This document shows, in pieces, positions 1-7,215 of a DNA stretch of 7,215 nucleotides. The notes under the pieces are model-generated. The model was not told the DNA's origin and ran no database searches. It was given only the letters and a program-made list of their open reading frames with translations. Source of the DNA: a bacterium (GTDB taxonomy: Bacteria > ARS69); assembly GCA_025774865.1 (NCBI GenBank), contig JALGZO010000496.1, positions 1 to 7,215 on the forward strand, given 5' to 3'. Both the position numbers and the translations under genes were made by a program. Position 1 is the stretch's first letter, and each line of letters begins with the position of its first letter.

Positions 1-393
1 GTGTACGAAAAGGCCGTCGAGACGAACCCGACAGATTACCGGATCTGGGGAAATCTCGGAGCCGTGTACAGCCTCATACCGAGTCGGCAGGAGGAACGCC
101 TGGACGCGTACCGTCGGGCGGTCGTCCTCGGGGAGTCTGAGCTCGAAATCAACCCGAATGATCCACAGCTCCTGGCGATTCTGGCTCAATGGTATGCCCT
201 CGTCGGACGCGAGTACGACGCGCGAGATGCCATCGACCGCGCCCTGGATATCGCGCCCAATAATCTGCAGGTCTTGCAGTACGTGGCGGCCCCACTGATC
301 GCGATCGGCGACACGACGCGCTCTCTGCAAGTCCTTCATCCGGAGTTTCAGCGGATGGTCCGCGAGTATCGGGACCGGGAAGAAGAGGAATGA
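1..393 (+). CDS. TPR-repeat protein, C-terminal fragment (5' end outside window)
   Basis: The window opens inside this gene. Its first codon, GTG, reads more naturally as an internal Val of a TPR helix (VYEKAVETNP) than as a start, and no upstream sequence is available to test it. The 130 visible residues are mainly tetratricopeptide repeats. The clearest repeat is residues 55-88, with the A-helix pattern LLAILAQWYALVG and the B-helix ARDAIDRALDIAPNN. A looser repeat covers about 13-54, and a partial one 89-112. The tail is charged and ends in four Glu. Similar TPR tails occur at the C-termini of bacterial Ser/Thr protein kinases and of CadC-like or adenylate-cyclase-like regulators. That is family knowledge only, because the N-terminal effector domain is not in the window. 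TPRs mediate protein-protein contacts. Codon third positions are less GC-rich (44 of the first 60 codons, hand count) than in the genes to the right. Confidence 0.8.
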   Translation: MYEKAVETNPTDYRIWGNLGAVYSLIPSRQEERLDAYRRAVVLGESELEINPNDPQLLAILAQWYALVGREYDARDAIDRALDIAPNNLQVLQYVAAPLIAIGDTTRSLQVLHPEFQRMVREYRDREEEE

Positions 394-425
394 GGGGTGG
401 CGGGGAAGGCAAGTCGTCCTCACAT

Positions 426-442
426 GAGAGGCCACGCCTCTC
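426..442 (+). other. Short perfect stem-loop between the TPR gene and the small downstream gene
   Basis: GAGAGGC (426-432) and GCCTCTC (436-442) are perfect reverse complements, giving a 7-bp stem with a three-base loop (CAC). It lies in the 70-base gap between the two genes, 10 bases before the ribosome binding site of the downstream gene. No T-tract follows on the + strand, so a classical intrinsic terminator is not supported. It could instead be an RNA processing or stability element that separates the expression of the two cistrons. Confidence 0.4.
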
Positions 443-452
443 GGAACCCATA

Positions 453-459
453 GGGAGAG
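453..459 (+). promoter_or_regulatory. Ribosome binding site of the 464 gene
   Basis: GGGAGAG at 453-459 lies four bases before the ATG at 464, with the GGGAG core eight to twelve bases upstream of the A. This supports 464 as the real start and the small ORF as a translated gene. Confidence 0.6.
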
Positions 460-463
460 AATC

Positions 464-853
464 ATGAGCGAGCAAAAGATCGCCACGACAGGAACGACCC
501 CGAAGGCGGGAGGCGGAACACCGGGCGGAGGAGGACTTTGCGACCCAGTGATCACGATCCTCAAGCCCGGGAGTGAGGACAAGACCCTGTTCCCGAACCC
601 CATCGCCTACGTTCCGATGGATCCACCGTGCGATGGGGGGTCGATCACGTGGGTCCTCAACAGTCAGCCCGGCAACACGGTGAGATACGAGATTCTGCCG
701 TCACCCGTTTTCGACCTCACGGGCATCCCGCTCAAGGGCACCCTGGATCATCAACAGTTCTTGAAGATACCCTTGGTTACCGAGGACGCCGGTGCGGGCG
801 CCGTGGTCTTCAGCGGAAGCGATCCCGTGACGTCCGTCGTCATTATCGATTAG
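464..853 (+). CDS. Small hypothetical protein, Gly-rich N-terminus, probable beta-rich body
   Basis: I do not recognise this 129-residue protein. It has an ATG start with a good Shine-Dalgarno sequence (453-459). Residues 1-24 are polar and low in complexity, ending in a Gly-rich run at 15-24 (AGGGTPGGGG). There is no signal peptide or membrane segment. From about residue 25 the chain alternates hydrophobic and polar residues with frequent Pro/Gly, as in a beta-sandwich. It ends in SVVIID, which looks like a final strand. Two cysteines are present, C26 and C56. It follows the TPR gene on the same strand after 70 bases with little room for a separate promoter, so co-transcription is likely. 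The flexible N-terminus followed by a folded body might suit a partner or substrate of the TPR protein, but that is speculation. GC at third codon positions is 98 of 129 by hand count, similar to the TPR gene and below the rest of the window. Confidence 0.7.
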   Translation: MSEQKIATTGTTPKAGGGTPGGGGLCDPVITILKPGSEDKTLFPNPIAYVPMDPPCDGGSITWVLNSQPGNTVRYEILPSPVFDLTGIPLKGTLDHQQFLKIPLVTEDAGAGAVVFSGSDPVTSVVIID

Positions 854-880
854 GCAACGATGCGCTGAGGAGGTGCCGAC

Positions 881-2929
881 TCACTCGAGGTAACCCAGCG
901 CCCGGAGCCGGTCGGCCTCCTCCGCGGTGAGCGGCCGGCGCGCCGGGGGCGGGCGCGTCGGGTCGCCCAGCGGCGGCAAGTACCTTGCGAGTGACTCGGC
1001 CTCGTCCGCGAAATCAGCCGCACGATCGCGGCGTTCCTCGAGGTCATCGGCCATCGAGAAGAGCTCCCGGCGGTCGGGGTAGTCCACGAGCTTCCACCGG
1101 TCCGCGACGACCGCACGTGCCGGAATCCGCGCGAGCTCACCCGCGCGGTCGAAGAAGCCCGGGTCGGTCGGCCGCGGCGTTCCGAAGAACTCGATCGGCA
1201 CGGTGCCCGGCCCGGACACCGCCTCGCGCAGATCGCGCCCGATCCCCAAGGACTTGCCGCCCCCGATCGCCGACAGCGTGGCCGTGACGTCCAGCAGGCC
1301 CACCGCCTCTTCCCGACGCGGCAACTCCTCCCCGGCCGGCGGCATCACGATCAAGGGGATCCGCACCTCTTCGTTGTAGATCGAGGTCCCGTGCGCCACC
1401 GCACCGTGTTCCCCGAACGCTTCGCCGTGATCGGCCGTGATCACGACCCACATGCGGTCCAAGAGCTCACGGCGTTCCAGCTCGTCGAGCAGATCGCCGA
1501 TCGCGGCGTCCAGGGCAAGGATCTCCTCGTCGTAGCGGCTTCGGGCGTGCGCGAGCCTCTCCGCCGGATCGCGCGCATCCACCGTCACGGGCGGGGCGCC
1601 ACTCATCCCCTGCGAGAACACACCGGCGTGCGGTGACGCCGCCGCGTACGGAGCGTGGGCCTCCATGTAGTTCGCGAGAACGAACCAACCGCTCGGGGCC
1701 GCCCCGTCGACAAACCGGAGCACTTCCCGGTTCACGACGGGGGCGGCGGGGTACGGCTTCACGGTGTCGGCCAGGAGCCATGGCACGAATCGAGCTCGGA
1801 GCTTCTCCCCGATCAGGAACAACGGGCGCGGGGACGGCGGCTCCCAGAATACGTCGAAGCCACGTTCCATCCCGGGCGTCGCGCCGAGCTGCACGTTCGC
1901 GGAGATGACGGCCGTGCGGTAACCGTTCGCCCTCAAGTGCTCGGCTAGTGTCACATCCGCCTCGAGCCGCGGCACGCTCGGGGTGGACCGTCCCGGGTAG
2001 CGCACGTTGCCTCCGTGCGCCCCGTGCGCCGTGGGAACGGTACCCGTCAAGAGCGACGCGTGAGCCGGCAACGTCCAGGTGGCCGTCGAGAACGCGAGCG
2101 GGAAGAGCACCGCCCGCGGCCGTTTCTCGAGCCACTGCGAGAGACGCGGGGTCGTGTCGCGCTCGTAGCCGTAGATCGACAGCTGGTCGGCGCGGACGGT
2201 GTCGAGAACGATGAGGAGGATCGGTGGCCCCGCTTCGTTTCTCGCCGCCGCCGCGGCCGGCGGCTCGGCCGGCCCGCCCAGATCTCCGCTCTCCATGCCC
2301 CACGGTCGCGCGCGATACGTGAACGGGGTGACCAGGACGACGACGGCAAGGACCGCCACCGTGACGACGATCTCGCGCGGCCATCGCGGCCGGCGGACCC
2401 GGAGCGCCGCGTACTCGGAGAACGTGAACAGAATCACGGCGAGCACGAGAACTCGCAGCACATCACGAGCGACGCCCGGCGGAAACCAGGCCGCAAGAAG
2501 AAAGAGCACCTTGGGGAAGATGACCAGATCGAGACAGACCGCTCCGCCGACCGCAACGCCGAGCCCCCACGGCGAGACGCCGGCCCGTCGCGCCGCGGCG
2601 AGCCCCCCTGCCGTCACCGCAGCGAACGCGAGCCCGACCAACAGGCCGCGACCGCCCGCAAAGAAGACCGCCGCCTGGAGGCCCGCCCAGACCGCGAGCG
2701 CCCCGACGACCGCTCCCGGGCCGCGCGACCGCGCGACCGGCATCCACACGAGGAGGGTCGCCAGCATCGTCGCCGCGAGGCAGAGCACCAGGTATCGCAA
2801 GGGCGGCAACGGACCGAGAGGCGCCAGGACGGCGATCTCGAATGCGAACGACGTCGTCACCGCGGCCACCAGCGCCGCGCCGGGCGACGCGCCCTGACGG
2901 TCGATCGACTCCGAAGTCATCCACGCCAT
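881..2929 (-). CDS. Membrane-anchored sulfatase-like hydrolase (alkaline phosphatase superfamily), Thr nucleophile
   Basis: The protein has 682 residues. The first 205 or so are strongly hydrophobic, with about six or seven likely membrane helices (about 18-38, 43-66, 73-92, 96-114, 122-148, 155-176, 187-203). A Pro/Ala-rich linker (208-235) follows, then a sulfatase-fold domain. Visible motifs are the metal-binding start LIVLDTVRADQ (D243), STATWTLPAHASLLTG (281-296), H425 in MEAHAPY, ADHGEAFGEHG (D500, H501) and HGTSIYNEEVRIPL (H513). The position of the formylglycine Cys/Ser of true sulfatases is Thr286 (TLPAH), and the usual Arg is His290. This resembles phosphoglycerol or phosphoethanolamine transferases and related phosphohydrolases rather than sulfate-ester hydrolases. 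The catalytic domain probably faces the periplasm. The C-terminus LTAEEADRLRALGYLE is a common ending in such proteins. Two starts are possible: ATG at 2929, or ATG at 2920 (Met4), which has the better-placed Shine-Dalgarno sequence. The substrate cannot be read from the sequence. Confidence 0.9.
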   Translation of the reverse strand: MAWMTSESIDRQGASPGAALVAAVTTSFAFEIAVLAPLGPLPPLRYLVLCLAATMLATLLVWMPVARSRGPGAVVGALAVWAGLQAAVFFAGGRGLLVGLAFAAVTAGGLAAARRAGVSPWGLGVAVGGAVCLDLVIFPKVLFLLAAWFPPGVARDVLRVLVLAVILFTFSEYAALRVRRPRWPREIVVTVAVLAVVVLVTPFTYRARPWGMESGDLGGPAEPPAAAAARNEAGPPILLIVLDTVRADQLSIYGYERDTTPRLSQWLEKRPRAVLFPLAFSTATWTLPAHASLLTGTVPTAHGAHGGNVRYPGRSTPSVPRLEADVTLAEHLRANGYRTAVISANVQLGATPGMERGFDVFWEPPSPRPLFLIGEKLRARFVPWLLADTVKPYPAAPVVNREVLRFVDGAAPSGWFVLANYMEAHAPYAAASPHAGVFSQGMSGAPPVTVDARDPAERLAHARSRYDEEILALDAAIGDLLDELERRELLDRMWVVITADHGEAFGEHGAVAHGTSIYNEEVRIPLIVMPPAGEELPRREEAVGLLDVTATLSAIGGGKSLGIGRDLREAVSGPGTVPIEFFGTPRPTDPGFFDRAGELARIPARAVVADRWKLVDYPDRRELFSMADDLEERRDRAADFADEAESLARYLPPLGDPTRPPPARRPLTAEEADRLRALGYLE

Positions 2930-2936
2930 CCTACCC
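2929..2936 (-). promoter_or_regulatory. Ribosome binding site favouring the internal start at 2920
   Basis: On the minus strand GGGTAGGA occupies 2936-2929. It touches or overlaps the ATG that begins at 2929, which is too close to serve it. It lies eight bases upstream of the in-frame ATG beginning at 2920, an ideal distance. The hydrolase may therefore start at Met4 (MTSES), three residues later than the longest ORF. Confidence 0.45.
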
Positions 2937-2939
2937 GCG

Positions 2940-2948
2940 TGCTAGACT
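2940..2948 (+). promoter_or_regulatory. Candidate extended -10 promoter element for the PNGase F-like gene
   Basis: TGCTAGACT fits an extended -10 (TG, one base, then TAGACT resembling TATAAT). It would start transcription near 2955, about 36 bases before the ATG at 2991. No convincing -35 hexamer is visible 16-18 bases upstream, where the sequence is already the hydrolase coding start. CTAG is rare in this window. The assignment rests on a short motif only. Confidence 0.3.
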
Positions 2949-2990
2949 TCGCGCTACCAGACGGTCGCGACCCTTTCCTCGAGGCGCCCC

Positions 2991-4340
2991 ATGCTTTCCG
3001 TGATCCGTTCCGCCGCGATCCTCGGCGCGGTCGCCGCCGCGCTCTGCCTCGCGAGCTCCGCGCACGCCGCGCCCGGCGACACCACCATCGTCCGAACCTT
3101 CGACCAGGACTTCTACAACTGGGCGACCCCCCACTACGAGACGTTCACGCTCCCAGACGATCCGGAGAACTGGAGCAAGGTCGTGATCCTCTACACGATC
3201 GGCTGCCCGGGACCTCCGAACGACTGCGACCCGTGGGATCGCCTCGGCCACCTGCGCGTCGTACGGGAATCGGACGAGACCGAGATCGCGCGGATCATCA
3301 CGCCGTACGACATCACGGGAGGAGACCGGCCCGGCACCTGCACCTGGGAGATCAACGTCACGGCGTACAAGTCGATCCTGCACGGTACGGTGACGCTTCG
3401 GAACTACATCGAGTCGTGGATCGGAGGCGAGAACGGCTGGCTCGTGACGATCGACTTTCTCTTCATCGAGGGCACACTCGCTCTCGAGCCCTATCGTGTG
3501 ATCGATCTGTGGGGAGCCGACCACCTGGTCTACGGGAATCCGGAAATACCGATCGAGGACATCTTGACGCCTGTCCCGGTGGACATTCCCGCGGACGTGG
3601 AGCAGGCACGAGTCCGGGTCTTCACCACCGGTCACGGGCAGGGGAACACGCTCAACTGCGCGGAGTTCTGCCCGATGGATCACAGCGTCGTGGCGGGAGC
3701 GGACACCTATACGCACCTGCTCTGGCGGTCGAACTGCTCACAGAACACGTGCAGCCCGCAGGGCGGCAACTGGACCTCCGGGCGCGCCGGGTGGTGTCCC
3801 GGCGACAAGGCGAAGGCGTGGAACGTCGACGTCACGGCGTCGCTCACGCCCGGCCAGACGATGACCTTCCAGTACCAGATCGAGGACTACGAGAACCTCT
3901 GTCGCCCGTCGAACCCCGAGTGTGTCAACGGAGTGACCTGCCCCGACTGCAATTACAACAGCACTGGCCACACGCAACCGCACTACACGACCCAGGCTCA
4001 GCTCATTCTCTACAAGTCCCACTCGGCCGTCGTCGGGGCGGGGGACTTCGACGCGCAGATGGACGGCGTCGTCCTCGAGCAGAACGTCCCGAACCCCGCT
4101 CGAGACACCACGCTCATCCCCTACTCGCTCGATCGCCCGAGCTCCGTTCAGCTCGACATTTACGACGCGGCGGGGCGCCTCGTCCACGAGGTCTCACTCG
4201 GCCGGATTCCGGCCGGCTCGCACTCCTACCGGTGGAATGGACGCGGGCAGTCGGGCCAGCGGGTCGCTTCCGGGGCGTACTTCTACGTCATCGAGACGGC
4301 GGACGCGAGGCAGTCGAAGAAGCTCGTGATGGTGCACTGA
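2991..4340 (+). CDS. Secreted peptide-N-glycosidase F homologue with FlgD-like C-terminal sorting domain
   Basis: PNGase F hydrolyses the amide bond between Asn and the first GlcNAc of N-glycans on glycoproteins. This 449-residue protein starts with a signal peptide (1-26, cleavage after AHA), with GAGG at 2981-2984 as its ribosome binding site. Residues about 30-343 align by eye along the whole Elizabethkingia enzyme: TFD near the start, CDPWDR (79-84), ITPYD, YIESW (139-143), CAEFC (223-227), GNWTSGRAGWCPG (259-271) and ILYKS. Mature PNGase F residues D60, E118, W120, E206 and R248 correspond to D83, E141, W143, E225 and R265. The disulfide pairs 51-56, 204-208 and 231-252 correspond to C72-C79, C223-C227 and C249-C269. 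PNGase F W207 is Phe226 here. An extra insertion at 304-320 holds four Cys. Residues about 359-449 form a FlgD-like/type 9-style sorting domain: LEQNVPNPARDTTL, IYDAAGRLV, AGSHSYRWNGRG, ASGAYFYVI and a C-terminal KKLVMVH. The activity is predicted from this alignment. Confidence 0.92.
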   Translation: MLSVIRSAAILGAVAAALCLASSAHAAPGDTTIVRTFDQDFYNWATPHYETFTLPDDPENWSKVVILYTIGCPGPPNDCDPWDRLGHLRVVRESDETEIARIITPYDITGGDRPGTCTWEINVTAYKSILHGTVTLRNYIESWIGGENGWLVTIDFLFIEGTLALEPYRVIDLWGADHLVYGNPEIPIEDILTPVPVDIPADVEQARVRVFTTGHGQGNTLNCAEFCPMDHSVVAGADTYTHLLWRSNCSQNTCSPQGGNWTSGRAGWCPGDKAKAWNVDVTASLTPGQTMTFQYQIEDYENLCRPSNPECVNGVTCPDCNYNSTGHTQPHYTTQAQLILYKSHSAVVGAGDFDAQMDGVVLEQNVPNPARDTTLIPYSLDRPSSVQLDIYDAAGRLVHEVSLGRIPAGSHSYRWNGRGQSGQRVASGAYFYVIETADARQSKKLVMVH

Positions 4341-4341
4341 G

Positions 4342-4375
4342 CTTCGGCCCCGGTGCCGCTCACTCCGGCCCGAAG
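4342..4375. terminator. Possible bidirectional terminator at the 4340/4360 tail-to-tail junction
   Basis: CTTCGGCC (4342-4349) faces GGCCCGAAG (4367-4375). They pair as an 8-bp stem with a single bulged base and a 17-base loop. The hairpin spans the end of the PNGase-like gene and the stop codon of the convergent cytochrome gene. There is no T-tract on either side, so its strength as an intrinsic terminator is doubtful. A related and more perfect repeat sits at 6112-6144. Confidence 0.3.
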
Positions 4376-5403
4376 TCGGGGTTCTCGAGAAACTCGAGAT
4401 CCGAGAGCGTCTTCAGAAACGCGATGAGGTCGGCCTTTTCCGGTTCCGTGAGCGAGAGACCCGGCGGCCCGTGGACCCTGAGGACGGCGTCGAGATTCGG
4501 CGACGGCTGCACTCCCGACGAGTAGTGATCCATCACCTGCTCGAGGGTGTCGAAGCGGCCGTCGTGCATGTAGGGCGCGGTGTGCTCGATGTTGCGGAGC
4601 GTCGGTGTGCGGAACTTGCCGTGGTCGGGCTCCCGTCCGGTGACCGCCTGGCGTCCCGGGTCGACCGGCGCGAGGTCCAGCCCGTTGTCGTGATACTCCT
4701 CGTCCGTGAAGAACAGCGTGCCGTGGCAGTGGAAGCACTCCCCGGTCTCGTTGAAGAAGAGGCGCTCACCGCGACTCTCGGCCGTGGTCAGCTCGAGCTC
4801 TCCTCGGAGGTGTCGGTCGTAGCGTGAGTGGTTCGAGATGAGCGTTCGTTCGAACTGCGCGATCGCCTTCACCACGCGGTCCTCGTCGATCTCGATCGTA
4901 CCGAACGCCCGGCCGAAGAGTTCCGGGTACTCCGCGTGGGCCGTGAGGCGCGGGATCGCCTCGTCCCAGGGAAGCGCCATCTCGATGGGGTTCGGCACCG
5001 GCTCTCGCGCCTGGTCCTCGAGGCTCGGCGCACGCCCGGCCCAGAAGAACTCCCGCAGCCAGGCCGCGTTCGCGAGCGCGGGAGCGTTGCGCGTCCCGAG
5101 GCTACCGTCGACCCCCTCGCTGAACCGGCGCGGATCGGAAAATGCGTGCGCTTGGTCGTGGCAGCTCGCGCACGACTGCGTGTGATCGAGTGACAGGATG
5201 GGATCGTGGAAGAGACGCCGCCCGAGAGCGACGCCTTCTCTCGTGAGCGGGTTGTCGGGGAACTCGGGGAACGGACGGAGCCCTTCGGTATCGGGCGTGA
5301 ACGGCCTCGGATCGGGGAACCCCTCGCCTGGTCCTGTATTGTCGCTGCATCCCACGACTACGACGAGCGAGAGAAGGAATGTGGAGCCGCGAGGAATAGA
5401 CAT
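4360..5403 (-). CDS. Lipoprotein di-haem cytochrome c, cytochrome c peroxidase/MauG family
   Basis: The product has 347 residues, a usual length for this family. It begins with a lipoprotein signal peptide: hydrophobic residues 8-18 and lipobox VVGC with the modified Cys at 19. A disordered Gly/Pro/Asp-rich tether follows. Two c-type haem sites are visible: CASCH (78-82) and CFHCH (223-227). Family signatures are GRRLFHDP, RNAPALANA, WAGRAPSLEDQA (121-132), NPIEM, FRTPTLRNIEHTAPYMHDGRF and TLEQVMDHYSSG (286-297). Proteins of this group reduce hydrogen peroxide or, like MauG, carry out oxidation through high-valent iron. They act in the periplasm with electron donors such as small cytochromes. 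The position I align with the distal Met of bacterial peroxidases (Met275 in Pseudomonas) is Tyr294, as in MauG. No mau genes are present. The start at 5403 gives a proper lipoprotein signal but has no clear ribosome binding site. It lies head-to-head with the thioredoxin-like gene. Confidence 0.92.
   Translation of the reverse strand: MSIPRGSTFLLSLVVVVGCSDNTGPGEGFPDPRPFTPDTEGLRPFPEFPDNPLTREGVALGRRLFHDPILSLDHTQSCASCHDQAHAFSDPRRFSEGVDGSLGTRNAPALANAAWLREFFWAGRAPSLEDQAREPVPNPIEMALPWDEAIPRLTAHAEYPELFGRAFGTIEIDEDRVVKAIAQFERTLISNHSRYDRHLRGELELTTAESRGERLFFNETGECFHCHGTLFFTDEEYHDNGLDLAPVDPGRQAVTGREPDHGKFRTPTLRNIEHTAPYMHDGRFDTLEQVMDHYSSGVQPSPNLDAVLRVHGPPGLSLTEPEKADLIAFLKTLSDLEFLENPDFGPE
5391..5396 (+). 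promoter_or_regulatory. Ribosome binding site candidate for the long form of the thioredoxin-like gene
   Basis: GAGGAA at 5391-5396 is five bases before the ATG at 5402 and supports the longest sensible start. It lies inside the signal-peptide coding region of the divergent cytochrome gene. If it is used, the two genes share their first bases. A competing site, GGAG at 5612-5615, sits eight bases before a TTG at 5624. Confidence 0.35.
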
Positions 5404-6103
5404 GAGTTATGGCAAGGGGGAGAAGACGCCCATTGTGACAAACCCCTCCATCGGTGGCAAGGGACCCCACGCCGCCGGGTCGGCCCTTGGGTTCCCGCAT
5501 TCCGGCCCGCCGGGGCCCGACGATGGCCGCGGGATGCCTCGGCGGCGGCGATCGTCGCGGACCTCTCCGGCACACGGCTTGCGTCGTTCGCACGTTTCCT
5601 CGTCTTCTCCCGGAGAACCGTCGTTGGCACCTGCGAGATCATGGGGCGCCTCGGCGCGGGCGCGTCTCTTCCCCGTCGTCGTCCTGGGCGGCGCCGTCGT
5701 GGCACTGGGCGGAATCGTGCGCCATGGGCATCGGGCGAGCTCGACAGATGCCATTCCGCCACCGAATGCCCTCCGCCGCGCGCTCCTCGCCGCACGCCGG
5801 CACGGCCCTCCGTCGGATCCCGCGCCGTCGCTCCTGCTCCTGGCGGCGCCCGGGTGCGAGCCCTGCGAGCGCGCCCGTCATGATCTGCGCTATCTCGTGC
5901 GTCCCGAGGACCTCGGCGTGCGCTCGGCCGTCCTCCTGACCACGGACGAGAGCGGGGCCTCGGGCGGTCTCGCCGCCGCGGTCACTCCGACGTACTTCCT
6001 GACCGATGACCGCGACCGCCTGCTCGCCGTGGCGCGCGGGTACCATCCGCCCGTGAGCCTGCGTCGCTGGATGAGAGAGACGCTGGGGAGGGATCCTCCC
6101 TAG
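5402..6103 (+). CDS. Membrane-anchored thioredoxin-like protein with CxxC (start uncertain)
   Basis: Counted from ATG 5402, the protein has 233 residues. Residues 89-106 (LFPVVVLGGAVVALGGIV) form one membrane anchor preceded by Arg, placing the C-terminal part in the periplasm. That part looks like a compact thioredoxin fold: strand SLLLLAAP (143-150), active site GCEPC with Cys152 and Cys155, the cis-Pro loop VTPTYFLTD (Pro196), then DRDRLLAVARGYHP and a C-terminal helix. The usual Trp before the first Cys is absent. Such proteins exchange thiols and disulfides, for example in cytochrome c maturation (ResA/CcmG type). A role in keeping the CxxCH cysteines of the divergent cytochrome reduced is plausible but inferred. 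Residues 1-88 are Pro/Gly/Ser/Arg-rich and uninformative, so the true start may be ATG 5534 (189 residues) or TTG 5624 (159 residues, GGAG eight bases upstream). Only about 5660-6103 is firmly supported as coding. Confidence 0.65.
   Translation: MSYGKGEKTPIVTNPSIGGKGPHAAGSALGFPHSGPPGPDDGRGMPRRRRSSRTSPAHGLRRSHVSSSSPGEPSLAPARSWGASARARLFPVVVLGGAVVALGGIVRHGHRASSTDAIPPPNALRRALLAARRHGPPSDPAPSLLLLAAPGCEPCERARHDLRYLVRPEDLGVRSAVLLTTDESGASGGLAAAVTPTYFLTDDRDRLLAVARGYHPPVSLRRWMRETLGRDPP
6086..6100 (+). other. Small stem-loop at the end of the thioredoxin-like gene
   Basis: GGGAGG (6086-6091) and CCTCCC (6095-6100) are perfect reverse complements around a three-base loop. The stem ends immediately before the TAG stop. 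It may be simple codon-level coincidence (Gly-Arg-Asp-Pro-Pro). Together with the larger inverted repeat at 6112-6144 it makes two hairpins in a row at the gene end. Confidence 0.25.
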
Positions 6104-6111
6104 CCGCTGAC

Positions 6112-6144
6112 TTCGGCCGCCGCATCCTTCGCGCCGCGGCCGAA
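6112..6144. terminator. Candidate bidirectional terminator between convergent genes
   Basis: TTCGGCCGC (6112-6120) and GCGGCCGAA (6136-6144) form a perfect 9-bp inverted repeat with a 15-base loop. It lies entirely within the 46-base gap between the stop of the thioredoxin-like gene (6103) and the stop of the transporter (6150), where a shared terminator is expected. There is no T-tract on either strand, so it may be Rho-assisted, may block read-through, or may stabilise the 3' ends. Confidence 0.5.
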
Positions 6145-6149
6145 CGGGA

Positions 6150-7215
6150 TCAACCGTCGCCCTCTCGACCCGACCCGATGCTCGGGAGGACGTCGCGAAA
6201 CGCGATGCCGTAGAGATCCCACACCGTGACGAAGAGCGCCGCGATGATCGGTCCCACGATGAAACCGACCACGCCGAAGAACAGGATGCCGCCGACGGTT
6301 CCCAGGAAGATGAAGAGGTCGTGCATCTGCGTGTCGTGCCCCACGAGCCGTGGACGAAGCACGTTGTCGACGCTGCCGACCACGACCGTGCAGAACGCGG
6401 CCAACCCGACGCCCGCGACGACGTGTCCCCTCAGGGCGAGGATGATCGACGCCGGCACCCAGATGATCGCCGTTCCGATCCCGGGGATGATCGACATCAC
6501 CGTCATGACCGTGCCCCAGAACATCGCGCCGTGGATCCCGACCACGTGGAACGCGATCCCCGCGAGCGTTCCCTGCACGACACCGATGAGCAGCGTCCCC
6601 TTGAGCGTCGCGCGCGTGACAGAGACGAACTTGCCGAGCATCCTGGCCTCGTCCTCGTCGGGGAGCGGAAGGTAGTAGAGCATCTTGCGGAGCAGATTCC
6701 TCCCATCCATCAGGAAGAAGAACATCGTGTAGAGCAGGAGGAAGAAGTGAAACAGGAACGTGACGGTTCCCCTCGTCGTCGCGGAGAGACTCTGGAAGAG
6801 GAATGTGCCGGTGCGTCCGACGAGCTCGCCGCCCTTCGTGTAGATTTGCTGCCGGTAGGGCTCGAGCTGTTCGATGCCGGGCACCCGCGCGAGGTACTCG
6901 GGAAGAGCGCTCGGCTCCGCGAGCCGCTCCCGGATCCACGGCCGGACCGCCTCGCTCACCGAGAACGCCTCCGCGGCGACGATTCCCAGCACCGTCAGCA
7001 GCGGCACGACGATCACGACGAGCAGGACGAGAATCGTCGCGAGCGACGCCACGATCCGGTGGCCGCGGACCACGCGGAGAATCCACGAGTACAGGGGGTG
7101 GCTGAGACCCGCGAAGATCCCGGCGAGGAGGATCGTGAGCAGGAAATAGCGGATCATCGCCACGAACGTGGCGGAGATGACGACGAGCAGGATGATGAGG
7201 AAGGTCTTCCGGAAG
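6150..7215 (-). CDS. AI-2E/PerM family membrane transporter, N-terminus cut by window edge
   Basis: The frame is open to the right edge. The last complete codon is at 7214-7212 and 354 residues are visible, beginning FRKTFLIILLVVISATFVAMIRYF. This is the normal first membrane helix of the family. The GTG at 7163 is therefore internal, and probably only a short N-terminal stretch is missing. The protein is polytopic, with about seven or eight hydrophobic segments. A longer extracytoplasmic stretch lies at about 85-145, between the first helices and the C-terminal bundle. Family landmarks in visible numbering are GVVQGTLAG (211-219), SIIPGIGT (241-248), DNVLRPRLVG (283-292), HDLFIFLGTVGG (298-309) and GFIVGPIIAALF (317-328). 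The family includes proteins reported to export autoinducer-2 (TqsA) and others linked to Na+/H+ exchange, so the substrate cannot be named here. It is convergent with the thioredoxin-like gene and shows no functional link to it. Confidence 0.93.
   Translation of the reverse strand, partial: FRKTFLIILLVVISATFVAMIRYFLLTILLAGIFAGLSHPLYSWILRVVRGHRIVASLATILVLLVVIVVPLLTVLGIVAAEAFSVSEAVRPWIRERLAEPSALPEYLARVPGIEQLEPYRQQIYTKGGELVGRTGTFLFQSLSATTRGTVTFLFHFFLLLYTMFFFLMDGRNLLRKMLYYLPLPDEDEARMLGKFVSVTRATLKGTLLIGVVQGTLAGIAFHVVGIHGAMFWGTVMTVMSIIPGIGTAIIWVPASIILALRGHVVAGVGLAAFCTVVVGSVDNVLRPRLVGHDTQMHDLFIFLGTVGGILFFGVVGFIVGPIIAALFVTVWDLYGIAFRDVLPSIGSGREGDG

What the first reader, a model, noticed from the sequence alone, without database searches (positions are those of the whole stretch)
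2991..4340. PNGase F homologue with the full catalytic and disulfide set, fused to a FlgD-like sorting domain
Hand alignment to the Elizabethkingia PNGase F sequence from memory places Asp83, Glu141, Trp143, Glu225 and Arg265 on D60, E118, W120, E206 and R248. All three disulfide pairs are also conserved. PNGase F-type enzymes are sparsely distributed in bacteria. One in a high-GC, apparently environmental lineage with a secretion-sorting C-terminus suggests a true secreted protein de-N-glycosylase, used to attack eukaryotic glycoproteins or to process the cell's own. The Trp207-to-Phe226 change beside the catalytic Glu could alter activity or specificity.
Basis: partly seen in the sequence, partly recalled or inferred. 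Interest (0 to 1): 0.75.

Follow-up and report, generated by a model that had tools for sequence, protein, structure and literature searches.

The report
T9SS-secreted PNGase F-type N-glycan amidase
This gene almost certainly encodes an ordinary, secreted bacterial enzyme of the well-known PNGase F kind, which cuts sugar chains off the asparagines of glycoproteins, in an uncultured bacterial lineage; the one residue change that looked unusual is in fact the normal state of the family.

Summary
Window 2991-4340 (+) encodes 449 aa: a signal-like N-terminus, a complete PNGase F-type catalytic domain (about 27-345) and a type IX secretion (T9SS type A / FlgD-Ig-like) sorting tail (about 362-449). 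Searches hit PNGase F (E 5e-28) and zebrafish Ngly2 (4e-9). D83, E141, W143, E225 and R265 fall on D60, E118, W120, E206 and R248; all three disulfide pairs align. T9SS genes are present and the tail occurs at about 150 places in the genome. The 'Trp207-to-Phe' point fails: Phe (and His at Trp191) is found in all 30 other sequences scored, including the proven PNGase Ngly2; PNGase F is the exception. T9SS-tailed PNGase F-superfamily enzymes were already published (PNGaseL, PNGaseDo). What is new is modest: a supported clade of seven proteins from four bacterial families, marked by a four-cysteine insertion (7/7 members, 0/23 others) and an extra cysteine pair. The gene is an orphan; its genome lacks detectable STT3, GH92, GH20 and GH38, so neither self-glycoprotein processing nor classic glycan harvesting is supported. 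Most likely role: deglycosylating eukaryotic glycoprotein debris. Activity is inferred, not shown.

The parts
2991..3068 (+). N-terminal signal-peptide-like segment, residues 1-26 (MLSVIRSAAILGAVAAALCLASSAHA)
   Evidence: Sequence read directly: hydrophobic core, then A-x-A before APGD; mature PNGase F also begins APAD. No signal-peptide predictor was run.
3069..4025 (+). PNGase F-type catalytic domain (residues 27-345), two jelly rolls
   Evidence: phmmer 1pgs 4.8e-28 and 9lwg 3.9e-9; N-glycanase_C over cut-off; domain model: top 11 structural matches all PNGases, Z 14.7 to Ngly2 and 13.5 to PNGase F.
3234..3242 (+). W82-D83-R84, the aromatic-Asp-positive motif (= W59-D60-R61)
   Evidence: Alignment of 32 sequences and of the clade.
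3411..3419 (+). E141-S142-W143 (= E118-T119-W120)
3633..3635 (+). H215 (= W191 of PNGase F; His in every other family member scored)
   Evidence: PMC12381499.
3657..3671 (+). C223-A-E225-F226-C227, catalytic Glu between the disulfide cysteines (= C204-A-E206-W207-C208)
3783..3797 (+). R265-A-G-W268-C269 (= R248, W251, C252)
3900..3959 (+). Four-cysteine insertion C304-RPSNPE-C311-VNGVT-C317-PD-C320-NYN, hallmark of the clade
   Evidence: Pattern present in 7/7 clade members and 0/23 other family members; no counterpart in the aligned part of PNGase F.
4074..4337 (+). T9SS type A / FlgD-Ig-like C-terminal sorting tail (residues 362-449)
   Evidence: PF13860 5.7e-15, TIGR04183 over cut-off, about 150 places with the same tail in the genome, structural match to the PorU C-terminal domain Z 10.5 and to FlgD Z 9.6.

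Best explanation
[quoted passage not shown] It is exported by Sec, carried across the outer membrane by the cell's T9SS through its C-terminal tail, and anchored to or released from the surface. There D83 and E225 carry out the PNGase F-type hydrolysis of the GlcNAc-Asn amide bond, with W82, R84, E141, W143, H215 and R265 holding the chitobiose core. Its likely use is removing N-glycans from eukaryotic glycoproteins in the surroundings so that secreted peptidases can digest the polypeptide. Shown here: homology, residue conservation, the sorting tail, and presence of T9SS genes. Inferred: catalysis, substrate and ecological role (the last is the weakest step). The confidence given is for the enzyme class and its export, not for the ecological role, which I put near 0.5.
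For: Homology 4.8e-28 to PNGase F. Every catalytic and chitobiose-contacting position is conserved across the 7-member clade. The three active-site features described as broadly conserved in the superfamily (aromatic-D-positive/aromatic; His+Glu; Trp/Tyr; PMC12381499) are all present. Ngly2, with the same E-F-C motif and the same TGHG His, is a proven PNGase whose D60- and E206-equivalents are essential (PMC12753239). Six superfamily members chosen from diverse clades were assayed as PNGases, five clearly active and one (PNGaseCg) weakly (PMC12381499). Domain model Z 13.5-14.7 to PNGases. SprA over cut-off (about 530 bits in one frame) and C25/PorU-type peptidases in G000. Catalytic domain 62-64% identical to orthologues in two other genera of the family, while the tails are 31-47% identical, as for an enzyme under constraint with a looser sorting module.
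Against: No activity data. Both structure models are low in confidence (mean pLDDT 58.5 and 57.1), with the active-site loops under 50, so the cleft geometry is not tested. The debris-feeding role rests on absences (STT3, GH92, GH20, GH38) in a 92.65%-complete draft genome, and GH92 is also missing from 19 of 25 other genomes with a PF09113 protein (Fisher p 0.30), so that absence is not distinctive. No neighbouring gene ties the protein to a glycoprotein pathway.
Confidence: 0.87

Rival explanations
1. Active PNGase used for nutrient sugars: the released N-glycan is imported and degraded, as in Bacteroides-type glycan utilisation loci. (A rival on role, not on enzyme class.)
For: The usual role assigned to prokaryotic PNGases (PMC12381499); a Hymenobacter plasmid homologue sits among GH27, alpha-L-fucosidase and SusC genes; G000 and G001 have GH18 genes.
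Against: No GH92 or GH20 in any of the 7 clade genomes and no GH38 in G000, G001, G004; no glycan genes recognised beside the window's gene.
Confidence: 0.2
2. The enzyme trims or recycles the cell's own (bacterial) N-glycoproteins.
For: Orphan gene apparently kept vertically in the family (window and G004 share the AI-2E transporter neighbour, 62% identity).
Against: No STT3/PglB-type oligosaccharyltransferase in G000 or in 100%-complete G001; only weak partial hits in G002 and G004, and G002 has no PF09113 gene.
Confidence: 0.04
3. A catalytically dead or repurposed PNGase-fold lectin or adhesin displayed by T9SS.
For: PNGase-fold relatives are diverse; some sampled members have other residues at the E118/W120 positions.
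Against: All catalytic and chitobiose-contacting residues are intact in 7/7 clade members, which a binding-only role would not require.
Confidence: 0.06

Closest known systems
PNGase F, Elizabethkingia meningoseptica (1PGS/1PNF)
   Same: Same two-domain catalytic core, with the same start of the mature chain (APxD); same D60/E118/W120/E206/R248 set, W59/R61 and all three disulfides; 31% identity over the aligned domain.
   Different: His for Trp191, Phe for Trp207, shorter loop before the catalytic Glu, an extra Cys pair (C117, C254) and a 4-Cys insertion; a T9SS tail follows, while the PDB chain of PNGase F (314 residues) ends after the catalytic domain.
Zebrafish Ngly2 acid PNGase (9LWG)
   Same: EFC motif and TGHG His; best structural match of the domain model (Z 14.7); proven PNGase activity (PMC12753239).
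   Different: Arg61 position is His in Ngly2 but Arg here; Ngly2 has PA and Tx-like domains, has no Glu aligned at position 118 and is lysosomal.
PNGaseL (Flavobacterium akiainvivens) and PNGaseDo (Draconibacterium orientale)
   Same: PNGase F superfamily catalytic module with a C-terminal T9SS signal, assayed (PMC12381499).
   Different: Their sequences are not held here, so clade membership and the 4-Cys insertion could not be compared.
PNGase F-II (4R4X), PNGase Bf (3KS7), PNGase Pm (7ZGN)
   Same: Same fold and His+Glu active-site loop.
   Different: PNGF-II and PNGase Bf fall in a separate, well-supported clade; PNGF-II and PNGase Pm carry an N-terminal bowl-like module.

Membership tests
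PNGase F superfamily (PF09112 + PF09113) | Significant match to the C-terminal domain profile PF09113 | tested here: met
   66.9 bits against a cut-off of 25.
PNGase F superfamily (PF09112 + PF09113) | Match to the N-terminal domain profile PF09112 | tested here: inconclusive
   20.6 bits, just under the cut-off of 22.4; but phmmer aligns the whole N-terminal domain to 1pgs and residues 29-163 of the model match it at Z 14.8, rmsd 2.4 over 125 residues.
PNGase F superfamily (PF09112 + PF09113) | Catalytic Asp60 and Glu206 | tested here: met
   D83 and E225, invariant in the clade.
PNGase F superfamily (PF09112 + PF09113) | Aromatic-Asp-positive/aromatic motif, His+Glu on one loop, Trp/Tyr on another (PMC12381499) | tested here: met
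   W82-D83-R84, H215+E225, W143.
PNGase F superfamily (PF09112 + PF09113) | Two eight-stranded jelly rolls with the catalytic residues in one cleft | tested here: inconclusive
   Whole-domain match Z 13.5, rmsd 4.9 over 268 residues of 1pgs, but pLDDT 57 with active-site loops under 50; cleft geometry not resolved.
PNGase F superfamily (PF09112 + PF09113) | Release of N-glycans from glycoprotein | not testable with these tools
   Needs an assay.
T9SS type A cargo | C-terminal sorting domain (TIGR04183 / PF18962 / CHU_C / FlgD_ig-like) | tested here: met
   TIGR04183 31.9 bits (cut-off 23) and CHU_C 27.8 (cut-off 27); PF18962 22.7, below its cut-off of 27.
T9SS type A cargo | T9SS machinery in the same genome | tested here: met
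   SprA about 530 bits in one frame at G000:C42 (cut-off 200); C25/PorU-type peptidases. Other components not searched.

The most novel reading that the evidence does not exclude
The seven-member clade, with its 4-Cys insertion, extra Cys pair and the combination Arg61 + His191, is a functionally distinct PNGase subfamily with a different substrate (for example N-glycans of protist, archaeal or bacterial surface proteins) or an unusual pH range, used for protein rather than sugar harvest.
Probability: 0.15. Interest if true: 0.45.

Novelty: new member of a known kind. Interest (0 to 1): 0.2.

Why it matters
If active, it adds an untested, cysteine-rich branch of T9SS-exported PNGases as candidate glycobiology reagents (possibly stable, possibly with another pH range or tolerance of core fucose). 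It also points out that PNGase F-type genes often occur in genomes without GH92 exomannosidases. It does not change the understanding of the superfamily.

Tried and rejected
Trp207-to-Phe as a function-altering change: rejected, it is the family rule. Cell's own N-glycoproteins as the target: no STT3 in G000 or G001. Phage or plasmid cargo: no phage match, no relative in viral contigs, only two distant plasmid homologues. Lack of GH92 as a special trait of the clade: 0/7 against 6/25 in other genomes with a PF09113 protein, Fisher p 0.30, not significant. Conserved operon: none; only the AI-2E transporter (62%) and the thioredoxin-like ORF (30%) are shared with G004, and the sulfatase-like genes near the G001 orthologue are only about 27% identical. 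A paper search for PNGase together with 'type IX secretion' and N-glycan found nothing, although PMC12381499 describes such enzymes as 'T9SS'.

Full report
What is there. The ORF at 2991-4340 (+) is real and correctly bounded. The 449-aa protein has three parts: a signal-like N-terminus (1-26), a PNGase F-type catalytic domain (27 to about 345) and a C-terminal sorting tail (about 362-449). Pfam gives N-glycanase_C 2.1e-18 over its cut-off, N-glycanase_N 4.1e-4 just under its cut-off, and FlgD_ig 5.7e-15; NCBIfam gives the T9SS type A sorting domain over its cut-off. Against solved structures the best matches are PNGase F (4.8e-28) and zebrafish Ngly2 (3.9e-9).

Residues. I aligned the catalytic domains of 30 proteins from sampled genomes (the window's included) with PNGase F and Ngly2. 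The three disulfide pairs (C72/C79, C223/C227, C249/C269) are also aligned. W59 and R61 are kept as W82 and R84.

The Trp207 point. The finding treated Phe226 in place of Trp207 as a possible cause of altered activity. In the alignment all 30 other non-PNGase F sequences also have Phe there, and all have His where PNGase F has Trp191; PNGase F alone has Trp at both. Ngly2, which shares both, is an active PNGase whose D60- and E206-equivalents are essential (PMC12753239). The 2025 survey of the superfamily says the same about the His/Trp position (PMC12381499). So this is the normal state.

Clade. A maximum-likelihood tree puts the protein in a supported clade of seven (99/97), next to orthologues in two other genera of its own family (G001, G004) and with members from three other families (G197; G200 and G331; G244). 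PNGase F itself sits on a long branch whose place is unsure. The catalytic domains of the clade are 48-64% identical to the window's; the tails only 29-47%. All seven keep every catalytic and sugar-contacting position. Two features mark the clade: an insertion C-R-P-x-N-x-x-C...C-x-x-C-x-Y/F-N before the last strand (7/7, against 0/23 other family members) and a conserved extra cysteine pair C117 and C254 (7/7). The C204/C208 disulfide is kept only in the window's own family; the other four members have lost it. The function of the insertion is unknown; it may hold two disulfides or a metal site. I could not place it relative to the active site.

Structure. The catalytic-domain model has mean pLDDT 57.1, yet its eleven best structural matches are all PNGases, led by Ngly2 (Z 14.7, rmsd 4.8, 263 residues) and PNGase F (Z 13.5, rmsd 4.9, 268 residues); the next, unrelated match is Z 9.3. 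In the full-length model the N-terminal jelly roll matches 1pgs at Z 14.8, rmsd 2.4 over 125 residues, and the tail matches the PorU C-terminal domain (Z 10.5) and FlgD (Z 9.6). The fold is supported; the cleft geometry the finding named as its refutation test is not resolved, since those loops have pLDDT under 50.

Secretion. The genome holds SprA well over cut-off, C25/PorU-type peptidases and about 150 places with the same tail. The tail is thus a house-style export signal, not a special fusion. T9SS signals on PNGase F-superfamily enzymes were already reported for PNGaseL and PNGaseDo (PMC12381499).

Role. The gene is an orphan. Its neighbours are a membrane sulfatase-like protein, a MauG/MbnH-like di-haem lipoprotein and an AI-2E transporter; only the last and a thioredoxin-like ORF are shared with G004. 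No STT3 is detected in G000 or in 100%-complete G001, so trimming of own N-glycoproteins has no support. GH92 and GH20 are missing from all seven clade genomes, and GH38 from G000, G001 and G004, though GH18 occurs in G000 and G001. That weakens classic sugar harvesting and leaves protein harvesting as the best guess. The argument is weak by itself: 19 of 25 other genomes with a PF09113 protein also lack GH92.

Verdict. A new member, in a modestly distinct clade, of a known and recently surveyed enzyme superfamily, with a known kind of export tail. Activity is highly likely and untested.

Noticed in passing
881-2929 (-): 682-aa protein with a hydrophobic N-terminal half and a sulfatase/alkaline-phosphatase-fold domain (Pfam Sulfatase 3e-31); by eye the motif reads T-L-P-A-H (...TATWTLPAHASLLTG...) where sulfatases have C/S-x-P-x-R, so it is probably not a formylglycine sulfatase, more like a phosphoethanolamine-transferase type enzyme.
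   Followed up: no
4360-5403 (-): Putative lipoprotein (...VVVGCSDN...) of the di-haem MauG/MbnH-like family (TIGR04039 274 bits, below its cut-off of 362.85); its substrate protein was not looked for.
   Followed up: no
L009 / L049 (G003), L030 (G029), L025, L027, L029: A second PNGase F-like subfamily with the motif GHCTDG..DEF and Asp in place of Glu118, one member in the window's own family; it forms a starred clade of its own and keeps D60 and E206.
   Followed up: partly
L039 (G244): The clade member from G244 is 807 aa or longer: extra domains lie between the catalytic domain and the T9SS tail.
   Followed up: no
L061 (Hymenobacter sp. NBH84 plasmid): A distant PNGase F-type gene sits on a plasmid in an apparent glycan-utilisation locus (GH27, alpha-L-fucosidase, ROK, SusC), unlike the orphan gene of the window.
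   Followed up: no
G000 whole genome: About 150 places (the number scored, so possibly more) carry the T9SS/FlgD-like tail in a 4.7-Mb draft genome, a large predicted secretome for a phylum with only five genomes held here.
   Followed up: no
464-853 (+): 129-aa ORF with a Gly-rich start and no Pfam or NCBIfam match.
   Followed up: no
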